From contig NC_017078.1 in the NCBI RefSeq assembly GCF_000284095.1, positions 1 to 64,000 on the forward strand: a stretch of 64,000 nucleotides of DNA. Direction: 5' to 3'. The translations under genes and the position numbers were made by a program. A model generated the notes under the pieces. That model did no database searches, was not told the origin of the DNA, and saw only the letters and a list, made by a program, of their open reading frames with translations. Positions within the stretch are counted from its first letter, which is position 1. The number at the start of each line of letters is the position of its first letter. Shown in pieces: positions 1 through 64,000 of the stretch. The stretch comes from Selenomonas ruminantium subsp. lactilytica TAM6421 (GTDB lineage Bacteria > Bacillota > Negativicutes > Selenomonadales > Selenomonadaceae).

Positions 1-1002
1 ATGGCGGAATTAACTAACCGAAAGTCATTCACCACCACCCTCTCCAAAGACAATGTGGAGAAGCTCAAAACCCTATCGGAAAAGAAAGGCGTGCCCAAGA
101 CGAAAATCCTTGATGATGCTGTCAACACGCTCTATGAAAAGGAGGAAAGCATGGAACAGGAAGCCAAGAAGCATAAGGGAATCGTGATTTCCGTCAGCAA
201 CAACAAGGGCGGCGTCGGCAAAACAACGACAGTAGCAGCTTTAGCTGACCTCCTGTCCAAGAAGGGCAAAAACATCCTGATGATCGATGCAGATCCCCAG
301 GGCAATCTTTCCAATACCTTCAACTATATGGGCAACGGTCAGAATCAGATCCTGGACAATTATCTCGGCACCCTGCTGAAAGACCGCATGCGTGCCGTTC
401 AGGACGATGCACCGGATAAATGCGTGAAACTTGACTACTTCATCCTGAACTCCACGGAATTTCCCCGCATTGACCTGATCTGCTCCGATATCCGCCTGGA
501 CGGCACCTATGCTGAACTCAATGCCGGTGGTGTCCGCTATGCTTATATCATCGCCGACATCATTGAAGAAGCCAAGGCCATGGACAAATACGACTACATC
601 CTCATCGACAGCCGTCCGGCTATGAACAACGAGGTAGCCATGTTCCTCTTAGGCACCGATTATGTCATCATCCCGGTGGAACCAGCCAAGCATGCCATCT
701 TAGGTGCCAATGCTATGGCCCGTTTCGTCCTCACCACGGCCAAGCAGCGCCCGAGCCTGAAAATCCTCGGTGCCTTCATGACCAAAGTTGTAGACCGTAC
801 CAAATCCTTCCATGAATTCCTCCCAATGGTCCAGAACGGCTGGGACAAGATGCTCTTCGAGACGCGCATCCCCTACAATCAGGATGTCATCAACTCCGAG
901 AATCTCAGTGCACCGGTGACTTACCGGAAACCTGCCTGCAAGGCATCGAAGGCATATATCAAACTTTGTGATGAGGTGGTGGCTAGAATTGAGCAGCAAT
1001 AA
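1..1002 (+). CDS. parA: ParA-type partition ATPase with N-terminal DNA-binding extension
   Basis: Plasmid partition ATPase of 333 aa. The first ~50 residues look like a ribbon-helix-helix type extension (basic, KTLSEKKGVPKTKILDDAV-like), followed by a P-loop ATPase domain: deviant Walker A KGGVGKTT at about residues 69-76, the A' motif ILMIDADPQGN near 93-103, and a conserved DSRP near 202-205. It would bind DNA nonspecifically in its ATP form and move ParB-bound plasmid copies. It overlaps or abuts parB on the same strand, the usual parAB arrangement. The window starts exactly on its ATG, so its promoter is not visible. Confidence 0.93.
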   Translation: MAELTNRKSFTTTLSKDNVEKLKTLSEKKGVPKTKILDDAVNTLYEKEESMEQEAKKHKGIVISVSNNKGGVGKTTTVAALADLLSKKGKNILMIDADPQGNLSNTFNYMGNGQNQILDNYLGTLLKDRMRAVQDDAPDKCVKLDYFILNSTEFPRIDLICSDIRLDGTYAELNAGGVRYAYIIADIIEEAKAMDKYDYILIDSRPAMNNEVAMFLLGTDYVIIPVEPAKHAILGANAMARFVLTTAKQRPSLKILGAFMTKVVDRTKSFHEFLPMVQNGWDKMLFETRIPYNQDVINSENLSAPVTYRKPACKASKAYIKLCDEVVARIEQQ

Positions 1003-2143
1003 GAATAATTCCATGATGGGCATTTCCTTCGTGGATCTGTCCGGAAAAAATGAGGACACGTCCTCCATGCCCGTAGGCGTAAGCAACCGTTTTGAAAATG
1101 AAGAATTCCGGGAAATGACTCGCAGGCGGCTGATGGGCCAAAACAGTGCCCCTGCCGAAACCAAAGCCGAGGCCCCTGCAGAGACAGAAGCAGCCATCCA
1201 GGAAACCACGGCAAAGACGGACAAGATCCTTACGGAAATCGCCGGCAGTACAGGCACCTACCAGCTTTTGTCCCTGGATGCGCTCGTGCCTACGCCAGAT
1301 GAATGGAATCAGTTTTCCTCTATCTCCAACGAGAAAAAGGTGTTGATGGCTGACAGCATCTACCGCAATGGCCTCCAGCAGCCCCTGGTTGTCCGTGCCC
1401 TCGATCCGGAGGGCCGCCAATATCAGATTCTGGCCGGCAACACCCGCAAAAGCATCTATGAAGTCCTCTATGACCTGACCGGCGAAGAGAAATACCTCTC
1501 CATCGAATGCAAGGTTTATGCATATCAGGAACTGACCGATGACCAGGCCCGGGAGATCGCCTCGGACACCAATTACGTTCAGCGTGCGAATCTCACGGGG
1601 CGGGACAAGAGCTTTGCCGTCCGCACGAAACTGAACATCCTCAAGAAGCGCGGCGAAAAGCAGATCCTGGAAAAAGCAGCCGAGCAGATGGGCATGAAGC
1701 GCACGGCGGCCTTCAGCTGGAACAAGATGGCCAATCTCATCCCGGCGTTCTTTGACCTGTTCGATGAAGGCCGCATTTCCCAAAAAACCGCCACCCGCAT
1801 TGCCGCCTGGAACCATGATGTGCAGGAAGAGCTCTACATGCGGTCTGAACAGATCACCGAGGACGTCATCATGGCCATCCCGGCAAAAACTCCCTCTGAG
1901 CTGGTTCTCGGCAGATTCCAGGAACTTACCGCTGCCAGCCAGCAGGAACAGGCAGAAGTCCGCCAGATCGGCCATATCGAGTCTCTGGAAGAACAGGAGA
2001 ATGGTTATACCATCCATCTCTCCGGCAAGGCCCCGGAAGCCTCTCAGCTCGTTATCATGTATCTGCCCAACAAGAAAGCCAAGGCTTTCCGCAACAAATA
2101 TCAGGACTTCATCATTGAAGCACCAGAAACCGAAACCCCCTGA
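968..2143 (+). CDS. parB: ParB-like partition protein
   Basis: ParB/Spo0J-family centromere-binding protein. The ParB nuclease-like (CTPase) fold spans roughly residues 90-190, with the box ILAGNTRKSIYEVL; a helix-turn-helix region follows (about 215-275), then an acidic, proline-containing tail. The longest frame opens at GTG 968 inside parA, but no ribosome site precedes it. TTG 989 lies 9 nt after AGGTGG (974-979), and ATG 1013 is a third option, so the true start is uncertain within 45 bp. The overlap with parA indicates translational coupling. Confidence 0.88.
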   Translation: MMRWWLELSSNKNNSMMGISFVDLSGKNEDTSSMPVGVSNRFENEEFREMTRRRLMGQNSAPAETKAEAPAETEAAIQETTAKTDKILTEIAGSTGTYQLLSLDALVPTPDEWNQFSSISNEKKVLMADSIYRNGLQQPLVVRALDPEGRQYQILAGNTRKSIYEVLYDLTGEEKYLSIECKVYAYQELTDDQAREIASDTNYVQRANLTGRDKSFAVRTKLNILKKRGEKQILEKAAEQMGMKRTAAFSWNKMANLIPAFFDLFDEGRISQKTATRIAAWNHDVQEELYMRSEQITEDVIMAIPAKTPSELVLGRFQELTAASQQEQAEVRQIGHIESLEEQENGYTIHLSGKAPEASQLVIMYLPNKKAKAFRNKYQDFIIEAPETETP

Positions 2144-2197
2144 GACCCAAAGTACTAACCAGGCAGTTAAAATATGTTATCGTCACATAATGTACTT

Positions 2198-2910
2198 TAT
2201 GGTGGTATAATTTGTCGGTAAATACCTTTTTCGTGCCATATCGTACATTCTAAGAAAAAGTTATCAACAGCATGTTGATAACTTTTTCCCTTTATTTATG
2301 CGGTTACTCGTTATTTATCAACATTTTTATGTGGATAAAATCGACAAATCCCCCCACCATAAAAGAAAAACCGACAAATTATACCACCATTAGTGCTCAT
2401 CCCTTGATTTTCCGGCTCCTTTAACCGACAGAAGATACCACCACAAAACTTTTTCCGACAAATCTCCCCATCACAAAAAAATTGCGCAGCCCTTGCTGTA
2501 TCAACGCTCGAAACACATTGCTTTCGAATATCCACAGAGGCTACCGACAAATTCCCCCACCACAACCGACAAAACCTCCCACTACAAATGGCAGAATACC
2601 GACAAACTTCCCCACCACAACGACTAAAAACAGCCATCTCCCTTAGAATCATAAGGCTTCTGCTATTGTTCCGACCAAACGTCCCACCACAAATACTTTT
2701 CCGACAAAATCCTCCACCACAAAGCAACAGCTGATCCACAGAAAAAACAACTCAAGCCTTGATATTCCTGGGCTCACCGGTCTGCCGACAAATCCCCCCA
2801 CCATAACCTTCCCTATATATATTATTATATGTTTATTATATAAACATATAATATATAAGGAACCACTTTGTTGTGGGAAATATTTATTGCTAATTTCCAC
2901 CACAAAGCGT
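2198..2910. other. oriV: Iteron-type replication origin
   Basis: No gene lies here. At least ten direct copies of a ~22-bp repeat, consensus CCGACAAA-N4/5-CCCACCACAA, begin at 2341, 2371, 2425, 2455, 2544, 2566, 2599, 2671, 2701 and 2785. One inverted copy lies at 2198-2218 and a half copy (CCACCACAAA) near 2897. Copies at 2544 and 2566 abut exactly. DnaA-box-like 9-mers occur at 2261, 2273, 2315 (TTATCAACA type) and a perfect one at 2330-2338 (TGTGGATAA). An AT-rich tract at 2811-2862 is a candidate unwinding element. This layout is known for origins served by Rep_3 initiators, and such a gene follows. Confidence 0.88.
2255..2287. repeat. Perfect 15-bp-arm palindrome after parB (terminator, parS or DnaA-box pair)
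   Basis: Arms AAAAAGTTATCAACA (2255-2269) and its exact reverse complement (2273-2287) flank GCA. The right arm ends in T5, so it can act as the parAB terminator. Each arm also contains TTATCAACA, one base from the DnaA box TTATCCACA. A centromere (parS) role is equally possible. Confidence 0.6.
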
Positions 2911-2955
2911 ATAATAATTACAGAATCGGCATGTAGAGAAAGGGTATATATATAT

Positions 2956-4326
2956 ATGACTGCCAAAAAGAGCTCTCCGATATCTCCCGTAACGGAATAT
3001 CTATATCAAAACCTGGAATTTGATACACCCACAAAATTTGCCAACGAACTGATGTTTGCCAAGCATTCTCTTCGTGAAAATGAAATGAAAATCTGGTTGC
3101 TTACTGTAGCGTCATTGGCCAAGGAAAAGAATCTGAACCATAGTGTTCTTTATGAATATAATATCTCCCTGCTAGCTGATAAACTCAACATCAACAAGGA
3201 TAAAGGCTGGCGCAACATCATCCGGGAAGCCATCGATCACGTCTCCGACAAAAGCCTGAAAATTGTCAAGCGTTACTCCAGCGAAGAGGATAAGCACAAT
3301 TGGCTTAAAATTCCTCTTTACAATTCCGTAGAATACAACGACTTCAACGATACCGTTTCCGTATCCATCAATCAGAAGATGCTTCCCTATCTGCAGGATT
3401 TCACAGAGAAATTTACCGAAGTTGATATCGATGAGATGCTGGCCATCCGGGGAATAACTCAGCTAAAAGTCTTTATGGTGGTCAAGGAGCTCATTGCAGA
3501 GGGAACATATACCATCAGCATCGATCGCTTCAAGGATCGGTTGAACATACCGGTCACGTCCTATGCAAATTTCCGGGATTTTCAGCGTGATGTACTGAAA
3601 AAAGCAGAACAGCAGATACGCAAGAACACATCCTTGACACAGTTTCACTTCTCCCATAATGGCAAAGGACGCAGAGCAGCCACTACCATCACGATCCACC
3701 TGTCTGATGTGGAAGGCAAGGTTCTGCCAGCACCGAAACGGGTAGTAACTACTGAGGATAAGATTGCCGAACTGGATGCCGAGCATATGCGCCTGTTCGA
3801 CGAATATTCCTCCTTTGGCATCAAGCCGGAGGCAACTTGTCTAGATCTCATCAACAACTACAGTCTCGACGTGCTCAAAAGCAATCTGGCTTATTACAAG
3901 GATCAGCTCAAAAAACGTAAGCCGGACCAGGAACCCCTTAGTGCTGGCTATCTAATCACTTGCGTGAAAAAAGATTACGCCAAATCACGGCGGAAAACCT
4001 GGCTACGTAAAGCCGATACCAATGGCAGTGTGGAAACTGAATTGCAGAAGACCGATATGCAACTGGAGGATGTCTACAAGACCTGCAAGAATAATGCTGG
4101 TGTCCTGATCAAGAAAGGCAAGCTGCCGAAGCTGCTCGCAATCTTTGATACAGCCGTCAATTCCATGGAGAACATGGCTATGAATATGGGGATTCCTTTC
4201 GATGCCAGCGAGGCCAGGATCAAGATCCAGAAAAGGGATCTGCGCAATAAGGAGACGATGCTGTTCCGCGAACATCTGGCCCAGCGTCTCATGTCGGGCT
4301 ATATCACGATGGACAGTATGTTATAA
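2956..4326 (+). CDS. repA: Rep_3-family plasmid replication initiator
   Basis: Initiator of 456 aa, expected to bind the iterons upstream and recruit DnaA and helicase. The N-terminal half (about 20-250) has the Rep_3 winged-helix pair pattern: KHSLRENEMKIWLL, then ISLLADKLNI and a second unit with ITQLKVFMVVKELIAEG. The C-terminal ~150 residues are charged and helical. The frame is open from 2887, but ATG 2956 is preferred: upstream codons run through the last half iteron, and AGAAAGGG lies about 12 nt before it. The TATATA tract in between is an unusually long spacer. Its promoter must overlap the iterons, suggesting autoregulation. Confidence 0.88.
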   Translation: MTAKKSSPISPVTEYLYQNLEFDTPTKFANELMFAKHSLRENEMKIWLLTVASLAKEKNLNHSVLYEYNISLLADKLNINKDKGWRNIIREAIDHVSDKSLKIVKRYSSEEDKHNWLKIPLYNSVEYNDFNDTVSVSINQKMLPYLQDFTEKFTEVDIDEMLAIRGITQLKVFMVVKELIAEGTYTISIDRFKDRLNIPVTSYANFRDFQRDVLKKAEQQIRKNTSLTQFHFSHNGKGRRAATTITIHLSDVEGKVLPAPKRVVTTEDKIAELDAEHMRLFDEYSSFGIKPEATCLDLINNYSLDVLKSNLAYYKDQLKKRKPDQEPLSAGYLITCVKKDYAKSRRKTWLRKADTNGSVETELQKTDMQLEDVYKTCKNNAGVLIKKGKLPKLLAIFDTAVNSMENMAMNMGIPFDASEARIKIQKRDLRNKETMLFREHLAQRLMSGYITMDSML

Positions 4327-4345
4327 GAGAATAAGAAGAGAAAAG

Positions 4346-4380
4346 AGAAATGCCGCAGTTTGTTGTGGCATTTCTTTTTT
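4346..4380 (+). terminator. Rho-independent terminator after repA
   Basis: Stem AGAAATGCCGCA (4346-4357) pairs with 4364-4375 around a 6-nt loop and runs into a T6 tract. It separates repA from the enolase promoter. Confidence 0.85.
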
Positions 4381-4413
4381 GGGCAGTTACGGAAAAATAT
4401 AAATGATAATGAC

Positions 4414-4442
4414 TTGCAATATCATTTACTCGCGGTTATAAT
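4414..4442 (+). promoter_or_regulatory. Promoter of the enolase gene
   Basis: TTGCAA (4414-4419), 17-bp spacer, TATAAT (4437-4442), followed by GAGGAGG at 4456-4462 before ATG 4475. Confidence 0.7.
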
Positions 4443-4456
4443 AATAGAAGATTTGA

Positions 4457-5776
<1,320 letters not shown>

Positions 5777-5873
5777 TTGCACTATACAATTCAGCAGTCA
5801 GGGATAACCTCCTTATGACGGATGTTTTGACATTTGACATTTGATTTTGACCATATACCTGACAGGTCAGTTT

Positions 5874-5912
5874 AGTCCATTTGGAATAATTTTGTTCCAG
5901 ATGGACTATTAT
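5874..5912 (+). terminator. Terminator-like hairpin after enolase
   Basis: AGTCCATTTGGAA (5874-5886) pairs with TTCCAGATGGACT (5895-5907) with one mismatch, followed by a T-rich stretch. A shorter palindrome CTGACAGGTCAG lies at 5859-5870. Confidence 0.6.
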
Positions 5913-5946
5913 TTTGCTGTTTTTCAGGTTTTTACTTAAAGGGTGC

Positions 5947-5979
5947 TATAATCTAACTATCGAATGAATAATTGTTCAT
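5947..5979 (+). promoter_or_regulatory. Promoter and ArsR/SmtB-like operator of the metal ATPase
   Basis: A -10 element TATAAT (5947-5952) is followed by the dyad ATGAATAATTGTTCAT (5964-5979), which fits the TGAA-N6-TTCA half-element typical of zinc/cadmium-sensing ArsR/SmtB repressors. A 14/16 identical dyad precedes the metallochaperone gene (9091-9106). The regulator itself is not encoded nearby. Confidence 0.6.
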
Positions 5980-6017
5980 ATATTATTGACTGCTCAAAGT
6001 CTGTGGGAGGATTGTCT

Positions 6018-7952
6018 ATGAATAATAAACAGAAGAAAAATCTAATACGGATCATCTTGGCAGCGGTCATGCTGATTGCCCTGAGTTTTGCGCCATTGGC
6101 GGGGGGACCGCGCTTTGCCGCCTATCTTGTGCCCTATCTCATCGTGGGGTATGATATCCTGTATAAAGCGGGGAAGGGCATAAAAAACCGCAAGCCCTTC
6201 GATGAGAGCCTGTTGATGGCGATTGCCACTTTGGGGGCCATGGCCCTGGCAATCTATGAGGATGGCGATTATACCGAAGCAATTGCCGTCATGTTGTTCT
6301 ATCAGGTGGGAGAGTGGTTTCAGGCATATGCTGTGGGGCGCAGCCGCAGAGACATCAGCGAATTGATGGACATCCGACCCAATTATGCGAATCTGCAACA
6401 GGCTGATGGTTCTTTGGCGCAGGTAGATCCTGATGAAGTGGAAATCGGCAGCATCATCGTCGTGAAACCCGGCGAAAAAATCCCCTTGGACGGCGTAGTG
6501 GTGGAAGGCTTTTCGAGCCTCAATACCGTGGCGCTGACTGGTGAATCACTGCCCCGGGAAGTCCGGGAAGGGGATGATGTCATCAGCGGCTGCATTAGCA
6601 GCAACGGTCTGCTGAAGATCAGGACAACCAAGGATTTTGACGAGTCAACGGCCTCCAAAATCCTGGAGATGGTAGAAGATGCCAGCTCCCGTAAATCCCG
6701 GTCGGAGAATTTCATTGCCCGGTTTGCCCGGGTATATACGCCGATTGTGGTCTATGCTGCGCTGGCGCTGGCCTTCCTGCCACCGCTGGTACGGTTTCTG
6801 GGCCTAGGGCTGGAACCGGCCTGGGGCACATGGATCTATCGGGCGCTGACATTTTTGGTCATCAGCTGTCCCTGCGCTTTGGTGGTCAGCATACCCTTGA
6901 GTTTCTTTGCGGGCATTGGTGGCGCGAGCCGTCAGGGGGTTCTCGTAAAGGGTTCGAATTACCTGGAGACGCTGGCAGATGTGGATACAGTGGTCTTCGA
7001 TAAGACGGGCACCCTGACCAAGGGCGTATTTGCGGTCAACGCCATCCATACGGATGTTTTCAGCCGCGAGGAGCTTCTACATCTGGCTGCTCATGTGGAG
7101 CGGTATTCCACCCATCCGATTGCTGAATCCCTGCGGGCTGCCTTTGGGCAGGAAGCCGATGGTTGTGCCGTGGAACAGGTGGAAGAGATCGCTGGTCAGG
7201 GAATCCGGGCACAGGTGAACGGACGGACCGTTCATGTGGGCAATGACAAGCTTATGGATGATATCGGAGCTGAGTGGCATGAATGCGATGCCGCAGGCAC
7301 GATGATCCATGTGGCGGTGGATGGCGTATATGCCGGTCATATCATCATTGCCGATGTGGTGAAGGAACATGCCAGCGAAGCCATCCGGGCCCTCAAGCGA
7401 AATGGCATCAGCCGGACCATCATGCTGACCGGTGACAGCAGCAAGGTCGCAAACAAGGTGGCTGCCGAGCTCCAGCTGGATGATGTTTACAGCCAGCTGC
7501 TGCCCCAGGATAAGGTGGCAAAGGTGGAAGTGCTTTTGCAGCAGCAAAAGCAGGGCCGGCTGGCCTTTGTGGGCGACGGAATCAATGATGCCCCGGTTCT
7601 TTCCCGGGCTGATGTCGGTATTGCCATGGGGGCTATGGGCTCGGATGCGGCCATTGAGGCAGCGGATATCGTACTGATGGATGATGATCCCCTGAAGATA
7701 TCCGTTGCCCAGCGCATCGCTCGCAAGACCATACGGATCGTGAAGCAGAATATCTATTTCTCCATCGGCATCAAGGTGCTGGTGCTGCTGTTGGGAGCTG
7801 TCGGCTTGGCCAATATGTGGGCTGCCATTTTTGCCGATGTGGGCGTCATGGTCCTGGCTGTACTGAATGCTGTACGGGCGATGTTTGTGCCGAAGGCATC
7901 CCTGCTGAATAAAGAAAATGGCCGCAGCTTTGCGGATGCGACCATTGCGTAA
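6018..7952 (+). CDS. Heavy-metal translocating P1B-type ATPase (Zn/Cd/Pb type)
   Basis: Membrane exporter of 644 aa. In order: N-terminal membrane helices, TGES actuator motif (~175), the CPC ion site in SCPCALVVS (C284, C286), DKTGT phosphorylation site (D328), the STHPI histidine-proline motif, TGD, GDGINDAPVL hinge, and two last helices containing KVLVLLL and FADVG. The lysine and aspartate in those helices are the pattern of ZntA/CadA zinc-cadmium-lead pumps rather than copper pumps. There is no N-terminal HMA metal-binding domain; a separate HMA protein is encoded at 9129. The start at ATG 6018 is set by GGGAGG (6005-6010); the longer frame from 5964 would run through the operator. Confidence 0.93.
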   Translation: MNNKQKKNLIRIILAAVMLIALSFAPLAGGPRFAAYLVPYLIVGYDILYKAGKGIKNRKPFDESLLMAIATLGAMALAIYEDGDYTEAIAVMLFYQVGEWFQAYAVGRSRRDISELMDIRPNYANLQQADGSLAQVDPDEVEIGSIIVVKPGEKIPLDGVVVEGFSSLNTVALTGESLPREVREGDDVISGCISSNGLLKIRTTKDFDESTASKILEMVEDASSRKSRSENFIARFARVYTPIVVYAALALAFLPPLVRFLGLGLEPAWGTWIYRALTFLVISCPCALVVSIPLSFFAGIGGASRQGVLVKGSNYLETLADVDTVVFDKTGTLTKGVFAVNAIHTDVFSREELLHLAAHVERYSTHPIAESLRAAFGQEADGCAVEQVEEIAGQGIRAQVNGRTVHVGNDKLMDDIGAEWHECDAAGTMIHVAVDGVYAGHIIIADVVKEHASEAIRALKRNGISRTIMLTGDSSKVANKVAAELQLDDVYSQLLPQDKVAKVEVLLQQQKQGRLAFVGDGINDAPVLSRADVGIAMGAMGSDAAIEAADIVLMDDDPLKISVAQRIARKTIRIVKQNIYFSIGIKVLVLLLGAVGLANMWAAIFADVGVMVLAVLNAVRAMFVPKASLLNKENGRSFADATIA

Positions 7953-7968
7953 CAGAATATGTATTTTT

Positions 7969-8955
7969 TCATTGCCTGCGGTACGCCGTGGGCAATTTTC
8001 CTGTAATCTCCTTGAACACCCGGGTGAATTTGCTTTGGCTGATATAGCCGACTTCCCGGGCGATGACAGACAGGGGCAGATCAGTTTCCCGCATGCGTTT
8101 CATGGCCTGACTGATACGGTATTCCTGCATGAAGCGGGCGATGGGCAGGCCGTAGGTCTGCTTGAAATCCCGCTTGAGGGTGGTGGGATTGATATTGAAC
8201 TTCTGGGATATCTGGGCGATGGTATAGCGGGTGGCAAGATGGCCCGTCAGAAAGGCGTGGATTTCCTGCAGACGGCCAGTCTGTTCTGCATGGTACTGTT
8301 GCCGATCGGGATTGCTGCCTGGCTTCCAAACGGACAGCAGCAGCAGGATTTCCTGAACCTTGATCTGGTAATAGGGCAGGCGGATGCTGTCGGGGATGTT
8401 GTAGAGGGGGGTCAGCATGCGGTCGAGGGGGCTGCCGCTGGGCAATGTCAAGGGGCTGGCGGGCAGGCAGAAATCCTGATAGAGCTGTTCGGTGCTCAGC
8501 CGTGCCTCCTGCAGGATAGTGGGCAGATTTCTGCCAAAGACATTGAGGTCCAGGGAAATGGAGATGCCCTCGTAAAAACCAGCGGGAAATTCCATATAGG
8601 AGTCGGCGCAGCAATCGGTGGTGTGAATGTCCAGATCGCCGGCATTCAGGTACAGGCGCTTGCCGCCATGGAGATGCCAGCTGGCACGTCCGCGGCGGCA
8701 GTGGTTGATTTCGATGACCATATCGGAAGCCGGGTGCTGATAGCGGACCGAGGGGGCCAGAAAGCGTGCATGGGAAAGATGCAGGCCCGGAAACAGATGG
8801 AAATTGTCGATAAGTCCCTTGCCTGCCGTAAGCAGGGGCTGCCACTTTCCCAGCCGTCCATGCTGCTTGTGCTGCGGGTAATGGGCATTGATCTTCAGGG
8901 TTCCCTCGGGAATTTGCGGCAGGAAATCCTGGATGTCTTTGTAATGGGCTGGCAT
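7969..8955 (-). CDS. AraC-family transcriptional regulator
   Basis: 328 aa. The C-terminal ~100 residues form the AraC double helix-turn-helix (RYTIAQISQKFNINPTTLKR and LPLSVIAREVGYISQSKFTR, ending in a FKEITGKLPTAYR box). The N-terminal part is a cupin-like sensor region of unknown ligand (YQHPASDMVIEINHCRRG). It lies convergent with the ATPase and divergent from the HMA gene, so it may control one of them, but the operators there look like ArsR/SmtB sites rather than AraC half-sites. Related proteins in this family often respond to siderophores or metals; that is not shown here. Confidence 0.88.
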   Translation of the reverse strand: MPAHYKDIQDFLPQIPEGTLKINAHYPQHKQHGRLGKWQPLLTAGKGLIDNFHLFPGLHLSHARFLAPSVRYQHPASDMVIEINHCRRGRASWHLHGGKRLYLNAGDLDIHTTDCCADSYMEFPAGFYEGISISLDLNVFGRNLPTILQEARLSTEQLYQDFCLPASPLTLPSGSPLDRMLTPLYNIPDSIRLPYYQIKVQEILLLLSVWKPGSNPDRQQYHAEQTGRLQEIHAFLTGHLATRYTIAQISQKFNINPTTLKRDFKQTYGLPIARFMQEYRISQAMKRMRETDLPLSVIAREVGYISQSKFTRVFKEITGKLPTAYRRQ

Positions 8956-9050
8956 AAAAAACTCCTTTCGTGTATGTCGCTTATAGTTTAACAGGTTTTA
9001 GCCTGTTTGGAAATAGATTGCGCCGAATGGCAGGGAAAATGCTGGAGTCA

Positions 9051-9106
9051 TTGTCTTTTGTGCAGCAGAATATTATACTGAAATCATCAAATGAATAATC
9101 ATTCAT
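9051..9106 (+). promoter_or_regulatory. Promoter and operator of the HMA metallochaperone gene
   Basis: TTGTCT (9051-9056), 17-bp spacer, TATACT (9074-9079), then the dyad ATGAATAATCATTCAT (9091-9106) covering the transcription start. Two changes separate it from the dyad before the P-type ATPase. Confidence 0.65.
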
Positions 9107-9128
9107 ATATAAAGAGAGGATGTTTTAC

Positions 9129-9347
9129 ATGAAGAAGACGTATAAAATCGATGTGGATTGTGCTAACTGCGCCAACCTGATGGAAGAAGCGGCAAAAAAA
9201 ACAGCCGGGGTCAAAGATGCCACAGTGAATTTCATGGCCCTCAAGATGAAGGTCGAGTTTGAAGATGGTCAGGATGTTCAGGCTGTTATGGAAAATGTCC
9301 GCGCCAACTGCAAGCGGGTAGAAGACGACTGCGAAGTGTACCTCTGA
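9129..9347 (+). CDS. Single-domain HMA heavy-metal-binding protein
   Basis: 72-aa ferredoxin-like metallochaperone. The metal-binding CxxC is CANC (C11, C14), and two further cysteines lie near the C-terminus (NCKRVEDDCEV). It probably supplies the N-terminal metal-binding function that the P1B ATPase upstream lacks. ATG 9129 is chosen over 9120 because AGAGAGGA (9113-9120) sits 8 nt before it and would overlap the earlier start. The shared operator points to co-regulation with the ATPase although an AraC gene lies between them. Confidence 0.88.
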   Translation: MKKTYKIDVDCANCANLMEEAAKKTAGVKDATVNFMALKMKVEFEDGQDVQAVMENVRANCKRVEDDCEVYL

Positions 9348-9511
9348 GGAATTGACAGGGGATAATTTCCTTTAGTGTGCTAAATTATTCGGTCAGCGAA
9401 TTTTTTCCTTTCGCTTGCAGCCGCAGAGATGATATCAGCAAAATGCTAATCTGACTGGTGGAAGGGCAAATAATAACCCCCCGGGGAGCTTACGCAATTG
9501 TTGGATTTTCG

Positions 9512-9543
9512 TTACAATAGTTTTGTAGTCATAATTATTGTAA
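9512..9543 (+). promoter_or_regulatory. Inverted repeat over the nickel/cobalt transporter promoter (NikR-like candidate)
   Basis: TTACAATA (9512-9519) and TATTGTAA (9536-9543) form a perfect 8-bp dyad with a 16-nt spacer, close to the geometry of NikR sites. The left arm overlaps a possible -10 (TACAAT, 9513-9518; TTACGC 17 bp upstream). It ends just before the GAGGAGG of the transporter gene. Confidence 0.5.
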
Positions 9544-9559
9544 TGAGGAGGTATCATCT

Positions 9560-10567
9560 ATGCACATTCCTGAAAATTATCTCAGTCCGTCCACCTGTGC
9601 CGTGCTGGGGGCTGCCATGTTGCCGGTATGGCTGATGGCAGTGAAGAAGGTGCGGCAGGAAGTGCCGCCGGAAAAACTTCCCTTATTGGGGATTGGGGCA
9701 GCTTTTTCCTTCTTGAGCATGATGTTTAATATTCCCCTGCCCGGGGGAACCACGGGCCATGCCGTCGGCGGCACTTTATTAGCGGTGCTGTTTGGTCCCT
9801 GGTCAGCCTGTCTGGCCGTGAGCTTGGCGCTCTTTGTACAAGCTCTGTTCTTTGGGGACGGCGGTATTCTCGCCTTTGGGGCAAACTGCTTCAATATGGC
9901 CTTTGCCATGCCTTTTGCTGGTTATGCAGTTTATAAGGCCTTATTGCGGGCTTTCCCTGAGCGTCAGCTGCTGGCTGCCGGTGTGGGGTCCTATGTGGGC
10001 ATCAACTTGGCGGCTTTCTTTGCCGCCATCGAGTTCGGCATCCAGCCTATGCTCTTCACGGATGGGGCCGGGCATGCGCTCTATGCGCCGTATCCGCTCT
10101 GGGTGTCCATCCCCGCCATGATGATTGGCCATCTGACCATCTTTGGCCTGGCGGAAGTCGTTTTCACCACGGCAGTACTGGGGTATCTGCAGAAAGCGGC
10201 GCCGGAGATTGCCAAGGGCAGACAGTCCAAGGCAGGCCCTGCTGTTTATGGCCTGCTGGCGCTGCTGATTTGCGGCACGCCGTTAGGTTTGTTGGCTACG
10301 GGTACAGCTTGGGGAGAATGGGATGCTGAGGAACTGGCAGAGCAGGATTACCTGGGTTCAGTGCTGGGCTATATTCCGGCAGGTATGGAAGATGGTTTTT
10401 CCTTTGAGGCTCTGTTCCCCGATTATGCGATTGAAGGCATGCCAGAAACATTCGGCTATATCCTTTCCGCCATTATCGGCACGGCCCTGCTGGTGCTGCT
10501 GTTCAAGCTGGCCGCCAGCTTCCTGGGGCATAAAACGAATTATGATGCGCCGGCCCATGAGGGCTGA
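9560..10567 (+). CDS. nikMN: Nickel/cobalt ECF transporter substrate-binding component CbiM/NikM fused to NikN-like domain
   Basis: 335-aa membrane protein. It starts MHIPENYLSP; the free N-terminus with His2 is the metal ligand of this family. Residues 1-215 are the CbiM/NikM core (LPGGTTGHAVGGTL, FGANCFNMAFAMPF); about 225-335 is a NikN/PDGLE-like extension with two helices flanking an extracytoplasmic segment. It captures Ni2+ or Co2+ outside the membrane and works with the CbiQ and CbiO proteins downstream. The fused N domain favours nickel, but the metal cannot be fixed from sequence. Confidence 0.9.
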   Translation: MHIPENYLSPSTCAVLGAAMLPVWLMAVKKVRQEVPPEKLPLLGIGAAFSFLSMMFNIPLPGGTTGHAVGGTLLAVLFGPWSACLAVSLALFVQALFFGDGGILAFGANCFNMAFAMPFAGYAVYKALLRAFPERQLLAAGVGSYVGINLAAFFAAIEFGIQPMLFTDGAGHALYAPYPLWVSIPAMMIGHLTIFGLAEVVFTTAVLGYLQKAAPEIAKGRQSKAGPAVYGLLALLICGTPLGLLATGTAWGEWDAEELAEQDYLGSVLGYIPAGMEDGFSFEALFPDYAIEGMPETFGYILSAIIGTALLVLLFKLAASFLGHKTNYDAPAHEG

Positions 10568-10605
10568 GGCTCTTTCAGGACGGCGCTTTTAGTGAGGCGA
10601 TAATA

Positions 10606-11412
10606 TTGAATCTTCCCCGTTGGGCAAGAATTGAAGAAAACTATACGCCGTCACGAGACCGGGATTATTTTATTTCCCGGTCTCTTTTGCGTATTCTGAC
10701 GGTGGTTCTGGCTCTGCGCCGGCAAGGTCAGGCCAGGAATTTTCTGCCAGCGCCGGCAGTGCTGGCTTTTTTGGCAGGTTTTCTTCTGTTGACCATTCTG
10801 GCCCGCACACTGGTCTTCCTGACCTCTCAATTGGCTTTGGAACTTGTTGTGCTCTGTCTGCTGTCGGGACAGCGCGCAGCCAGTATTTTGGGCAGTGCCC
10901 TGCTGGCAGTGCTGTTTTCGGCTCTGCTGGTGGCTCCGGCATTGCTGCTGGGCAGCGGCGGGCAAATCTTCCTGCTGCCGTTCAAAAGCCTGTTGACGGT
11001 GATGGCTGCAGGCATCGTCACGGAGCTCCTGCCATGGCATGAGCTGACGGCTGCCCTGCGTTTTTTTCGTCTGCCCCAGGAACTGGTGTTTATTCTGGAT
11101 ACCACTTTGCGCAATATCCTGCTGCTGGGACAGATGGCGGAAAAGCTGCTGATGGCGCTGAAACTGCGCTCCGTGGGGCATAACCGGCAAAAGGTCCGGG
11201 CACTTTCGGGGGTGCTGGGAGTGCTGTTCCTGCATGCCCAGCATCTGTCGGTGCAAATGTATGAGGCCATGGTATGTCGTGGCTTTACCGGAGAATATCC
11301 GCAAAGCCAAAAGCCTCCGGCCTGGGGCGGGAGTTTGCTGTTACTTTTGGCTTTGTTTCTTTTCTGTCTGCTGTTTGCCTGCCTGGAGCATGGCATTCTG
11401 GGACGTATTTAG
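10606..11412 (+). CDS. cbiQ: Energy-coupling factor transmembrane protein CbiQ/NikQ
   Basis: 268-aa T component of the ECF transporter with five or six hydrophobic segments. The coupling helices that contact the ATPase are visible around ALKLRSVGHNRQK and YEAMVCRGFTGEY, the usual two small-motif regions. It starts at TTG 10606, with GTGAGGCG about 9 nt upstream and no better ATG. It lies between the M and O components, as in nikMNQO operons. Confidence 0.85.
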   Translation: MNLPRWARIEENYTPSRDRDYFISRSLLRILTVVLALRRQGQARNFLPAPAVLAFLAGFLLLTILARTLVFLTSQLALELVVLCLLSGQRAASILGSALLAVLFSALLVAPALLLGSGGQIFLLPFKSLLTVMAAGIVTELLPWHELTAALRFFRLPQELVFILDTTLRNILLLGQMAEKLLMALKLRSVGHNRQKVRALSGVLGVLFLHAQHLSVQMYEAMVCRGFTGEYPQSQKPPAWGGSLLLLLALFLFCLLFACLEHGILGRI

Positions 11413-11422
11413 GGGGTTTTTG

Positions 11423-12097
11423 ATGAAACAGATCGAATGCCATGACGTCTGTTATGCCTATGATGGCGAGCCGGTGCTGCGTCATGTTGAATTTGCCATT
11501 GCCAAGGGAGAGGCGGTGGCACTGACCGGGCCCAATGGTGCCGGCAAATCTACGCTGCTGCGTCTGTTGAATGGCCTGATTTTTCCGGAACTGGGCAGTT
11601 ATTTCTTTGAAGGCCAGGAAATCACGAAAACGCGAATGGCGGAGCATAAGTTTTCCAAGTATTTCCATCAGCGCATGGGCTATGTCTGGCAAAATCCGGA
11701 TGTGCAGTTATTCTGCAGCAGCGTGGCGGAAGAATTGGCCTTTGGCCCCGTACAGATGGGCCTTTCGGCGGCGGAGATCGATGGGCGGGTTCAGGATGCG
11801 TTGGAACTTTTTGGCTTGATACGGCTGCAGAATCGGGCTCCGTACACCCTTTCCGGAGGGGAAAAGAAAAAGGCAGCATTGGCCTCCATCTTTACCATGA
11901 ACCCTCAGGTATGGACGCTGGATGAGCCATTGGCCTCTTTGGATGACAAGACACAGGACTGGCTCGTGGAATTTCTGCAGGCGTTGAAAGAGGCGGGGAA
12001 GACCTTGCTCTTTTCCACCCATGAAGAGCGGCTGTTGAAGCAACTGGCGGACAGACAGCTGCTTCTGAGCAGCCAGCATGAAATAAGCTTTAATTGA
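11423..12097 (+). CDS. cbiO: Nickel/cobalt ECF transporter ATPase CbiO/NikO
   Basis: 224-aa ABC ATPase that energises the transporter. Walker A is GPNGAGKST, the Q loop is in VWQNPDVQLF, the signature is LSGGEKKKAALAS, Walker B is VWTLDEPLASLD and the H loop is FSTHEE. ATG 11423 follows AGGGGG (11411-11416); a longer open frame (11234) only overlaps cbiQ. It is shorter than chromosomal CbiO proteins (~270 aa) at the C-terminus, common for NikO. Confidence 0.92.
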   Translation: MKQIECHDVCYAYDGEPVLRHVEFAIAKGEAVALTGPNGAGKSTLLRLLNGLIFPELGSYFFEGQEITKTRMAEHKFSKYFHQRMGYVWQNPDVQLFCSSVAEELAFGPVQMGLSAAEIDGRVQDALELFGLIRLQNRAPYTLSGGEKKKAALASIFTMNPQVWTLDEPLASLDDKTQDWLVEFLQALKEAGKTLLFSTHEERLLKQLADRQLLLSSQHEISFN

Positions 12098-12244
12098 CAG
12101 GTCAGGTTGACTAATCAATTTGACGGTCAAAGCTGAGGGTCTAGATAAATTATGGTTTTGGTCAGATGTTGACAGGAATTTTGCTTATCAGCAAGAACTA
12201 TTATACATAGCAATGGCAGAACTATATATGTTTGTGCAAGTCTT

Positions 12245-14215
12245 GTGAATCTGCGTGATAATTCTATGTGGCCCATCCGCATGAATGGTGTGGCCCAGTA
12301 TGTGGTGGGCAGTCAGAAGGAAAAGCCGACCCCCTATGCGCTGATGAAGACTTACGTGGATTCCTTGGTCCATCCCGACGATGCGGCGGAGATGATGGCT
12401 TTTACTGACCTGGATCATTTGCAGCAACGATTGGCCACAGAAAAATGCATCTTTCATGTATATCGTACCCATACCCAGGGAATCGACACCTATTTTCGCA
12501 TGAAGATTGTGAAACTGACTAACCGTCCCATATTGGTTTGTGCTTTTGAGAATATTGATCAGGAAGTAAAAGAAAAGATCCGGACAGCCCAGGAGCAGGA
12601 TCGGTTCAATATGCTCATCAACGGTCTGTCCACGGAGTACAGCTCAGTTTGGTATATTGATGCTAAAATGGATATTGTCACCCTGGTGCGCAGCAATACC
12701 GTGTCCAGGACAACGAAAGCCGTTTTGGCAGATGTGACGGATACCAGCTATGAAAAAGCCATCCGGAAATATGCGGATACCTTTGTGGTGCCGGAGGATC
12801 GGGAACGTTTCTGCAAGCAGGCAAGTATTGCGGAGCTGTTGCAGAATGTTCCTGATGATGCGGTTTACCGGATTGATTATGTCCGTAAAAATCTGAATGG
12901 AGAATACTGTCACTTTCGGGCCTGTTATGCGAAGGATAAGAATGCCAGAGGCACAGAGTGTTTTATTGCGGGGTTCCGTGATGTCCAGTCCATGTTCATG
13001 GAGAAACAGAAAAAGCAGAGGGAACTGGCGGAAGCCCGCAGGCTGGCCGAGCAGGCAAATGCTTCCAAGACGAATTTCCTGTTCAATATGAGCCATGATA
13101 TCCGTACGCCCATGAATGCCATTATGGGGTTTCGTGATCTGTTGGAAAAATATCAGGACAATGCGGCGAGGCGTCAGGATTATTTGGATAAGATCCAGAA
13201 ATCCAGCCGGATATTATTGTCCATCATCAATAATGTGCTGGAAATGGCCCGCATTGAGAAGGGCAAGCTGGCGTTGGAGAATGCCGCGTTTAATGTTTAC
13301 GACCTGGCAGACAGCATCCAGTCCGTCGTCGAGGAAATGATGAAAGCTAATAAGCTGACCTACATCAAGGAATTGAAAGTCCAGCATTCCTGCGTATATG
13401 GCGACGCAACCAAGCTGCGGGAAATTTATCTCAACATCATTTCCAATGCCTGCAAATACACAGAACCAGGAGGCCGGGTCAGCGTGTTGACGGAAGAGCA
13501 GCCTGCGGATAAGGAGGGCTGGGGCATCTTTCGGACGACCATTGCCGATACCGGCATCGGCATGGCGCCGGAATTCCTGCCTAAAGTATTTGATGAGTTT
13601 TCCCGGGAGAACAATACCACCAGCGCCAGGATTGAGGGGACGGGGCTGGGGATGTCCATTGTGAAGAAGCTGGTGAATTTGATGGAGGGCACGATTGAGG
13701 TGGCCAGCGTGAAAGGTGAGGGAACGACCTTTGTGGTCAGTATTCCCCATCGCCTGGCCATAACCAGTGAGCCGGATACGGCCCAATCAGAGGAGGCTAT
13801 TTCCGGAAGCCTTGAGGGGTTGTGCGTCCTTTTGGCGGAAGATAATGAGATCAATGCGGAAATCACTATGACCATCCTGCAGGAATTTGGTATTCAGGTG
13901 GAGTGGACTGCTGATGGGAAAATCTGTTTGGATCTGCTGATGTCAGCTGCAGAGGGCTATTACGATATGATCCTGATGGATGTGCAGATGCCGAATATGG
14001 ATGGCTATGAGGCCACACGGAAAATCCGGGCTCTGCCGGACGCTGGCAAAGCTGATATCCCCATTCTAGCCATGACCGCCAATGCCTTTGAGGAGGACAG
14101 AAGGGAAGCTTTGCAGGCCGGGATGAACGGCCATATTGCCAAACCTGTGGAAACCCCTTCCCTGTTGCAGGCCATTACCAATTTGTGCCGGAAAAAATTA
14201 CATGTACAGTCGTAA
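12245..14215 (+). CDS. Hybrid sensor histidine kinase/response regulator
   Basis: 656 aa. Two PAS-like sensor regions fill about residues 1-240, then a coiled linker ([21 protein letters not shown]), HisKA with the phospho-accepting H-box [15 protein letters not shown] (~283), an HATPase_c domain (N, G1 [16 protein letters not shown]) and a C-terminal receiver with aspartate in [15 protein letters not shown] (~579). No transmembrane helix is seen, so it senses in the cytoplasm; no output domain is attached. The start is weak: GTG 12245 has no ribosome site, the frame stays open upstream, and a nearby ATG at 12213 is in another frame. The N-terminus may be truncated or frameshifted. Confidence 0.9.
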
Positions 14216-14232
14216 TTGATCTGTGAAAAGCC

Positions 14233-14265
14233 AAAAGTGACCATCCGTTGTGAATGGTCACTTTT
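14233..14265. terminator. Bidirectional terminator between kinase and Rrf2 genes
   Basis: AAAAGTGACCAT (14233-14244) pairs perfectly with 14254-14265 around a 9-nt loop; it has A and T flanks suited to both converging genes. Confidence 0.85.
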
Positions 14266-14269
14266 CGTC

Positions 14270-14665
14270 TTATAAAAGGTCGCTTAATTTTTTGCCGTAG
14301 AAGAAATCATGTACCAGATGGTGATATTCCGTCCAGAGGGGAAGTGTTTTGCAGAAGGTTTTGCGGGGACATTCGTGTTCCTGGTCCGCCAGACAGGCAA
14401 CCGTGGCCAGGGTACCTTCCATCAGTTCGATGATTTCGCCCAGGGTATATTCTTCCGGATGGCGGCAAAGTTTATAGCCGCCGCCTTTGCCGCTGGCTCC
14501 AATCACCATACCGCCCTTGACCAGATCTTTGACGATAATCTCTAAATACTTCTTGGACAGTTCCTGACGGGCAGCGATATCTTTCAGCGGGATATATTTC
14601 CCATTTTCATTTTCGGCTAAATCCAGCATAACGCGCAAAGCATAGCGTCCGCGGGTGGAAATCAT
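14270..14665 (-). CDS. Rrf2-family transcriptional regulator (possible Fe-S sensor)
   Basis: 131 aa. The N-terminal winged helix-turn-helix starts MISTRGRYALRVML and includes IAARQELSKKYLEIIVKDL. Three cysteines in the loop region (ACLADQEHECPRKTFC) have the C-x8-C-x5-C arrangement used by IscR/NsrR-type members to hold an iron-sulfur cluster, so it may sense iron-sulfur status, NO or redox stress. It is convergent with the kinase gene, and the CDF transporter gene lies upstream of it in the same direction. Confidence 0.9.
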   Translation of the reverse strand: MISTRGRYALRVMLDLAENENGKYIPLKDIAARQELSKKYLEIIVKDLVKGGMVIGASGKGGGYKLCRHPEEYTLGEIIELMEGTLATVACLADQEHECPRKTFCKTLPLWTEYHHLVHDFFYGKKLSDLL

Positions 14666-14756
14666 GCAATCAGCTCCGTTTCTTTGAAATCCTGTTATAT
14701 CTGCCTATTATACCGCAGGGTGAATGGGCTTGGCAAGTAAAAAGCATGATCGCGGG

Positions 14757-15896
14757 TTAATCGGAAAGATCCACGTCGGATACGATATGAATGTTGTACT
14801 CCGGGTAGGCCTGTTTTAAATCTGCGTGAAGGATACGCAATCCTTCCTGGGGCTTGATGTCAAAGCTCATGACCACGTCAAAGCGCATGTCCTTGGCCTC
14901 TGTATCCACATAGAAACCGTGGATCTGCAAGGCCCAGTCGTAGGCGGTTACCCTTTCCCGCACATCGCTATGTATCCGGGCCGCCTCGTTATCCTCGGTA
15001 TTGTGGGAATACACGCCCACTGCGGCCAGGATAATGCCGGTCTGTTCATAGACTTTGGTTTCCACCGTGCGGGTGAGCTTATCGACATCCTTGACGTTCA
15101 TGGTATCGGGCAGCTCGATATGGACGGAAGCCAGATCCTTATTGGGGCCATAGTTGTACAGGACGAGGTCATAGGCACCACGCACCTCCGGTTCGCTCTT
15201 CAGGATATCCTTGATTTGCTGGGAGATTTCCTTGCTTACGCGTTTGCCTAAGATTTCATCCAGGGTGTCCCGGATCATGTCGATGCCGGACTTGATGATA
15301 AAGCCGGAGATCACAGCGCCCACATAAGATTCCAGGGACAGGCCGGTGGTCAGGAAGAGGATGGCCGAGATAAGCACGGAGAAGGAAAGCACGGCATCGA
15401 ACATGGCATCCGCGCCGGACGCGATAAGGGAGCCAGAATTCACTTTCTCCCCCTGGGCCTTTACATATTTTCCCAGGACGATCTTCACCACCACGGCTGC
15501 GGCAATGATGATGAGGGCCACCATTCCATAGTCCGGTTCTTCCGGATAAATTATCTTCTTGACCGATTCAACGGCGGAGGTAATGCCGGCATAAAGCACA
15601 ATCCCTGCCACGATCAGGGCGCTGAGATATTCAATCCGGCCATAGCCTAAAGGGTGTTCGCGGTTGGGCTGCTTCCCGGCCAGTTTTGTGCCTACAATCG
15701 TGATGATGGAGGAAAGGGCATCGGACAAGTTGTTGACGGCATCCAAAATCACGGCAATGGAATTGGACATGAGGCCGACGGCTGCCTTGAAGGCGGCCAG
15801 CAGCACATTGGTCAGGATGCCGATGATGCTGGTTTTGATAATGATGCGATCCCGCCGGGAGGCGGCCCTTTCTTTGGTTGCGATATTGTCAGTCAT
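14757..15896 (-). CDS. Cation diffusion facilitator (CDF) family metal exporter
   Basis: 379-aa inner-membrane metal:proton antiporter, probably for Zn, Mn, Co or Fe. The membrane domain (about 20-215) carries the family sites NLSDALSSI (helix 2, N/D) and ASGADAMFDAVLS (helix 5, two D). A cytoplasmic ferredoxin-like domain follows; the C-terminal ~80 residues are an extra domain seen in the ~380-aa subgroup. AAAGGAG lies 7 nt before the ATG. It may drain the metal brought in by the nikMNQO system, an inference from the neighbourhood only. Confidence 0.9.
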   Translation of the reverse strand: MTDNIATKERAASRRDRIIIKTSIIGILTNVLLAAFKAAVGLMSNSIAVILDAVNNLSDALSSIITIVGTKLAGKQPNREHPLGYGRIEYLSALIVAGIVLYAGITSAVESVKKIIYPEEPDYGMVALIIIAAAVVVKIVLGKYVKAQGEKVNSGSLIASGADAMFDAVLSFSVLISAILFLTTGLSLESYVGAVISGFIIKSGIDMIRDTLDEILGKRVSKEISQQIKDILKSEPEVRGAYDLVLYNYGPNKDLASVHIELPDTMNVKDVDKLTRTVETKVYEQTGIILAAVGVYSHNTEDNEAARIHSDVRERVTAYDWALQIHGFYVDTEAKDMRFDVVMSFDIKPQEGLRILHADLKQAYPEYNIHIVSDVDLSD

Positions 15897-16055
15897 ATGA
15901 TATCTGCTCCTTTAGCATTAACGATATATCTTCTCTCTATGATGTTTCGACAAAAAGCCCGAAACGCCTTCACGTCGTCAGGATTTGACATGGTGGATTT
16001 GATGAAACGTCCATGAGCGCATTGGGAGGTGATAAAAAATTATTAAAATTATCAG

Positions 16056-16105
16056 AAAATCTCACAAAGAGGTGATTAAAGTCACATCATGGTGAGATTT
16101 TTTTT
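16056..16105 (+). terminator. Hairpin with T8 tract in the 270-bp gap before the chemoreceptor
   Basis: AAAATCTCAC (16056-16065) pairs with GTGAGATTTT (16092-16101), enclosing a smaller GTGA/TCAC stem, and runs into T8. No recognised gene precedes it on this strand; the region 15900-16055 holds only a 24-codon frame (15941-16015) without ribosome site. TATAAT (16117-16122) for the chemoreceptor follows it. Confidence 0.55.
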
Positions 16106-16165
16106 GTTAAAATTAGTATAATTGGGAAGAGTGTAAGCAGTTATAAATGGATACGGAAAAGGGGA

Positions 16166-17737
16166 GTGTTGAAGGTGAATGGACAAGAAACGATTGCCAG
16201 CATTATTCGCAGGTTATTGAAGCAGGTTTTTCTCATGGTGGTGGCAGTAGTGGCCATTGTGGGTGTAAGTCTTTATTTTTTCACCAGCTATGTGGCGCTG
16301 GTAAATGATGCCGGTGTCGTTCGCGGTGGCAGCCAGCGCATTGTGAAGCAGGTCCTGGCGGGAGCCGATGCCTCCAAGACCACGGAGAAGATTGAAGGAC
16401 TGCTGGCAGGCATGAAGAGCCGGATGCATATCGGCAGTTTCCCTGACCGCCGGGATGAGGTGGAAAAGTATTGGCAGGGAGAGGTGAAACCGGCCATTGA
16501 AGCCTACAAGCAGACGAAAAATCCCGAGCAGCTGCTGAGCGTCAGTGAAACGTATTTTGATAAGACCAATGCCATGGTGGATTCCGCCCAGCTTATGGTG
16601 GATGTGATGGCTGTGATCCTCTATATCCTGCTGGCCGGTTTTATTGCCGCCGTGTATTTCGTGCTGAAGCGGGTTACGGCCATCTTTGAAGAACGGGTGG
16701 TGCAGCCCTTGTCGGCACTGGAGGGCAGCATCAACCAGCTGGCCCGGGGCCATATGACGCAGAAATTCACCTATCCCCGGGAGGATGAGATCGGAGCGCT
16801 GTATAAGCTGCTGAACGAAATGCGGCAGGAAATCCTGGGCTATGTCAAGGACATCGAAAAGAACCTGGATACCATGGCGAATGGGGATTTGGTCTCCACT
16901 ACGGATATGCAGTACATTGGCGATTATGCGCCCATCCAGCAGAATATCCAGCATATCCGGCAGGCCCTTTGCCGGGAAATGCAGAGCATGGGAGAAATGG
17001 CTGCCATGGTGGCGGTCAGTGCGGGGGAAGTCTCCAAGGTTTCCCAAAGTCTGGCCGAAGGTGCTATGAGTCAGAATGAGACGGTGCAGGATCTGCAAAA
17101 CAAGATTGGCGAGGCCATTGCGGAAAATGCCAAGGTGGAGGCCTATGTGGAGGAGGCCTTGGAAGCCCGCCGGGTTACGAAGGCGCGTATTGACCAGAGC
17201 CGTCAGCAGATGGACAATGTGGTGGCGGCCATGCAGGAAATCGGCGAAGCCTCCAAGGAAATCCGCTCGATTTTGGGAACCCTGGACGAGATCACGGGGC
17301 AGACTGCCCTGCTGTCCCTGAATGCTTCCATTGAAGCGGCCCGGGCCGGCGAAGCGGGCCGCGGCTTTGCGGTGGTGGCAGAAAATGTGCGGAAATTGGC
17401 CGAGCAGTCTGCTGATTCCACTCAAAATATCCAGCAGCTTATCTCCAATGCCCTTGCGGCCATTGACCGGGGGACGGAAGTGGTGAACAAGGCCGCAGAA
17501 TCCCTGGCGGGGACCTCCCAGAACACCGCCGTGGTGGATGCGGCTTTCCAAAAGATGAAGGAACAGAGCCTTACCCAGCAGGGGAAGATGGAAGAAGTTG
17601 GTGCTCTTTCCCAGGATATTTTGGGCGTGGTTACTGACAACTCCGCTGTTTCGGAGGAATGCGCGGCTTCCAGCACGGAACTGTCCAATTTCTCCGATTC
17701 GCTGAAGGAGAGCGTGAACAAATTCCGTACCAGCTGA
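16166..17737 (+). CDS. Methyl-accepting chemotaxis protein, possibly nitrate-related
   Basis: 523 aa. TM1 is at about 20-45, a ~105-residue periplasmic domain follows, TM2 is near 150-172, then HAMP, and the signalling tip is [40 protein letters not shown] broken here for length: key core [12 protein letters not shown]. The periplasmic part begins [18 protein letters not shown], resembling the P-box of PilJ/NarX-type nitrate-binding sensors. The nap genes start 47 bp after it, supporting a role in nitrate or redox taxis (inference). GTG 16166, TTG 16169 and GTG 16175 are all possible starts; 16175 has the best spacing from GGGGAG. Confidence 0.9.
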
Positions 17738-17783
17738 AAGAACGCTGGAGGATAAATGGGGAATAGGAAAGGCAGGGAGGTTT

Positions 17784-18029
17784 ATGGCTATTTGCAGCAT
17801 GATTGTGAAGAGGAAAGAAGAGGAAAAGGAGAGTGTGCGGGCTTATCTGGAAAGTCTTTCCGGCATCAGCGTGGAGCAGGAAACGCCCCAGGGGGAGTTC
17901 ATTATTCTGGTGGAGGCAGCGAATTTGGGAGCGCTGCACCAGATCGGTCAGGAAATCGAGCAGGCTGAAGGGGTGCTGGGGCTTTACCCCAGTTATATCA
18001 CCACAGAGGATGAAGAAACGCAGCCGTAA
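17784..18029 (+). CDS. napD: NapD-like chaperone for periplasmic nitrate reductase
   Basis: 81-aa cytoplasmic ferredoxin-fold protein. The pattern MAICSMIV, GEFIILVEA and a late EGVLGLYPSYI matches NapD, which binds the Tat signal of NapA to delay export until the cofactor is loaded. GGGAGG (17775-17780) precedes the ATG. It is first of the cluster napD-G-H-cytochrome-A. Confidence 0.8.
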   Translation: MAICSMIVKRKEEEKESVRAYLESLSGISVEQETPQGEFIILVEAANLGALHQIGQEIEQAEGVLGLYPSYITTEDEETQP

Positions 18030-18127
18030 AAAATCATTGTGGTGACTATGGCAACATAAAGGGTTAAGCAAAAATGATATAATCATGGGAACCCTACGGG
18101 GTATCGGCAGGATGAAGGAGGGATGGC

Positions 18128-18688
18128 ATGGATAGGAGGACGCTTATCAAAATGGCCCTGGGCGGCGGAATCCTGGGATTGCTTTTGGGAAGCAGCAAAA
18201 ACAGTAAAAGCGGTGAAGCAGGTGAGGGCTTTATCCGTCCTCCCGGGGCAGAGCCAGAGGAACTCTTTCTGGCCACCTGCGCCCGCTGCGGCAAATGTGC
18301 CGAGATCTGTCCGCTGGGCTGTATCAAAATTGCCCATGGGGAACAAGGTCTGGCCATTGGCACACCCTACATCGTGCCCTTGGAAGGGTACTGTGACCTT
18401 TGCCTGAAATGTGTGGAGGTCTGTACGGCAGGTGCTTTGAAGCCGGTGGAGAAGGAAAAAGTCCGCATGGGGCTGGCGGAGATCGACAAGGATATCTGCC
18501 TGGCCAGAAAGGGGGAGGATTGTCGGGTCTGTCATGGGAATTGCCCCTTTTATGACAAGGCCATCAAGCTGGAGAGCTATAAGTATCCCACTGTGGATCC
18601 GGATTACTGTACCGGCTGCGGCCGCTGTGAGAACGTCTGCATTGCCAGCCCGCAAAAAGCCATAACCGTAAAGCCCAGGCGGGATTGA
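18128..18688 (+). CDS. napG: NapG-like ferredoxin-type protein
   Basis: 186 aa with a short twin-arginine-like leader (MDRRTLIKMALGGGILGLLL). It carries four cysteine clusters for [4Fe-4S] centres: CARCGKCAEIC, CDLCLKCVEVC, CRVCHGNC and CTGCGRCENVC. NapG passes electrons from the quinol-oxidising NapH towards the periplasmic reductase. GAAGGAGGG precedes ATG 18128 and napH follows after 21 bp. Confidence 0.88.
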   Translation: MDRRTLIKMALGGGILGLLLGSSKNSKSGEAGEGFIRPPGAEPEELFLATCARCGKCAEICPLGCIKIAHGEQGLAIGTPYIVPLEGYCDLCLKCVEVCTAGALKPVEKEKVRMGLAEIDKDICLARKGEDCRVCHGNCPFYDKAIKLESYKYPTVDPDYCTGCGRCENVCIASPQKAITVKPRRD

Positions 18689-18709
18689 GGAAGGGGGTGC
18701 AAGCAAAGG

Positions 18710-19459
18710 ATGCAGGTGCGAATCATTCGTAAAATTGTCCAAATATTTTTTCTAGTCTTGTTATTGCTGCCCATCTGGTATACGGATCTGCTCTGGTATG
18801 GCACGTATATCTCGGCAGACCTTATGGGATTGCAACTGACCGATCCCTTGACGGCATTGGAGATCACTTTGGCGGGCAAGTCCCTTTGGCTGCCGCTGCT
18901 GTTGTCAGCTTTGCCGTTGACGTTATTGGCTGTGCTGTTGGGGCGGCTCTTTTGCAGCTTTGTCTGTCCCCTTAATTTTCTGCTGGAGCTGATTCCTGTG
19001 AAGCGCAGGCAGGTCCTTAAGGAGAAAAGCCTGCCGCTGGCGGCCTTGGGGATAACGCTTCTTTTGTCATTGATCCTTTCCCTGCCTGTATTTGACACCG
19101 TCTCACCGGTATTTGCCCTGATGCGCGCCCTGCTGTTCGGCGTGGGGCTGGAACTTGTCCTGCTGTTGCTGGTGCTGGCCGCGGCGCTGATCTGGGGACA
19201 GAAAATCTGGTGCCGCACCCTTTGTCCGCTGGGCGCCTTGTACGGTCTTTTGGGTGCGAAGCGGATCTTGAAGGTGCGTGTGGAGGAAAGCAAATGTACC
19301 CACTGCGGCAAATGCGCTGCCGTTTGCAGCATGGGCACCGCGCCGGGACGAGAGAATCTGGCGGACAATATGCTCTGTACCAATTGTGGGGATTGTATCG
19401 ACGTTTGCAGGGAGAAGGCCTTGCATTATAGTTTTAAGGGAAAAAATACGGAGTCATAA
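18710..19459 (+). CDS. napH: NapH-like membrane ferredoxin (quinol dehydrogenase)
   Basis: 249-aa polytopic protein with about four membrane helices, the cytoplasmic CX3CP motifs FCSFVCPLNFL and WCRTLCPLGALYG, and two C-terminal [4Fe-4S] motifs (CTHCGKCAAVC, CTNCGDCIDVC). NapH oxidises menaquinol and works with NapG. Gene order G-H is that of nap clusters of epsilonproteobacteria and Negativicutes. Confidence 0.88.
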   Translation: MQVRIIRKIVQIFFLVLLLLPIWYTDLLWYGTYISADLMGLQLTDPLTALEITLAGKSLWLPLLLSALPLTLLAVLLGRLFCSFVCPLNFLLELIPVKRRQVLKEKSLPLAALGITLLLSLILSLPVFDTVSPVFALMRALLFGVGLELVLLLLVLAAALIWGQKIWCRTLCPLGALYGLLGAKRILKVRVEESKCTHCGKCAAVCSMGTAPGRENLADNMLCTNCGDCIDVCREKALHYSFKGKNTES

Positions 19460-19478
19460 GCAAGGAGGAGGGAGAAAC

Positions 19479-20006
19479 ATGAGTTTGGGTGATAAGTCGA
19501 TCAAACTGAAGCATCTTGCCATAGCAGGAATCGCCTGCATTGTGGCCTTTGCAGGGGCCTATGGCATGATCGAGGCCACGAATCAGAATACGTTCTGTGG
19601 GGAGCAGTGCCACGAGATGGACCCCATGTATGTGACTTGGCAGCATTCCAACCATAAGAACGTGGATTGTGCGGACTGCCATGAGCAGCCAGGTTTTACG
19701 GGATTGGTGCAGTCCAAGATGAAGGGCACCAAGGAACTGTTCCTGCATGTGACGGGCAATGTTCCCGACCCCATCAAGCTGCAGAACACCAATGAAGTGA
19801 ACTGCTATAACTGTCATCAGGACAAGATCAAGGAGGCGGAGATTGCCGGGCCGCGCAAGGATCCCCATACCGCCAAGCATTTTGAAAATGGCATGAACTG
19901 CGTTACCTGTCATTCCGGCATCGTGCATAACGAGGCAGCCAATAAGACGCTGCCCAGCCGTGAGCGTTGCTACACCTGCCATCTTGATGCCATGGGTTCA
20001 CTTTGA
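19479..20006 (+). CDS. NapC/NrfH-type multiheme cytochrome c
   Basis: 175 aa, anchored by one N-terminal helix (about 10-30) with its bulk in the periplasm. Four canonical heme sites are visible (CADCH, CYNCH, CVTCH, CYTCH) and an atypical first one, CGEQCHEM, with three residues between the cysteines. In the NapC/NrfH family the first heme is followed by a methionine, as here (CHEM). It probably carries electrons to NapA; no napB is present. GGAGGAGGG precedes ATG 19479; the longer frame overlaps napH. Confidence 0.85.
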   Translation: MSLGDKSIKLKHLAIAGIACIVAFAGAYGMIEATNQNTFCGEQCHEMDPMYVTWQHSNHKNVDCADCHEQPGFTGLVQSKMKGTKELFLHVTGNVPDPIKLQNTNEVNCYNCHQDKIKEAEIAGPRKDPHTAKHFENGMNCVTCHSGIVHNEAANKTLPSRERCYTCHLDAMGSL

Positions 20007-20020
20007 GGGAGGGTCGGACG

Positions 20021-22294
20021 ATGAAATTTTCCAGAAGAGATTTTTTGAAGGCGATGGCCATGTCAGCGGCCATGCTGGCCACAGGCTGCGGCACGAAGCG
20101 CGATCCACATAAAGGTCCCGTGGAGCAGAAGGATGCGGAAAAATGGGTCAAGGGCGTCTGCCGTTACTGCGGCACGGGCTGCGGCGTATTGGCCGGGGTG
20201 ACCGGCGGCAAGATCGTGGCAGTGAAGGGCGATCCCGATTGTGCGGTCAATAAAGGGCGTCTTTGCGTCAAGGGGATACTGCTGCCGAAAATCATGGATA
20301 CCCCCGATCGGCTGAAAAAGCCTTTGATCAAAAAGGACGGCAAATTTGTCGAGGCCAGCTGGGATGAGGCCATGAATCTGGTAGTGGAAAAATTCAAGGA
20401 GGCCATCGCCAGCTACGGGCCGGACTCCGTGGGCTTCTACGGCTCCGGCCAGACCTTTGCCGAGGAAACCTACACCATGCAGAAGATTTTCCGGGCAGGC
20501 ATTGGCACCAACAATGTGGAGGGCAACCCACGCACCTGTATGGCCAGTGCTGTGGCAGGTTTTGTCACCACCTTTGGGGCGGACGAGCCCATGGGCACCT
20601 ATGCCGATATTGAAGCCGCAGATACCTTCTTCCTAATCGGCTCCAATTCCGCCGAGGCCCATCCGGTGCTGTTCTCCCGCATTGTGGACCGCAAGAACAG
20701 CGACCCCAATGTGAAGATCATCGTGGCGGATCCCAGAAAGACCCGCACAGCGGATGTGGCGGACTATTATCTGCCCTTTATCCCCAGCCGGGATCTGGCC
20801 CTGATGAATGCCATGGCCTATGTCATCATTGAGGAAGGTCTGACCAATGAGAAATTCATTGCGGATCATACGGAATTTATGAAGGGAGCCAGCGACAAGC
20901 TCACCTATGATGAGTACAAGGCTTTCCTGCAGGATTATACGCCGGAGAAGGTGGAGGCAGCCTGCGGCATTCCTGCGGCAACGATTCGCGAGGTGGCCAG
21001 ACTCTTTGCGGATCCCAAGCGCAAGACCATGTCCATGTGGTGTATGGGCTTCAACCAGCGCACCCGGGGTGTATGGGCAAATAATCTGGTGCACAATCTG
21101 CACCTTTTGACCGGCAAGATCTGCAGCCCGGGCAACACTCCCTTCTCCCTGACGGGACAGCCCAGCGCCTGCGGCAGTGTCCGGGAGACCGGCGGCCTTT
21201 CCCATATCCTGCCGGCCCATCGCTTTGTGGCCAATGAAAAGCATCGGAATCAGCTGGAGGAAATCTGGGGAATCCCGAAAGGTACGCTGCCTTCCAAGCC
21301 CGGCTATCATACCCTGGAAATGTTCAAGGCTGCGGTCACCGGTGACCTCAAATGCCTCTGGGTCATGACCACCAATCCGGGCCAGTCCCTGCCGAACCTC
21401 AACTACTATCGTCCCGGCATGGAAAAGGTCTTTATGGTGGTGTCCGAAACCTATCATCCCACCCGCACGTCGGAACTGGCAGATGTGGTATTGCCCGCTG
21501 CCCTCTGGATGGAAAAGGAAGGCGTCTATGGCAACGGCGAGCGCCGTACCAACCATATTGCCAAGGCCGTGGAACCGCCTGGCGAAGCCCGGCCGGATCT
21601 GCAGACCATCATCGATTTCGGCAAGCGCATGGGCTATGAGCATCTGGTCAAATTCAACACCCCGGAGGAGGTCTGGGCCGAGTATCAGAAATGCCAGGAG
21701 GGCACCGATATGCAGATGGCCTCCTACAAGCGGCTGCGGGAAGGCCATGGCTTTACCTGGCCGGTGGCTCCGGATCCGAATTCCTCTCCGGAAACCTATA
21801 TCCGCTATGCGGAAGGCTATGATCCCTATGTGAAGGAAGGGGAGGGCATCAAGTTCTATTGCCGGAAGAACAACCGGGCCGTCATCTACGCCCGGCCGCA
21901 GATCGATGCCCAGGAAATGCCCGATGCGGAATATCCCTTCTTCCTGACCACTGGTCGCATGCTGGAGCATTGGCATACCGCCACCATGACCGGCAATGTG
22001 CCGGAACTCAAGAATGCCGCCCCGGAAATGTATGTGGAAATCAACGAAGAGGATGCCAAGCGCCTTGGCATCAACGACGGGGATTATGTCAATATCACCT
22101 CCCGCCGGGCCACCTGCAAGTTCAAGGCAAAGATCAACGGCCGCGGCAAGCCCATGCCGGGCCTGGTCTATGTATCCTTCCATGACAAGGAGGATGACCG
22201 CCTGATCAACAAGGTGCTTTTAGATGCCTTCGACCCGGGTTCCAAGCAGCCTGAGTACAAGGTATGCGCCGTGCAGATTTCCAAAGCCTCTTAA
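20021..22294 (+). CDS. napA: Periplasmic nitrate reductase catalytic subunit (NapA-like)
   Basis: 757-aa molybdopterin oxidoreductase that would reduce nitrate to nitrite. Tat leader SRRDFLKAMAMSAAML; a [4Fe-4S] site C47-x2-C50-x3-C54 and a later cysteine in GRLCVKG; the molybdenum cysteine in NPRTCMASAV (C173), typical of NapA rather than formate dehydrogenase (selenocysteine or Cys in another context) or arsenate enzymes. The C-terminal molybdopterin-dinucleotide domain includes TTGRMLEHWHTATMT. The length is at the short, NapA/NasA-like end. GAGGGAGGG precedes ATG 20021. It is last in the operon, followed by a strong terminator. Confidence 0.9.
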   Translation: MKFSRRDFLKAMAMSAAMLATGCGTKRDPHKGPVEQKDAEKWVKGVCRYCGTGCGVLAGVTGGKIVAVKGDPDCAVNKGRLCVKGILLPKIMDTPDRLKKPLIKKDGKFVEASWDEAMNLVVEKFKEAIASYGPDSVGFYGSGQTFAEETYTMQKIFRAGIGTNNVEGNPRTCMASAVAGFVTTFGADEPMGTYADIEAADTFFLIGSNSAEAHPVLFSRIVDRKNSDPNVKIIVADPRKTRTADVADYYLPFIPSRDLALMNAMAYVIIEEGLTNEKFIADHTEFMKGASDKLTYDEYKAFLQDYTPEKVEAACGIPAATIREVARLFADPKRKTMSMWCMGFNQRTRGVWANNLVHNLHLLTGKICSPGNTPFSLTGQPSACGSVRETGGLSHILPAHRFVANEKHRNQLEEIWGIPKGTLPSKPGYHTLEMFKAAVTGDLKCLWVMTTNPGQSLPNLNYYRPGMEKVFMVVSETYHPTRTSELADVVLPAALWMEKEGVYGNGERRTNHIAKAVEPPGEARPDLQTIIDFGKRMGYEHLVKFNTPEEVWAEYQKCQEGTDMQMASYKRLREGHGFTWPVAPDPNSSPETYIRYAEGYDPYVKEGEGIKFYCRKNNRAVIYARPQIDAQEMPDAEYPFFLTTGRMLEHWHTATMTGNVPELKNAAPEMYVEINEEDAKRLGINDGDYVNITSRRATCKFKAKINGRGKPMPGLVYVSFHDKEDDRLINKVLLDAFDPGSKQPEYKVCAVQISKAS

Positions 22295-22310
22295 AATCTG
22301 CCGATAAAAT

Positions 22311-22376
22311 AAAGGTGTCCAGGTACTGTCCTCACATGAGCTGCATGTGAGGTTCAGTGCCTGGACACCTTTTGCT
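22311..22376. terminator. Long terminator hairpin after napA
   Basis: AAAGGTGTCCAGG near 22311-22323 pairs with CCTGGACACCTTTT near 22360-22373, with an inner CCTCACATG/CATGTGAGG stem. It serves the nap operon and, on the other strand, possibly the PAP2 gene. Confidence 0.85.
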
Positions 22377-22413
22377 TCTGTCTGGCAGCTGTCTGTCATA
22401 GATTTCTCGTTCA

Positions 22414-22929
22414 TTATCTGCTGCTAAAGAGAGTTGAACGGAAATGCCAGACCAGGCTGCTGCCGGCAAAAGCCACGATTATGCCGGCTAGTACATCCGT
22501 AGGATAGTGGACACCGGCATAAAGCCGGGAAAAGGCCATGATGACAGCGAAAACCATGAAAAAGTATCGCTGCCAGCCTTGGCAGGTTCGCCAAAGGATA
22601 AAGGCTGCGGCAAAGGCACAGACCGTATGCCCGGAGGGGAAGGAAAAGGAATGGGGCAGATGCCCCAAGGGGATGAGGTCGGGCATTTGCAAAAAGGGAC
22701 GCGGCCGCATGACCAGATGCTTTATGCATGCGGCTATTCCGCCACAAAAGAGCAGGGAGATCAAGGCCAGTATTCCCTGGTGTCTGGTCGCTGGGCGAAG
22801 GGCCAGAACAATGGTCATGGCGATCCAGATGGCTCCATAATGCCCCATATTGGTAATCAGCATCAGAATGGGCGTCCATAGATCCGCACGGATATTTTCC
22901 TGTATGAAGATGAGTATTGCTTTGTCCAT
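22414..22929 (-). CDS. PAP2-family membrane phosphatase
   Basis: 171-aa integral membrane phosphatase of the type 2 phosphatidic acid phosphatase family, including undecaprenyl-pyrophosphate phosphatases. The three catalytic motifs are present: KHLVMRPRP, FPSGHTV and SRLYAGVHYPTDVLAG. Its active site faces the periplasm. Substrate is probably a lipid (pyro)phosphate, but cannot be narrowed. Confidence 0.9.
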   Translation of the reverse strand: MDKAILIFIQENIRADLWTPILMLITNMGHYGAIWIAMTIVLALRPATRHQGILALISLLFCGGIAACIKHLVMRPRPFLQMPDLIPLGHLPHSFSFPSGHTVCAFAAAFILWRTCQGWQRYFFMVFAVIMAFSRLYAGVHYPTDVLAGIIVAFAGSSLVWHFRSTLFSSR

Positions 22930-23047
22930 AAGTTACCTCGTTTTGCAGACTGTACCAGAATGATATGTTCGCCCATTATAGTGCAATCGTGATCACTTTG
23001 TCAATGCATAAAAACACAGGGGAGGATTATTTTCTCCACAGAAATCC

Positions 23048-23278
23048 TTGCAAAATGCAGGCAGCAGCCTGTCCCCACTTTTACTGGAAACTCATATGGC
23101 CCCTGGCCATAATACGGAAACCCTGCCGGTCGACCTGAGTACCATTGACCCCTTGGGGGTAATCATTTTAGCTGCTTCCCTGGTGGATGTGCGCAGGAAA
23201 ATCGGCGTGATAAAGCTTTTGGCTGGCACAGGCGTAGCGGGATTGGTGCTGGGCATAATCCAGCAAAACCTGCGCTGA
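23048..23278 (+). pseudogene. Chromate transporter C-terminal remnant
   Basis: The last ~45 residues (IDPLGVIILAASLVDVRR and an IKLLAGTGVAGLVLG helix) resemble the end of ChrA-type transporters, which are about 190 aa per half. No upstream helices remain. Similarity is judged by eye, so the family call is tentative. Confidence 0.4.
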
Positions 23279-23382
23279 TATTTCACTCCAGCGAAAAAGT
23301 GATTGAATCACGAACTTTTGGCTGGTATATTGCTATAATCATAACAAGTTCGAAGAAATGATACGCATTTGGAGGTATGATT

Positions 23383-25038
23383 ATGGCAAAATACATCGTA
23401 GTTGGCGGCGTGGCCGGCGGCGCCACAGCAGCTGCCCGTCTGCGGCGGCTGGACGAAGCGGCAGAAATCATTCTGGTGGAGCGCGGCGGCGATATTTCCT
23501 TTGCCAATTGCGGCCTGCCCTATTATGTGGGAGGCGTTATTCCACGGCAGGAAGATTTGCTGGTGATGACGCCGGCCAAATTCCGCGGGCTTTTTAACGT
23601 GGATGTGCGGGTGCAGAGCGAAGTCGTAAAGGTGGATACGGCAGCCCGTCAGGTAACCATTCGCCACGGCGAGGAAGAATATCCGGAAAGCTATGATGCA
23701 TTGCTGCTGTCCCCTGGTGCCCAGCCCCTGCGGCCACCGATTCCGGGCATTGACCATGAACGCATTGTAACCCTGCGCAATGTACCGGATGCTGCGGTCT
23801 TGAAGAAGCTGGTCGGGGATTATCCCCAGGGGCGTGCCGTGGTGGTCGGCGGCGGTTTCATCGGCGTGGAAGCGGCGGAGAATCTGCAGGCTCAGGGCCT
23901 GTCCGTGACATTGGTGGAAGCAGCACCCCATATTCTGGCTCCCTTTGATACGGATATGTCAGCCCTGGCAGAAGCTGAACTGCGCCAGAACGGCGTGAAG
24001 CTGCTGTTGGAGCAGGGCGTACAGGAATTCCTTCATCATGAGGATGGCACCATTGGCGTTAAAATTCCTCAGGAAGTGCTGACGGCTGATTTTGTGGTGC
24101 TGGCCATCGGCGTGCGCCCGGATACGGCATTCCTGCAGGATAGCGGCATCGAGCTGGGGGAAAGGGGGCATATTTTAGTTGATGAATATATGCAGACCAG
24201 CGCCCCGGCAGTCTTTGCCGTAGGTGATGCGGTAATGACCTTTGACGGCCTGACGGGGAAGAAGGCGGCGCTGCCTTTGGCTGGTCCCGCCAATCGTCAG
24301 GGGCGGCTGGCCGCTGACAATATTGCCGGCAAAAAACGCAAGTATGCCGGCGTGGTCGGCAGTTCAGTGCTCAAGGTCTTTTCTTTGACTGCTGCCGCTA
24401 CCGGCAAAAACGAGCGGGCCTTGCAGCAGGCGGGGCTGGTTTATGGCAAGGACTATCGTTATACCATCACTTATCCCAATGACCATGCGTCTTATTATCC
24501 CCAGGCGGAGCCCTTCGCCCTTAAAGTGCTGTTCAGCCTGCAGGATGGCAAGGTCCTTGGTGCCCAGGCAATTGGTAAAAAGGGCGTGGATAAGCGGATT
24601 GATGTATTGGCTGCTGTTTTGCGTTTAGGCGGCACGGTGTATGATTTGGAAGATTTGGAGCTTGCCTATGCGCCGCCCTTCTCTTCAGCCAAAGACCCAG
24701 TGAATATGGCCGGATACTATGGCGATAACATCCTGCAGGGCCTGACCAATCCCCTGCTGCCGGGGGAACTGGCGGCCGAACAGGAACGGGGGGCCTTGAT
24801 CATCGATGTGCGTCCGCCGGAAATGTTTGCGGCAGGCCATGTAGAGGGAGCAATCAATATCCCGGCGGCAAAAATGCGGGAACAACTGGATAAGCTGGAT
24901 AAAAAACGGCCCCTGGTGGTCATCTGCAAAATTGGCATGAACGGATATTTCATGGAACGCATGCTGAAGCAGTCAGGCTTTGAGGTTCGCAATATGATGG
25001 GTGGTTTCACCTATCTGCAGGGAACTTTGCCGAAATAA
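23383..25038 (+). CDS. CoA-disulfide reductase with C-terminal rhodanese domain
   Basis: 551-aa flavoprotein. FAD-binding VVGGVAGGATAAARLRR at the start, the redox cysteine in FANCGLPYY (~43), NAD(P)H-binding VVVGGGFIGVEAAENL (~150), FAD motif VFAVGDAV, dimerisation domain, then a rhodanese domain from about 465 with its cysteine in VICKIGMNG. Such fusions reduce CoA disulfide, persulfides or polysulfides using NAD(P)H. It stands alone between a chromate-transporter remnant and a terminator. Start at 23383 is set by GGAGG at 23371-23375. A perfect palindrome GTGATTGAATCAC (23299-23311) upstream may be an operator. Confidence 0.92.
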   Translation: MAKYIVVGGVAGGATAAARLRRLDEAAEIILVERGGDISFANCGLPYYVGGVIPRQEDLLVMTPAKFRGLFNVDVRVQSEVVKVDTAARQVTIRHGEEEYPESYDALLLSPGAQPLRPPIPGIDHERIVTLRNVPDAAVLKKLVGDYPQGRAVVVGGGFIGVEAAENLQAQGLSVTLVEAAPHILAPFDTDMSALAEAELRQNGVKLLLEQGVQEFLHHEDGTIGVKIPQEVLTADFVVLAIGVRPDTAFLQDSGIELGERGHILVDEYMQTSAPAVFAVGDAVMTFDGLTGKKAALPLAGPANRQGRLAADNIAGKKRKYAGVVGSSVLKVFSLTAAATGKNERALQQAGLVYGKDYRYTITYPNDHASYYPQAEPFALKVLFSLQDGKVLGAQAIGKKGVDKRIDVLAAVLRLGGTVYDLEDLELAYAPPFSSAKDPVNMAGYYGDNILQGLTNPLLPGELAAEQERGALIIDVRPPEMFAAGHVEGAINIPAAKMREQLDKLDKKRPLVVICKIGMNGYFMERMLKQSGFEVRNMMGGFTYLQGTLPK

Positions 25039-25042
25039 AGAC

Positions 25043-25082
25043 AAGACCTTCAGGGTGTTCATATTGCCCTGAAGGTCTTCTT
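25043..25082 (+). terminator. Terminator after the CoA-disulfide reductase gene
   Basis: AAGACCTTCAGGG (25043-25055) pairs with 25067-25079, followed by CTTTT. Confidence 0.85.
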
Positions 25083-25112
25083 TTGGAAACAGTCGGAGAA
25101 GGAGTGCTTTTC

Positions 25113-25811
25113 GTGCAGGAAGAATGTTTGATTTGTAAGGAAAAACTGGAATATCTTGCTGAAGATGTCATGATGGAATGTGCAATTTGCCATAAGCAGG
25201 AGAACAGCAAGACCAGATGTATAAATGGCCACTATGTGTGCAATGAGTGTCATACCCAGGGTATCGATGAGATTATCGGCCTGTGTCTGGAGGAATCCTC
25301 GAAGAATCCCCTCCTTATCATCCAAAAGATGATGGATTTGCCCTTCTGTCATATGCACGGCCCGGAACATCATGTTATGGTGGGCGCCGCCTTGTTGACG
25401 GCTTATCGGAATGCCGGGGGCGATATTGATTTAGCGGCGGCCCTCATAGAAATGATGAAGCGGGGCAAAAGTGTGCCAGGGGGAGCTTGTGGCTTTTGGG
25501 GAGCCTGCGGTGCGGGAATCAGCTCCGGCATGTTCGTTTCCATTATTTCCGGTTCCACCCCTTTGCAGGAACAGCCCTTTGCCTTGTCCCATAAGATGAC
25601 GGCAAAATCCTTGGGAAGAATCGGAGATATTGGTGGCCCGCGCTGCTGCAAGCGGGATTCCTTCCTGTCCATACTTTCGGCTATAGAATTCGTAAAGGAA
25701 AACTTTGGTGTGGAGATGGAAGGCGAGAAAGTCGTATGCAGCTATGTCGGGCAGAATAATCAATGCATTGGAAAACGCTGTCCGTTTTCGCCGTTCAACA
25801 TAAAATATTAG
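25113..25811 (+). CDS. DUF5714-type cysteine-rich protein
   Basis: 232 aa, starting at GTG 25113, 8 nt after GGAGAAGGAG. Two zinc-ribbon-like cysteine sets open the protein (CLICKEKL, CAICHK, CNECH), followed by a helical region with FCHMHGPEHH, GGACGFWGACGAGIS, PRCCKRD and a final CIGKRCPF. This is the layout of the DUF5714 family, whose members are usually linked to methyltransferase or corrinoid genes; function is unknown. The high cysteine and histidine content suggests a metal or Fe-S cofactor. Confidence 0.75.
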   Translation: MQEECLICKEKLEYLAEDVMMECAICHKQENSKTRCINGHYVCNECHTQGIDEIIGLCLEESSKNPLLIIQKMMDLPFCHMHGPEHHVMVGAALLTAYRNAGGDIDLAAALIEMMKRGKSVPGGACGFWGACGAGISSGMFVSIISGSTPLQEQPFALSHKMTAKSLGRIGDIGGPRCCKRDSFLSILSAIEFVKENFGVEMEGEKVVCSYVGQNNQCIGKRCPFSPFNIKY

Positions 25812-26382
25812 ATTATTCCAATCAGATACTGCACCAGCAGGGACATGCAGACAGGTACGATCATCAAGGCACGGGTCAGCTTTACGATGGTGGCCAGGCC
25901 TCCGGCTTCTTCGATGTAAGAATAACCGGCTGCTACCACAGAAGAGGTATCGTTTATCGCGGTACCGGCCCACATGCCAAAGCCCAGGTCGGACATATTC
26001 ATCAGATGCCCGTGCCGGCGCCGATAAGGGTAGTGGTATTGCGGTCAAGATGCAGCAGTCTGCCTACCCCCCAGGCTGTCATAAAAGCTGTCAGCAGAGT
26101 GAAGATCATGACGGAGAAGGACTGGCTGCCGATGTCCAGCACACGGAAGAGATTCATCTCAAAACCCAACAGGATGATGGCATATTGCAGGAGCTCCTCC
26201 CCGGCCGCGGTCAGAAACAGCTTCTTGCCCAGCCGTTCAAAGAGCCTCGTCCCATAATGCTCCTCCAGCTCCCGGATGGCCTGACTCACCGAGGGCTGAG
26301 AAATATGCAGTTTTTCGGCGGCACGTGTCATGCCATCCTCATCGCAGACACATAAGAAAATCTGGAAATGGCGCAGGGTCAT
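25808..26382 (-). pseudogene. Chimeric remnant: LysR DNA-binding domain joined to YeiH-like transporter pieces
   Basis: From 26382 to about 26179 the frame encodes a LysR helix-turn-helix (MTLRHFQIFL, AEKLHISQPSVSQAIRELE) and then passes in frame into IILLGFEMNLFRVLDIG, a membrane segment of a YeiH/UPF0324 putative sulfate exporter. It stops at 26002 after LIGAGTGI. The rest of that family (GFGMWAGTAINDTSSVV, IVKLTRALMIVPV) continues in another frame at 26002-25808 and ends early. YeiH and its LysR regulator are normally separate neighbouring genes, so deletions have fused and broken both. Confidence 0.75.
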
Positions 26383-26637
26383 CGGGATACAGGGGGCAAC
26401 AGTGGTGAGGAAACCACGGTGGTCACGCAGGTTATGTCGGATGGCTCTGTACTTACTACGGTTTACGAAGGCAAGTGCATTGTGTCCCAGAATAAGACCC
26501 ATGCAGCCAATCCGGAAAAAATTCCCACGATACTCAGTAACCAGGTGGAAAAATCTGGTAAGGCAGTAGAGGGAAACGAAGAGAGTCTTGCCTGTGCGGA
26601 AACGGCATCTTTGATGTTGAATATGCTGAAATCATAG
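26383..26637 (+). pseudogene. Unrecognised coding remnant
   Basis: An open frame reading GEETTVVTQVMSDGSVLTTV, then KIPTILSNQVEKSGK, ends at TAG 26637. Its composition looks protein-like, but it has no start signal and butts against the LysR remnant on the other strand. It may be the 3' end of a gene whose 5' part was deleted. No family recognised. Confidence 0.25.
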
Positions 26638-26755
26638 GTACCTTGCATCAATAGGGGATACAGTCCGGCACTGGGGTTGATTTGCCCACGATAGCGTGGT
26701 AACATAGAAGCATAAGAAATAAACAGGTGCCTGTTGCCACCGGGTAGCAGGAAAG

Positions 26756-26806
26756 ACGCCATATCTTTATCGTTAGGTCAAAAGAAGATAAAGATATGGC
26801 GTTATT
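26756..26806 (+). terminator. Perfect 16-bp inverted repeat before the flavin-oxidase-like gene
   Basis: ACGCCATATCTTTATC (26756-26771) and its exact complement (26787-26802) enclose 15 nt, followed by TATTTATA. It reads as a terminator for the remnant upstream, with the next ribosome site just after it. Confidence 0.6.
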
Positions 26807-26826
26807 TATATGAGGAAGAGCAGATG

Positions 26827-27303
26827 ATGTTCAGGAATATGAGACGCTTCAAGCAGCAGATTACCGAAGAGGAATGCCGTGAGGTATTGAAAGATGCCAA
26901 GAGAGGTGTACTCTCCCTGCTGGGGGAGGATGGCTATCCCTATGGCCTGCCCATAAACCATTGGTACTGCGAGGAAGATGGCAAGTTGTATTTCCATGGA
27001 GCCAAGGCAGGACACAAAATCGAAGCCATCAAAAAATGCGATAAGGCCAGCTTCTGTGCTTATGACGAAGGTTATCGCAAAGACGGGGAATGGGCTCTCA
27101 ATATCAAGAGTGTTATCGCCTTCGGCAAAATCCGCCTGGTGGAGGACGAAGAAGTGGCCCGCAGGATATGTACGCATCTCGTAGGCAAATTCACCGACGA
27201 TCAGGAATATCTGGAGAAGGAATTAAAAAATGCCCTGCCGCGGGTGCAATGCCTGGAGATGAGCCTTGAGCATATGACGGGCAAGCTGGTAAATGAGTCA
27301 TAA
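26827..27303 (+). CDS. Pyridoxamine 5'-phosphate oxidase-family flavoprotein (Nim-like)
   Basis: 158-aa split-barrel FMN-binding protein. The pattern MRRFKQQITEEECREVL, KRGVLSLLGEDGYPYGLPIN, LYFHGAKAGHKIEAIKK and a late GKLVNES matches the group that includes 5-nitroimidazole reductases. It probably reduces a small molecule with FMN; a resistance role is not shown. ATG 26827 (or 26824) follows AGGAAGAG. The frameshifted small gene begins 31 bp later. Confidence 0.85.
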   Translation: MFRNMRRFKQQITEEECREVLKDAKRGVLSLLGEDGYPYGLPINHWYCEEDGKLYFHGAKAGHKIEAIKKCDKASFCAYDEGYRKDGEWALNIKSVIAFGKIRLVEDEEVARRICTHLVGKFTDDQEYLEKELKNALPRVQCLEMSLEHMTGKLVNES

Positions 27304-27333
27304 GGAAGATAAAGCAGAATAGAAGTAAAGTAA

Positions 27334-27556
27334 ATGATTACCATAGCGGAATTAAAGACAGGTGTTATTTTCGGGGATAATGATACTGATGAATATGTTT
27401 ATATGCCTGCCAGTGAAATCGGTGTGGAAAATCCCTTGTGTGTTTACGAAAACAACGGGACGCGCTGATGTAGATTTGCCAGAGGCTCTGCGGCTCATCA
27501 GGGTGCGGGCCTTGCGGCAGGTAAAGCACCCTGTTTGGGGAAGAAGTTCCTGCTGA
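27334..27556 (+). pseudogene. Frameshifted copy of the small gene at 58869
   Basis: MITIAELKTGVIFGDN... matches the intact 74-aa protein at 58869 almost residue for residue, but two bases are missing near 27459-27465, giving TGA at 27466. The downstream frame (ADVDLPEALRLIRV, RALRQVKHPV) continues the match to 27556. The product would be a 44-aa truncated peptide. Confidence 0.85.
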
Positions 27557-27650
27557 AGAGGTGGCACAACAGGAGGGCTGTATGGATTGGCTGAATGCAT
27601 ATAGGAACCCCTGGTGGTTTTCAGTTGAAAAATCGAAAGAAAAAGTTTAA

Positions 27651-27686
27651 AATAATTCGGGATGAATTTCATCCCGAATTATTTTT
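27651..27686 (+). terminator. Terminator hairpin
   Basis: AATAATTCGGGATGAA (27651-27666) pairs with the following TTTCATCCCGAATTATT, ending in T5 at about 27682-27686. Confidence 0.8.
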
Positions 27687-27703
27687 GACAGATTTAGCTT
27701 GAG

Positions 27704-28246
27704 GTGAATGATTTATTGAAAAATATAAGAATTTTTTGGGGGAATCCCCCAGTCCCGGTAGTGAAATTGTGGAAAAACGCATTTGCACAGTCAACAGAGG
27801 GGATTTTTCTGCTCTATCTGATAACTTCTGTAATTGTCGAATCCGTCAGGAATAACAGCCTGACCTATTCGTGGATTGAAATCCTGCTTATGGCGGTGAC
27901 CATGGGAACCATTCGCCGGTACTATATTCGGCATAAGCGCATCTATCTCATGGTGTTTGAAAACGTTTGGCATCGCCTGAACCGCTACATGGCTACACCC
28001 TCTGAGGCCGTGGATAAGAAGATACAGGCACTTACCAATCAGGCCTTGGAGGCTAGAAGAAACGGCCATCTGCCAGGATTTGCGGCATATCTGTCCAGTG
28101 TGGATTATACTCGTTTGGAGAGTATGTCTCAGAAGATTGTCGAGACGGCAAGAAGCAAGGGGCGTTACTGGGACACCTTTATATTGATTTGCATCGTGTC
28201 ATATGCAATCGTAACGATTGGAACGATGATCAAGGATTTTCTTTGA
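27704..28246 (+). CDS. Membrane protein of unknown function
   Basis: 180 aa. Two hydrophobic segments near residues 33-50 and 58-70, a basic central region (RRYYIRHKR) with a helical amphipathic stretch, and a C-terminal membrane helix (FILICIVSYAIVTIGTMI). No family recognised. Start is unsure: GTG 27704 overlaps the GAGG ribosome site, and TTG 27716 is better spaced. It is bounded by terminators on both sides, so it is transcribed alone. Confidence 0.6.
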   Translation: MNDLLKNIRIFWGNPPVPVVKLWKNAFAQSTEGIFLLYLITSVIVESVRNNSLTYSWIEILLMAVTMGTIRRYYIRHKRIYLMVFENVWHRLNRYMATPSEAVDKKIQALTNQALEARRNGHLPGFAAYLSSVDYTRLESMSQKIVETARSKGRYWDTFILICIVSYAIVTIGTMIKDFL

Positions 28247-28273
28247 TCCCTGCCAGAAATGCTGGAATGACGA

Positions 28274-28302
28274 AAGCCCTCAGCTGACGCAGAGGGCTTA
28301 TT
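28274..28302 (+). terminator. Terminator after the membrane protein gene
   Basis: AAGCCCTC (28274-28281) pairs with GAGGGCTT (28292-28299), followed by ATT. Confidence 0.65.
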
Positions 28303-28346
28303 CGTGATGATGATATAGTAGTGGTCTTAACCGCTGGGAGGCGTAA

Positions 28347-28565
28347 GACTGCGAAAACACCAATGAGCTTTTGCAAAGCTATCCGGGGTGCAACGGCATC
28401 AAAACAGGCTATACACGGGCTGCACAGTGGTGTCTGGCAGCATCAGCCCAAAGGGATGACAGGGAATATATCGTAGTCATCATGCATGCGCAAAGCGATG
28501 AAGATCGTTACCACGATGCGGCTGCACTGCTGGATTATGCTTTTAGCAAAGATTTGCAAGAATGA
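28347..28565 (+). pseudogene. D-alanyl-D-alanine carboxypeptidase (S11) remnant
   Basis: Encodes ENTNELLQSYPGCNGIKTGYT with the KTG box of penicillin-binding carboxypeptidases, then the following strand-helix region to a stop at 28565. The catalytic SxxK and SxN parts are absent and a stop lies just upstream (28344). Confidence 0.75.
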
Positions 28566-28592
28566 AGGTTTACCAATCCGGGATGAACGCTG

Positions 28593-29717
28593 TTAGGCGT
28601 CCTGCCAGACTTGCTCCGCGATATGACGGAGCAGGCGGATTTTCGCCCATTGCTGTTCTTCTGTAAGAAGATTGCCCTCTTCTGTGGAGGAGAAGCCGCA
28701 TTGAGGACTCAGGCAAAGCTTATCTAACGCAACGTATTTGACTGCTTCCTGAATGCGGGCAATGATATCCGCTTCTTTTTCCAGCTCGGGATATTTGGAA
28801 GTAATCAATCCCAGGACAACCTGCTGGTCCTTGATGAAACGCAATGGTTCAAAGCCGCCGGAACGCTCGGAATCGTATTCCAAAAAGAACCCATCCACCA
28901 TGCAGCTGCCAAACAGGATTTCCGCCACCGGCTCATATCCGCCGGAAGAAAACCAGGTTGAACGGAAATTGCCACGGCAGATATGCATGGTGATTTTCAT
29001 GTCCTGAGGTTTAGCTTCCAATGCGAGGTTGATCATCTTTACGTATGCTTCTGCAATCTGATCGAGGTCAAAGCCGCGTTCTTTATAGATTTTGCGCTTT
29101 TCGGTATCGCAGAACTCGCCCCAGGAGGTATCGTCGAATTGCAGGTAGCGGCAGCCTGCATCATAGAGGGCTTTGATGACTTTCTGATAGGCTGAGGCGA
29201 TATCGTGATACAGTGCAGCTTCCTCTGTGTATTGTGGAATAGGGGTATAGTCCGTTGCCCGCACGCAGCAAATCAAATGGAGCATCGCCGGCGAGGGGAG
29301 CGTGAACTTCACCAGCGTGTCGCCGACAGCTTCCTTCAGGAAGTGGAAATGCTCAAGGAAGGGATTTGTATGCGGATCAAAATCTATCGTATCCACGATT
29401 TGGATTGTTGCCGCTTTGGGCTGTTTTCCCTTAAACTTGACAGACCATTGTTCTGCCGGCACTTCTTCGATGCCTTTCAGGCTGGCCAAAAAGTCAAGAT
29501 GCCAGTAACGACGGCGAAATTCGCCATCGGTCACAGCCTTTAACCCCAGTTCTTTTTCTTTTTCAATCAGCGAACGGATGGATTCATCCTCCGCTGCCTT
29601 CAGTTCAGAAGCTGAGATTTCGCCGGCGGCAAAGGCTGCCCGTTTTTGCTTCAACTGTTCCGGCCGCAGGAAACTGCCAACGATATCATAACGAAATGGT
29701 GCTTGTGCTTTACTCAT
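28593..29717 (-). CDS. Cobalamin-independent methionine synthase-like protein (MetE C-terminal domain family)
   Basis: 374-aa TIM-barrel protein of the short MetE-like group (YxjG/YxjH type). It begins PFRYDIVGSFLRPEQLKQKR, contains the zinc-site regions TMHICRGNF (His and Cys) and a late CLSPQCGF (Cys), and LQFDDTSWGEF. Members methylate homocysteine from an unidentified or simple methyl donor, or act on related thiols. AGGAG lies 8 nt before the ATG. The LysR gene directly upstream on the same strand is the probable regulator. Confidence 0.88.
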   Translation of the reverse strand: MSKAQAPFRYDIVGSFLRPEQLKQKRAAFAAGEISASELKAAEDESIRSLIEKEKELGLKAVTDGEFRRRYWHLDFLASLKGIEEVPAEQWSVKFKGKQPKAATIQIVDTIDFDPHTNPFLEHFHFLKEAVGDTLVKFTLPSPAMLHLICCVRATDYTPIPQYTEEAALYHDIASAYQKVIKALYDAGCRYLQFDDTSWGEFCDTEKRKIYKERGFDLDQIAEAYVKMINLALEAKPQDMKITMHICRGNFRSTWFSSGGYEPVAEILFGSCMVDGFFLEYDSERSGGFEPLRFIKDQQVVLGLITSKYPELEKEADIIARIQEAVKYVALDKLCLSPQCGFSSTEEGNLLTEEQQWAKIRLLRHIAEQVWQDA

Positions 29718-29828
29718 AAATAAACACTCCTGTTCTGTTCAATCAATATAAACGAAATTCATTTCTTTGTTGAACAGAGTATAGCACAGACCGCGTGGTT
29801 ATCGTTAATACAGAAAAACTCTCACGGG

Positions 29829-30746
29829 TTATAGCTTTTGGCTATAACCGGCGATATAATCCTTCAGCAGTTCAAGATATCGTTTGCTCATTGCCGATAA
29901 AGGCAGGCCTTTGGGATAGATGAAACCAAGTTCCATATATTCCTGGCTGGCCAGTGGAACCGCGACGATTTCGGTGCCGTTGAGGTCGCTGGACAGGATG
30001 CCGGAGGAAATCGTGTACCCATCTAAGCCAATCAATAGATTGAAGAGCGTGGCCCGGTCTGTTACCACAATGCTCTTGGGAACCTGTTCGGTGCTGTGCA
30101 GCTCCTCGGAAAAATAAAAGGAGTTCTTTGTCCCCTGTTCGTAAGTAAGACGCGGATAGGGCAGCAAATCCGCCAATGTTACGGACTCTTTCTGGGCAAG
30201 GGGATTTTTCCGGCTTACAAAAACGTGCGGCGAGGCCTTGAACAGCGTACCAAAAGCCAATTCCGCTCCCTGCAGGATATGATTCATGATTTCCCTGTTG
30301 AACTTACTCAAGTATAGAATGCCCAGCTCACTGCGCCGCGTTCGTACCTCTTCGATGATGTCTGCCGTTTGCGACTCGCGCAGGGAGAATTCGTATTCAT
30401 CTTTGGCATATTCCTGGACCAAAGCCACAAAAGCATTGACCACAAAGGCATAATGCTGGGAGGATATGGCAAAGACACGCTTGATGGGATGGTCTATCTT
30501 GTATTGATGCTCAAGCAGGTCTGCTTGTTCCACTACCTGCCGGGCATAGGAGAGAAAACGGCTGCCGCTGTCTGTCAGCACGACACCGCGGTTTGACCGT
30601 TCAAAAATACTGATCTGCATCTCTTTTTCCAGTTCCGCTATCGCTTTAGAAAGACTGGGCTGTGAAATGAAGAGTTGTTGTGCGGCCAGGTTCATAGAAC
30701 CAGCCTGCACGACTTTGATAACATATCGTAACTGTTGAAGTGTCAT
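29829..30746 (-). CDS. LysR-family transcriptional regulator
   Basis: 305 aa if started at ATG 30746 (AGGGA upstream); the frame is open 30 residues further but those residues are atypical. N-terminal helix-turn-helix MTLQQLRYVIKVVQAGSMNL and FISQPSLSKAIAELE, then the effector domain (about 90-300). It lies 111 bp upstream of the methionine synthase-like gene, facing the same way, and resembles CysB/MetR-type regulators of sulfur metabolism in position and style; the ligand is not known. Confidence 0.9.
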   Translation of the reverse strand: MTLQQLRYVIKVVQAGSMNLAAQQLFISQPSLSKAIAELEKEMQISIFERSNRGVVLTDSGSRFLSYARQVVEQADLLEHQYKIDHPIKRVFAISSQHYAFVVNAFVALVQEYAKDEYEFSLRESQTADIIEEVRTRRSELGILYLSKFNREIMNHILQGAELAFGTLFKASPHVFVSRKNPLAQKESVTLADLLPYPRLTYEQGTKNSFYFSEELHSTEQVPKSIVVTDRATLFNLLIGLDGYTISSGILSSDLNGTEIVAVPLASQEYMELGFIYPKGLPLSAMSKRYLELLKDYIAGYSQKL

Positions 30747-30866
30747 ATCATTCCCTGATCTTTTCTGCCTTGAATACCTTGATGACATACCATAGTTCTG
30801 CGGCAATCCGCTAGGGCAATCCTGATTCTGAGACATTTTCCTCTTTGCATATTCAATCGTTCCCTT

Positions 30867-31199
30867 CTAAACTAAAAAGCAGTTGCATCCCTGACTATTG
30901 TACAAGTTGAAATGAATTCTGACAACTTTGGCGGCTGCAGCGAGTGATATCTGCCGTATGTAAAGAATATCGGCCAACAACAAAACTACCAGCTCAATTC
31001 GTTCTGGGGGATTTGATTTATATTTCCATGCCAGTTTGGGCCGGGGGATGAAGAAGACGGCTGGCAGGGCTGTGAAGACATAACGCAGGGCCGCCAGTAG
31101 CATGGGCGAGATATTGTCCACGCCGACCTTTATGACCGTAAAATTAGCCCCCCATACGGTTATGACCAACAGGGCAAGAAAAATATCACGGATATTCAT
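30867..31199 (-). pseudogene. Truncated EamA/DMT-family transporter
   Basis: The first ~60 residues (FLALLVITVWGANFTVIKVG, MLLAALRYVFTALPAVFF) match an EamA drug/metabolite transporter of ~300 aa. The remaining ~50 residues do not continue the family and the frame stops after 110 aa. Confidence 0.8.
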
Positions 31200-31286
31200 G
31201 ATGGATTGTGGTTCTCCTTTTTACGATAGTCGCAGCGTTCGCATTGTTTCAGCATTTTATCATTGTTTTCCAAATAAAAGGGATTG

Positions 31287-31315
31287 TTGACGTGTGATAT
31301 GTAAAGGTGTAAAAT
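31287..31315 (+). promoter_or_regulatory. Promoter of the XRE-GNAT frame
   Basis: TTGACG (31287-31292), 17-bp spacer, TAAAAT (31310-31315), then AAGGAGGG at 31336-31343. Confidence 0.65.
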
Positions 31316-31349
31316 TCTTACTTAAAATATTGGGCAAGGAGGGATGAAC

Positions 31350-31475
31350 ATGGATCAATATGTAACCGGCAGTATCATCAAAAAGCTTCGGGAAAGAAGC
31401 AACATGACGCATTGACAGTTAGCGGAACAGCTTGATGTAAGCGATAAGACGATATCGAAATGGGAGACAGGTGCA
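31350..31475 (+). pseudogene. XRE helix-turn-helix remnant with internal TGA
   Basis: ATG 31350 opens an XRE-type DNA-binding domain (GSIIKKLRERSNMT, QLAEQLDVSDKTISKWETG). TGA at 31413-31415 interrupts it after 21 codons, and the domain then runs in the same frame straight into the GNAT protein. Without the TGA it would be one fused protein. Confidence 0.75.
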
Positions 31476-31925
31476 GTGCGAATATATGAAGAGCCGGATA
31501 AAAAGAAACATATAGACCTGCTGCTGTTGGCAGATGAGCAGGAAAGCATGATCGAAAAGTATTTGGCTGAGGGCACGATGTATGTGTTGGAAGATGATGG
31601 TATAAAGGCTGAATGCGTGGTCACGGATGAAGGAAACGGCGTGCTGGAAGTAAAGAATCTCGCAGTTTTGCCCCAGGCACAGAGAAAAGGCTATGGCAAA
31701 AAGCTCATCGAATATCTGGCGGAACATTATGCAGCGGATTTTGCTTTCATTCAGGTCGGCACGGGGGACAGCCCTCTTACCATTCCTTTTTATGAACATT
31801 GTGGCTTTGTCCGTTATGGCGTGAGAAGGAATTTTTTCCTGGATAATTATGACCATGCTATCTTTGAGGGAGGCAGACAGCTTATCGATATGGTTGTCTT
31901 GCGCAGGAAGATTGGATGCCAGTAG
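31476..31925 (+). CDS. GNAT-family N-acetyltransferase
   Basis: 149 aa from GTG 31476, 9 nt after GGGAG inside the broken XRE domain. The acetyl-CoA loop is AQRKGYGKKLIEYL, preceded by the strand VLEVKNLAVLPQ and followed by FYEHCGFVRYG. The substrate is unknown. Closely similar proteins act on small molecules or peptides. The start codon arises from the fusion boundary. Confidence 0.8.
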   Translation: MRIYEEPDKKKHIDLLLLADEQESMIEKYLAEGTMYVLEDDGIKAECVVTDEGNGVLEVKNLAVLPQAQRKGYGKKLIEYLAEHYAADFAFIQVGTGDSPLTIPFYEHCGFVRYGVRRNFFLDNYDHAIFEGGRQLIDMVVLRRKIGCQ

Positions 31926-31938
31926 CGTGGTAACCCGC

Positions 31939-33243
31939 CTATTTTTCAACCACCGCCTGATCGATTTCCTGCCCGTCTGGCAGGAAGCATTTGATGAGCA
32001 GGCGGTTTTCATTTGCCTCTAGTGTCAGGTAATTGTCGGTTTCCGGCTGGGGGGCCACCTTTTCGTCCAAAGCATGGTCAATCCAGAGGCCGGGGTAGCG
32101 GACATTGCCGGCCACGCCGGTGAGGATATAAAGGGGGCCGCTGCTATCCCGCTGGAAGTTGCGGATATGTCCCCGGTTGCGGTAGGTGTGCAAATGGGCG
32201 GTAAAGACCACATCAATGCCCAGCTCGTCAAAGAGGGGCATAAAGGCCTCGCCCAAACCGGAAATACCCTCTTTGCGCTCGGGCCGCTTGGTAATGCGGT
32301 ATTGCAGCACGTCCTTATGGATGAGCACAATCTGCCAACGTTTCTTGCTCGCTGCCGCGCTTTTTTGCAGCCATTTTTTCTGTTCTTCCAGCAGGCCGGG
32401 CTTGAAGTCTTCTGTCTCATCCCACTGGCTGTTGAGCACCATGAAATGCACGTTGCCATAGTCGAAGTCATAATAATAGCGGGCAAAATCCTTGCTGCCG
32501 TTGTCCGGCACGGCAAAGTAATGGAGATAGGCTTCGGGCAGGCGCACCTTCCAGTTCAGGTCATAGGTCTCATGGTTGCCCATCAGGGGAGCAAAGGGGA
32601 TGCGGTCAATGATTCCGTCTACGCCATTGAACCAAGCTTGCCATTGGGTGTGGTCTTCGCCATTGTCCACGATATCGCCCATATTGATAAAGAACTCCGC
32701 ATCGGGATTAAGTTTTGCCGCTGTTTGGGCCAGATTTTCCCAGTCACTGTAATCGCTGGACTGGGAGTCGGGGAATAGCAGGCACTTGAAGGCCCTGGTT
32801 CCGGCAGTTTTGAGGCTGTGCCAGTCGCTGGCATGGCCTTCCGATACCAGCCGGTACTCGTAGTCCGTTTCCGGGGTGAGGTTATCCAGCCGGGCCAGAT
32901 ACTGCAGGTTCTCCACGCCATCATCGGTGAAAAAGTCTTCCTGTGCATCAATCGTCAGCGAATCATGCTGCCCACTGAGCCGGTACTCCACCTGCGGCTG
33001 GGAAAGCCTACTGGCCGCCTGCCACATCAGCACCCGGCTGGTGGCGGCATCCGTTGTTATCATCTGCCGCAGGAATCTGGCCTGCAGATCTTCCGTCAAA
33101 GACCGTACGCCCGTGACGGCCTGTCGGTAGAGGGAGCCTTTTGTAAAATAAGCACCTCCGGCCAGCAACAGAGCCCCGGCGGCAATCCCTTTTAGAAACC
33201 TGCGGCGTGAGAGCAGGTTTTTGTTCTTTGGTTCGTTTTTCAT
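31939..33243 (-). CDS. Tat-exported metallophosphatase (purple acid phosphatase-like)
   Basis: 434 aa. Twin-arginine signal SRRRFLKGIAAGALLLAGG at 12-30, a fibronectin-like N-terminal domain (about 60-150), then a calcineurin-like phosphoesterase with the metal motifs FPDSQ, NMGDIVDNG, MGNHE, LIHKD and TAHLHTY (usual GHxH is AHLH here). It would act in the periplasm on phosphate esters. Its promoter has the MerR-type 19-bp spacer (33280-33310), so it is probably under control of the MerR gene 188 bp away. The ribosome site GAGGATG fixes the start. Confidence 0.9.
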   Translation of the reverse strand: MKNEPKNKNLLSRRRFLKGIAAGALLLAGGAYFTKGSLYRQAVTGVRSLTEDLQARFLRQMITTDAATSRVLMWQAASRLSQPQVEYRLSGQHDSLTIDAQEDFFTDDGVENLQYLARLDNLTPETDYEYRLVSEGHASDWHSLKTAGTRAFKCLLFPDSQSSDYSDWENLAQTAAKLNPDAEFFINMGDIVDNGEDHTQWQAWFNGVDGIIDRIPFAPLMGNHETYDLNWKVRLPEAYLHYFAVPDNGSKDFARYYYDFDYGNVHFMVLNSQWDETEDFKPGLLEEQKKWLQKSAAASKKRWQIVLIHKDVLQYRITKRPERKEGISGLGEAFMPLFDELGIDVVFTAHLHTYRNRGHIRNFQRDSSGPLYILTGVAGNVRYPGLWIDHALDEKVAPQPETDNYLTLEANENRLLIKCFLPDGQEIDQAVVEK

Positions 33244-33279
33244 GCGTTCATCCTCAAATATAAATGATTCATCAACTAT

Positions 33280-33310
33280 ACTTTACTACTTGGAGCCAGC
33301 TTCAAGTCAA
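33280..33310 (-). promoter_or_regulatory. MerR-type promoter of the metallophosphatase gene
   Basis: On the minus strand: TTGACT (33310-33305), a 19-bp spacer holding the dyad TGAAGC...CTCCAAG, then TAAAGT (33285-33280). The 19-bp spacer is the hallmark of MerR-activated promoters. Confidence 0.75.
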
Positions 33311-33430
33311 GGAAAATATTCGGAGGATTGTTGGCGGAAATTCTCCAAAAGGCGCAATAAAAGGAAAACTGGTGTCAGCTTGCGGCTGGCACCAGTTTTC
33401 TGCACTTGGGGTTAATAGGGAAGATGGGGA

Positions 33431-33802
33431 TTATGATTTTAGTTTTTCCGAGCATTTGAGAATCTCATCATAATGGGAAATCTTGTAGTCCAACCGCTTC
33501 AGGGTGGACTGCAAGTTTTCCAACTGTTCCTGCAGGCGGGCACGCTGCTCCACGAGAATATCCTTGCGGGCTGCCTCGGTGCCTTCCTGGAAGAATAAGG
33601 CAACGTAATCGATGAGGGCTTCTACCTGAACCCCGGCGCCGCGCATGCACTTGATAAATTCCACCCAGCCGCAGGAGGCCTCGTCAAAATCCCGGATGCC
33701 GTTTTCCTTGCGGGGCACATGGGGGATAAGGCCAATGCGCTCGTAGTAGCGGATGGTGTCCGCAGAAAGATCGTATTTTTCGCTGACTTCCTTGATGGTC
33801 AT
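33431..33802 (-). CDS. MerR-family transcriptional regulator
   Basis: 123 aa. The N-terminal winged helix is MTIKEVSEKYDLSADTIRYY-ERIGLIPHVPRKENGIRDF, followed by a dimerising coiled coil (about 80-115) and a very short C-terminus. There is no metal-binding cysteine array, so it fits the AdhR/YyaN/NmlR-like group that senses electrophiles or unknown small molecules; Cys46 or so in EASCGWVEF and C58 in IKCMRG are candidate sensors. It has its own MerR-type promoter, so it autoregulates, and it matches four other such promoters in this window. Confidence 0.9.
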   Translation of the reverse strand: MTIKEVSEKYDLSADTIRYYERIGLIPHVPRKENGIRDFDEASCGWVEFIKCMRGAGVQVEALIDYVALFFQEGTEAARKDILVEQRARLQEQLENLQSTLKRLDYKISHYDEILKCSEKLKS

Positions 33803-33841
33803 GCATATCACCTCGTTGTCCTAACATTATCTTATGGCATC

Positions 33842-33872
33842 AGTTTAACACTTGGAGTCCACTCCAAGTCAA
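33842..33872 (-). promoter_or_regulatory. Autoregulatory MerR-type promoter
   Basis: On the minus strand: TTGACT (33872-33867), a 19-bp spacer containing the perfect dyad CTTGGAGT-GG-ACTCCAAG, then TAAACT (33847-33842). It drives the merR gene. Confidence 0.8.
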
Positions 33873-33930
33873 GAAGAAAATTTTTTGTCAGGACAGGAAA
33901 AAGTTAAAACGTCAAGAGGAAGTTTTATCT

Positions 33931-34162
33931 ATGGCAAAACGGGAACACTGGCGTTATAATGAACATCAAGGATAATGCATATAAGATCATAGCCTGCCCG
34001 GTCATGCACACGGAGACAAGGGAATTTTACTGCGTGTATCAGGCCTTGTACGGCAGTTATGGCATATATTGCCGTCCCTTGGATATGTTTATGAGCGAGG
34101 TAGACCATGAGAAATATCCGCAGGTGCAGCAGGAATATCGGTTTGAGAGAAAGCAGGTATGA
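33931..34162 (+). pseudogene. DUF1653-family gene with probable frameshift
   Basis: ATG 33931 (AGAGGAAG upstream) opens MAKREHWRYNEH, then one extra base near 33961 puts the rest in another frame: KDNAYKIIACPVMHTETREF, VYQALYGSYGIYCRPLDMF. The latter is a clear DUF1653 small barrel-like domain, which normally opens with a H-F/Y-K-G motif at the break point. An internal ATG at 33959 without ribosome site could give a 67-aa product. Confidence 0.65.
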
Positions 34163-34225
34163 ATGGAGTGGGAACATAAATCCCATTAGAGATTGTCAGG
34201 AATAAAATAGGTAAAATAATAGAGC

Positions 34226-34248
34226 CGCCTGAAATCTCAAGCGGCCCT
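34226..34248 (-). terminator. Terminator of the LysM-like gene
   Basis: GCCGC...GCGGC hairpin, T-rich on the minus strand downstream; lies just after the stop of the LysM-like gene. Confidence 0.55.
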
Positions 34249-34253
34249 GATTC

Positions 34254-34550
34254 TTACTTACTGACCTTTTCCCAGTAGTTGATGCGAAGAACGTCGCCCT
34301 TCTGCATATCCCTGGTCAAGAGCCAGTCATTGAGCTCCCTGATACCCTCACGGAATTCGTTAATATCACGTTTTCCATAGGTATTCTTCTGTAAATAGGT
34401 TTCAGCAACACTCTGAAGAGTGTCACCTTCTTGAACTTCGTAGGAAACATGGACTACCGTCCAAGAGCGATGATCCACTTCGGCGGCCTCGCTAACGCTC
34501 CCTACACAGACAAACAAAGCCGCCATCAATACGATAACCACTTTCCTCAT
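34254..34550 (-). CDS. Secreted LysM-like protein
   Basis: 98 aa with a signal peptide (cleavage near VSEAAE, residue ~23) and one LysM-like domain: YEVQEGDTLQSVAETYL ... GDVLRINYW. The loop between the halves is longer than in classic LysM. It resembles YneA-type or cell-wall-binding small proteins, and probably binds peptidoglycan in the periplasm. AGGAGGG precedes the ATG. No neighbour suggests a pathway. Confidence 0.75.
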   Translation of the reverse strand: MRKVVIVLMAALFVCVGSVSEAAEVDHRSWTVVHVSYEVQEGDTLQSVAETYLQKNTYGKRDINEFREGIRELNDWLLTRDMQKGDVLRINYWEKVSK

Positions 34551-34919
34551 CTTCTTACCCTCCTGGGCTAACCCAATAATAAAATATGTATGATTACTAT
34601 GAGATAGAATATTCTATCTAAGAATATCATATCTTTGTTAGTTTTCAATGTCAATAGTTGTTTAAAAAATATTTTTCATACAGCAATAGCCTTAACATAG
34701 ACATTGAACTTAGCATAAAAAGGCAGGGTCGGATGTTAATTATTAACATCCTGGGCTGGGGGTGAAAACGTAGGGGGATGCTGTATAGTGTCAGCGATGG
34801 CGTGATGCGGATGTAGTGGAATATTCAGCTGCCAGTAAGAAGGAGATTGGTCGTTGACACGGAATTGTTAAAAGGGATAAGAAAATAGAGGCAGCAGCGC
34901 TAATGAGGGGGGCAACTTA
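34551..34919. other. Gap with decayed sequence
   Basis: No gene. It holds an AT-rich stretch (34570-34680), a perfect hairpin GGATGTTAAT/ATTAACATCC (34731-34751), and interrupted codons resembling former coding DNA up to the cobO remnant. I see no convincing cobalamin riboswitch. Confidence 0.4.
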
Positions 34920-35408
34920 ATGCTTCAGGTCTATACAGGAAATGGCAAAGGAAAGACTACAGCGGCTATTGGACTGGCTATTAGGGCATTAGGGGCTGGC
35001 AAGAAAGTCTATGTCATGCAGTTCATGAAAAGCCTTTGCTATAGTGAGCAGAAGGTACTGCAGGGATTTGCGCCTGTGCTTACATTAAGAACCAGTGGTA
35101 AGCCGTTTTTCATTGCAGAAGAAGGAACCTTAAGCAAAGAGTTACAGGATAAATATGGGGATACTGTCGTGATATTTCCTAAGGGAAAGCCTCCACAGGA
35201 CTATATTGAACTTATAAATACAGGTTTTGCTGAAGTGAGAAGAGCAGTCAGCCCTATATTGGAACATGCAATGAAATCAGCGAAGCTCCGGAAATTAAAG
35301 TGGAGGTCAACATCCGGAAGGAGGCGCTTCAGGAGACATTAAACGCAATCCGTGAGGTTCATCCTTACGAAGAGCCTGTAATCAATGTAATCCCGCTGTA
35401 TACGTAGA
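34920..35408 (+). pseudogene. Truncated cobO fused to a fragment of a NIF3/YqfO-like gene
   Basis: The first ~110 codons match ATP:corrinoid adenosyltransferase (P-loop YTGNGKGKTTAAIGLAIRAL). The second half, with the conserved ILDE region, is gone. After about 35275 a different frame encodes APEIKVEVNIRKEAL and AIREVHPYEEPVINVIPLYT, ending at TAG 35408: the HPYEEP end of NIF3/CutA-like proteins. Two unrelated gene ends have been joined. Confidence 0.75.
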
Positions 35409-35438
35409 GCCCATTACAGATAAGGTGGTGGAAAATCC

Positions 35439-35939
35439 ATGAGGCTTTTTATCAGCATTCAATTTACGGAACCAGTGATAAATGCTTTGGAGGCTTTTCA
35501 GTCGCGACTAAAAGATTCTGGTGTGGAAGGATATTTTGCTGTCCGGGAAAATCTGCATTTAACGCTGGCTTTTATCGGAGATTACGGGGCACCAGATGAA
35601 GTCATGGATGTTATAGAGACCGTTCCGTTTGAGCCTATGACCATGAAACTCAACGGTATGGGGAGTTTCGGCGATGTATATTGGGCTGGAATAGAACAGA
35701 ACACCAGCCTAGATAATTATGTCAGGAGGCTGCGCAGGGCTCTGGCTGAGCATAAAATTCCCTATGATCGCAAGCGGTTCTTCCCGCATATTACGGTAGT
35801 TCGCAAGGCAATCTATCGTGGCAAGACTGTTTTGCCTCAGGTCGAGCCGCCGCAGGGCAAGATGGTTATAGAACACATTTCCCTAATGAGATCAGAACGT
35901 GGCAAGCATGGCATGATTTATACGGAGATTGGAATCTAG
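35439..35939 (+). CDS. thpR: RNA 2',3'-cyclic phosphodiesterase (2H family)
   Basis: 166-aa 2H phosphoesterase of the ThpR/LigT group. Both catalytic HxTx motifs are present: NLHLTLAFIG (~43-46) and FPHITVVRK (~124-127). It hydrolyses 2',3'-cyclic phosphate ends of RNA in the cytoplasm. Length is near the usual 175-190 aa. ATG 35439 follows GGTGG loosely; the gene stands alone after the cobO remnant. Confidence 0.88.
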   Translation: MRLFISIQFTEPVINALEAFQSRLKDSGVEGYFAVRENLHLTLAFIGDYGAPDEVMDVIETVPFEPMTMKLNGMGSFGDVYWAGIEQNTSLDNYVRRLRRALAEHKIPYDRKRFFPHITVVRKAIYRGKTVLPQVEPPQGKMVIEHISLMRSERGKHGMIYTEIGI

Positions 35940-36100
35940 TGGTCAAGCATTTTTGTAACACTTGTGTCTTAATAATTGCTGATTCCTGTCCTGGCGAGTC
36001 CATTGTGCTATTGAACATCGCTGCCAGCGATAGCCTTGCTTTCAAGCCCAGCGTGAAATACTGATGGCGAAAAAAGAGCCAGCCATAAAGACTCATAGTG
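35940..36100. other. Intergenic stretch without recognised feature
   Basis: Between converging thpR and budA genes. It contains minor inverted repeats (TCGCTGCCAGCGA near 36020) but no clear gene or T-tailed terminator. Confidence 0.3.
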
Positions 36101-36838
36101 TCAGCTTTTTCCCTGCTCAACACTTTGGATTTCTTCCTTAGATGCGCATTTTAGTGCATAGGTATCAAATGCTGGAGAATCAGGAATCCGTATTTCTAAG
36201 CTGGTAATTTTGCAAAATGAAGCATTTCCCCTGGTCATGCTGATATCAAATACATGCCCGCCTTTTCTTTTATCCTCTGAGAGAAAATGCATATGCCATC
36301 CCGCTGCATTAATTCCATCCATATAGTCAGGGTAATATACGCATACCAGTGAGCCTTTTATATTTTCAAAAATAAACGCTTTCTGGGTGATACTTAATGC
36401 GTCTTTCAGTGTCACATGATGAGCTTTCGTTCCTGATTCTGACCGTGCATCTACCCTTGAGAATTCTCCGTTGATTCGAACTGCATACATGGAATTAAGA
36501 CCAAATTCTTCCTCGATACGAAGCGTCAGCCATTCCTTTATCTGTTCGATAGTATCCATCTTCTCGAATGTCTCTGTTCTATGTGATTGGAAACAGCAAA
36601 TGGAAGCAAATGGCACGCCTCTTTCATTCTCAGCAGGAACCACTTCTCCGTTATTTTTGGCGCGATAGCATTTTCCGTCGAGAACAATCATTTCTCCATC
36701 CACATCTTCAAAAGTTCCAAGACCAAGATTCCCGTGCTGAAGCAGTTCTCCTACTGTTATCACGGATTTTGAAAATCCCAATGCTAAAGCCTGCAGTGTA
36801 GATACCTGATAATATTTCACGAAGTTTTGCTCCATCAT
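36101..36838 (-). CDS. budA: Alpha-acetolactate decarboxylase
   Basis: Converts acetolactate to acetoin, part of overflow fermentation from pyruvate. 245 aa, standard length. Family motifs: YQVSTLQALALGF, VGELLQHGNLGLGTFEDVDGE broken here into GNLGLGTF and DVDGEMIVLDGKCY, VPFASICCF, and the zinc-binding GWHMHFLSEDKRKGGH (three histidines). TAGGAG precedes ATGATG 36838. No acetolactate synthase gene is nearby. Confidence 0.93.
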   Translation of the reverse strand: MMEQNFVKYYQVSTLQALALGFSKSVITVGELLQHGNLGLGTFEDVDGEMIVLDGKCYRAKNNGEVVPAENERGVPFASICCFQSHRTETFEKMDTIEQIKEWLTLRIEEEFGLNSMYAVRINGEFSRVDARSESGTKAHHVTLKDALSITQKAFIFENIKGSLVCVYYPDYMDGINAAGWHMHFLSEDKRKGGHVFDISMTRGNASFCKITSLEIRIPDSPAFDTYALKCASKEEIQSVEQGKS

Positions 36839-36878
36839 AGCATTCTCCTATTTCTAACTGATCGCGTTGCCTTGAAAA

Positions 36879-37421
36879 TTATATGCCTAAAGTCCGGTAA
36901 AAGCTTTCATCGATAACACGGCGATATTCTTTTAACACGGGGCTATAGCCCTTGGTGTCATTGAAGAATCGCATTTTATAAGCGGACACAAAAGCAACTT
37001 CAGCAGCATGAGGAACGAATGGGTTACCTTCAGCATGACTGTAATCGTGATGGATGTTCCAATCCATCCAGCCATTTTGGCGAAGACATGCCACAGATTT
37101 CCGTTCCCAATTATAGCGGAAGTAAGCAGTGAAGTTACCAATGACTTTATATGGACCGCCTACATAGGTTTCATGCTTGCTCCAGTACTCATCGGAAAAC
37201 TGAATCCGAATGATATTTATGGCGATTTGATAGTTGGGGGGATTGTAGTTTTGAACAACAACAGATGACCTGTCAGCATAAGTGCCAACGCCCATACCAC
37301 CGTCGACACATACATAATTGCCATTGTCGAGTGTATCAGGATATAAACTACTGGCACTGGCTAACATACAGGGGAGCAGCAGAAGCATGGTAAAGAGCCA
37401 TGCTTTTAGCATTTTTCGCAT
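36879..37421 (-). CDS. Secreted protein of unknown function
   Basis: 180 aa from ATG 37421 (AAAGGAG upstream) with a signal peptide cleaved near ASA-SS (~25). The mature part is rich in aromatic residues (YFRYNWERKSVACLRQNG, WMDWNIHHDYSHAEG) and likely beta-rich. No family recognised. An ORF extension upstream to 37547 lacks a start signal. It is periplasmic or outer-membrane associated by inference from the signal only. Confidence 0.7.
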   Translation of the reverse strand: MRKMLKAWLFTMLLLLPCMLASASSLYPDTLDNGNYVCVDGGMGVGTYADRSSVVVQNYNPPNYQIAINIIRIQFSDEYWSKHETYVGGPYKVIGNFTAYFRYNWERKSVACLRQNGWMDWNIHHDYSHAEGNPFVPHAAEVAFVSAYKMRFFNDTKGYSPVLKEYRRVIDESFYRTLGI

Positions 37422-37605
37422 AGGTATTCTCCTTTCGTGTGTATAGATGACTTTGAATCGGGATATAAATTCTAGGCTGATAATAAAATGTCCTGCAAAT
37501 AATGTAAAGGAGGCTTCGAAAACGAAGCGTAAATTTTGGAATGGCATGGGTTAAAGGCGCGTGCTTTTTCCTTTTGCCGTTTAGAAATTTTTTTCGTAAG
37601 GGGTA

Positions 37606-37636
37606 TTGACTTGAAGTTCACTCAAGGGTATAGACT
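37606..37636 (+). promoter_or_regulatory. MerR-type promoter of the DXS-like gene
   Basis: TTGACT (37606-37611), 19-bp spacer TGAAGTTCACTCAAGGGTA, TAGACT (37631-37636). The dyad is imperfect on its right arm. Confidence 0.75.
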
Positions 37637-37681
37637 TACAGGCATCAGTTGAATGAAAGATGTTTGTAAAGGAGTAAATTC

Positions 37682-39169
37682 ATGTATTTAGAGAAAGTCA
37701 ATAGTCCTCAGGATATTAAAGGTTTTTCTGCAGAGCAGCGCAAGGCACTGGCACAGGAAATGCGGGATGCCATGCTGAAACGAGCCAGCATCCACGGTGG
37801 CCACTTCGGCCCGGATTTTGGGATTGTGGAGGCGGTCATTGCCCTGCATACGGTGTTTGACTCGCCAAAGGATAAATTTGTCTTTGACATTTCCCATCAG
37901 GCCTATCCCCATAAGATGCTGACGGGACGCAGGGATGCTTACCTTTACGAAGAGCATTATGATGATGTGTCGGGCTACACCAACCCGGAGGAAAGCGAGC
38001 ATGATATGTTCAATGTTGGCCACACATCCACTTCCATCAGTTTGGCCACTGGTCTGGCCAAGGCCCGCGACCTCAAGGGGGACAAGGAGAATATCGTTGC
38101 CATTATCGGCGATGGTTCCATGAGTGGCGGCGAGGCTTTGGAAGGGCTGGATACGGCCGGGGAAATGAAGTCCAATCTGATCATTGTGTTCAACGATAAT
38201 GACCAGAGCATTGCTGAGGTTCATGGCGGCATGTATAAGGGCTTCAAAGAGCTGCGTGATACCAACGGTAAGTCAGAGCGTAATCTGTTCAAGGCAATGG
38301 GGCTTGATTACCGGTTCGTCGCTGACGGCAATGATACAGAAACACTGATATCTGCTTTTGAAGAGGTTAAGGATATTGACCATCCGGTGGTAGTGCATAT
38401 CGTCACTCAAAAGGGAAAAGGCTATAAGTTTGCCGAAGAGAACAAAGAAGACTGGCATTGGCATATGCCCTTTGATATTGAAACGGGCGAGGTCAAGCAG
38501 GCGCTGGTTGATCCCTACGCAGAGCAGACCGCCGAAACTTTCCTGCGGCTGGCCAAGGAAGATAAGAAATTCATTGCCATCTCTGCAGCTACTCCAGCCA
38601 GCATGGGGCTTACGCAAGCTCGTCGTGAGGAACTTGGAGAACACTACATTGACGTTGGCATTGCTGAGGAGCAGGCTGTGGCCATGGCTTCCGGGTTGGC
38701 GCGCAATGGCGCTCATCCCGTATTTGGCGATTATGCTTCCTTCTTCCAGCGCACTTATGACCAGCTGGCGCAGGATGTCTGTGTCAACAACAGCCCCGCA
38801 ACCTTCCTGGTGTTCTGGGCCTCCATGTACGGCATGAACGATGTGACGCACCTGGGTTTCTATGATATTCCCATGATGAGCAATATCCCGAACCTCGTGT
38901 ATCTGGCACCGACTTCCCCGGAAGAATATCAAGCCATGCTGGACTGGGCCATTCCGCAGGATAAATATCCCGTGGCTATCCGCGTCCCCCATGCCATGGT
39001 GGGCAGCTCCAAGCGTCCGGTGCGCAAGTCTTATGACGAACTCAATCGGTACGAAGTGGTGAAGGAAGGCAGCCATGTAGCCCTGATCGGCTTGGGCAAT
39101 TTCTATAATCTGGCGGAAGAAGCAGCGACCAAACTCAAAGAACAGGGCATCGTGAAGTGGGGTATGTAG
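37682..39169 (+). CDS. DXS/transketolase-like thiamine enzyme, C-terminally truncated
   Basis: 495 aa, resembling 1-deoxyxylulose-5-phosphate synthase paralogues of ~580-620 aa. Thiamine diphosphate binding motif GDGSMSGGEALEGLDTAGEM-N (GDG...N), GHTSTSISLATGLA, and the pyrimidine domain with DVGIAEEQAVAMASGLA (catalytic Glu) and YASFFQRTYDQLAQD. The third domain breaks off after LKEQGIVKWGM, about 90 residues early, inside a 13-bp hairpin. It may still be active since the third domain is not catalytic. The MerR-type promoter and AAAGGAG (37668-37674) indicate regulated expression. Confidence 0.8.
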   Translation: MYLEKVNSPQDIKGFSAEQRKALAQEMRDAMLKRASIHGGHFGPDFGIVEAVIALHTVFDSPKDKFVFDISHQAYPHKMLTGRRDAYLYEEHYDDVSGYTNPEESEHDMFNVGHTSTSISLATGLAKARDLKGDKENIVAIIGDGSMSGGEALEGLDTAGEMKSNLIIVFNDNDQSIAEVHGGMYKGFKELRDTNGKSERNLFKAMGLDYRFVADGNDTETLISAFEEVKDIDHPVVVHIVTQKGKGYKFAEENKEDWHWHMPFDIETGEVKQALVDPYAEQTAETFLRLAKEDKKFIAISAATPASMGLTQARREELGEHYIDVGIAEEQAVAMASGLARNGAHPVFGDYASFFQRTYDQLAQDVCVNNSPATFLVFWASMYGMNDVTHLGFYDIPMMSNIPNLVYLAPTSPEEYQAMLDWAIPQDKYPVAIRVPHAMVGSSKRPVRKSYDELNRYEVVKEGSHVALIGLGNFYNLAEEAATKLKEQGIVKWGM

Positions 39170-39197
39170 TATTGTACCCTTTCACGATGCCCTTTTC
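39144..39197 (+). terminator. Hairpin enclosing the stop codon of the DXS-like gene
   Basis: AGGGCATCGTGAA (39144-39156) pairs perfectly with 39181-39193, with an inner GGGTA/TACCC stem, followed by TTTC. The TAG stop lies in the loop, so the left arm is coding. Confidence 0.75.
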
Positions 39198-39284
39198 TTG
39201 TTCCCCGCTTACGGACTTGAGGCAGGAATCCGGAAAGTGTTGGCGAATATCCACTATAACGGGAGCAAGTATTCATATAGACAA

Positions 39285-39373
39285 GGATGTTTCCTGGATG
39301 GCGAAGCTCAGCTCCAGAAGGGGGCCCATGATAAAGATCTCTTTGCATCTGTTCACCTTAAACGGGTGTGGTG
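39285..39373 (+). pseudogene. 3' end of a lost autotransporter gene
   Basis: Encodes FLDGEAQLQKGAHDKDLFAS and VHLKRVW-stop, matching the last 27 residues of the autotransporter that follows (42987-43075), with about six base differences over 80 bp. No further upstream homology is visible. Confidence 0.85.
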
Positions 39374-39412
39374 AGAAGGATTTCTACCGTCAGGAGAGGA
39401 AGGAGCACAAGG

Positions 39413-42400
39413 ATGAGAAAATCCCAAAAACTGGCAATATTGGCAGCCTTGACAGCAGGGTTAAACTTTTGCGGCCACGTTGAAGCCTATGATTCCGATA
39501 GCGTAGATTTTGGCGGCAGGCAATTTATTGACTTTGCCTTTTTAAATACAGGGGAAAAGATTTCAAATATAACCGATGATTCAGGCTCGGGGTACGCACT
39601 GCCGCTGAGTCTCAGGGACGCGATAAAATCTGCCACCACCTACTGGTCAGAAATGCTGGGGCCAAGGTCGGGATTCACTTCTCCCTGGCAGATTATAGTT
39701 GTCACGCAGGACAACTACCAAAATGCCAATGCTATCACAGCTTCAATTAAAGACGGAACTATGGTTAATGATAACTATGTTGCCCAAATGTTGCAGGGAA
39801 AAATGAATCTTGATTATCTGGATATTGAAAAATTGAAAACGGATACTACTGATAAGGTGGGCACATATGCTTTTTCAAGCATCAGCATAGGACAGCATTT
39901 TGGTGCCAATCGTGACGGCGCTCCTGAGGGGTGGTGGGTGGATTCGGACACGGTGCTTCCCATCAATGAACAAGCCGCTGATTTTGTCGGCTGCTTCCGT
40001 CATGAACTGGTACATGCCCTGGGGGTGAGTGCCAGCACAGAGTATTGTGACTGGAACGGAAAGGCAGTAAAGGAGAAAGTTACCTATGTCGATGGTGTCA
40101 GTACGCTGGCCTTGGCCAGATTTACAAATACCGAAGACGAGGACTTTTGGAATCTCCATCTGGTGGACCAGAACGGAAATCATGGCAAGCCAGGTATGAT
40201 GATCGTGACTACTGAAGGTTTTAACCTTTTAAAGGCAAAGAATCCAGACCTTAAGGAATCGGATTGCTTTATTGTAGATCTGGGAAATTTTGCCTATTTT
40301 GTAGGGGACAATGTAACGGATGCCCTGGCAGGGGCAACCTTCAACGGCGTTTCCGGCATACCTACCAACGCTTTTGAAATGAAAAGGGATGGCAGCGCCT
40401 ATAAGCAAGATTTTGAAGGCTCCCACTTCCAGACAGCTGGTGTGCAAAGCCATCGTTTTTATACCAACTATACCACCTTCATGGAGGTGGAGTTGGCGGC
40501 CCTGCAGGATTTGGGCTATGATTTCGACAGAAAGGCGTATTTCGGACGTTCTGTTTATGGCAACGGTTTGACCATCGACAATACCCAGGGATATTCTGCG
40601 AGAAATTCTGACGGCACGGCTTATCTTGAAAATACTTACAGTCAGGTTCCTCTGGGAATTGGTCTCCACGTTTACGGAGCGAATAACAATATTACCCAGT
40701 CCGCAGATATTTTGACACAAGGCGTTGGCGCAACAGGCATCCGGGTAGATGGCGAAGGCAATACGATAAATGTTCCCGCATCAATTGAAATCCATGGGGA
40801 CGGTTATAGGGGGAAGGGAATCTTATTTGCCTATGGCCGCCAGCAAAATCTCAATTTGGCGGGAAATGTGACGGCCAATGGGACAGGCGGCAATGCGGTG
40901 GAATTCAACTTTGGCTCAAGCTCCAATGGAGCCCTTGATGAATACCGTGGCTCCTACATTCGCTACAGTCGTGGAGTCAGTGCCTACACCGGCGAAATCA
41001 CCAAGGCGGAAAATAAAGTCCTGAACGATATGAACAGCAACACTTACAATGCCTCAGCCGATGAATTGAAGGGGGAATTGATTACAGACTTCAATTTGTC
41101 CGGCAAAATTTCCGGCAGTGAAAATGCAATCTATATTGGCAGAAATGCCTTTGTCAAAAATATCAACGTGAATAAAGGGGCAGAAATAAGCGGCGCTATC
41201 ACTTCTGATTGGAAGCATTTTTCTGAAGAACAGGGAATTTTCGATACGGAAAAAAACACCACCTATCAGGAACAAAATAGGGACACTAATGAAGTGGAGA
41301 CAAAGAACGGAATCATCAAGCCCTTGCTGATTCAATATAACGGAGGCGAGTACGCTTATGCCGACTATATCCCCGACTTGGTGACTAACTTGAACTTTGA
41401 TATGCAGGATGGGGCCATGCTCTATCAAGGAAATGTCAGTGGCTCCGACAATATGAAGATGAACGTGAAGAGTGGCAATCTGGTATATATGGGAACGGCA
41501 GATGTTGTTCATTTAAATGTTTCAAAGGGAGCCGGGCTTTTCGGTGGAACCTATACCGTAAATGATATGACCTCACGCATGGCAGAGGGCTTTTCAGATG
41601 AGACCACAGGCAAGTTCATTAACCACGGCACCATTGGCGCTTACTCTGCCGATACCAGCATGTCCATTACGGGAAATCTCGTTTCCGATGGTACTTTGAG
41701 CGCTTACGGCGGCGGTTCTCAGGGGAATATCTCCGTCAGTGGTACAGCGAATCTGGAGGGCTCCACGATTTCTGCTACAAATGCCCTGCCTGATGAAAAC
41801 TTGAACGTGCTGAAGGCCGGAACGCTAATAGGTAATTTGGCGAATCCTGACGGAAAGCCCTGTGCTGTAACGGGGATGCTCTCGACCACGGGTTTCATAG
41901 AAGGAAACACGTTGAAGGTTCGAACACATTCCGCCAACAATCTCGGAGAAATGACAGCAGAGCAGGCCGATGCCTATGATGCCATGGACGCCATGCAGAA
42001 GAGCCTCGTGGGGGATACCCGGCGAAATGAGATGCGTAACCTCTACAGTCTTAGCCCATCAGCTGCGAAACATGCTCTCACGGGAATTGGTTCATCGGCA
42101 GCGCCGCAGATGGCTTCCCTTGTCCAGCAGAGCACCGTTGCCGGCCGTGTGATTTCTGACCGCCTGAGCACGGCATTTTCCACCCGGCCAGCGGAGGTGA
42201 CCGTTCCGGTGAGTCATTTCGCGGATGATGGAGATGAGAAGGGTATCAAGATGAGCACGGATCTCCCCATGGCACAGGATAATAATGCCTGGGTGAAGTT
42301 CACCAAGAATTGGGGCAATCTCAGGGGCGGTACAAACTATCATGGCAGCGCCATATCGGGAGGATATGACCGTCTGCTCAACGACAACTGGAGGGGCGGC

Positions 42401-43075
42401 GTCTTCGTGAGCTACCAGTCAACGGGCTTTGGAGCAGACTCCGGCAAAGGAAGCATCTACGATACGCGGTTTGGCGTTTATGCTGGTTATCATAAGAATG
42501 CTGCTGATGCCTATCTCTATGCGGACTACGGCTGGATTCGGAACAAGCTGCATCGCAGTATTGGGACGCTCGGTCTTAGCACAGAGGCGCAGTACGATTC
42601 CCAGCTGGCAGAAATCGGAGGAGAGTATAAGTATGACCTCCACGCAAATGACGGCAGGACTTGGCATGTCAGCCCCTACACCAACCTCCAGCTTTCCTGG
42701 CTGAATCAGAAGGCCTACGCGGAAAATGGCGCGGGCATCTTCAACCAGCATGTTTCAGGGCAGCACAACACCTATTTTGCGGGACAGCTGGGTGTGGAAC
42801 TGAAACGTTATCTGAAGTGTGGCAGCTATGGCATGCGCCTGGGGGTGAAGCATGCCTTTGCCGGGGCAGATCCAGAACTTTCCTTTAGCTATGAGGGCAA
42901 TGACAGCCGGTTCTATACCCTTCGAAACAATCAGGACAGAACCCACTTCATGCTCGCGCTATCCGGAGAGACTGAATTTGCCAAGGGCTGGTTCCTGGAT
43001 GGCGAAGCCCAGCTCCAGAAGGGTGCCCATGATAAAGACATCTTTGCATCTGTTCAGCTTAAAAGGGTGTGGTGA
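39413..43075 (+). CDS. Autotransporter with HExxH metallopeptidase-like passenger
   Basis: 1220 aa. Signal peptide (about 1-24, ending HVEA). The passenger starts with a zincin-like domain, key motif FRHELVHALGVS (H197, E198, H201), whose usual third ligand (HExxHxxGxxH) is alanine here. A long beta-helix-like region with many N/G repeats follows (about 390-850), then a helical linker and an autotransporter beta-barrel (about 940-1220) ending in Trp. It would be displayed on or released from the outer membrane. AAGGAG at 39399-39404 sets the start. It follows the remnant of a second copy. Confidence 0.88.
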   Translation: MRKSQKLAILAALTAGLNFCGHVEAYDSDSVDFGGRQFIDFAFLNTGEKISNITDDSGSGYALPLSLRDAIKSATTYWSEMLGPRSGFTSPWQIIVVTQDNYQNANAITASIKDGTMVNDNYVAQMLQGKMNLDYLDIEKLKTDTTDKVGTYAFSSISIGQHFGANRDGAPEGWWVDSDTVLPINEQAADFVGCFRHELVHALGVSASTEYCDWNGKAVKEKVTYVDGVSTLALARFTNTEDEDFWNLHLVDQNGNHGKPGMMIVTTEGFNLLKAKNPDLKESDCFIVDLGNFAYFVGDNVTDALAGATFNGVSGIPTNAFEMKRDGSAYKQDFEGSHFQTAGVQSHRFYTNYTTFMEVELAALQDLGYDFDRKAYFGRSVYGNGLTIDNTQGYSARNSDGTAYLENTYSQVPLGIGLHVYGANNNITQSADILTQGVGATGIRVDGEGNTINVPASIEIHGDGYRGKGILFAYGRQQNLNLAGNVTANGTGGNAVEFNFGSSSNGALDEYRGSYIRYSRGVSAYTGEITKAENKVLNDMNSNTYNASADELKGELITDFNLSGKISGSENAIYIGRNAFVKNINVNKGAEISGAITSDWKHFSEEQGIFDTEKNTTYQEQNRDTNEVETKNGIIKPLLIQYNGGEYAYADYIPDLVTNLNFDMQDGAMLYQGNVSGSDNMKMNVKSGNLVYMGTADVVHLNVSKGAGLFGGTYTVNDMTSRMAEGFSDETTGKFINHGTIGAYSADTSMSITGNLVSDGTLSAYGGGSQGNISVSGTANLEGSTISATNALPDENLNVLKAGTLIGNLANPDGKPCAVTGMLSTTGFIEGNTLKVRTHSANNLGEMTAEQADAYDAMDAMQKSLVGDTRRNEMRNLYSLSPSAAKHALTGIGSSAAPQMASLVQQSTVAGRVISDRLSTAFSTRPAEVTVPVSHFADDGDEKGIKMSTDLPMAQDNNAWVKFTKNWGNLRGGTNYHGSAISGGYDRLLNDNWRGGVFVSYQSTGFGADSGKGSIYDTRFGVYAGYHKNAADAYLYADYGWIRNKLHRSIGTLGLSTEAQYDSQLAEIGGEYKYDLHANDGRTWHVSPYTNLQLSWLNQKAYAENGAGIFNQHVSGQHNTYFAGQLGVELKRYLKCGSYGMRLGVKHAFAGADPELSFSYEGNDSRFYTLRNNQDRTHFMLALSGETEFAKGWFLDGEAQLQKGAHDKDIFASVQLKRVW

Positions 43076-43141
43076 CTCAGTTCATCAAGTACATATGAAT
43101 TGCCTTGCTTAAATAGGCATAAGGGATTAAATATAATGATT

Positions 43142-43174
43142 TTTGACCAGTCAAATGACTGGTCAAATTTTTTA
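43142..43174 (+). terminator. Palindromic terminator after the autotransporter
   Basis: TTTGACCAGTCA (43142-43153) pairs with 43156-43167 and runs into T6. A near copy lies at 53879-53910. Confidence 0.75.
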
Positions 43175-43183
43175 CAAAATATA

Positions 43184-43243
43184 TTGACATAGTGTCATTA
43201 TAACCCTATAATACAAAGTGTCAATAAAAGTTACATTGTGTCA
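43184..43243 (+). promoter_or_regulatory. Promoter and double TetR-type operator of the tetR gene
   Basis: TTGACA (43184-43189), 17-bp spacer, TATAAT (43207-43212). The palindrome TGACATAGTGTCA (43185-43197) covers the -35 box, and TTACATTGTGTCA (43231-43243) lies 46 bp downstream. The same pair flanks the promoter at 45630. Confidence 0.8.
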
Positions 43244-43267
43244 TTTTACTGCGACGGAGGAATATAT

Positions 43268-43903
43268 ATGCCAAAGATATCGGAAGAAGAGATGCTGGCA
43301 CGGCGGGAAAGTATTGTCGATGCCTGTGCCAAACTGTATGAGACGATGAGTTTCAAGGACATCACCCTGAAGGAAGTTGGGAAGGTCACGACCTTCAACC
43401 GCACTGCCATCTACAACTATTTCAACACCAAGGAGGAAATCTTCCTGGCGCTGATGCAGCGGGAGTATGAATTATGGGTGGCAGACTTAGAGGGCATGAT
43501 GGCAGCGCATGCTGCTATGAGTCGGGAAGAACTGGCCTCTGCGCTGGCACATTCATTGGAGAAACGGCAGCGTCTGCTGAAACTTCTGTCCATGAATCAC
43601 TTTGATATGGAGGAGAACAGCCGTCATGAGAATCTGGTAGAATTCAAGAAAGCTTATGGTGCTTCCATCAAGGCGGTGCATCGTTGTCTGGATAAGTATT
43701 GTCCGGAGATGAGCGAGGAGGAAAAGACAAGCTTCCTTTATGCCTATTTTCCCTTTATGTACGGCATCTACCCCTATGTGATGGTTACCGACAAGCAGCG
43801 GCAGGCCATGGAGGAGGCCGATGTAGGTTTTCGTTACTATTCGATTTACGAAATCACCTACAACTGCCTGCGCAAGCTGCTAGGCGTCGAGAAGAGCGTG
43901 TAA
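43268..43903 (+). CDS. TetR-family transcriptional regulator
   Basis: 211 aa. N-terminal helix-turn-helix: ARRESIVDACAKLYETMSF, ITLKEVGKVTTFNRTAIYNYFNTKEEIF; the rest is an all-helical ligand domain with aromatic residues (FLYAYFPFMYGIYPYVM). GGAGG lies 7 nt before ATG 43268. It leads an operon with an FMN reductase and an amidohydrolase. The palindromes around its promoter and at three other local promoters make it the likely repressor of those genes. Inducer unknown. Confidence 0.92.
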   Translation: MPKISEEEMLARRESIVDACAKLYETMSFKDITLKEVGKVTTFNRTAIYNYFNTKEEIFLALMQREYELWVADLEGMMAAHAAMSREELASALAHSLEKRQRLLKLLSMNHFDMEENSRHENLVEFKKAYGASIKAVHRCLDKYCPEMSEEEKTSFLYAYFPFMYGIYPYVMVTDKQRQAMEEADVGFRYYSIYEITYNCLRKLLGVEKSV

Positions 43904-43942
43904 GATGGACCAAATCCGTTGAATGTGTAAGGAGGAGCGAAA

Positions 43943-44500
43943 ATGAAAGTTTTGGTAATGCATGGCAGCAAGCGCAAGAATGGCAATACGGGGCTGCTGG
44001 CTGGTGAGTTTATCCGTGGTGCCGAGGAGGCTGGCCATCAGGTAGAGCGGGTGGAACTGGGCGATATGAAGTTCGGTGACTGTCTGGGCTGTATGGCTTG
44101 CTGGAAGAATCCGGGTAAGTGTGTGCAGAAGGATGATATGACAGCGGTACTGGAAAAATTTGGGCAGGCGGATGCAATCGTGTTTGCTTCTCCCATGTAT
44201 TTCTTTTCCTGGACCAGCCTGATGAAGCGTGGCATCGACAGACTGTATCCTTATATGACCATTGCCAAGGATAAGACCTTTTACCTTATCGTGGCAGGGG
44301 GCGTGCCGGAAGAAAAGCTTTTTGACAATATGCTGCAGGATTTCCAGAAATATGTGGAATGTTTCAATATGCATGGCGGCGTGAATAACCGCAATGGCGG
44401 TCATATCCTGGGCAAGGGCACACTGGCTCCGGGAAATGTAAAGGAAAGTTCTGCCATGCAGGAAGCCTATGAGATGGGGAAGAATCTCGGCAAAAACTAA
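43943..44500 (+). CDS. NADPH-dependent FMN reductase/flavodoxin-family protein
   Basis: 185-aa flavodoxin-fold protein: VLVMHGSKRKNGNTGLLAGEF (FMN phosphate loop), CLGCMACWKNPGKCV with a cysteine cluster resembling iron-sulfur flavoproteins, and FASPMYFFSWTSLMKRGIDR. It probably reduces quinones, iron or other small molecules with FMN. GGAGGAG precedes the ATG. It lies between tetR and the amidohydrolase gene, spacing 40 bp each side. Confidence 0.85.
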   Translation: MKVLVMHGSKRKNGNTGLLAGEFIRGAEEAGHQVERVELGDMKFGDCLGCMACWKNPGKCVQKDDMTAVLEKFGQADAIVFASPMYFFSWTSLMKRGIDRLYPYMTIAKDKTFYLIVAGGVPEEKLFDNMLQDFQKYVECFNMHGGVNNRNGGHILGKGTLAPGNVKESSAMQEAYEMGKNLGKN

Positions 44501-44541
44501 AGGCTGAAGCCGGTTTTTCATGTTTTAGGAGCTATAGGATA

Positions 44542-45603
44542 ATGAAAAGACGCGATTTCTTGAAAGTAAGCGCCTTGGGCGCATTGGCACTCTTGGGCAC
44601 AGGTGGCGGTCTGCTCGAAACGGCTGCTGCCTCGCCGCAGGAGGTAAGGCTTCCACGTGGGCGCAAGATTGATATGCATGCTCATGCCATGCTGCCAAGT
44701 TATATAGAAGGGTTGCAGGAGCTGGGCATAGATGCGGCAGCGGAGGAAGGCTATCCCTTACCCAAGTGGTCGGAGGAAGCGCATCTGGCCTTCATGTCAG
44801 AGGCGGGAATTGACTATACGGTGCTGTCGCAAGCCACGCCGCATATTTACAATGGGGACGAAAAACTGTCCTGCAAGGTGGCACGGCGGATAAATGTGGA
44901 AACAGCGGCATTATGTCAAAATTATCCGGACAAATTCGGTTTTGTGGCGGCTCTGCCCTTCCCAGCCATTGATGGTTCCATCGAGGAAATAGCTTACGCT
45001 ATGGATGAATTAGGAGCCATCGGCGTGAAGGTGCCCAGCAATGCCCAGGGAATCTATCTGGGGGATGAACGCTGGGAGAAAATCTTTGCCGAGCTTGACC
45101 GCCGCAAGGCGCTGGTCATCGTCCATCCCAGTCCCGCCCCGCAGCTACCAAGGCAGGGGACGGTAACGGGCAGGGTTATGGCGCTCTACGAGTATCCGGC
45201 AGATACCACCAGAGCGATGCTGAATCTGCTCGCCAGCGGCATGCTGGAACGCTATCCCCGGATAAAACTGGTAGTGCCCCATTGCGGCTCCTTCCTGCCC
45301 TATATGAAGCAGCGGGCAAAAGCCATGTTTGCCATGCTTGCCGGGATGAATATGATGGAGCCGGTGGATATGGAAAAAAGCATGGGCAATCTCTATTTTG
45401 ACCTGGCCGGAGATCCCATGCCCGATGCGCTGGACATGCTATTGAAGATTACGGATCAGGAGCATATCCTGTATGGCAGTGATTATCCCTATGTACCAGC
45501 ACCGGTGCTGCTCCAGAAGAAAGCGGCTTTGGACAGGGAACTTGCCCAGCGTGAATGGCTGGAACAGATATATTGTCAAAATTCGCAAAAGTTGATTTCT
45601 TAA
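44542..45603 (+). CDS. Tat-exported amidohydrolase (ACMSD-like)
   Basis: 353 aa. It opens MKRRDFLKVSALGALALLG, a Tat leader. The mature part is an amidohydrolase_2 barrel with metal ligands in KIDMHAHAM (HxH), VIVHPSPAP, VVPHCGSF and YGSDYPY (Asp). This family decarboxylates or hydrolyses aromatic and unsaturated acids. Periplasmic location is inferred from the signal. It is third in the tetR operon. Confidence 0.85.
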   Translation: MKRRDFLKVSALGALALLGTGGGLLETAAASPQEVRLPRGRKIDMHAHAMLPSYIEGLQELGIDAAAEEGYPLPKWSEEAHLAFMSEAGIDYTVLSQATPHIYNGDEKLSCKVARRINVETAALCQNYPDKFGFVAALPFPAIDGSIEEIAYAMDELGAIGVKVPSNAQGIYLGDERWEKIFAELDRRKALVIVHPSPAPQLPRQGTVTGRVMALYEYPADTTRAMLNLLASGMLERYPRIKLVVPHCGSFLPYMKQRAKAMFAMLAGMNMMEPVDMEKSMGNLYFDLAGDPMPDALDMLLKITDQEHILYGSDYPYVPAPVLLQKKAALDRELAQREWLEQIYCQNSQKLIS

Positions 45604-45629
45604 TAGCGAAAATTTTTTTACTTTTAATA

Positions 45630-45688
45630 TTGACATAGTGTCATTTAGAGAATATAATACAATCATCAAAAAAAGTTACACGGTGTCA
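45630..45688 (+). promoter_or_regulatory. Promoter and double TetR-type operator of the first aldo/keto reductase
   Basis: TTGACA (45630-45635), 17-bp spacer, TATAAT (45653-45658); TGACATAGTGTCA (45631-45643) over the -35 box and TTACACGGTGTCA (45676-45688) downstream, 45 bp apart. Confidence 0.8.
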
Positions 45689-45714
45689 TTTAAAGCGCGA
45701 GAGGAGCATATACA

Positions 45715-46665
45715 ATGAGTGAGAAGAAAATGCCGAAAATAGCTTTGGGGGCCTGGTCCTGGGGTTCTGGTGCAGTTGGCGGTGATCAGGTGTTTGGCAA
45801 TCATCTGGAAAAGGAAGATTTGCAGCCGATTTTTGACGCGGCCATGCAGAACGGGCTGAACCTTTGGGATACGGCCACGGTTTATGGCATGGGGGCTTCG
45901 GAGGATATTCTGGGCAGTTTCGTGCGTCAGGTCAAGGCTGAGGATGTCATTATCTCCACCAAATTCACGCCGCAGATTGCGGGGATGTATGAAGATTCTA
46001 TGGCAAAGATGGCAGAGGCAAGCTGCCAGCGTCTGGGTATTGATGTGATTGATATTTACTGGATTCACAATCCCATGGATGTGGAGCGCTGGACACCGGA
46101 ACTTATTTCCCTGCTGAAAGCTGGCAAGGTTAAGCAGGTGGGCGTGTCCAATCATGACCTGTCTCAGATCAAGCGGGCTAACGAAATCCTGCAGGCAGAG
46201 GGCTTCAAGGTTTCTGCGGTGCAGAACCATTTCAGCCTGCTCAATCGTTCCTCAGAGCGGGCAGGAATCCTGAAATATTGCAAGGAAAATGATATCAAGT
46301 TCTTTGCCTATATGGTATTGGAACAGGGCGCGCTTTCCGGCAAGTACGATACAAAACATCCCTTCCCCGCAGGTTCTGACCGTGCCAAGAGTTATAATCC
46401 CATTTTGGCACAGCTGGAAGACCTTACGGCGGAGATGGCAAAAATCGGTGAAGCGCATGGCCTCAGCGTGGCACAGGTTGGCACGGCCTGGGCAATCTCC
46501 AAGGGGGTACTGCCCATTATCGGCGTGACTAAGGTACGCCATGTGGAAGACGCGGCCAAAGCTGCTAGCGTAACGCTTGATGCAGAGGAAATTTCTCGTT
46601 TGGAAGAGCTGGCGGATAAAGCCAATGTCTCCACCATCCGTGAATGGGAAAAGAAAATGGACTGA
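45715..46665 (+). CDS. Aldo/keto reductase
   Basis: 316-aa NADPH-dependent TIM-barrel reductase. N-terminal LGAWSWGSGAVGGDQ, catalytic-type WDTATVYGMGASEDILG (Asp, Tyr), KFTP (Lys), YWIHNPMD (His), and the cofactor region SKGVLPIIGVTKVRHVEDA. It resembles plant-type and YhdN/YajO-like general aldehyde or ketone reductases. GAGAGGAG precedes the ATG, and the TetR-type operator pair controls it. Confidence 0.9.
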   Translation: MSEKKMPKIALGAWSWGSGAVGGDQVFGNHLEKEDLQPIFDAAMQNGLNLWDTATVYGMGASEDILGSFVRQVKAEDVIISTKFTPQIAGMYEDSMAKMAEASCQRLGIDVIDIYWIHNPMDVERWTPELISLLKAGKVKQVGVSNHDLSQIKRANEILQAEGFKVSAVQNHFSLLNRSSERAGILKYCKENDIKFFAYMVLEQGALSGKYDTKHPFPAGSDRAKSYNPILAQLEDLTAEMAKIGEAHGLSVAQVGTAWAISKGVLPIIGVTKVRHVEDAAKAASVTLDAEEISRLEELADKANVSTIREWEKKMD

Positions 46666-46681
46666 TAGGGGATAATGTTAT

Positions 46682-46984
46682 TTGATTGGCGACTTAGTGA
46701 CTTGTACTGCTGAAGTTATTTATGTAGGGCATACTTCCATGGAAGTGGCGGTTAATGTGGAAGTGGAAGTGCTGGAGGCTGACCAGGGACCGCAGCATGC
46801 GCTGTCCGCGTATTTCACCATGGTGGCATTAGACCGCAATGGCCGTCCCATGGCCGTGCCGCCGTTGGAACTTGAAACCGAAGAAGAAAAGGCAGCTTTC
46901 GAGGCTGCTAAAAAACGCCATGAGCTTTACCATCAGCGAAAAAAACAGCGGGAAGAAGCGGCTGCGCGTGTGATTGGCAAATGA
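46682..46984 (+). pseudogene. Acyl-CoA thioesterase C-terminal fragment
   Basis: 100 aa: GDLVTCTAEVIYVGHTSMEV, FTMVALDRNGRPMAVPPLEL match the second half of BACH/YciA-type hotdog thioesterases of ~160 aa. The first half with the catalytic Asp and HGG is absent. A TTG at 46682, 9 nt after AGGGGA, could still start translation, so a short product is possible. It lies 16 bp after the aldo/keto reductase gene. Confidence 0.7.
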
Positions 46985-47028
46985 AATAATACTCGACTTG
47001 AAGTTCATAAGACAGGAGGATGGCAGGA

Positions 47029-48018
47029 ATGAAATGCAGAGTGGGAAAATTTTTGGCGGCAGGAATTTTAGGCTTTAGTCTGACTTTGAGCAGTTTTACC
47101 GCATGGGCGGCACCGGCCTGGACATTGCCGGAAAGCGGACTGAAATTGGATGATGCGGCTAAGCAGGCGCATGTGGCAGCCATGATGGAGTCGCTCAAAC
47201 ATCCAAAAGGAAAGCCCGCACCCTATGAAGCTCCGGATGGCTGGTCTTATGAAACATATGATGCAGGTAATGTGACCATGGAAAAGCTGGTCAATCCTGC
47301 GGCTGGCACGGACAGGATTATTTTCCATCTGCATGGCGGCGGCTATATTCTGCCACAGGACAATAATCACCGTCAAATGACGGAAAAGCATGGTATATTG
47401 GCCAACGCTCGGGAAATGTATCTGGTGGATTACCGCATTGCCCCGCAGCATACTTATCCTGCTGCTTTGGAGGATGCAGTAGCCGCCTATAAGGATTTGC
47501 TGGCCAGCGGCAAAGATGCCAGCAGAATAATCGTTACCGGTGATTCGGCAGGCGGCAATCTGGCTTTGGCATTGTCCTTGTATCTGAAAGAAAACAAACT
47601 GCCCCAGCCTGCCATGCTGATCCTGATTTCCCCGTGGACAACGCTGGAAACGAATCTGCCTTCCCGTAAGTATAATGCCAGCAAGGATTTGATTTTGGGC
47701 AGTAATAATCCCATTATGTATGGGGAAGTGAAGAACCCTTCCTATGGCAAGGCTTATAAAGCAAAAAATCCCCTGCTGTCTCCACTGAATGCGGACCTGT
47801 CCAGCCTTCCCCCAATGCTGATTCAGGTTGGCAGTTATGAACTGTTCTTTGATGAAGGTATTGACCTGGGTAAAAAAGCCTCTATGCAGGGCGTAGATGT
47901 AACCATGACGGTTTACCCAGGGATGTCCCATGATTTTGCCCTGCTCCTGCCGGAACTGCAGGATAGCGTGGATTCCTTTGTGGAAATCCGTGATTTTATC
48001 AACTGGCATATGAAATGA
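47029..48018 (+). CDS. Secreted alpha/beta hydrolase (HSL-type esterase)
   Basis: 329 aa with a signal peptide (ending SFTAWAAP, ~30). Oxyanion motif HLHGGGYILP, nucleophile elbow GDSAGGNLAL, and late acid and base in a VGSYELFFDEG and MSHDFALL context: the hormone-sensitive-lipase family. It would cleave small acyl esters in the periplasm. AGGAGG lies 9 nt before ATG 47029. A degenerate MerR half-site (CTTGAAGTTCA) sits just upstream at 46996. Confidence 0.88.
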   Translation: MKCRVGKFLAAGILGFSLTLSSFTAWAAPAWTLPESGLKLDDAAKQAHVAAMMESLKHPKGKPAPYEAPDGWSYETYDAGNVTMEKLVNPAAGTDRIIFHLHGGGYILPQDNNHRQMTEKHGILANAREMYLVDYRIAPQHTYPAALEDAVAAYKDLLASGKDASRIIVTGDSAGGNLALALSLYLKENKLPQPAMLILISPWTTLETNLPSRKYNASKDLILGSNNPIMYGEVKNPSYGKAYKAKNPLLSPLNADLSSLPPMLIQVGSYELFFDEGIDLGKKASMQGVDVTMTVYPGMSHDFALLLPELQDSVDSFVEIRDFINWHMK

Positions 48019-48050
48019 TGATGATGGATTTAATGACGGAGATGGTGTGC

Positions 48051-49094
48051 ATGAAATATACACAATTAGGTAATTCTGATTTACAGGTGTCCCGTATTTG
48101 CCTGGGCTGCATGGGCTTTGGCAATGCAGGTACAGGCCAGCACAGTTGGACGGTAGATGAAACAGCTACTCGTGAGATTGTAAAGCATGCGCTGGATGAG
48201 GGCATAAATTTCTTTGACACGGCTATTGCTTATCAAAATGGTACCAGCGAAGAATATTTAGGCAGGGCGCTGAATGATTTTGCCAAGCGGGAGGATGTGG
48301 TGGTAGCCACGAAGTTCCTGCCCCGCAGCCAGCAGGAAATCGAAAAGGGCGTGACCGGTCAGGAGCATATCCAGAGACAGTTGGACCTTAGCCTGCAGCA
48401 TCTGGGCATGGATTATGTGGACCTCTATATCTATCATATGTGGGATTATCAGACGCCTATCTATGATATTCTGGATGGTATGACGCAAATGGTCAAGGCA
48501 GGCAAGGTTCGTTATATCGGTATCGCCAACTGCTATGCCTACCAGTTAGCCAAGGCTAATGCGCTGGCAGAAAAAGAAGGTTTTGCGAAGTTCGTATCGG
48601 TGCAGAATCATTACAATCTGCTGTTCCGGGAGGAAGAGCGGGAAATGAGCAAACTTTGTGCCGAGGATAATATTGCCATGACGCCATACAGCGCGCTGGC
48701 CAGCGGCCGCCTTTCCCGCAGGCCGGGAGAAATTTCCCGGCGCTTGCAGGAAGACAGTTATGCCAAGCTCAAATATGATGGCACGGCTGATACGGATGAA
48801 AAGATAATCCTGCGGGTGGCAGAACTAGCCGAAAAATATCAGGTATCCATGACAGAGATTTCTCTGGCCTGGCTGCTCACAAAAGTCACCGCTCCCATAG
48901 CTGGTGCCACGAAACTGTATCATATTGACGGTGCGGTAAAGGCGGTGGAGCTTGACTTGTCAGATGAGGATCTTGCCTATCTGGAAGAACTCTATATCCC
49001 TCACAAGCTGGTGGGCGTGATGGCGCAAAACACCCGCAGCGGCAATAAAAAAGAGCAGGTTTGGATGAAGAATGCACCCAAGGGTATGCAGTAA
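48051..49094 (+). CDS. Second aldo/keto reductase
   Basis: 347 aa: MKYTQLGNSDLQVSRICLGC start, FFDTAIAYQNGTSEEYLGRAL (Asp, Tyr), TKFLP (Lys), IYHMWDY (His), and a VTAPIAGATKLYHIDGA cofactor region. It is of the YhdN/PdxI-like class and differs from the first AKR in the window. A longer frame from 48015 overlaps the esterase; ATG 48051 with GGAG upstream is preferred. Probably co-transcribed with the esterase. Confidence 0.9.
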   Translation: MKYTQLGNSDLQVSRICLGCMGFGNAGTGQHSWTVDETATREIVKHALDEGINFFDTAIAYQNGTSEEYLGRALNDFAKREDVVVATKFLPRSQQEIEKGVTGQEHIQRQLDLSLQHLGMDYVDLYIYHMWDYQTPIYDILDGMTQMVKAGKVRYIGIANCYAYQLAKANALAEKEGFAKFVSVQNHYNLLFREEEREMSKLCAEDNIAMTPYSALASGRLSRRPGEISRRLQEDSYAKLKYDGTADTDEKIILRVAELAEKYQVSMTEISLAWLLTKVTAPIAGATKLYHIDGAVKAVELDLSDEDLAYLEELYIPHKLVGVMAQNTRSGNKKEQVWMKNAPKGMQ

Positions 49095-49154
49095 TCGTAA
49101 ATAAAATAAAGAGGACGCTATTTCAGTAAAAAGAATATTTTTTTACCTTTAATA

Positions 49155-49180
49155 TTGACATGGTGTCATCTTGATATAAA
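49155..49180 (+). promoter_or_regulatory. TetR-type operator before the repeat protein gene
   Basis: TTGACA (49155-49160) overlapped by TGACATGGTGTCA (49156-49168). A TATAAA lies 14 bp on (49175-49180), closer than usual. No second palindrome is seen. Confidence 0.7.
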
Positions 49181-49218
49181 AGAAATAAGTATTATAGAAA
49201 AGAAAGGTGTTTATAATC

Positions 49219-49869
49219 ATGAAGAAAAAGAATTTTGTTTTAATGGCAATGATGGCAGCGCTGACTACTTCGAGCATAGCTTCAGCTTCTACGATCACAG
49301 TAGAAGGTTCTATACAGGGAAATACTGCCGTAACAATGCAGGATGGCGTGATTGCGAAATCCTATCCAATCAACAAGGACCAGGAAGTGATTTACTACAG
49401 CGCCAATAGCAGCGATGCAGGTTCAATCAAGGAAGTTATCGATCATAATCCAACGTCTTATCAAAAGATGGAAGTTGCAGGCCATACGGTTGAAAGCTGG
49501 GTGGAAAATGGTGTGGCTTACACTAAGGACAATGGGCAGTTGGTAAAATCCTATAAAGTCAATGGGCATATAGATAAAATCGTCGCAAAATCTGGTGATG
49601 ATGCTGGTTCCATCATCCGTACGGTAGATCATAATCCAACACTTGAGCAGACGGTTACCCTGCTGGGCCATACAGCCAAAAGCTGGTTGGAGGGCAATGA
49701 AGTAAAGTCCGAAGTTGATGGCAGACAGGGCAAGACATATACAATCAATAAAGATATCGAGACGATTTATTATGACAGCAAAAGCAGCGACAATGCAGGT
49801 TCCATTAAAGAAGTAATCGATCATAATCCTGATTGCTATCAGACGATGACGATTGAGTTGGGTGAGTAA
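49219..49869 (+). CDS. Secreted protein with three DAGSIKEVIDHNP repeats
   Basis: 216 aa; signal peptide to about residue 23 (SIASAS). The mature protein has three repeats of about 62-64 residues, each with an AGSI-x2-V-DHNP core (DHNP at 75, 137 and 201) preceded by a K-I/V-x-YY strand and followed by T-LGHT-x2-SW. No cysteine except near the end. No family recognised. It is probably periplasmic; each unit may be a small beta domain binding a ligand. The TetR-type operator upstream places it in the redox regulon. Confidence 0.75.
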   Translation: MKKKNFVLMAMMAALTTSSIASASTITVEGSIQGNTAVTMQDGVIAKSYPINKDQEVIYYSANSSDAGSIKEVIDHNPTSYQKMEVAGHTVESWVENGVAYTKDNGQLVKSYKVNGHIDKIVAKSGDDAGSIIRTVDHNPTLEQTVTLLGHTAKSWLEGNEVKSEVDGRQGKTYTINKDIETIYYDSKSSDNAGSIKEVIDHNPDCYQTMTIELGE

Positions 49870-49889
49870 GTATAGGAAAGAGCAGAAAG

Positions 49890-50633
49890 ATGAATCTTCA
49901 AGGTAAAGTTGCCCTCATCACGGGGGGCGGTACGGGAATTGGCCGGGCGATAGCATATCGTATGGCCAAGGAAGGGGCCTCTGTGGTCATCATTGGACGA
50001 CGGGCCGAAAAACTGCAAGAAAGTGCTGCCAGCCACCCGGGAATCAGCTATATGATTGCGGATGTATTGAAATCCGCAGACATTTTTCAAGTGCTGGATG
50101 ATATAGACAAACGCTTTGGCAGGCTGGATATTGTGGTAAACAATGCAGGGATTGCCCCGATAACCCCTATCGAAGGGATAAATATGGCAGATTACGACAG
50201 AACATTTGCGTTGAATGTTCGGGCTGTCATTGATGTAACCAGTCAGTCTATCCCTTATCTGAAAAAATCGAAGGGAAACATTGTAAATATCACTTCAGGT
50301 CTGGTAACCAATCCAATGCCTATGAATTGTGTTTACACAGCGAGCAAGGCTGCTGTTTTGAGCATGACGGAAACCTGGGCTAAGGAACTGGCTCCTCATG
50401 GCATTCGTGTCAACAGCGTAGCAGCAGGAGCTACAAGAACACCTCTTTACGATAAGTTGGGACTTACGATTGAGGAAACAAAGGATTATGAGGCGGCAGT
50501 GGAGAAAAATATTCCCTTAGGACGATATGCAGAACCAGAAGAAATAGCTGGTGCTGTGGCCTTTATCGCCTCAGACGATGCCAGATACGCTACGGGAGCA
50601 CACTGGCGTATTGATGGTGGCTTTGGAATGTAA
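49890..50633 (+). CDS. Short-chain dehydrogenase/reductase
   Basis: 247-aa Rossmann-fold oxidoreductase: cofactor loop ITGGGTGIGRAIA, RR near 36 favouring NADPH, NNAGIAP, catalytic Ser in ITSGLV and YTASK (Tyr, Lys), and the C-terminal IDGGFGM. Substrate unknown; FabG-like classical SDR. It follows the repeat protein gene after 20 bp, so it is likely in the same transcript. Confidence 0.92.
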   Translation: MNLQGKVALITGGGTGIGRAIAYRMAKEGASVVIIGRRAEKLQESAASHPGISYMIADVLKSADIFQVLDDIDKRFGRLDIVVNNAGIAPITPIEGINMADYDRTFALNVRAVIDVTSQSIPYLKKSKGNIVNITSGLVTNPMPMNCVYTASKAAVLSMTETWAKELAPHGIRVNSVAAGATRTPLYDKLGLTIEETKDYEAAVEKNIPLGRYAEPEEIAGAVAFIASDDARYATGAHWRIDGGFGM

Positions 50634-50661
50634 AATGCAAGCAGGTCAGGAGGAAAATGAA

Positions 50662-50964
50662 ATGTTTATCATCAATCAGACGCTCAAGGCAGAAAAAATT
50701 CCTGCGGGAAAGGGCGAAGAACTCTTTAAGCAGCATGTGGCATGGTTCACCAAGCATTTTGAAGCCGGTAATTTTATTCTGGTCGGGCCTTATACCGATA
50801 AGGAAATGGCCGGTATCATGATTTCTCCAGCTGAATCCAAAGAAGCGGTGGAGAAGATCCTGCAGGAAGATGTGTATTATGCAGATGGCCTAGCTGACTA
50901 TGAAGTCCGGTCTTTCACCGCAGGCAAGGTAGCAGCAAATTTTGCAGAATTTGCAGGCCGGTGA
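50662..50964 (+). CDS. YciI-family protein
   Basis: 100 aa: MFIINQTLKAEKIPAGKGEE, HVAWFTKHFEAGNFILVGPY (the conserved H...GPY of YciI), and DVYYADGLADYEVRSF. This small dimeric ferredoxin-like fold occurs beside oxidoreductases and may act on a small metabolite. CAGGAGG precedes ATG 50662; the longer frame overlaps the SDR. Terminator follows. Confidence 0.85.
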   Translation: MFIINQTLKAEKIPAGKGEELFKQHVAWFTKHFEAGNFILVGPYTDKEMAGIMISPAESKEAVEKILQEDVYYADGLADYEVRSFTAGKVAANFAEFAGR

Positions 50965-50972
50965 AATCCGAT

Positions 50973-51022
50973 AATCCCTCTGTCGCGAAAGGTTCAGACC
51001 GCGTGAGACAGAGGGATTTTAA
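50973..51022 (+). terminator. Terminator after the SDR-YciI unit
   Basis: AATCCCTCTGTC (50973-50984) pairs with 51007-51018, followed by TTTT. Confidence 0.8.
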
Positions 51023-51030
51023 AAATATGC

Positions 51031-51061
51031 TTGACCTGAAGTTCACTTCAAGTGTTAAGGT
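51031..51061 (+). promoter_or_regulatory. MerR-type promoter of the CMD-cupin gene
   Basis: TTGACC (51031-51036), 19-bp spacer TGAAGTTCACTTCAAGTGT, TAAGGT (51056-51061). The dyad TTGAAGT-like arms are nearly perfect. Confidence 0.8.
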
Positions 51062-51100
51062 AGAGATAACCGGATATTATCGGGCAGAAAGGAGAGTTAC

Positions 51101-51979
51101 ATGAAGGGAAAGAAAATCTTGGCCGCAGCAATAGCTGCAGGCATGTTCATGACAAATTTTACATTTATGGAGGCAGCTATGGCACAGACGAAAAAAGCAG
51201 TAAAGATTACACAGACCGCAGGCAGAACGCAATTAGGGGAATTTGCTCCGGATTTTGCCCGCTATAATGATGATATTCTCTTTGGAGAGGTATGGTCAAA
51301 AAATGATGTCCTGTCCCTGCATGACCGCAGCATCGTGACGGTTTCGGCATTGGTGGCCAGCGGCATGACAGACAGCTCTTTGAAATATCATCTGCAGTCG
51401 GCAAAGAAGAACGGCGTTACCCGTGAGGAAATGGCTGAGGTCATCACCCAACTGGGGTTCTATGCGGGCTGGCCCAAGGCCTGGGCGGCGTTCAATCTGG
51501 CCAAGGAAGTCTATAACGAGCCAGTTACCCAGAATACAGAGACCAAAGGAAACAATCATATGGATTTGGAAACCATCAAGGAAACCAGCTTGTTCCCCGT
51601 TGGCGGTGAAAATGTCAACTATGCCCAGTACTTTGACGGCAAAAGCTATCTCCATATGGTTTCCCTCGACCAGGTAGTGATTGGCAATGTGACCTTTGAG
51701 CCGGGCTGCCGCAACCATTGGCATATCCATCATGCCGACAAAGGCGGCGGGCAGATGCTGCTGGTCACTGCCGGCCGTGGCTGGTATCAGGAATGGGGCA
51801 AGCCTGCTCAGGAATTGAAGGTGGGAGATGTCGTGCATATCCCCGCAGGTGTCAAGCACTGGCATGGCGCCGCCAAGGACTCCGCCTTCCAGCATATCGC
51901 CATCGAGGTGCCGGGAGAAAATACTTCCAATGAGTGGTGTGAGCCGGTGGAGGAAAAAGAGTATAACAGATTGCCGTAG
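51101..51979 (+). CDS. Exported carboxymuconolactone decarboxylase-like domain fused to cupin
   Basis: 292 aa with a signal peptide (~1-28). Residues 50-140 are a CMD/AhpD-like domain (FGEVWSKNDVLSLHDRSIVTVSALVAS, broken here; key region LSLHDRSIVTVSAL); it lacks the CxxC of AhpD. Residues 170-285 form a cupin barrel with metal ligands HWHIHHAD and GVKHWHGA. Such fusions stand beside flavodoxins and aldo/keto reductases in many anaerobes. It may process a quinone-like or lactone substrate in the periplasm. AAAGGAG precedes the ATG. Confidence 0.88.
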   Translation: MKGKKILAAAIAAGMFMTNFTFMEAAMAQTKKAVKITQTAGRTQLGEFAPDFARYNDDILFGEVWSKNDVLSLHDRSIVTVSALVASGMTDSSLKYHLQSAKKNGVTREEMAEVITQLGFYAGWPKAWAAFNLAKEVYNEPVTQNTETKGNNHMDLETIKETSLFPVGGENVNYAQYFDGKSYLHMVSLDQVVIGNVTFEPGCRNHWHIHHADKGGGQMLLVTAGRGWYQEWGKPAQELKVGDVVHIPAGVKHWHGAAKDSAFQHIAIEVPGENTSNEWCEPVEEKEYNRLP

Positions 51980-52013
51980 ATGGATATGAATGGTTGAGAA
52001 AGGAGCAAAACGC

Positions 52014-52640
52014 ATGAAGAAATTATGGATTGCCTGCTTGTCCATGCTGATGGTACTGGGGCTGATGGGCTGCGGCACGGATAATGGCAAGGCCGAGGAA
52101 AAGACACCGCCAGCTAAAACGGTGGCTCAGGCGGCTAATACTGATGCTGCGGCAGCAGGAGATAAGATCTTAGTCGCTTATTTTTCCGCGACAGGCAATA
52201 CGAAGCAGCTGGCGGAGAATACCGCCAAGGCCCTGGGCGCAGATTTGTATGAAATTCGGCCGGAATCCCCCTATACGGCCGAAGACCTGAATTACAATGA
52301 TGAAACGACCAGGGCCACGGTAGAGCAGAAAAATGATGGCTTCCGCCCCTCCTTAGCGGACAAGAATGCCCCCATTGCCAGCTACAAGACCATTATTCTG
52401 GCCTATCCCATCTGGTGGGCTCAGGCGCCCCGCATCATGGACACATTCGTGGAAAGCTATGACTTTACGGGCAAGAATATGACGGCTGTCTGCACCTCCG
52501 GCGGCAGTGATATCGGCAGCAGTGCAGATTATCTGGCCAAGCTTACCAAAGGCAAGGCCAATTGGAAACCGGGCAAGTTATTCAGCCCGCAGGCCGGCAC
52601 CGATGAAATCAAAGCCTGGTATAATGGCTTAGGCTTCTAA
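52014..52640 (+). CDS. Flavodoxin-domain lipoprotein
   Basis: 208 aa. Lipoprotein signal with lipobox LGLMGC (C~20), a Lys/Glu/Ala-rich linker, then a flavodoxin domain: KILVAYFSATGNTKQLAE (FMN phosphate loop), PIWWAQAPRIMDTF, and CTSGGSDIGSSADYL. It would carry FMN-dependent electrons in the periplasm, unusual for flavodoxins. A similar domain without signal is encoded at 54907. AAAGGAG before ATG 52014. Confidence 0.88.
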   Translation: MKKLWIACLSMLMVLGLMGCGTDNGKAEEKTPPAKTVAQAANTDAAAAGDKILVAYFSATGNTKQLAENTAKALGADLYEIRPESPYTAEDLNYNDETTRATVEQKNDGFRPSLADKNAPIASYKTIILAYPIWWAQAPRIMDTFVESYDFTGKNMTAVCTSGGSDIGSSADYLAKLTKGKANWKPGKLFSPQAGTDEIKAWYNGLGF

Positions 52641-52696
52641 ATTGCATATCATCAAGAAATTTATGAGCAGTATAGATTGGCTGGGGGGATTGTGTA

Positions 52697-53830
52697 ATGA
52701 AGGAAAAAATGACTCGCAGGAATTTTGTAAAGCTGGCAGGTATGGCCGTTGCTATAGCCGCTTTGCCAGGGTGTGCGACCTTTGCCGCTGACGAAAAAGG
52801 TGCAGGAGCAAATGAGCCGTTGGGGAAGGCGAAAGTCGCTGGTACCGGCGGGGAGCACTATCTTCCCTATAGGGAGCGGCAAGGGGCAGAGTCGGTGGTT
52901 TATTTTACCCGCGACCTGTCGGCGGCCGGACTGCTGAAAATCTATGACAAGGTGAAGGATAAGCTGGGCGGCAAGGTGGCTGTCAAACTGCACACGGGTG
53001 AGCCCCATGGCCCCAATATTATTCCCCGCCCCTGGGTGAAAGATTTGCTGCAGAACCGCCTATCGGAGGGCACCATCATCGAAACCAACACCTATTATGG
53101 CGGTGGCCGTGATACCACTGAGAAACACCGGGAGACACTGAAGACCAATGGCTGGACGGATTTCACCACGGTGGATATCATCGATGCAGAAGGTACGGCC
53201 ATGTTGCCGGTGCCAAATGGCAAGTGGTTCACAGAGATGTCCGTGGGCAAGGATATGCTGAAGTACGACTCGCTTTTGACCTTGACGCATTTCAAAGGGC
53301 ATGCTATGGGCGGTTTTGGCGGCTCCAATAAAAATCTCGGCATTGGCTGTGCGGATGGAAAAATCGGCAAGAAGATGATTCATGCCGGAGAAAGCGGTTC
53401 CCAGTGGGGTGTGACTAATGAGGAGTTCATGGAGCGCATGACTGAATCCACTCAGGCTACAGTCACGCATTTCAAGGACAAGATTGCCTTCATCAATGTG
53501 ATGCGCAATATGAGCGTGGACTGTGACTGCGCCGGTACCTCGGCCCAGCCTGTCGTCACGCCGGATATTGGTATTGTGGCCTCCTTGGATATTCTGGCTG
53601 CGGACCAGGCTTGTGTGGACTGTGTCTACGCCCTGCCGGAGGAAAGCAAGCATGATTTGGTGGAGCGCATGGAATCCCGTCACAGCATGCGCCAGCTGAC
53701 CTATATGAAGGAAATGGGCATGGGCAATGACCGCTATCAGCTGATTGACCTCGATAATGGCGACAAAGTGATCACGGCTGCCGAAGCCGTAAAGGATATC
53801 AAGGGAACCTGGGGAACAGGCCGAGCTTGA
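52697..53830 (+). CDS. DUF362-family protein with Tat-type signal
   Basis: 377 aa. Leader TRRNFVKLAGMAVAIAALPG-C (Tat plus lipobox-like LPGC). The mature protein is DUF362-like: VAVKLHTGEPHGPNIIPR, TNTYYGGGRDTTEKH, LTHFKGHAMGGFGGSNKNLG, and Cys in SVDCDCAG and DQACVDCVYALPEES. These proteins often bind Fe-S clusters, but the usual CxxCxxC ferredoxin motif is not complete here. Function unknown. It is last of the CMD-cupin/flavodoxin transcript. Confidence 0.85.
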   Translation: MKEKMTRRNFVKLAGMAVAIAALPGCATFAADEKGAGANEPLGKAKVAGTGGEHYLPYRERQGAESVVYFTRDLSAAGLLKIYDKVKDKLGGKVAVKLHTGEPHGPNIIPRPWVKDLLQNRLSEGTIIETNTYYGGGRDTTEKHRETLKTNGWTDFTTVDIIDAEGTAMLPVPNGKWFTEMSVGKDMLKYDSLLTLTHFKGHAMGGFGGSNKNLGIGCADGKIGKKMIHAGESGSQWGVTNEEFMERMTESTQATVTHFKDKIAFINVMRNMSVDCDCAGTSAQPVVTPDIGIVASLDILAADQACVDCVYALPEESKHDLVERMESRHSMRQLTYMKEMGMGNDRYQLIDLDNGDKVITAAEAVKDIKGTWGTGRA

Positions 53831-53878
53831 CTCTTTCTATCAACAGTACCTCAAGTAAATAAACCCTAAGACAGCAGA

Positions 53879-53910
53879 TTTTGACCGGTCAATTGACTGG
53901 TCAAAATTTT
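53879..53910 (+). terminator. Palindromic terminator after the DUF362 gene
   Basis: TTTTGACCGGTCAA pairs with TTGACTGGTCAAAA (53879-53906), followed by TTTT. Near copy of the hairpin at 43142. Confidence 0.7.
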
Positions 53911-53921
53911 GCTCATAATAC

Positions 53922-53987
53922 TGATATGGTGTCAATAATGCTGTGCAAAAAATAGCTTGACTTAAAGTTCACTCGAAGTGTCAGAGT
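53922..53987 (+). promoter_or_regulatory. Promoter region with both TetR- and MerR-type sites
   Basis: TGATATGGTGTCA (53922-53934), one base from the TetR-type palindrome, is followed by TTGACT (53957-53962), a 19-bp spacer with TAAAGTTCACTCGAAGTGT and a weak -10 CAGAGT (53982-53987). It precedes a broken gene and the DUF4405-flavodoxin pair. Confidence 0.6.
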
Positions 53988-54035
53988 GGATTTCAGCAGG
54001 AAAAATTTATTATTTAAGCAGGAAGGTAAGGGAAA

Positions 54036-54203
54036 ATGGACGTATATAAGAAACAGGTATTTGATGAAGAACGGGCTCTGTATGGCAAAACGGGGGTGCA
54101 ACTATCAAAGTGACGGGCGTGAAGGAAATCATTAGGGATGATGTGGATGCCAAAGGCCGCATCGTTCTTGCCGAAGAATCTCATTGCGCCTGAGGGAGTG
54201 TAG
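54036..54203 (+). pseudogene. Broken small gene
   Basis: ATG 54036 (GGAAGG upstream) opens MDVYKKQVFDEERALYGK and stops at 54113. The next frame continues ATIKVTGVKEIIRDDVDAKG, and a third frame ends LPKNLIAPEGV at TAG 54203. Two frameshifts in 170 bp indicate decay. FDEERALYG recalls the start of DUF3737 proteins, but this is weak. Confidence 0.5.
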
Positions 54204-54207
54204 GCCT

Positions 54208-54882
54208 ATGAATTACCGGAGCATAAATCGGCGCATGGCCGTAACGGCGCTTTTGCCGTTGCTGTTTGTGCTGGCCATGAGCTTTCATTATATCCCCAAG
54301 CTGCTGCATGAAATCATAGGCGCAGCCTGGCTCCTGCTGGCAGGAGTTCATCTCTATCAGAACCGTCACTGGCTGAAAAGCCTGCAGCAGGGCAAATGGA
54401 CTTTCCAGAGGACTTTGGGCACGGTCATGGATATCCTGCTGCTTGCCGTGGTGCTGGTGGCTGTGTTTGCCGGCCTTGGCATATCCAACTTCCTGCTGAA
54501 AGATGTCATGCCGTTGGAAATCCAGCGCAGCATTGTCATTCATCAGTATCATGTATCCCTGCCCTATGCTCTGCTGATTTTGTGCGGCCTCCACTGGGGC
54601 CTGCATTTCAAAGGCTGGCTGGGGCAGTGGCAAAAGGTCTTTGGCTGGAAACTGTCTGCTGTGGCTAAACGGGCAATTGTGGCAGCCTTGAGCCTGGCGG
54701 TGCTCAGTGCGGGCATTTATGCTTCGTTCCTGAACCGCATCGGCGACCGTCTGCTGATGAAACATATCTTTGCCACGGCCGCCACCAATGAACCGGCGGC
54801 CATCTATGTACTGCTGCTCTGCGGAACCATCGGACTTTATGTTTTGCTCGGAGCCGCATTGCAGCGTTATCTAAAAGCATGA
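54208..54882 (+). CDS. DUF4405-like membrane protein (possible b-type cytochrome)
   Basis: 224 aa with about five membrane helices. Histidines occur in helix positions typical of cytochrome-b561/DUF4405 proteins: SFHYIPKLLHEIIGA, LLLAGVHLYQNRHW, IVIHQYHVSLPYALL, GLHWGLHFKGW. It probably binds heme and moves electrons across the inner membrane, which would suit the adjacent flavodoxins. GAGGGAG lies 9 nt before ATG 54208. Confidence 0.8.
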   Translation: MNYRSINRRMAVTALLPLLFVLAMSFHYIPKLLHEIIGAAWLLLAGVHLYQNRHWLKSLQQGKWTFQRTLGTVMDILLLAVVLVAVFAGLGISNFLLKDVMPLEIQRSIVIHQYHVSLPYALLILCGLHWGLHFKGWLGQWQKVFGWKLSAVAKRAIVAALSLAVLSAGIYASFLNRIGDRLLMKHIFATAATNEPAAIYVLLLCGTIGLYVLLGAALQRYLKA

Positions 54883-54906
54883 ACATTTGATATTGGAGGT
54901 AATCAC

Positions 54907-55383
54907 ATGAGTAAGAAATTAGTAGCTTATTTTTCCGCCAGCGGTGTGACGGCAAAGGCTGCCAAGAACCTTGCCGAGGCGGCTGGGGCAGATTTGTTTG
55001 AAATCAAGCCGGAAGTGCCCTATACCCAGGCCGATTTGGATTGGCATGACAAGAATTCCCGCAGCTCCGTGGAGATGCGGGACAGCAAATCTCGTCCGCA
55101 GATTGCGGCAGGTGATGCCAAGATTGCGGACTATGATGTGATATTTGTGGGCTTTCCCATCTGGTGGTATGTGGCGCCCACCATCATCAACACCTTCCTG
55201 GAAAGCTATGATTTTGCCGGCAAGACCATAATTCTCTTCGCCACATCCGGCGGCAGCGGCTTTGGCAAGGCCGTGGAAGGGCTGAAAGACAGCGTGGCAG
55301 ATAGCACCGTTATCCGGGAAGGCAAACTGCTGAACGGGAATCCTTCGGTTGCTGAACTTAAAGACTGGGTGGAAAGCTTATAA
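54907..55383 (+). CDS. Flavodoxin
   Basis: 158-aa cytoplasmic flavodoxin domain: [55 protein letters not shown]. Homologous to the lipoprotein at 52014 but with no signal. TTGGAGG precedes the ATG. Likely co-transcribed with the DUF4405 gene and the last member of the redox cluster. Confidence 0.9.
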
Positions 55384-55522
55384 GCGTGACAAGTATCAGG
55401 CAATGTGCATGAAACATGTGCATTGCCTTTTGTCGTGGGTGAGGCAGGTATTTAGACGGTGAAGATTGAATTATACAATCGAGAGATTCAAAAGTGTACA
55501 AGAGGATAGGAGTGTGGTGGAT

Positions 55523-56302
55523 ATGGTGGAATTGTTTCGCATGAGCGCAAAAAAGGCTTTACCGCTGGTATGTATGCTATGTTTTACGGCCTCCACAACG
55601 ATGGCAGAAGAAAAGGTGATTCCCTATCCGGCTGGGCTTGATACGGTTACAGAAGGTGCTTCATCTGCTCCAGCGGAAATCAATCATAAGGATTCACCGT
55701 ATTTTACAGACCTGGATTTCTACGACATGGAAAGTATCCCGGGACGCCGTATTGTACTTCCCCACTATAAGACCTATCAACAGTCAAGAGAGTATACCTG
55801 TGGTCCTGCCGCGGCCTTGACCGTGCTTTATTGGTATGGGAACAGGGATTATGATGAAATGAGCTTGACAAAGGCCATGAAAACCCAGGGGTATCCAATC
55901 GGTACCGGGCTTAGAAATATGGTTGGATTCTTTAAAGGAATCGGCTGGGAGGTGCGTAGCAGCCTGAACAGCGATAAACTTAGCCGCTATGAGGATTTCC
56001 GTACCTTTATCCTGGAATCGCTGGCTCATGGGAAACCGGTACTGGTGGAAAATATAGAGTGGGGCGGTCATTGGCGGGCTATTATTGGCTATGACAACAT
56101 GGGAACGAAGTCAATGCTGGATGATATGCTTATTTTTGCAGATCCTTACGATACTTGTGACCATAAACAGGACGGATATACCGCTAGCAATGCTACAAAA
56201 TTCTACTCCATGTGGTTTGATCATTCCATGCTGCCTAAGAAGGAGCGCTATCAACCTTGGATTATAGCTTATCCGAAGGACGCTGATACTGTAGGAAAAT
56301 AG
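55523..56302 (+). CDS. Secreted C39-like cysteine peptidase
   Basis: 259 aa from ATG 55523 (or GTG 55514). Signal peptide about 8-28. The catalytic pattern of peptidase C39_2 is visible: Cys in REYTCGPAAALTVLYWYG, His in GGHWRAIIGYD and Asp in IFADPYDTCD. It is likely a periplasmic papain-like peptidase or inactive relative. The SH3 protein gene follows after 11 bp; both probably act on the cell wall or secreted peptides. Confidence 0.8.
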   Translation: MVELFRMSAKKALPLVCMLCFTASTTMAEEKVIPYPAGLDTVTEGASSAPAEINHKDSPYFTDLDFYDMESIPGRRIVLPHYKTYQQSREYTCGPAAALTVLYWYGNRDYDEMSLTKAMKTQGYPIGTGLRNMVGFFKGIGWEVRSSLNSDKLSRYEDFRTFILESLAHGKPVLVENIEWGGHWRAIIGYDNMGTKSMLDDMLIFADPYDTCDHKQDGYTASNATKFYSMWFDHSMLPKKERYQPWIIAYPKDADTVGK

Positions 56303-56313
56303 GGGGATTGATT

Positions 56314-56811
56314 ATGAATAAGATGAAAAGAATATGGTTCTATGTATTCCTGGTTTGCCTGTTGATTGTGCCCAATTATACTGTCGCATCTACGGGGGCA
56401 ACGAATACGGATGGTGGTATGTATGTTGTCAACTGTGAAAGCTGGATAAGCCTTCGGGCATATGCATCTACAGATGCTCCCGTCATCGCGAAGATACCAC
56501 TTGGAGATATGGTGAATATTATTGATGACAATGATCCCTGCTATCAAAAGATGATATTTGCCCATGTCCGCTATCATGGGAATACGGGTTATGCATTATA
56601 CAGCTATCTGACTCCTCATTGCACGTTATACCGTGTGGCCAACTGTAACGAGTGGATAAGCCTGCGTTCAGCACCGTCCGCGGATGCAGCGGTGATTACT
56701 CGTATTCCGCTAGGGGAATACGTTCGCTTTGTCAAAGCAGGCAGCAACGGGTACTACTATGTTTACTACAAAGGAAATCTGGGTTATGCACTGGCTGAGT
56801 ATCTTTCATAA
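56314..56811 (+). CDS. Secreted protein with two bacterial SH3 domains
   Basis: 165 aa; signal peptide ending near VAS-TG (~23). Two SH3b repeats of about 65 residues: CESWISLRAYASTDAPVIAK ... YALYSYL and CNEWISLRSAPSADAAVITR ... YALAEYL. Such domains bind peptidoglycan peptides. GGGGG lies before ATG 56314. Pairs with the C39-like peptidase. Confidence 0.88.
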   Translation: MNKMKRIWFYVFLVCLLIVPNYTVASTGATNTDGGMYVVNCESWISLRAYASTDAPVIAKIPLGDMVNIIDDNDPCYQKMIFAHVRYHGNTGYALYSYLTPHCTLYRVANCNEWISLRSAPSADAAVITRIPLGEYVRFVKAGSNGYYYVYYKGNLGYALAEYLS

Positions 56812-56883
56812 GTTGTGAAACTGGTGGTTTCCTTAGCGTGCAATATACAGCTAGAGGCGTAGTGAAATACTAATAGCAAAAAT

Positions 56884-56935
56884 AAAGCCATCAATAAGGC
56901 AGATATCTCAATCTGTGCTTATTGATGGCTTTTGC
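56884..56935. terminator. Bidirectional terminator after the SH3 protein gene
   Basis: AAAGCCATCAATAAG pairs with CTTATTGATGGCTTT around an inner AGAT hairpin; T4 follows on the plus strand and T-rich on the minus side. Confidence 0.75.
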
Positions 56936-56954
56936 TATCTGATAGCGGTTAATC

Positions 56955-57311
56955 TTACTGTTCTACTTCAGCATCGTCTGCAGTATATTCTTCCAGGGAG
57001 TTTTCCCGCACCTGGATGCAGATGAAGCTGATGCCTTCATTGGCAGCTGCCGAGAATTGACGCCGCGCTGCTGGGGCAATGCGCAGCCAATCGCCAGCTG
57101 CGAGTTCTACGGTCTGCCCGTCAATCACAGCTGTGCCCTTACCGGCCGTGACGAAGTAAATCTCCTCGTTTTTCTTGTGGTAGTGCACAAAAGGAACACC
57201 AGCACCAGCGGGCAGGTTGTTGACGCTGATCTCTGCCCCCGTCAGGTTCAATTTGTCATGCAGCTCAGTTCTTGCATCGCTTGCCACACTGATTTTGTTG
57301 AAATTTGCCAT
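56955..57311 (-). CDS. Small cupin protein
   Basis: 118-aa single-domain cupin: GVPFVHYHKKNEEIYFVTAG (HxH, E ligands) and GDWLRIAPAARRQFSA (second motif, where the usual His is Arg). Likely metal binding. GGAGGAAAA precedes ATG 57311. It is divergent from an Rrf2 regulator over two operators, so it is the probable regulated gene. Confidence 0.88.
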   Translation of the reverse strand: MANFNKISVASDARTELHDKLNLTGAEISVNNLPAGAGVPFVHYHKKNEEIYFVTAGKGTAVIDGQTVELAAGDWLRIAPAARRQFSAAANEGISFICIQVRENSLEEYTADDAEVEQ

Positions 57312-57337
57312 GTGATTTTCCTCCAATGAGTTTTTGT

Positions 57338-57398
57338 TGTAATGATATCGGTTACAATAAAATGATAACACCGCCTCGATGTAATGTCAATGGTTACA
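57338..57398. promoter_or_regulatory. Two identical-geometry operators between cupin and rrf2 genes
   Basis: TGTAA-N9-TTACA occurs twice, at 57338-57356 and 57380-57398, each with GGTTACAATAAAA at its right end, 42 bp apart (four helical turns). Confidence 0.75.
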
Positions 57399-57517
57399 AT
57401 AAAAAATCTGCGGCGCACGATTTCATCATTGTCATAGGTTGCTGGGGGATTTGGGTTGACATTTTATAGGTGATGTAATATTGTATGGTACAACGACTAC
57501 ATAACGGAGGTTTTTGC

Positions 57518-57949
57518 ATGCAGTTTTCGTTTCGTCTGCCGGTAGCGACACATATATTGCTTTGTATCGAGCGGTTCAAGGATGAGTACAAGACCACTTC
57601 CAACTTTTTGGCCAGCAGTGTCAATGTGAACCCGGTCATTATTCGGAAAACATTGGGGCAGCTCAAAGCAGCCGGCCTGGTGGATGTGGCAGCAGGTGTC
57701 GGTGGGGCCAAACTCACAAAAAGCCCGCAAGACATCACGTTGTGGGATGTCTTCCAGGCTGTGGAAGAGGACGAGGATCTATTTCATTTTCAGGAGAACC
57801 CCAATCCGAAGTGCCCGGTGGGCAGGAATATCCATGGGGTGCTAGGGGACAGGCTCGAAGAGGTCAGGCAGCATATGCAGGCTGATTTCAAGAAAGTCAC
57901 CATTGCAGATTTATTGGCGTCTATCGAGGCGAAAGAAGCGGCAGAGTGA
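57518..57949 (+). CDS. Rrf2-family regulator (YwnA-like)
   Basis: 143 aa; winged helix FRLPVATHILLCIERFKDE and NFLASSVNVNPVIIRKTLGQLK with wing GVGGAKLTK. One cysteine (PKCPVG) only, so no Fe-S cluster; it fits the YwnA/HypR group that senses disulfide stress through a single Cys. CGGAGG before ATG 57518. The paired dyads just upstream are its likely operators. The DUF5131 gene follows after 6 bp. Confidence 0.88.
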   Translation: MQFSFRLPVATHILLCIERFKDEYKTTSNFLASSVNVNPVIIRKTLGQLKAAGLVDVAAGVGGAKLTKSPQDITLWDVFQAVEEDEDLFHFQENPNPKCPVGRNIHGVLGDRLEEVRQHMQADFKKVTIADLLASIEAKEAAE

Positions 57950-57955
57950 GAAATT

Positions 57956-58831
57956 ATGCATGACATCTGGAATCCATGGCATGGCTGCAGGAAAATCAGC
58001 CCCGGCTGTGCCAACTGTTATATGTATACGCTGGATAAGCAAAGAGGGAAAGACGGCGCTGCCATTTACCGCACGGAAAATTTTGCCTATCCGTTGCAGA
58101 AAGACCGCTACGGCAGTTATAAGGTAAAGAGCGGCGAGCTTATCCGTGTGTGTATGACTTCGGATTTTTTTCTGGAAGAGGCGGACAAATGGCGGGACGA
58201 GGCCTGGGAAATCATGCGGCAGCGGCCGGATGTCATTTTCTATCTGCTGACCAAACGGCCGGAGCGGGTGGCGGACTGTCTGCCTCAAGACTTTGGCAGC
58301 GGCTGGGAAAATATCTGGTTCAATGTCACCTGCGAGAATCAAAAAATGGCTGACATCAGACTGCCGCTGCTTAAGGATTTGCCCTTCAAGCACAAAGGTG
58401 TGATGTGTGCGCCCTTGATTGGCGCCGTAAGTTTGAAGCCCTATCTGGAGGAAGGTTTCATCGAGCAGGTTATCTGCGGCGGCGAGAACTATGAAGGGGC
58501 ACGGCCCTGCAACTTTGATTGGATACTAGCTTTGCATGAAGAGTGCCAGGAAGCCAGTGTATCCTTTTCCTTCATTGAAATCGGCTCAGATTTCATTAAA
58601 GACGGCAAGCATTATCGTTTGCAAAGCAAGCAGAAACAGGCGGAGCAGGCATTTAAGGCAGGTTTGAATTTCAAGGGCAAGCCCATGCATTTTGACCTGC
58701 GGTATGCCATTGGCATTCCGGTAACGCCAGATGATTGCTATCGAGCAGTCTATGACGGTCCGCACTGCCATGCCTGCGGCAGCAGATTGATATGCAATGG
58801 ATGCAGCCATTGCGGCAAGTGCGGGAATTAA
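57956..58831 (+). CDS. DUF5131-family (phage Gp37/Gp68-like) protein
   Basis: 291 aa: opening DIWNPWHGCRKISPGCANCYM, a cysteine set of the DUF5131 family related in layout to radical-SAM proteins, then YLLTKRPERV, WFNVTCENQ, VICGGENYEGARPCNFDW. It ends with a zinc-ribbon-like CHACGSRLICNGCSHCGKCG. Phage and bacterial members are uncharacterised. It follows the Rrf2 gene by 6 bp and may be coregulated with it. Confidence 0.85.
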   Translation: MHDIWNPWHGCRKISPGCANCYMYTLDKQRGKDGAAIYRTENFAYPLQKDRYGSYKVKSGELIRVCMTSDFFLEEADKWRDEAWEIMRQRPDVIFYLLTKRPERVADCLPQDFGSGWENIWFNVTCENQKMADIRLPLLKDLPFKHKGVMCAPLIGAVSLKPYLEEGFIEQVICGGENYEGARPCNFDWILALHEECQEASVSFSFIEIGSDFIKDGKHYRLQSKQKQAEQAFKAGLNFKGKPMHFDLRYAIGIPVTPDDCYRAVYDGPHCHACGSRLICNGCSHCGKCGN

Positions 58832-58868
58832 CTGTACAAGTAGAAGAAGCAGAATAGGAGCAAAATAA

Positions 58869-59093
58869 ATGATTACCATATCGGAATTAAAGACAGGCGT
58901 TATCTTTGGTGACAATAACACCTGCGAATATGTCTATATGCCCGCCAGTGAAATTGGTGTGGAAGAACCCCTGTGCGTTTACGAAAACAATGGGCAGCGG
59001 TCTGATGTAGACTTATCGGAAGCCCTGCGGCTCATTCGGGTGCGGGCACTGCGGCAGGTAAAGCATCCGGTTTTGGGAAGCAGTTCCTGCTGA
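58869..59093 (+). CDS. Small conserved protein, intact paralogue of the 27.3-kb copy
   Basis: 74 aa: MITISELKTGVIFGDNN, MPASEIGVEEPLCVYENNG, then SEALRLIRVRALRQVKHPVLG. No family recognised. A GGAGC-type site precedes the ATG. The upstream bases (AAGCAGAATAG) are also shared with the frameshifted copy, so the whole unit was duplicated. It probably functions as a small soluble protein; nothing in the sequence shows a binding motif. Confidence 0.6.
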   Translation: MITISELKTGVIFGDNNTCEYVYMPASEIGVEEPLCVYENNGQRSDVDLSEALRLIRVRALRQVKHPVLGSSSC

Positions 59094-59693
59094 TGCGGTG
59101 CGAAAGGGAAATTGATGAGGATGTATTACAAAAAAGCATAGATTATGCTCAGAAAATGGCCGAGCGGGGGTATCTCACCATTGCCTTTGACCCGTCATTT
59201 ACCGGGGAAAGCGGCGGCCAGCCCCGCTATGTGGCTTCGCCGGACATCAACACCGAAGATTTTTCAGCGGCGGTGGATTTCCTCTCTACCCAGGAGAATG
59301 TGGATAAAGACCGCATCTGCATCATCGGTATCTGCGGCTGGGGCGGCATGGCTATCAATGCTGCGGCCAATGATACCCGCATCAAGGCCACGGTGGCTTC
59401 CACCATGTACGATATGAGCCGGGTGATGGCCAAATGGCGGCTGGAACCAGACTACAGCACTTTCGTTCATGAATATGCCGATTCTTTCCTATGCAGATGA
59501 AATCAAGAGTGCCGTAATGGTGCTTCATGGGGAGAAGGCTCATTCCCGCTATTTTGGTGAGGATGCTTTCAAGAAACTGAAGGGGGACAACAAGGAATTG
59601 GTAATCGTCCCCGGTGCATCCCATATCGATCTTTACGATAACAAAGCCAAAATCCCCTTTGACAAGTTAGCAGCCGTTACTGAAAACTTATAA
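59093..59693 (+). pseudogene. Broken alpha/beta hydrolase (DLH-like)
   Basis: DEDVLQKSIDYAQKMAERGY, FDPSFTGESGG and the nucleophile region IIGICGWGGMAINAA (Cys in place of Ser) run to 59500, where the frame breaks. A second frame from 59469 (ILSYADEIKSAVMVLHGEKA, VPGASHIDLYD) completes the C-terminus to 59693. The N-terminal ~100 residues are missing. A related gene with the full N-terminus starts at 63695. Confidence 0.8.
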
Positions 59694-59698
59694 AAAGT
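59685..59698. repeat. Left copy of a 14-bp inverted repeat flanking the tnpB element
   Basis: AACTTATAAAAAGT; its exact complement is at 61267-61280, just outside the other side of the transposon gene. Confidence 0.6.
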
Positions 59699-59699
59699 C

Positions 59700-59890
59700 A
59701 TAAACCTTCCGTAGAAAGTTAACTTTTACGTTCCATTCCTCATTCACTGCGTCCGCTTTTGCCGTCCCGAAGAACAGACTACTCACGTTTGATATAACGC
59801 TCCAGAGGCTTAAATTCCCGACTAACGAATCGGTACATATCTGCATTGACTTGTCGGTGTCAGCTTGCAGATTTGGATAGCTCCGTTTCT
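59700..59890 (-). ncRNA. Candidate omega RNA at the 3' end of tnpB
   Basis: The ~160-nt non-coding tail of the element, together with the last codons of tnpB, has the position of the guide-RNA scaffold known for TnpB systems; it includes the palindrome at 59711-59729. The guide would be the flanking hydrolase sequence. No RNA data. Confidence 0.45.
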
Positions 59891-61161
59891 CCATAGCGTT
59901 TGAGATTCAAAGATGCTTGAAAATCACGGTCTATCACATTGCCACAGACGGGACAGACATATGTCCTGTCTGACAGCTTCAGGTCTTTATTTATATATCC
60001 GCATTCGACGCAAGTCTTGGAGCTTGGAAACCAGCGGTCAGCAATAACCACGGGAATTCTTGCCCAATGTGCCTTGTATTCAATCTGCCTGCGGAATTCA
60101 TAAAAATTCTGTTCCTGAACTTTTTCAGACAGGTGCTTATTCTTCATCATGCCCTGCACATTCAGGTCTTCAAGGCATATAAACCTTGGCTTTCGGTTTA
60201 TAATTATTCTCGTCGCCTGATGTACATGATTGGCTCTGATGTCAGCCAGCCTATGGTTGATTCGTAAAAGTCGTTTTTCGCTTTTTATAAGGTTGCTTGT
60301 TTTGCAGTAACGCTCTCCTTTCTTGTTCATCTGGTATTTTCGCGATACCTGACGCTGCAACCTGCGTCGTTTCTTTTTAATGTTCCTTATTGTATGGGAC
60401 TTATTGATATTTTTGACTACTGTAGAGTCCGAGATTATCGCTAAGTCTTTGATACCTAAATCAATGCCGACACCTTCTGTGCAGAAACGTCCCGGCTGTT
60501 TGCGACTGAAGTTTAGTCCTCGCATTGGCTTTAGCGTATAAGAAGTTCTGATTCCTACGGAAAGCCACCAGTTTTCACCGTCAAAGGTTATCCGTGGTTG
60601 GGTGTATCTTCCCTTTGTAGGAATTCTTCCCTTTTCGGCAAGCCTTATCCAGTTGAGCCGTTGACGGTTCTTTTTTCTGCTGCCAGCTATATTTTCCAAC
60701 TTAACATGCGTAGCGGTGAACTGGATTTTTACATTGTCCTGATAGAAACGAAAGTCGCCATTCTTTTTGCTGCGAAACTTAGGGTGCCCGTTCATGTCAT
60801 AGATGGTCGGGGTCCTGGCGATGCGAGCAAAATGTGCCAGCTTCTTGGGTGAATATTTTACATACCCTTTCTGCCTCTGCTTGTGGAAGAAGTTCTTGTA
60901 CGCTATGCACAAATCCTTGATAGCCTGCTTGGTGACATTGTTGGATATACCTAGAAGCCACAAGTATTCTTCAGAATTACGCAGAACAGTGAACTCCTTG
61001 CGAAGGTCGTAATCACTTTGAAGTTTTCTGCCCTCCCTGAAATTCTCCATTTGCTTATCTAAAGCCCAGTTATAGGCAAATCTTGAAGCACCTGCGAACT
61101 GAAAAAGTTTAGTTCTCTGCTTGTTGTTTGGCAGTAGTCGTATCCTGACTGACCTTATCAT
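59860..61161 (-). CDS. tnpB: TnpB RNA-guided nuclease/transposase accessory
   Basis: 433 aa from ATG 61161 (GGGGAGG 8 nt upstream; GTG 61170 is also in frame). N-terminal helix-turn-helix-like region (RLLPNNKQRTKLFQFAGASR), RuvC-like active site residues in GVGIDLGIKDLA (Asp ~234), CLEDLNVQGM (Glu ~331) and DRDFQASLNLK (Asp ~411-413), and a zinc finger CVEC-x15-CPVC between. All catalytic residues are intact, so it should cleave DNA guided by the adjoining RNA. Confidence 0.92.
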   Translation of the reverse strand: MIRSVRIRLLPNNKQRTKLFQFAGASRFAYNWALDKQMENFREGRKLQSDYDLRKEFTVLRNSEEYLWLLGISNNVTKQAIKDLCIAYKNFFHKQRQKGYVKYSPKKLAHFARIARTPTIYDMNGHPKFRSKKNGDFRFYQDNVKIQFTATHVKLENIAGSRKKNRQRLNWIRLAEKGRIPTKGRYTQPRITFDGENWWLSVGIRTSYTLKPMRGLNFSRKQPGRFCTEGVGIDLGIKDLAIISDSTVVKNINKSHTIRNIKKKRRRLQRQVSRKYQMNKKGERYCKTSNLIKSEKRLLRINHRLADIRANHVHQATRIIINRKPRFICLEDLNVQGMMKNKHLSEKVQEQNFYEFRRQIEYKAHWARIPVVIADRWFPSSKTCVECGYINKDLKLSDRTYVCPVCGNVIDRDFQASLNLKRYGETELSKSAS

Positions 61162-61266
61162 CGCATTCACCTCCCCTATACGAATAATTATACCATGCCT
61201 TGATGGGCATGGTACTATTTCTGTATCGGAAAGTAAGTTTGCTTAGTTTGCTTAGACTTTTTATCA

Positions 61267-61280
61267 ACTTTTTATAAGTT
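61267..61280. repeat. Right copy of the 14-bp inverted repeat flanking the tnpB element
   Basis: ACTTTTTATAAGTT, complement of 59685-59698. A tandem GTTTGCTTA repeat lies nearby at 61237-61254. Confidence 0.6.
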
Positions 61281-61295
61281 ATGCTTGACTGTTAA

Positions 61296-61329
61296 AAGCC
61301 CCCCTGCAAAGATTTAGGTTTGCAGGGGG
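61296..61329 (-). terminator. Terminator of the LysR gene
   Basis: CCCCCTGCAAA (61300-61310) pairs with 61319-61329; on the minus strand it ends in CTTTT. Confidence 0.8.
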
Positions 61330-61339
61330 ATATTTTGCG

Positions 61340-62227
61340 TCAGAGGGTAAATCTTTCCTGCAGTGCCGCCAGGAATGCTTGGGAGGCTTTGGAAAAGACG
61401 GCATTTTTCTTCCAGGCGATTGAGGGCTCGGCAAAAATGGCAGGCTCCAGAGGGCGTGTGCAGAGATTGGTGCCCGTGGTGTTGATGAGTTCATCAAAGG
61501 AGATGGCGTAGCCCATGCCCTCTTTGACCATCAGGGTGGCATTGTAGAGCAAGGTGTAGGAACCGGCGATGTTTAGTTCGGCCAGAGGCTTTTGCAGCCA
61601 ATTCAGCAGTTCATCGCCATGGGTACTGGCCGAAAGAGTCTGCCGGGAGAAAAGCAAAGGGCGCTGCCATAAATCCTCTGCCCGGATGACATCTTGTTGC
61701 GCCAGTTCATCATCTGCGCGCAAGAACAGCACCCAGCGGTCGTGGACAGGCAGGGGAAGTTCTTGATATTTAGCCGGGTCCAGCTTGCCATAGACAAAGG
61801 CAAAGTCAATCAGGCCACGGTCCAGTCGTGTCATGGTGGTGCTGCCGTCACCGGTAACGATATGAAAACGCAGGCCGGGATGTTTTTGGCGCAAACGCTG
61901 GGCTACTTCCATGATCTGTCCGAAATGTATGGATTCTCCGGCCCCAATACGGATATCGCCGCTGATTTCTGCATTGCGCAATAGCTCCCCGGTGGTCTTG
62001 TCCACCAGCGAAAGGATTTCCTCTGCCCGGCGGCGCAGCAGCTGCCCGTCTTCCGTAAGCAGGATGCGCCGTGGCTCACGGACCAGCAGCTGTTTGCCAA
62101 ACTCGTCTTCCAAATCTTTGAGCTGACGGGATAACGTAGGTTGGGACAGATGCAGCTTTTCCGCTGCCCGGGAAAAGCTCTCTTCCTGTGCCACGGTGAG
62201 AAAGTATTTGAGAACCCGCAATTCCAT
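61340..62227 (-). CDS. LysR-family transcriptional regulator
   Basis: 295 aa from ATG 62227. Helix-turn-helix MELRVLKYFLTVAQEESFSR and HLSQPTLSRQLKDLEDEFG, then a typical effector domain. It is divergent from the MFS transporter gene (140 bp apart) and likely controls it. AAGGAG lies 10 nt upstream; the TTG at 62236 is too close. Confidence 0.9.
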   Translation of the reverse strand: MELRVLKYFLTVAQEESFSRAAEKLHLSQPTLSRQLKDLEDEFGKQLLVREPRRILLTEDGQLLRRRAEEILSLVDKTTGELLRNAEISGDIRIGAGESIHFGQIMEVAQRLRQKHPGLRFHIVTGDGSTTMTRLDRGLIDFAFVYGKLDPAKYQELPLPVHDRWVLFLRADDELAQQDVIRAEDLWQRPLLFSRQTLSASTHGDELLNWLQKPLAELNIAGSYTLLYNATLMVKEGMGYAISFDELINTTGTNLCTRPLEPAIFAEPSIAWKKNAVFSKASQAFLAALQERFTL

Positions 62228-62366
62228 GATATTCAACTCCTTGGTCTGAATTTGACTCTATAATACTATGAAAATCTATTACTGTAAAGCATAGGTAATG
62301 ATTATGTATAAGTATTTGTATTGCATATGTGGAGAATTTATAATGGGATTGAAAGGACGTGAATTT

Positions 62367-63560
62367 ATGGAGAAGGAAAAAGGGATAAACAAACAGCTGC
62401 TTCTGCTTATCATGGCCACTGGTGTTTTTAGTATCCTGAATACGGAAATGGGCTTTATCGGCATTCTGCCTTATATTGCCGAAAACTATCAGGTGACGGT
62501 GGTGCAGGCAGGTTGGCTCATCAGTCTCTTTGCGCTGGGAGTGGCCGTGGCGGGGCCAACGATGCCGCTTATTATGTCCCGCTTTAATCGCAAGTGGGTT
62601 ATGGTCTTTATTTTGGGACTGTTTACCGTTTGCAGTACGATTGCTGTTTTTGCCGAAAATTTCTATGTGCTTTTGGCCGTGCGGGTGCTGCCGGCGTTCT
62701 TCCATCCGGTTTACTGCGCTATGGCCTTTACGGTGGCGGCAGGGCTGGCAAAGACCGGTGAAGAGCCAAAGATGATTGCAAAAATCAATATGGGCGTAGC
62801 CGCCGGTATGGTGGCGGGGGTGCCCATCAGCAATTTTTTGGCGGAGCAGTTCAGTCTGGCGTTCTCGATGGCGTTTTTTGCTCTGGCCACCTGGCTGGTC
62901 ATGTTGGCCACGTTATATTTTATGCCTTCGATGCCGGTCAAGGAACAGCTGGGCTATGGCGAGCAGCTTGCCGTGCTGAAAAAGCCCATGGTCTGGGCAT
63001 CGATTGCGGCGGTGATTTTCCTTAATGGTTCGATTTTCGGTGTATTCAATTATCTGGCGGAGTATCTGGGTGTGGTTTCCGGTATTGCACCTTCCTTGAT
63101 CAGTATATTGCTGTTAGTCTATGGTCTCTGCAATGTTGGCGGCAGTATGCTGGCGGGAAATCTGCTGACCGTGCGGCCGTTGATGGTGGTCAAAATCTTT
63201 CCGCTGGCGGTTGCGGTAATCTATATTGCCCTGCTGGGCGGCGGCAGCATTTGGCCGGTAATGGGACTTATTGTGGTACTCTGGGGATTACTTGGGGGCA
63301 TCAATGCCAATATCAATCAGTATTGGATTGCCAGTGCCGCCCCGGAAGCCCCGGACTTTGCCAATGGTCTCTTTCTGACGGCGGCCAATATGGGCTGCGT
63401 GCTGGGGACAACGGTCAGCGGTCATTTTATTGATGCCTGGGGTACGCAGTATGTTGTGCTGGGCGGTTTGCTGTTCTGTCTGCTGGCGGCCTTGACGGTT
63501 TGGGTGCAGTGTTATCGTCAGCGCAGCAATCCGCAGCTGATGGTTCAGACTGAGCAGTAA
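62367..63560 (+). CDS. MFS transporter (DHA1/AraJ-like)
   Basis: 397 aa with twelve predicted helices. N-terminal motif FSILNTEMGFIGILPYIAENY and motif A-like MSRFNRKWVM after helix 2 point to the DHA1 drug:H+ antiporter group of small-molecule exporters. ATG 62367 is 9 nt after AAAGGA; ATG 62343 is possible. Its divergent LysR neighbour suggests induction by its substrate. Confidence 0.9.
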   Translation: MEKEKGINKQLLLLIMATGVFSILNTEMGFIGILPYIAENYQVTVVQAGWLISLFALGVAVAGPTMPLIMSRFNRKWVMVFILGLFTVCSTIAVFAENFYVLLAVRVLPAFFHPVYCAMAFTVAAGLAKTGEEPKMIAKINMGVAAGMVAGVPISNFLAEQFSLAFSMAFFALATWLVMLATLYFMPSMPVKEQLGYGEQLAVLKKPMVWASIAAVIFLNGSIFGVFNYLAEYLGVVSGIAPSLISILLLVYGLCNVGGSMLAGNLLTVRPLMVVKIFPLAVAVIYIALLGGGSIWPVMGLIVVLWGLLGGINANINQYWIASAAPEAPDFANGLFLTAANMGCVLGTTVSGHFIDAWGTQYVVLGGLLFCLLAALTVWVQCYRQRSNPQLMVQTEQ

Positions 63561-63694
63561 TAGATGATATTTTATATGCTCTATAAGCATAGTGATGTAT
63601 TTTTTATAAGTATTGGTAATTCAAAAACATAATCGCTATAATGAAATCAAGCTAAATGTTAAAAGATGTAAGTGATGTAAAGGAGAGAAACGAA

Positions 63695-64000
63695 ATGATG
63701 AAGAAAATTGGCAAGAACAAAAAGATGGTTTTGGCAGCCTTGGTGGCAGGTGTGATGTCTTTTGGCCTTATGGGGAGTGAAGTGACAATGGCCGCAACTC
63801 CGGTTAAAGCATTGGCAGCGGCTTCGCAGATGCAGCGTTCGTCTATCAGCGAACTGAACAATGACACCCGCGTATTCAAGATTGACAAGTCAATCGAAGC
63901 CAAGAATGTGAAGTTTGAAAACCGCTTTGGCTTTGAAGTGGCCGGCCATATGTATCTGCCCAAGGATTTTGATGCCAGCAGGAAATATAAGGCGGTCGTG
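63695..64000 (+). CDS. Secreted alpha/beta hydrolase, N-terminal part
   Basis: The first 102 residues: MMKKIGKNKKMVLAALVAG signal peptide (to ~34), then a long linker and the first beta strand FENRFGFEVAGHMYLPKDF. The DLH/COG1073-like fold continues beyond the window. It seems to be an intact relative of the broken hydrolase at 59093, so the two may be paralogues. AAAGGAG lies before ATG 63695/63698. Confidence 0.8.
   Translation, partial: MMKKIGKNKKMVLAALVAGVMSFGLMGSEVTMAATPVKALAAASQMQRSSISELNNDTRVFKIDKSIEAKNVKFENRFGFEVAGHMYLPKDFDASRKYKAVV

What the first reader, a model, noticed from the sequence alone, without database searches (positions are those of the whole stretch)
53922..55383. Two regulatory systems meet at one promoter
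The TetR-type palindrome (53922-53934) is placed directly upstream of a MerR-type promoter (53957-53987) that leads to DUF4405 and flavodoxin genes. The same gene set shares both regulators elsewhere (TetR at 45.6 and 49.2 kb, MerR at 37.6 and 51.0 kb), suggesting a combined sensing system of repressor release and activator switching for one class of toxic compound.
Basis: inference. Interest (0 to 1): 0.72.

Follow-up and report, generated by a model that had tools for sequence, protein, structure and literature searches.

The report
MerR promoter beside decayed TetR site
In a relative of the rumen bacterium Selenomonas ruminantium, a MerR-type switch promoter for an oxidoreductase operon has, just upstream, a damaged copy of the on/off site of a neighbouring TetR repressor; the two regulators do share this stretch of chromosome, but here the repressor site looks more like a leftover than a working second input.

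Summary
TGATATGGTGTCA (53922-53934) is one base off the operator TGACAYNRTGTCA, and a 19-bp-spacer MerR promoter follows at 53957-53987. Both likely regulators are encoded in the window: a TetR (43268-43903) and an NmlR-like MerR (33431-33802). The bipartite TetR operator occurs in 14 of 15 genus genomes with this tetR and 0 of 7 without it. The combined-sensing idea is only partly supported: the TetR site lies upstream of the MerR -35, has a changed half-site and no usable -10, is absent in sister genome G019 where the MerR promoter is intact, and the exact-half-site tandem was found in 1 of 380 class genomes. Four related genomes have a full TetR promoter, behind a terminator hairpin, after the same upstream gene. 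Best reading: a working MerR promoter next to the stub of a TetR promoter, brought together by gene shuffling. Across relatives most of the island's genes sit under one regulator or the other; the DUF4405-like gene is the main exception. Mostly ordinary, with modest interest for regulon evolution. No binding or expression data.

The parts
53922..53934 (+). Degenerate TetR operator TGATATGGTGTCA; likely stub of a TetR-type promoter (-35 position CTGATA 53921-53926, -10 position TGCAAA 53944-53949)
   Evidence: One mismatch to the motif; score 14.9 against 20.9-21.3 for exact sites and 15.2-15.3 for the downstream operators 43231 and 45676; same place as a full TetR promoter in four relatives; hexamers read
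53957..53987 (+). MerR-type promoter: -35 TTGACT 53957-53962, 19-bp spacer with inverted repeat, -10 CAGAGT 53982-53987
   Evidence: the only -10 of 56 listed that begins with C; TAGAGT in G004 and G019, CAGAGT also in G014
53878..53907 (.). 30-bp near-perfect palindrome; most likely the intrinsic terminator of the operon upstream
   Evidence: Inverted repeat 93%; RNA fold -23.6 kcal/mol, z -7.3; other hairpins with T-runs stand in this place before TetR promoters of other genomes
54036..54193 (+). Remnant of a DUF3737 gene with an internal deletion
   Evidence: Intact 283-aa DUF3737 gene (377.4 bits) at this place in G004; both ends of it recognisable here
54208..54882 (+). DUF4405-like membrane protein gene (membrane nature inferred from its letters)
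   Evidence: PF14358 at 17.0 bits, below the 26.7 cut-off; match in 78 of 150 genomes searched, own included
54907..55383 (+). Flavodoxin gene
   Evidence: PF12682, 248.7 bits
43268..43903 (+). TetR-family regulator (TetR_C_34), likely owner of the TGACAYNRTGTCA operators
   Evidence: PF17929 62.1 bits; operator upstream of it and of homologues
43184..43243 (+). tetR promoter with two TetR operators (43185-43197 over the -35, and 43231-43243)
45630..45688 (+). TetR-type promoter before an aldo/keto reductase gene (45715), two operators
49156..49168 (+). Exact TetR operator upstream of the gene at 49222
33431..33802 (-). NmlR-like MerR regulator with Cys52
   Evidence: NF041849 145.2 bits, cut-off 175; Cys52 aligned with a Cys of H. 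influenzae HI_0186
33842..33872 (-). MerR-type promoter of the merR gene itself
33280..33310 (-). MerR-type promoter before a phosphoesterase gene (31939-33243)
37606..37636 (+). MerR-type promoter before a transketolase-like gene (37682-39169)
51031..51061 (+). MerR-type promoter before the CMD-cupin / flavodoxin / DUF362 genes (51101-53830)

Best explanation
The DUF4405-flavodoxin operon is driven by one working promoter, the MerR-type promoter at 53957-53987. By its motif it is switched by the NmlR-like MerR encoded at 33431-33802: the regulator sits on the over-long 19-bp spacer and, when triggered (probably by a reactive carbonyl or other electrophile at Cys52), twists the DNA so that polymerase can start near 53994. 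The TetR motif at 53922-53934 is the decaying remainder of a separate TetR-repressed promoter that once followed the terminator behind DUF362, as one still does in related genomes, and was left beside the MerR promoter by gene shuffling. Shown here: the motifs, their conservation, the full TetR promoter at the matching place in relatives, its absence in a sister genome. Inferred: which protein binds which motif, the inducer, the start site, and that the remnant has little or no effect.
For: Four relatives (G002, G013, G017, G021) have after the same DUF362 gene a terminator hairpin and a complete TTGACA/TATAAT promoter with two TetR operators; the G000 junction aligns with each better than any of 2000 shuffles. 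In G000 the matching -35 reads CTGATA and the -10 position TGCAAA. G019 lacks 130 bp, palindrome and TetR site together, between two AGCTTGACT repeats (53824 and 53954 in G000), yet keeps the MerR promoter. The exact-half-site tandem is in 1 of 380 class genomes, control 0; a TetR-like site with at most one mismatch is within 130 bp upstream of 2 of 59 MerR-type promoters. At tetR and other full targets the operator overlaps the -35. The 19-bp spacer fits the MerR mechanism reviewed in PMC9909328 (passages seen).
Against: The G000 site scores 14.9, nearly as well as the downstream operators 43231 and 45676 (15.2-15.3), which are conserved in place, so binding is possible. In G004 the site keeps both half-sites (TGACAAAGTGTCA, 17.45), and this exact word is the best site ahead of tetR in 5 of 80 other loci. 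The four relatives with the full promoter are close to one another, and the same hairpin-plus-operator module also stands before tetR in this genome (43143-43197), so the alignment partly reflects a common module. The DUF4405-like gene of G000 is in a different branch from those under TetR promoters, so the stub need not have been its own promoter. The MerR -10 is also changed here (CAGAGT), so the whole promoter may be weakening. No binding or expression data.
Confidence: 0.65

Rival explanations
1. Live dual-input promoter: TetR bound at 53922-53934 tunes the MerR promoter, for example by blocking upstream contacts of polymerase, so that full expression needs repressor release and activator switching.
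For: A one-mismatch operator sits 22 bp before a MerR -35, which none of the 57 MerR-type promoters outside this locus shows; G004 keeps a version with both arms, 23 bp before its MerR -35; the same island holds both regulators.
Against: Site upstream of the -35, changed in one half-site, absent in G019, exact-half-site tandem in 1 of 380 genomes.
Confidence: 0.2
2. Tandem promoters: the TetR stub or a nearby -10 still gives a weak separate transcript under TetR control, alongside the MerR promoter.
For: A weak promoter-like match (9 of 12) runs from 53893 to 53922, and one on the minus strand (10 of 12, 53935 to 53906) uses a half-site of the TetR word as its -35; G004 keeps -35 CTGACA.
Against: No acceptable -10 at the conserved distance (TGCAAA). 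Consensus matches are common by chance: 29 found, 16.8 expected in the region scanned.
Confidence: 0.08
3. The TetR-like word at 53922 is a chance resemblance.
For: With up to one mismatch the motif is listed at 29 places in 3.63 Mb, and the reversed control at 12; sites 3635 and 19093 in the window score slightly higher.
Against: Same place and similar spacing as a full TetR promoter behind a similar hairpin in four relatives.
Confidence: 0.04
4. The stronger palindrome at 53878-53907 is the real repressor operator here.
For: Near-perfect tandem TTGACYGGTCAA, with a like element upstream of tetR at 43143.
Against: At 2 of 4 like places in contig C1 (1146167, 2215592) it forms the core of a longer hairpin followed by a T-run (the other two were not resolved), and in other genomes hairpins of other sequence with T-runs hold its place before TetR promoters.
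Confidence: 0.03

Closest known systems
NmlR/AdhR clade of MerR regulators (carbonyl stress)
   Same: Best NCBIfam match is NmlR; Cys at position 52; 19-bp spacer promoters; a likely target with a carboxymuconolactone decarboxylase domain, as B. subtilis AdhR has yraC (PMC4776306, passages seen).
   Different: Below the NmlR curated cut-off (145.2 of 175 bits); the closest solved relative, 3gp4, has no Cys at that position; other likely targets are flavodoxins, DUF362, transketolase-like and phosphoesterase genes; inducer unknown.
TetR-family repressors with a palindrome over the -35
   Same: TetR_C_34 and TetR_N domains, likely self-regulated promoter, palindromic operator overlapping the -35 plus a second site downstream.
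   Different: Only distant relatives with solved structures (best 38.8 bits); ligand unknown. I did not search papers for the operator string itself.
Regulon turnover between species, as in comparative regulon studies (for example PMC5343134, seen in a search listing only)
   Same: Homologous genes found behind motifs of different regulators in related genomes.
   Different: Here a remnant of the one promoter type still sits beside the other.

Membership tests
MerR-type promoter | 19-20 bp spacer between -35 and -10 with a palindrome in it | tested here: met
   TTGACT-N19-CAGAGT; definition from PMC9909328 passages
NmlR/AdhR clade | Curated NmlR model over its cut-off | tested here: not met
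   NF041849 145.2 bits, cut-off 175
NmlR/AdhR clade | Conserved sensing Cys (Cys54 of H. influenzae, Cys52 of B. subtilis) | tested here: met
   Cys52 aligned with a Cys in HI_0186 chains; residue role from PMC4776306 passages
NmlR/AdhR clade | Responds to formaldehyde or methylglyoxal | not testable with these tools
   needs expression data
TetR family | N-terminal TetR_N HTH domain over cut-off | tested here: met
   PF00440 24.5 bits, cut-off 24
TetR-controlled promoter at 53922 | Operator with both half-sites intact, over the -35 of a promoter with a -10 | tested here: not met
   One half-site changed, -35 position CTGATA, -10 position TGCAAA
TetR-controlled promoter at 53922 | Bound by this TetR | not testable with these tools
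   needs footprinting
Composite TetR/MerR regulatory device | Recurrent, conserved tandem arrangement | tested here: not met
   Exact half-sites: 1 of 380 class genomes; at most one mismatch: 2 of 59 MerR-type promoters; absent in G019
DUF4405 | PF14358 over cut-off | tested here: not met
   17.0 bits, cut-off 26.7

The most novel reading that the evidence does not exclude
The junction is a caught intermediate of a regulon takeover: an oxidoreductase gene set controlled by this TetR in many gut and rumen anaerobes has, in Selenomonas, been partly taken over by an NmlR-like MerR, and in G000 and G004 the old TetR promoter still stands as a stub next to the new MerR promoter and may still modulate it. 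In the 20 nearest named loci the CMD-cupin, DUF362 and flavodoxin homologues are behind MerR-type sites (25 genes) or no site (6), never behind TetR sites; in the 60 more distant loci no MerR-type site was found and 25 loci have such a homologue behind a TetR site. The homologues are as low as 38% identical and may include paralogues, and the direction of change is not shown.
Probability: 0.25. Interest if true: 0.5.

Novelty: new member of a known kind. Interest (0 to 1): 0.3.

Why it matters
It defines two predicted regulons of an oxidoreductase island in Selenomonas that I saw described in none of the search listings I obtained, with a clear TetR operator that recurs before tetR homologues of several phyla, and it offers a compact natural case for watching genes move between two regulators. 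If the site at 53922 were shown to bind, this would be a promoter with inputs from two regulator families; as it stands it warns against reading neighbouring motifs as combined logic.

Tried and rejected
Palindrome 53878-53907 as operator: judged less likely than terminator. The terminator case is not uniform: of 29 TetR-type promoters listed, 18 have an upstream stretch folding at -15 kcal/mol or better, and others (for example 45630 in the window) have only a T-run.

Composite promoter as a recurrent design: not found. needs exact TetR half-sites, so it does not find the window's own one-mismatch case.

Direct ancestry of the G000 DUF4405 promoter from the TetR-controlled DUF4405 promoters: not simply supported. 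In a tree of 18 rows (11 MerR-labelled, 7 TetR-labelled) the label needs 3 changes (2 without G052 and G023, whose promoters are over 3.5 kb away), G000 lies in a MerR-labelled branch, and four rows have long branches.

Motif-gene concordance was clean for TetR (14 of 15 against 0 of 7). Of the 15, G009 has only a 56-residue fragment of the gene, and G003, the one genome with tetR but no exact match, has a one-mismatch site. It was imperfect for MerR: gene in 20 of 22, strict motif in 19 of 22; G008, G015 and G016 have the gene without the strict motif, G009 and G020 the motif without the gene (G009 and G020 are 88% and 81% complete). The strict motif also misses the promoter at 53957 because of its -10.

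Counts dropped protein hits under 40% identity, took the nearest promoter upstream on the same strand within 3.5 kb, and left out loci L093 and L122; they are not corrected for kinship. The operator was not found (best two or more mismatches) ahead of tetR in 19 of 80 loci, and one search kept 80 of 131 relatives.

Paper searches gave listings and one search gave no paper; passages were seen only of PMC4776306 and PMC9909328.

Full report
What is there. The intergenic stretch between the DUF362 gene (52697-53830) and the DUF4405-like gene (54208-54882) holds, in order: a 30-bp near-perfect palindrome at 53878-53907, the word TGATATGGTGTCA at 53922-53934, a MerR-type promoter TTGACT-N19-CAGAGT at 53957-53987, and a broken DUF3737 gene at 54036-54193. 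The DUF3737 gene is intact (283 aa, 377.4 bits) at this place in G004, carries the same internal deletion in G014 as in the window, and is shortened by other deletions in G019.

The regulators. A TetR_C_34 regulator lies at 43268-43903, and the promoter before it has the exact operator over its -35 and a second, one-mismatch site 46 bp on. The motif TGACAYNRTGTCA occurs exactly 3 times in the 3.63-Mb genome, all in this window: 43185, 45631, 49156. Within 250 bp upstream of tetR homologues in named genomes it is present with at most one mismatch in 61 of 80 loci (36 exact), against 0 of 80 for the reversed pattern; 19 of 80 lack it. By record title these loci include Negativicutes, Clostridia, Synergistota, a Treponema and Gastranaerophilales (80 kept of 131). 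Within the genus the bipartite promoter is found in 14 of the 15 genomes with this tetR and in 0 of the 7 without it (Fisher 4.7e-5, not corrected for kinship). The MerR gene (33431-33802, minus strand) is closest to the NmlR model but under its cut-off, has Cys52, which aligns with a Cys of H. influenzae HI_0186 though not with one in the closest solved relative 3gp4, and has its motif upstream. MerR gene and motif go together less cleanly than for TetR (see Tried and rejected). The review PMC4776306 (passages seen) reports a cysteine conserved throughout the NmlR clade and a carboxymuconolactone decarboxylase gene among the B. subtilis AdhR targets; a CMD-cupin gene is a likely target here too. 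That the spacer repeat resembles the published AdhR operator is recalled only; that paper was not held.

Division of labour. Taking the nearest promoter within 3.5 kb upstream of each gene copy in 30 loci of 23 genomes, TetR-type promoters lead to tetR (17 of 20 copies), the amidohydrolase (12 of 14), FMN reductase (12 of 14), AKR2 (10 of 13), YCII (10 of 15), AKR1 (7 of 8) and alpha/beta hydrolase (5 of 6); the rest had no promoter found or one farther off, and none had a MerR type. MerR-type promoters lead to CMD-cupin (13 of 15), DUF362 (11 of 11), phosphoesterase (9 of 9), the second flavodoxin (7 of 8), transketolase-like (6 of 6) and merR (6 of 8), with no TetR type within the limit. Mixed are the DUF4405-like gene (11 MerR, 5 TetR, of 19), the lipoprotein flavodoxin (14 MerR, 1 TetR, of 16) and a small thioesterase-like gene (3 TetR, 2 MerR, of 5). 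So the island is shared, but most genes are not. In the named loci the picture differs with distance (4-kb limit): in the 20 nearest, CMD-cupin, DUF362 and flavodoxin homologues follow MerR-type sites in 25 cases and TetR sites in none, with one FMN-reductase homologue behind a MerR-type site; in the 60 others there is no MerR-type site, and 25 loci have such a homologue behind a TetR site.

The junction. In G002, G013, G017 and G021 the same DUF362 gene is followed by a terminator hairpin and a full TetR promoter with two operators, leading to AKR2 and the DUF4405-like gene, or in G017 to the latter directly. The G000 junction aligns with each of the four better than any of 2000 shuffles, though these four are close kin and a like hairpin-plus-operator module also stands before tetR in this genome. 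In G000 that promoter's -35 and -10 are not recognisable and the operator has one changed base. G004 has TGACAAAGTGTCA instead. In G014 the MerR operator is interrupted by what looks like an insertion sequence, the two parts lying on different contigs. In G019 a 130-bp deletion between AGCTTGACT repeats removed palindrome and TetR site but left the MerR promoter whole.

The 30-bp palindrome. It folds at -23.6 kcal/mol (z -7.3). The doubled TTGACYNGTCAA pattern is listed at 7 places in the genome. Of the 4 in contig C1, two (1146167 and 2215592) are the core of longer G-C-extended hairpins followed by a T-run; the other two were not resolved. Before tetR homologues of other genomes, hairpins of other sequence with T-runs stand in its place. 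Terminator is the better reading.

Verdict. The working promoter is most likely the MerR-type one; the TetR word beside it is most likely a remnant. Against this: the site still scores close to conserved secondary operators, G004 keeps both arms, the DUF4405 tree does not make the remnant a simple ancestor, the MerR -10 is itself changed in G000 and G014, and nothing here measures binding or transcription.

Noticed in passing
window 54036-54193: DUF3737 gene with an internal deletion; same deletion in G014, other deletions in G019, intact in G004.
   Followed up: yes
window 35939-35985 (minus strand): 47 of 47 bases identical to the insertion-sequence-like end that interrupts the MerR operator in G014, so an IS end or remnant probably lies here.
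   Followed up: partly
window 53878-53907 and 43143-43166: Tandem TTGACYRGTCAA palindromes, likely terminators; the pattern was listed at 7 places in the genome.
   Followed up: partly
G000:C8:35593-35961 (L006, L016): A second MerR gene, 92% identical to the window's, with a one-mismatch MerR motif upstream and nearby a site like the one before the window's transketolase-like gene: perhaps a partial second copy of the system.
   Followed up: no
G000:C10:64927 and 80478 (L014, L015): Two more exact MerR-type sites just beyond the window's right end.
   Followed up: no
window 53982-53987: The MerR promoter's -10 begins with C; of 56 sites listed, 53 begin with T, two with A. G004 and G019 have T, G014 has C.
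   Followed up: partly
window 3635-3647 and 19093-19105: Two one-mismatch TetR-like words far from the island that score slightly higher than 53922; their surroundings were not examined.
   Followed up: no
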